Of a DNA stretch of 6,732 nucleotides, positions 1 to 6,732 are shown in pieces. Positions within the stretch are counted from its first letter, which is position 1; the number at the start of each line of letters is the position of its first letter. The DNA comes from Actinomycetota bacterium (GTDB lineage: Bacteria > Actinomycetota > Actinomycetes > S36-B12 > CAIYMF01). A model generated the notes under the pieces. The model saw nothing but the letters and a program-made list of their open reading frames with translations, searched no databases and was not told the origin of the DNA. Location of the stretch: positions 1 through 6,732 of the forward strand of contig WLOZ01000103.1 of NCBI GenBank assembly GCA_009699025.1, written 5' to 3'. A program made the translations under genes and the position numbers.

Positions 1-1
1 C

Positions 2-781
2 CAGGTGCTCGACAGCCTGGCCGACTACGTCGAGCAGGATCTCGAGGCGCGGCGCAAGATCACCAGCGCGCTGACCTACCCGGCCGTCGTGCTGACCATG
101 GCGCTCGTGACCGTGCTCATCCTCTCCGTGGCCGTGCTGCCCCAGTTCGAGAAGTTCTTCCAGTCGCTGTCGATCGAACTGCCGCTCACCACCCGCCTGC
201 TCCTGGCGATCACGCAGTTCATCACTCGGTGGGGACTCCTCGTTCTGGTGCTCGTGGTGGTGGGCAGCGTGACCTCGTGGGTGCTGATCCGCCGGGGGGT
301 GGGCAAGCCCTTCTTCGACCGAGTGCGCCTGCGAATGCCCGTCCTCGGCTCCCTCTACAACCTGGTGCTGACCGAGCGCTTCTGCCGCCTGATGGCCTCG
401 CTCGCCAACGCGGGCGTCCCGCTCACCACGGCGATGAGGGTCACCTCCGAGACGATGAACAATGTCGTCTTCCGCGACGCGCTCCTCGAGGCGCAGCAGG
501 GCATGGTCGAGGGCGGGGGCCTGTCGGGCCCGCTCGCCGCCACCGGGGTCTTCCCCAGCACCGTCGTGCAGATGATCCGCGTCGGCGAGGCCACCGGAAC
601 CCTCGAGGACCAGATGGAGGTGGCAGCCACCTTCTACGAGCGGGAGCTCGACCACAAGATCAAGAAGGTCACCACCCTGATCGAGCCTGCGGTGGTGCTA
701 CTGGTCGGGCTCGTCGTCGGGTTCGTCGCGGTCGCGCTCGTGAGCGCGATGTACGGAATCTTCCAGCAGGCGCCAACGTGA
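2..781 (+). CDS. GspF/PilC family inner-membrane platform protein (5' partial)
   Basis: C-terminal part of a type II secretion F / type IV pilus PilC protein, the polytopic membrane platform that couples the cytoplasmic assembly ATPase to pilin insertion into the fibre. The frame is open from the window edge, so the GTG at 5 is probably internal. Family proteins are about 400 aa; about 259 are here, so roughly 140 N-terminal residues lie upstream. Numbering from the GTG: hydrophobic segments at about 26-45, 76-95 and 228-250. Family hallmarks are the RRKI..AL.YPAVV stretch before the first segment, ELPL.TR..LA after it, the repeat-like cytoplasmic block R..LMASLANAGVPL, the FPS.VVQMI.VGEATG motif (E195 within it) followed by L, then FYE.ELD and the IEPAVVLL start of the last helix. 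The stop overlaps the next gene by four bases. It resembles GspF/PilC rather than the TadB/TadC pair of Tad pili. Whether the machine is a pilus or a secretion system cannot be decided from this gene alone. Confidence 0.95.
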   Translation, partial: QVLDSLADYVEQDLEARRKITSALTYPAVVLTMALVTVLILSVAVLPQFEKFFQSLSIELPLTTRLLLAITQFITRWGLLVLVLVVVGSVTSWVLIRRGVGKPFFDRVRLRMPVLGSLYNLVLTERFCRLMASLANAGVPLTTAMRVTSETMNNVVFRDALLEAQQGMVEGGGLSGPLAATGVFPSTVVQMIRVGEATGTLEDQMEVAATFYERELDHKIKKVTTLIEPAVVLLVGLVVGFVAVALVSAMYGIFQQAPT

Positions 782-1431
782 CGCCCCGGCCGCAGGGCAT
801 CGACCAGGGACGCATGGCTCGCACGGCTGGCGCGCCCGGCCGACGGCTGCGCGCGATCGCCAGCGACCGCGGCGAGACGCTGATCGAGAGCCTGGTCTCC
901 ATCGGAATCGTCGGGCTCGTGGTGATCGCCCTCATCGGCGCGGTGACGCTGTCGGGCTCTCTCACGACGATCCTGCGGGCGCAGTCGGCGTCCCAGTCGG
1001 CTGGTCGGTCGGTGTACGAGGCAGTGTCGAGCTTCGTCGTGCCGAAGGCCACGCCGCTCTACCGCAACGATGCCAACACCGGAAGGGCCAGCATCTGCAA
1101 CACCACCCTGACCGCCCAGCTCACCGCGGTGGCGAGCGCGGCCGCCGCCGGCAGTGCTGGCGTGACGCTGGACACCGCCGGAATCACCTACGGACTCGTC
1201 GTCGTCAGCGTCGACAGCAACGCGACCATGACCCAGACCGTGTACCCCTGCACCAGCCTCGCCGGCCACCCGAACGCCTCCGCGGGCGAGGCGGCCACGG
1301 CCCTGCAGGTCACCCTGCCCGTCACCGCCATGGGCCACACCACCACCGACCTGGGCAATGGCCAAGTCGTGCGCAGGGACGTCAGCTTCCCGTCGGTGCT
1401 CAAGGCGAACGTCTACCAGGGCACCGCATGA
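778..1431 (+). CDS. Minor pilin / pseudopilin, PilV/GspI-like
   Basis: Predicted 217-aa prepilin. From the GTG start there is a basic leader ending at G32, then ETLIE with Glu at +5 (E37), then a hydrophobic helix to about residue 60. This is the class III signal cut by a prepilin peptidase; the +1 residue is Glu instead of the usual Phe/Met. The mature part is beta-rich and Ala/Thr-rich with only two cysteines, C107 and C158, possibly one disulfide. The GTG at 778 was chosen because it overlaps the upstream TGA (GTGA) and has AGCAGG about 7 bases upstream. An ATG at 814 is an alternative: it would give a more ordinary 20-residue leader, with AGGGA only 3 bases upstream. The PilV/GspI assignment rests on position and the ETLIESL motif, since the globular domain shows no diagnostic motif. 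It probably belongs to the tip or priming complex with the next two proteins. Confidence 0.85.
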   Translation: MTPRPQGIDQGRMARTAGAPGRRLRAIASDRGETLIESLVSIGIVGLVVIALIGAVTLSGSLTTILRAQSASQSAGRSVYEAVSSFVVPKATPLYRNDANTGRASICNTTLTAQLTAVASAAAAGSAGVTLDTAGITYGLVVVSVDSNATMTQTVYPCTSLAGHPNASAGEAATALQVTLPVTAMGHTTTDLGNGQVVRRDVSFPSVLKANVYQGTA

Positions 1432-2021
1432 GCCCGGCACGTCGCGACGCGAGCGTCGACAGCGACGCCGGGTTCACCCTGCCCGAGCTGCTGGTCGCCA
1501 TCACCATCATGGTGCTGGTCATGGGAACCCTGGGGTTCACGCTGGTCTCAGTGCTCCGCACGATGAGCGGCGCGATGGAGCGGGCCGAGCGCTCCAAGGA
1601 CACCACTCTCGTCGGCTACATGTTCCCGAGCGACATCAACTCCGCGTCGACGATCACCACCGGCGGGGCCGCCCCGTGCGGCACCGGCACCCCGCTGTTC
1701 ACCCTCACGACCACCAACGTGCGCACCACCTCGAACAAGAGCGTTTGGTACGCCGTCAACGCCGGGGGGGCGCTCATGAGGTTCGAGTGCGCCACTGGCG
1801 GAGGGGTCGCGAACAGCACCCAACTCGCCGACTCGGTCAGCAACCCGGTGATCACCTGCGAGAAGCAGACGGCCACTACCCCGTACTTCGCCACCGTCGC
1901 CGGGTGCGCACCAGTCGCCAGCGTCAATCGTGTGGCGTTTAGCCTGACGCTCAACCCTGCAACCAGGGGCACAGCGGTGGACGTGCCCCAACCCCTGACC
2001 CTCTTTGGAGTGATGCCCTGA
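1428..2021 (+). CDS. Minor pilin / pseudopilin, PilW/GspJ-like
   Basis: 197-aa prepilin with a textbook class III signal: a 15-residue leader ending at G15, then FTLPELL with Pro at +4 and Glu at +5 (E20), then a hydrophobic helix to about residue 43. After the helix an amphipathic stretch (RTMSGAMERAERSKDT) leads to YMFPSDINSA. That pattern resembles the conserved start of the GspJ/PilW globular domain, which is why I prefer this assignment. Four cysteines follow (C84 and three later), enough for two disulfides after export. Near the C-terminus VNRVAFSLTLNP looks like a terminal beta strand. The ATG overlaps the upstream stop (ATGA), with CAGGG 6 bases before it. The stop overlaps the next ATG by one base (TGATG). 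A run of seven G at 1764-1770 lies within the gene. The fibre role is inferred from family and position. Confidence 0.9.
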   Translation: MSPARRDASVDSDAGFTLPELLVAITIMVLVMGTLGFTLVSVLRTMSGAMERAERSKDTTLVGYMFPSDINSASTITTGGAAPCGTGTPLFTLTTTNVRTTSNKSVWYAVNAGGALMRFECATGGGVANSTQLADSVSNPVITCEKQTATTPYFATVAGCAPVASVNRVAFSLTLNPATRGTAVDVPQPLTLFGVMP

Positions 2022-5000
2022 TGGCTGGCCGTGTCCTCGGGCGACTGCGCGACATTCGCGATGACGCGGGCGCCTCGCTCGTGTTCGTGCTGGTCGCGAT
2101 CGTGGTGCTCTCGCTCATGGTCGGCGGGCTCACTCGCGCGATCAACGGCGGGCTCAACACCAACAAGCTGATCAACGCGGCCCAGAGCGGCGACCTCAAC
2201 CAGCCCAACAGCAAGTTCCTGACCGAGAAGGCCCTGCTCCAGGGCATCTCGGCCTTCACCGGCTCGTCGGGCCAGGGCGAGCACGCCTCGCACCGCAACG
2301 GCGGACGGTGCTTCGGCGCGACGGGGGTGAAGGGGTCGGGCAGCAATTTCCTCGACTTCCCCATCGGCGCCCCCAAGCTGCGCGTCTTCTGCACCGTGTA
2401 CCAGCCGAACAACACTGCCAACGGCACCTTCGTGCAGGCCAACTCCCAGCCCGACATCGTCAACGGCATCGCCCTGCAGGAGAAGCTGTACGTCTGCGGC
2501 ACCGGCAACTACTACAACTCGGGCTCGCTCACGGCGGTCACCAGCATCAACTTCTTCACCGACAGTGGCTGCGCAACCGCCCTGACGACGGCCAAGGACA
2601 CGACCTGCGGCGCGGCCACGGAGGCCAACCAGCTCGACACGACGTCGGGCTGCCCCCGCCTGTACAACTACGACGCGGTGCCGGGCGACGGCGTGGTCGC
2701 GACCAAGGCGTGCACCCCCAGCAGCGGGAACCCCATCTACGCAGAGAGCGGCAAGAACTGCCTCGACACGGCGCCCGACATCAGCACCGACCTCATCACG
2801 CCCTCCACCGTGGCGTCGGCCACACCGGCCGACGCGCACCTGGTCGACATGGCGAACGCAGACTCCAGCTCGGGCGCGGCGAGCGCCACCTGCTCGGCCG
2901 CGACAGCCAGGCTCGCCCCCGGCGTGTACGACGACACCATCAACCCGGTCTCGATCTCGAGCACGACGACTCCGGATGGCAGTAACAAGGAGACGATCAC
3001 CACCACGACGGCGCACGGGCTGTCGGTGGGCGCGTGGGTCTCGATCACCGGCAACAGCCAGTCCGGCAACAACGCGATCTTCCAGGTGACGTCAGTGTCG
3101 TCCTCAGAGGGATCGACCACGAAGTTCACGATCACCAACTCGGCCAACGTCTCGTCCACGAGCAACTCGGGCACCGCGGGCTACTACGTGGGCGCCCAGC
3201 CGTTCCTGAACGCCATCACGAGCGGCAAGTCGGCCTGCGTGCGCCAGAGCTCGACCCTGAGCGGCTCGTCGTTCACCAGCTCAAGCTCGTCGTTCACCGT
3301 GGCCGATGACACCGGCTTCCTGCCCGGTGAGACCATCACGGTCGACGGGTTCAGGTACACCGTCAACAGTGTCAGCAATAACGTGCTCAGCGTCACGAAG
3401 CTGAGCGGGGTCTCGGCGACGATCCTGACAGGGACCGTGGGCGTGCCCCCCAAGGACCTGAGCTCGCTGACAGTCGCCAATGTCGCCAAGCCCATCACCG
3501 CCGCTGCCCTGAGCCCACAGCCGAGGTCGACGATCTCGACCGTCACGTCGACGCCGCAGAAGGCACTGTCGGCGATCACGACGATGAAGACGATCTCCAG
3601 CATCGTGGCCAACGATGGCTCCAGGACGATCTCCGTCAACACCAGCACCGACCACGGGTTCACGACGGGAACGTCGGTCACCATCGCTGGAGTGACGGCC
3701 AACGGCGTCACGTTCAACGGCACGTACAGCGTGACGCGGAGCGACGCCAACACCTTCACCTACTCGGTGGCCTCGTCGTGCAACGCCCCTGGCAAGGCCA
3801 CCACCTGCACCGGAACCACCGGTTCGACGACGACGGCTGACGGCGCCAGCTCAGTACTGGTGGGCACCACCTCGGCGACCCACGGGTTCGGCAGCGGCGA
3901 CGTCATTGCCCTGTCTGGCACCAACAACGTCGCCTTCGACGGCAAGAACTGCACCTGGCTCACCTCGCCCACGACGAGCAGTTTCGCGTGCACCATCTCG
4001 CCGGCGACCACTGCCTCACAATTCGCGCTCACCGGCTACGCGACCGTGCCCATCACGCGTGTCACTATCACCACCTCTGCGGCCTCGGGCTTCTCGGTCA
4101 ACGATGACGGTGTCATCTCAGGAACGGGTGCGTCTGCCGTCGACGGTGCCACCTGCACCATCGCGACCATCAGCACCACAGCAATCGCCTGCGACCTCGC
4201 CAGCGCCATCAGCACCAACGTCTCCGCGAGCACCGGAACCTTCACTGTTCCCGAGAGCACGGTCAGGGTCACCGCAACCGCGCACGGACTCGGCTCCAAC
4301 TCCGCGACGGCCAAGGTCACCATCGGCAGCGTGGGCAGCCCCTTCGACGGCGACCACACGGTGACCATCGTCGATGCCAACACGTTCACCTACACGCTGG
4401 CCGCCGCCCAGACGGCCAATGCCTCGGCCACGTCCGGCACGGTCACCAAGTGGGTCACCCTGCTCAACGGCACCACCACCGCAGCCCATGGCCTCGCGAC
4501 CAACAACGTGGTGAACATCTCCGGCACCGGTAATGCCACCTACGACGGCAAGTCGTGCACGATCGCGTCGGTGCCCACGACCACCACCTTCACCTGCAAC
4601 CTCGCAACCTCGGTCGGGCCCACCACTGCCGCGTCAACCGGGCAGGTGGGCCTCACCAACACCGCTCTCGCCATCACCACGACATCGGCCCACGACTTCA
4701 CCTCGGGCGAGACGCTGTCGATCAGCGGCACAGGGGCCGGCACGCTCGATGGCAAGTCGTGCACCGTGGCCTCGTCGCCGGTTCCCACCGCAACCTCGCT
4801 GACCTGCACCCTTGCCACGGCGCTCGGCTACACGCAGGTCAGCGCGGGCTCGCTGACCCTCACATCGTCGCGCTCATTCGACAGCGGCGGCGCAGTGGTG
4901 GCGTCGCGCACCTGTATCGACACCAAGCAGAGCTCGAGCACGAACTACGACCCCTGGTGCAAGGGCGGAACGTTCGTCCCGCTCATCACCGCGCTGCAGA

Positions 5001-6535
5001 CCACCAGCGGATCCACCGCCCTCACGGTGTCGACCTCGTCGTACCACTGGCTGTCGGTGGGCGACTCGGTGGCACTCTCGGGACTCGGCAGCACCCTGGA
5101 TGCCAAGTTCAAGGCCAGCTACACCGTGACCAGCGTGCTGGGCCCTCTTCAGTTCACGGTCACGCTCGGCAGCACGCCCACCTGCTCGATCTCCGGCTCG
5201 CCCAACCCCTGCACCTATACGTCCGCCTCGAGTCCGGCGCTGGGAGGCACCCCCAAGGCGACCAAGGGGGCCTGGCCCACGATCACCTCGGTGACGATGG
5301 ACTCCGGCGACTACTTCCTCGACCTCAACGACGACTGGAGCATCAACTCCTCGGCCATCACGATCAACGCCGGCCTGCTTCCGGAAGCCAACTGGATCAC
5401 CAACCCCGACGGCACGGTCCAGAAGTGCCTGCCGAGCTACGACTCCACCAACCCTGAGGACACCGTGCCCCCCGCCCATGGCGTGAGCCTGGTGTTCGGC
5501 GGCCAGGACTCCACCGGCGACAGCGGGCTGAGCTGGACCGCTGGCAACGTGACGCTCTGTCCGAAGCCGCTCGACGTGGCGGGTGGGTCGACCATGCGCC
5601 CCGTGGCCGTGTACGGCCCGGCCGCTGCGATCACCGGCACCCTCGCGGCCCTGCCCGGCTACCTCCTCACCACCAAGGCCGGCAGCACGGTCAGCGACAC
5701 GATCGCCGCCCGGTCGACGTGCGCGGCCTCCGCCGCTGCCAGCTACTGCGACATCTTCGAGATGCCCGGCAGCCGCTCGCCGGACGGCACCGTGATGCTC
5801 ATGTTCGGTGCGGTCTTCGCCCCCAACAGTCGTGTGTCACTGACCATGAACCCGTTCAACGACGACTCGATGTCGCTCTATGGCGTCGTCGCCAACGCCA
5901 TGAGGGTGGTGACGTCCGGGACCCAGGTGGCGAGCACTCCGGGCCGCAACCCCCGTGGCAGCGGCAAGCCGTCGCGGCAGAACAAGCAGGTACGGGTGCG
6001 CTTCACCGCCTATGCGTGCTTGACCAGCGCCGGGGTCGCCATTCAGTACTCGAGCAAGGCCGTGTGCAGCTACACGACCGCGCCGGATACCAAGTGGCTG
6101 GCGCCGGGCTCCAACTCCCGCTCCGCGCCGTCGCTCAAGGTGACCAAGGTCGCCAGCAGCGGCACGACGGTGACGGTGACGACCAGTAGCACGCACGCGC
6201 TCGCCGTGGGCAACTGGGTCACCTTCGGCACTGGGTCACCGTCTGCGCTCACGGGCAAGGTGTGGCGGGTGGCCACGGTGCCGACGGCCACCACGTTCAC
6301 CGTCGAGCTGAGCACGGCCGCCTCAGTGTCGGGGTCGAGCGGGAGGGTGAGCTGGACCCCGGACTCGTGCCCTCCGTCGACCACGTTCCCCTACGCCGGC
6401 TGCATCACGGTGGTGATTGACTCCGCCACCGTGAACAACTCCGGGGGACCGTCGTACAACGTCGTGGGTCCGTACCTTCCCCCGTCGCCCGAGTGTCCCG
6501 CGGGCGAGGCCGCCTGTTGGATGATCCTGTTCTGA
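2021..6535 (+). CDS. Giant modular pilin-like surface protein (PilX/GspK position), candidate fibre-tip adhesin
   Basis: 1504 aa. The N-terminus is pilin-like: basic leader, G17, then ASLVF and a hydrophobic helix to about residue 36. Phe replaces Glu at +5, as in GspK-type pseudopilins, which lack that Glu. Residues 45-320 are Cys-rich and unassigned, ending in PGVYDD (300-305). Then come a repeat module (323-389), FLNAITSGKSAC (395-406), a different small beta module (425-475), a Ser/Thr/Pro linker to 534, a tandem array of six modules (535-947), a Cys-containing spacer (WCKGG) and a further module (994-1067). A C-terminal scaffold (about 1080-1370) has SGDYFLDLNDDW (1095-1106), GVSLVFGG (1154-1161), FGAVFAPNS and LYGVVANAMRV, resembling beta-helix-like C-terminal domains of actinobacterial pilus proteins. 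A last module (1371-1445) precedes a tail ending in a hydrophobic WMILF. I count 34 cysteines. There is no LPXTG sorting motif. GspK is usually about 300 aa and PilX about 200, so this is far oversized. GGAG lies 10 bases before the ATG. Export and a tip location are strong inferences; adhesion is a hypothesis. Confidence 0.85.
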   Translation: MAGRVLGRLRDIRDDAGASLVFVLVAIVVLSLMVGGLTRAINGGLNTNKLINAAQSGDLNQPNSKFLTEKALLQGISAFTGSSGQGEHASHRNGGRCFGATGVKGSGSNFLDFPIGAPKLRVFCTVYQPNNTANGTFVQANSQPDIVNGIALQEKLYVCGTGNYYNSGSLTAVTSINFFTDSGCATALTTAKDTTCGAATEANQLDTTSGCPRLYNYDAVPGDGVVATKACTPSSGNPIYAESGKNCLDTAPDISTDLITPSTVASATPADAHLVDMANADSSSGAASATCSAATARLAPGVYDDTINPVSISSTTTPDGSNKETITTTTAHGLSVGAWVSITGNSQSGNNAIFQVTSVSSSEGSTTKFTITNSANVSSTSNSGTAGYYVGAQPFLNAITSGKSACVRQSSTLSGSSFTSSSSSFTVADDTGFLPGETITVDGFRYTVNSVSNNVLSVTKLSGVSATILTGTVGVPPKDLSSLTVANVAKPITAAALSPQPRSTISTVTSTPQKALSAITTMKTISSIVANDGSRTISVNTSTDHGFTTGTSVTIAGVTANGVTFNGTYSVTRSDANTFTYSVASSCNAPGKATTCTGTTGSTTTADGASSVLVGTTSATHGFGSGDVIALSGTNNVAFDGKNCTWLTSPTTSSFACTISPATTASQFALTGYATVPITRVTITTSAASGFSVNDDGVISGTGASAVDGATCTIATISTTAIACDLASAISTNVSASTGTFTVPESTVRVTATAHGLGSNSATAKVTIGSVGSPFDGDHTVTIVDANTFTYTLAAAQTANASATSGTVTKWVTLLNGTTTAAHGLATNNVVNISGTGNATYDGKSCTIASVPTTTTFTCNLATSVGPTTAASTGQVGLTNTALAITTTSAHDFTSGETLSISGTGAGTLDGKSCTVASSPVPTATSLTCTLATALGYTQVSAGSLTLTSSRSFDSGGAVVASRTCIDTKQSSSTNYDPWCKGGTFVPLITALQTTSGSTALTVSTSSYHWLSVGDSVALSGLGSTLDAKFKASYTVTSVLGPLQFTVTLGSTPTCSISGSPNPCTYTSASSPALGGTPKATKGAWPTITSVTMDSGDYFLDLNDDWSINSSAITINAGLLPEANWITNPDGTVQKCLPSYDSTNPEDTVPPAHGVSLVFGGQDSTGDSGLSWTAGNVTLCPKPLDVAGGSTMRPVAVYGPAAAITGTLAALPGYLLTTKAGSTVSDTIAARSTCAASAAASYCDIFEMPGSRSPDGTVMLMFGAVFAPNSRVSLTMNPFNDDSMSLYGVVANAMRVVTSGTQVASTPGRNPRGSGKPSRQNKQVRVRFTAYACLTSAGVAIQYSSKAVCSYTTAPDTKWLAPGSNSRSAPSLKVTKVASSGTTVTVTTSSTHALAVGNWVTFGTGSPSALTGKVWRVATVPTATTFTVELSTAASVSGSSGRVSWTPDSCPPSTTFPYAGCITVVIDSATVNNSGGPSYNVVGPYLPPSPECPAGEAACWMILF
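2987..3187 (+). repeat. HGL-type beta module 1 (residues 323-389)
   Basis: First copy of the repeat module. It opens with a Thr-rich strand, then AHGLSVGAWVSITG, a variable turn, then FQVTSVSSSEG and KFTITNSANV. It lies alone, between PGVYDD and FLNAITSGKSAC of the scaffold, separated from the main array. It has no cysteines. The pattern (strand, HG(L/F), G..V.I.G, turn, TVT.V, TFT) is of a kind I recall from phage structural proteins and bacterial surface proteins, where profile searches often label it FCCH-like. That label is from memory and untested here. Confidence 0.75.
3293..3445 (+). repeat. Distinct small beta module (residues 425-475)
   Basis: A module different from the HGL type: FTVADDTGFLPGETITVDG, then FRYTVNSVSNNVLSVTKL and a Thr/Gly-rich end. 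The pattern 'F.V.d..gF..G..I.V.g..YTV.SV..n.L.V' recalls short beta modules in phage and surface proteins. It occurs once in the window and follows a Ser-rich linker, after the scaffold motif FLNAITSGKSAC. It may be a distant relative of the HGL modules, sharing the G..I.V.G core and the following strand. Confidence 0.5.
3623..4861 (+). repeat. Tandem array of six HG-type modules (residues 535-947)
   Basis: Six consecutive divergent copies: 535-608, 610-676, 678-743, 745-812, 813-878 and 879-947. The His or equivalent positions are H545, H621, S689, H755, H823 and H891, giving steps of 76, 68, 66, 68 and 68 residues. Shared core: Thr-rich strand, HG(F/L), then V.I.G, then (F/Y)DGK.C or NGTY, then TTTFTC or ANTFTY. 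Copies 2, 3, 5 and 6 carry a Cys pair (C-x11 to x14-C) flanking the strand turn. Copy 1 instead has C-x8-C after TFTY, and copy 4 has none. At DNA level GGCAAGTCGTGCAC is identical at 4547-4560 and 4751-4764, exactly 204 bases apart. Copy 3 is degenerate (SGF for HGF) and copy 6 has HDF. About a third of the residues in copy 5 are Ser/Thr. Confidence 0.8.
5000..5221 (+). repeat. HG-type module with C-x8-C extension (residues 994-1067)
   Basis: A copy separated from the main array by a ~45-residue spacer containing RTCIDTK and DPWCKGG. Core: LTVSTSSYHWLSVGDSVALSG, then KASYTVTSV and LQFTVTLG. HW replaces HG. After the TFT-like strand it has TPTCSISGSPNPCTYTS, a C-x8-C loop at the same place as in the first array copy (SSC...TTC near residues 585-600). 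It is therefore closest to that copy in architecture. It ends shortly before the C-terminal scaffold motif SGDYFLDL. Confidence 0.65.
6131..6355 (+). repeat. HG-type module, last copy (residues 1371-1445)
   Basis: A C-terminal outlier copy: VTVTTSSTHALAVGNWVTFG, a short turn, GKVWRVATVPTATTFTVELS, then a Ser/Gly-rich end at W1445. HA replaces HG and there are no cysteines. It is embedded between two parts of the C-terminal domain (CSYTTAPDTKW before it, DSCPPST and CITVVIDS after it), about 300 residues from the previous copy. Confidence 0.65.
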
Positions 6536-6636
6536 ACAACGCTCGACCGATAGGCGACCAACACGATTACGGAGAGTGATGGGACCTCGCGCTTTTCCCC
6601 CGTTTGGGTGAGAGATCGAAGGAACCCCACGATTCA

Positions 6637-6665
6637 TGGACACGTCCTAGCAACGACACGAGAAT
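6637..6665 (+). promoter_or_regulatory. Candidate sigma-70-type promoter
   Basis: TGGACA at 6637-6642 (5 of 6 to TTGACA) and GAGAAT at 6660-6665 (4 of 6 to TATAAT) are separated by exactly 17 bases. This falls in the only non-coding stretch of the window, upstream of the probable new gene at 6712, and would give a leader of about 40 bases. Position and spacing are supportive, but the -10 match is imperfect and in GC-rich DNA such matches occur by chance. Confidence 0.4.
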
Positions 6666-6667
6666 GA

Positions 6668-6692
6668 GTGCCGAACGGGGAGCGAACGGCAC
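6668..6692 (+). promoter_or_regulatory. Small inverted repeat with internal direct repeat in the leader
   Basis: GTGCCG (6668-6673) is a perfect inverted match to CGGCAC (6687-6692), with a 13-base loop. Within it CGAACGG occurs twice (6672-6678 and 6683-6689), 11 bases apart, about one helical turn. It lies just downstream of the candidate -10 and just upstream of the ribosome binding site. It could be an operator or a 5' mRNA hairpin. There is no T-run, so it is not a convincing terminator. Confidence 0.3.
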
Positions 6693-6697
6693 CTTAC

Positions 6698-6706
6698 AGA
6701 GAAGAG
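6698..6706 (+). promoter_or_regulatory. Ribosome binding site of the downstream gene
   Basis: The purine run AGAGAAGAG ends 5 bases before the ATG at 6712. It favours this start over the ATG at 6707, which would leave no spacer. Confidence 0.5.
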
Positions 6707-6711
6707 ATGTC

Positions 6712-6732
6712 ATGCATCGCAAGTTTGAAGAA
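6712..6732 (+). CDS. Start of a new gene (3' partial), possibly the major pilin
   Basis: Only seven codons are visible: MHRKFEE. They follow a purine-rich ribosome binding site and a candidate promoter, and they come after a 176-base gap, the first real gap in the operon. A short charged, basic-then-acidic start is what the cytoplasmic leader of a prepilin often looks like, and major pilin genes often lie next to minor pilin genes with their own promoter. The identity is inferred from place and seven residues only, and another pilus-assembly gene is equally possible. Confidence 0.45.

What the first reader, a model, noticed from the sequence alone, without database searches (positions are those of the whole stretch)
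2021..6535. A 1504-residue protein in the GspK/PilX slot: candidate giant pilus-tip adhesin
Seen: a pilin-like N-terminus (G17, then ASLVF and one hydrophobic helix) fused in one frame to about 1450 residues of modular, Ser/Thr-rich, Cys-rich sequence, directly after two prepilin genes. Known: GspK and PilX are third members of tip-priming sets and are usually about 200-320 aa; some Gram-positive minor pilins carry large adhesive modules. Inference: the fibre displays a very large multi-domain tip that contacts a surface, host or substrate.
Basis: partly seen in the sequence, partly recalled or inferred. Interest (0 to 1): 0.72.

Follow-up and report, generated by a model that had tools for sequence, protein, structure and literature searches.

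The report
Pilus-tip pilin carrying nine beta-barrels
An uncultured actinobacterium appears to make a giant pilus protein in which an ordinary tip-type pilin carries nine small barrel domains like those of phage tailspikes, so its pilus may end in a large multivalent binding head.

Summary
In detail: one intact 1504-residue frame (2021-6535) follows two prepilin genes, between pilC and pilA, under purifying selection (dN/dS 0.14 against a 79% identical homologue). The size comparison needs correcting: in Actinobacteria this slot holds a distinct family of about 690 residues (641-888, median 687, n=127), not 200-320. The window protein is such a pilin (about 695 residues) plus about 800 residues of inserted modules. 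Nine repeats of about 55 residues pass leave-one-out tests (9 of 9); seven lie between two neighbouring core motifs (C406 and G1096). The repeat profile matches the beta-barrel of the phage phi92 endosialidase (4hiz, E 3.6e-6) and, 0.9 bits under cut-off, Pfam E1_FCCH. A related pilin (L042) carries another insert at another loop, matching phage head-decoration proteins (E 9e-29); family member P0010 has a CBM-like jelly roll there. Best reading: a tip-type modular pilin whose core accepts exchangeable binding modules; here a multivalent, probably glycan-binding array. Tip position, pilus incorporation and ligand are inferred. New variant of a known kind (modular pilins).

The parts
1..781 (+). 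C-terminal 259 residues of PilC/GspF inner-membrane platform protein (gene starts before the window)
   Evidence: T2SSF PF00482 119.8 bits over cut-off; GspF TIGR02120 219 bits, under its cut-off of 424 as expected for a partial protein
778..1431 (+). minor prepilin 1 (217 aa; GspI/ComGE-like), GETLIE: has Glu at +5
   Evidence: NF041013 18.9 bits, gspI 15.2 bits and N_methyl 16.9 bits, all below cut-off; 77% identical to its L001 counterpart
1428..2021 (+). minor prepilin 2 (197 aa), GFTLPE: has Glu at +5
   Evidence: N_methyl PF07963 24.9 bits and TIGR02532 21.6 bits, both over cut-off; 83% identical to its L001 counterpart
2021..6535 (+). the giant third-slot (PilX-type, tip-type) modular pilin, 1504 aa
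2021..2170 (+). leader (residues 1-17, probable cleavage G17|A18, no Glu at +5) and hydrophobic pilin helix (about 18-50)
   Evidence: residues 10-39 align to family positions 13-42, hhalign Prob 94.3; helix 14-71 in the model of family member P0010
2171..2968 (+). Cys-rich N-terminal region (residues 51-316), conserved among the giants, ending in PGVYDDT
   Evidence: A1; 120-316 alone gives no match to the wider family
2984..3148 (+). repeat 1 (residues 322-376), between core motifs PGVYDD and PFLNAI..C
   Evidence: leave-one-out 21.7 bits
3176..3256 (+). core motif PFLNAITSGKSAC (residues 386-412; C406)
   Evidence: joined-core hhalign to family
3257..3592 (+). residues 413-524, unassigned inserted module; highest dN/dS of the pieces measured
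   Evidence: dN/dS 0.226; no Pfam, NCBIfam or PHROG match over this stretch
3617..3784 (+). repeat 2 (residues 533-588), the best E1_FCCH match
   Evidence: PF16190 E 1.5e-6 at 536-581, 28.6 bits against a cut-off of 29.5; leave-one-out 22.2 bits
3836..4009 (+). repeat 3 (606-663), Cys pair 644/657
   Evidence: leave-one-out 48.7 bits
4046..4213 (+). repeat 4 (676-731), Cys pair 712/724
   Evidence: leave-one-out 29.6 bits
4244..4408 (+). repeat 5 (742-796)
   Evidence: leave-one-out 21.5 bits, best of 300 shuffles 17.0
4448..4615 (+). repeat 6 (810-865), Cys pair 846/859
   Evidence: leave-one-out 55.3 bits; part of the two-repeat model
4652..4828 (+). repeat 7 (878-936), Cys pair 914/929
   Evidence: leave-one-out 43.3 bits; part of the two-repeat model
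5003..5170 (+). repeat 8 (995-1050), just before the core resumes
   Evidence: leave-one-out 21.8 bits
5261..6142 (+). C-terminal core (1081-1374): GDYFLDL..W.I, GVSLVFGG, LSWTAGNVTLCP, RPVAVYGP, C1234/C1243, GAVFAPNSRVSL
   Evidence: 1081-1230 aligns to family positions 265-373, Prob 95.9, E 5.5e-9; its reversed and shuffled versions Prob under 1; 1229-1385 matches the A5 HMM, 19.6 bits
6158..6322 (+). repeat 9 (1380-1434) near the C-terminus
   Evidence: leave-one-out 24.9 bits; phrog_9998 best stretch 1373-1442
6359..6532 (+). C-terminal tail (1447-1504), conserved among the giants
   Evidence: A1; dN/dS 0.068 with near-saturated dS; no match to the wider family
6712..6732 (+). first codons (MHRKFEE) of the major pilin gene pilA, cut by the window end
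   Evidence: in L001 the gene in this place reads MHRKYEELRAKESGFTLVELLIV

Best explanation
A modular minor pilin of the tip-type (GspK/PilX-like) slot. Shown by sequence: a pilin leader and helix; a core shared with the roughly 690-aa third-slot pilin family of Actinobacteria; nine related repeats inserted at several places of that core, seven of them between C406 and G1096; relation of the repeats to phage endosialidase/FCCH-type beta-barrels. Inferred: prepilin peptidase cleaves after G17; the pilin enters the fibre first, together with the products of 778-1431 and 1428-2021, and ends up at the tip because its bulk and missing Glu5 fit best there; the solenoid-like core holds the array outward; the barrels bind a polysaccharide or glycoprotein with avidity, anchoring the cell or letting it haul on a surface, polymer or neighbour. 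The core seems to be a platform on which modules are exchanged (CBM-like jelly roll, head-decoration-type repeats, endosialidase-type barrels).
Confidence: 0.62

Rival explanations
1. The array is a passive stalk or spacer: it lengthens the tip, or keeps the protein out of the fibre body, and real binding is done by the core or by the unassigned module 413-524.
For: Near head-to-tail barrels with short linkers could form a stalk; no binding residues were identified; repeats 3, 4, 6 and 7 carry regular Cys pairs that could stiffen it.
Against: The nearest solved relative is a barrel of an enzyme family in which the barrel is described as a sugar-binding site (PMC12632334); repeats 1 and 9 sit singly at other places, which a stalk does not need.
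Confidence: 0.2
2. A DNA receptor at a competence pilus tip, working like Thermus ComZ.
For: Same kind of slot, and a pilin with a solenoid-like domain encoded next to a partner minor pilin; ComZ binds DNA (PMC6561018).
Against: The protein is slightly acidic overall (Lys+Arg 4.7%, Asp+Glu 5.4%; residues 311-1010 net charge -4). Competence genes were not searched for.
Confidence: 0.12
3. A secreted or cell-wall protein that merely uses a pilin-like leader and is not built into a fibre.
For: No pilus data exist; two other genomes of the order have weak FCCH matches in frames without a pilin leader (G031, G164; their neighbour genes were not examined).
Against: Place between minor pilins and pilA; core shared with third-slot pilins of the phylum; pilin-length helix in the model of a family member.
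Confidence: 0.06

Closest known systems
Actinobacterial PilX-type third-slot pilins (P0004-P0130; named 'Tfp pilus assembly protein PilX' by some sources, 'hypothetical protein' by many; Kribbella, Amycolatopsis, Lentzea and others)
   Same: Slot (read for L042, L043, L045), leader, missing Glu5, core motifs PG.YDD / LN..C / G.Y.F / W.I / GV.F.FGG / G.V.LC / P..VYG / YAP
   Different: They are 641-888 aa; P0010 carries a CBM-like jelly roll after VYG and has about 10 residues where the window has a roughly 690-residue insert; the window has about 34 residues at the jelly-roll site
Modular type IV pilins: Streptococcus sanguinis PilB (vWA) and PilC (lectin) (PMC8179133, PMC9934059)
   Same: Pilin module plus binding modules, thought to sit at the pilus tip
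   Different: Modules inserted at several places inside a large core, not one module appended; nine copies; 1504 aa against the 860-aa protein named as the most extreme multi-domain case in the 2021 survey
Thermus thermophilus ComZ (PMC6561018)
   Same: Tip-type pilin with a large beta-rich domain inserted in the pilin fold, partner pilin encoded alongside
   Different: ComZ binds DNA; the passages read describe no repeat array; here the solenoid is only suggested by a family model
Phage endosialidase beta-barrel (PDB 4hiz) and Pfam E1_FCCH
   Same: Repeat profile E 3.6e-6 to 4hiz; small five-strand domain in the model
   Different: No catalytic propeller; tandem copies; other endosialidases only at E 0.35; no phage record matched by tblastn; Pfam cut-off missed by 0.9 bits

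Membership tests
Type IV prepilin, GspK/PilX-like third slot | Short leader ending in Gly, then one hydrophobic N-terminal helix | tested here: met
   RDDAG17|ASLVFVLVAIVVLSLMVGGL; aligned to the family helix region, Prob 94.3; model of P0010 helix 14-71; the window's own helix was not modelled
Type IV prepilin, GspK/PilX-like third slot | No Glu at +5, unlike the other minor pilins (feature recalled) | tested here: met
   F22 at +5; pilins 1 and 2 have Glu; 127 of 127 readable of 130 lack Glu
Type IV prepilin, GspK/PilX-like third slot | Gene follows two minor prepilin genes behind pilC | tested here: met
Type IV prepilin, GspK/PilX-like third slot | Match to Pfam PilX_N (PF14341) | tested here: not met
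   No PilX_N match at E 1 or less; so it is not filed under PF14341, only under the actinobacterial third-slot family
Type IV prepilin, GspK/PilX-like third slot | Located at the fibre tip | not testable with these tools
   needs microscopy or cross-linking
Actinobacterial PilX-type third-slot family (A7) | Colinear core motifs | tested here: met
   Slices 1-120 and 1081-1230 match without joining; 1225-1374 weak (E 0.004); 120-316 and 1447-1504 none; colinear weak stretches in 3 of 3 uncut giants, whole-protein scores negative with A7
Modular pilin (PMC8179133) | N-terminal IPR012902-type methylation motif plus a domain not specific to pili | tested here: inconclusive
   Extra domains present; Pfam N_methyl does not match this protein at E 1 or less; InterPro itself was not available
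Pfam E1_FCCH (PF16190) | Score at or above 29.5 bits | tested here: not met
   28.6 bits, E 1.5e-6; so called FCCH-like only
Phage endosialidase beta-barrel | Sequence profile and fold match to the barrel domain | tested here: met
ComZ-type pilin | Beta-solenoid inserted between the last two strands of the pilin sheet | tested here: inconclusive
   Short-strand region 230-415 in the P0010 model; weak beta-helix tailspike matches

The most novel reading that the evidence does not exclude
Pilus tips of free-living Actinobacteria evolve like phage receptor-binding proteins: a conserved tip-pilin platform has several insertion sites into which phage virion-surface modules (endosialidase-type barrels, head-decoration repeats) and carbohydrate-binding modules are swapped, retargeting the pilus. 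In this lineage the barrels were taken from phages and amplified to nine copies.
Probability: 0.33. Interest if true: 0.72.

Novelty: new variant of a known kind. Interest (0 to 1): 0.52.

Why it matters
Minor pilins decide what a type IV pilus touches, but how that specificity changes is poorly known. Here one can see a conserved tip-type core, several insertion sites and three kinds of inserted module in related proteins, two of them related to phage surface proteins. It gives a defined, testable object (repeats 2-7) for asking what uncultured Actinobacteria bind with their pili, and it extends the modular-pilin idea to multi-copy arrays inserted inside the core.

Tried and rejected
Rejected: (1) a frame artefact or neutral expansion: dN/dS 0.14 and an intact homologue. 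(2) Size as such being the surprise: the slot is about 690 aa in this phylum. (3) Calling the repeats plain E1_FCCH: under cut-off. (4) Multiple alignment of the giants with short relatives by MAFFT: misaligned across the inserts, replaced by slice-wise profile comparison. (5) Pfam on L042, L043, P0010, P0014 and two L092 proteins: no match at E 0.1; on L046 PilX_N 21.5 bits against a cut-off of 25.5. (6) tblastn of the array to phages, of P0010 to plasmids, and P0003 in viral contigs: nothing. (7) ComZ does not appear among the structural matches shown for the family model; this excludes nothing. (8) FCCH (PF16190) in 162 genomes of the order: 3 with E at or under 0.001, none over the cut-off; in 386 genomes of the phylum sample: 1, the L001 genome at this locus; divergent copies would be missed.

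Limits: one search lists 120 of 296 hits and only proteins of about 380-1209 aa could appear, so the length range is bounded by the search; searches scored only the 7,972-7,999 candidates sharing most words. The 127 lengths are those of P0004-P0130 (together). Of the 20 regions, third-slot lengths could be read for 3 of this locus type (L042, L043, L045) and 4 of the second locus type (L046, L053, L058, L059); L044 has an in-frame stop and was left out; in the other 12 the contig ended early or my crude ORF choice showed no clear third pilin. Starts of L042 and L043 proteins were chosen by eye. Eight literature searches listed no paper that by its title or abstract start describes this protein or an FCCH/endosialidase-barrel pilin; they cover only the held open library and only the listed rows. 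Passages of PMC6668835 and PMC3244431 gave nothing on this pilin family. One search aligned gapped rows by mistake and was discarded; one search replaces it. Before the once-only check I wrote that P0003's extra repeat and the jelly roll share one loop; one search shows neighbouring places (after, and before, the C1234 counterpart), and the text is mended.
Full report
WHAT IS THERE. The window holds the end of pilC (1-781), two minor prepilin genes (778-1431 and 1428-2021), one open frame of 1504 codons (2021-6535), and the first seven codons of a major pilin gene (6712 on). The three minor-pilin genes overlap their upstream neighbours by four, four and one base, much as in L001. L001, from an actinobacterial MAG whose isolate name begins LacPavin (contig JAPLAU010000028.1), shows the whole locus: pilB (by eye), pilC, pilin, pilin, giant (1513 aa), pilA. 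The two pilins before the giant are 77% and 83% identical to their L001 counterparts, and the giant is 79% identical over its length. dN/dS between the two giants is 0.138 overall, 0.140 in repeats 2-7 and 0.134 in the C-terminal core, so repeats and core alike are under purifying selection. No whole genome is held for the window.

THE CORE. In this phylum that comparison misleads. In the same order, the gene after two small prepilins behind pilC encodes 870 aa (L042), 693 aa (L043) and 774 aa (L045); a second, more distant pilus locus type in these genomes has 529-595 aa there (L046, L053, L058, L059). pilB precedes pilC in L043 and L045; in L042 pilA does. The L045 protein opens a family: 296 hits in the wider search, 120 listed. 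Over P0004-P0130 (127 proteins) length is 641-888 with median 687; the search could only return about 380-1209 aa. Some sources call them 'Tfp pilus assembly protein PilX'.

The giants belong with this family. Without any joining, window slice 1-120 matches family positions 13-42 (Prob 94.3) and slice 1081-1230 matches 265-373 (Prob 95.9, E 5.5e-9), while reversed and shuffled slices reach Prob 3.5 or less. Joining the pieces around the repeats raises the match to Prob 98.4-98.5 and brings in the PGVYDD and LN..C motifs; since I chose the cut points by eye, that gain is flattering. Against this: slices 120-316 and 1447-1504 do not match; 1225-1374 matches weakly (E 0.004; 19.6 bits with the A5 profile). 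Over the whole uncut proteins the A7 profile scores below zero, as expected with long inserts but also with a true non-relative; its best stretches are weak (10.2 bits or more only at the N-terminus). What speaks for kinship there is that the same three stretches come in the same order in 3 of 3 giants. In an order-wide genome scan the family profile hit the N-terminus of the L001 homologue at E 4.7e-4. Cut free of repeats, the three giants measure 695, 691 and 698 aa, the usual size of the family.

Like the family, the giant has no Glu at position +5 (127 of 127 readable of 130 proteins, by a simple pattern), whereas both preceding pilins do. That this marks the tip pilin of GspIJK-like sets is recalled knowledge.

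THE INSERTS. Nine repeats of about 55 residues begin near 322, 533, 606, 676, 742, 810, 878, 995 and 1380. Each scores 21.5-55.3 bits with a profile built from the other eight; the best of 300 shuffles scored 5.4-17.0. Seven (2-8) lie between C406 and G1096, two motifs that in P0010 are ten residues apart (C255, G265), between a short helix (242-248) and strands (259-269) of the model. Repeat 1 lies between PGVYDD and LN..C, and repeat 9 near the C-terminus. P0003 (1603 aa; 47% identical over the best 15%, 37% in the alignment) has five related repeats at E under 1e-3, partly at other places: one in the Cys-rich N-terminal region, and one directly after the counterpart of C1234. So repeats have been gained, lost or moved between homologues. 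The window protein has about 34 residues where P0010 has the jelly roll.

A SECOND CASE. In L042, a related locus of the same order, the stretch after the VYG motif holds four copies, in two blocks, of a different repeat. It matches phrog_20658 'head decoration' at E 9.3e-29 and, by tblastn, six phage records at E 1e-4 to 7e-4, three annotated as head decoration (two of these are the same phage). This is the place where P0010 has the jelly roll; P0003's extra barrel sits just behind it, on the other side of the next Cys. Thus three kinds of module occupy insertion sites of one pilin core.

HOW IT PROBABLY WORKS. Shown: slot, leader, core kinship, inserts, constraint. Inferred: processing after G17; priming of the fibre with the two small pilins; tip position; outward display of the barrels; avid binding of a sugar-rich surface. 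Precedents (passages read) are S. sanguinis PilB and PilC, modular pilins with vWA and lectin modules, and Thermus ComZ, a beta-solenoid pilin proposed at the tip. The 2021 survey of modular pilins reports over 1,200 proteins and names an 860-aa protein with 12 motifs as the most extreme case; it required the IPR012902 motif, whose Pfam form does not match this protein, so such proteins could be missed. The same paper lists pilins with an S74 peptidase module; that S74 is also a tailspike chaperone domain is recalled, not looked up.

HOW RARE. The giants' C-terminal core (A2) was found in 1 of 166 genomes of the order and 1 of 394 of the class sample, the same genome; a second genome (G002/L002) holds the N-terminal 480 residues, cut by a contig end. 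The wider family was found in 10 of 162 order genomes and 26 of 396 phylum genomes, many by the N-terminus only. FCCH-type matches in 386 phylum-sample genomes occur only at this locus of the L001 genome.

VERDICT. The finding is real and of moderate interest. It is not a 1500-residue oddity in a 300-residue slot but, most likely, a normal-sized actinobacterial tip-type pilin that has accumulated phage-tailspike-like barrels. New variant of a known kind.

Noticed in passing
L042 (G003:C6) 5328-6215, minus strand: A related third-slot pilin carries four copies of a repeat matching phage head-decoration proteins (phrog_20658, E 9.3e-29) at the place where family member P0010 has a CBM-like jelly roll.
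   Followed up: partly
L092 (G789:C10) 5007-8384 and 8747-12268: Two large PilX-type pilins (1126 and 1174 aa as bounded by eye) encoded one after the other, with no Pfam match; inserts of unknown kind.
   Followed up: partly
P0010 residues 373-540: This PilX-type pilin contains a jelly roll resembling CBM4/CBM61 and other jelly rolls, with no Pfam match; it may give soil Actinobacteria carbohydrate-binding pilus tips.
   Followed up: partly
window 3836-4828 (residues 644/657, 712/724, 846/859, 914/929): Four of the nine repeats carry a Cys pair 12-15 residues apart, a possible intra-barrel disulfide.
   Followed up: no
L044 (G118:C17), third slot: The third-slot pilin frame of this genome is interrupted by one in-frame TAA; real or an assembly error cannot be told.
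   Followed up: no
L046 (G001:C10): The same genome has a second type IV pilus locus whose third-slot pilin (559 aa) weakly matches PilX_N (21.5 bits, cut-off 25.5); a prepilin peptidase-like gene and a chorismate synthase-like gene (by eye) follow.
   Followed up: partly
L103 4576-6057 and L104 4623-7355, minus strand: Weak FCCH-like matches in two other order genomes lie in apparently secreted proteins with no pilin leader (by eye).
   Followed up: partly
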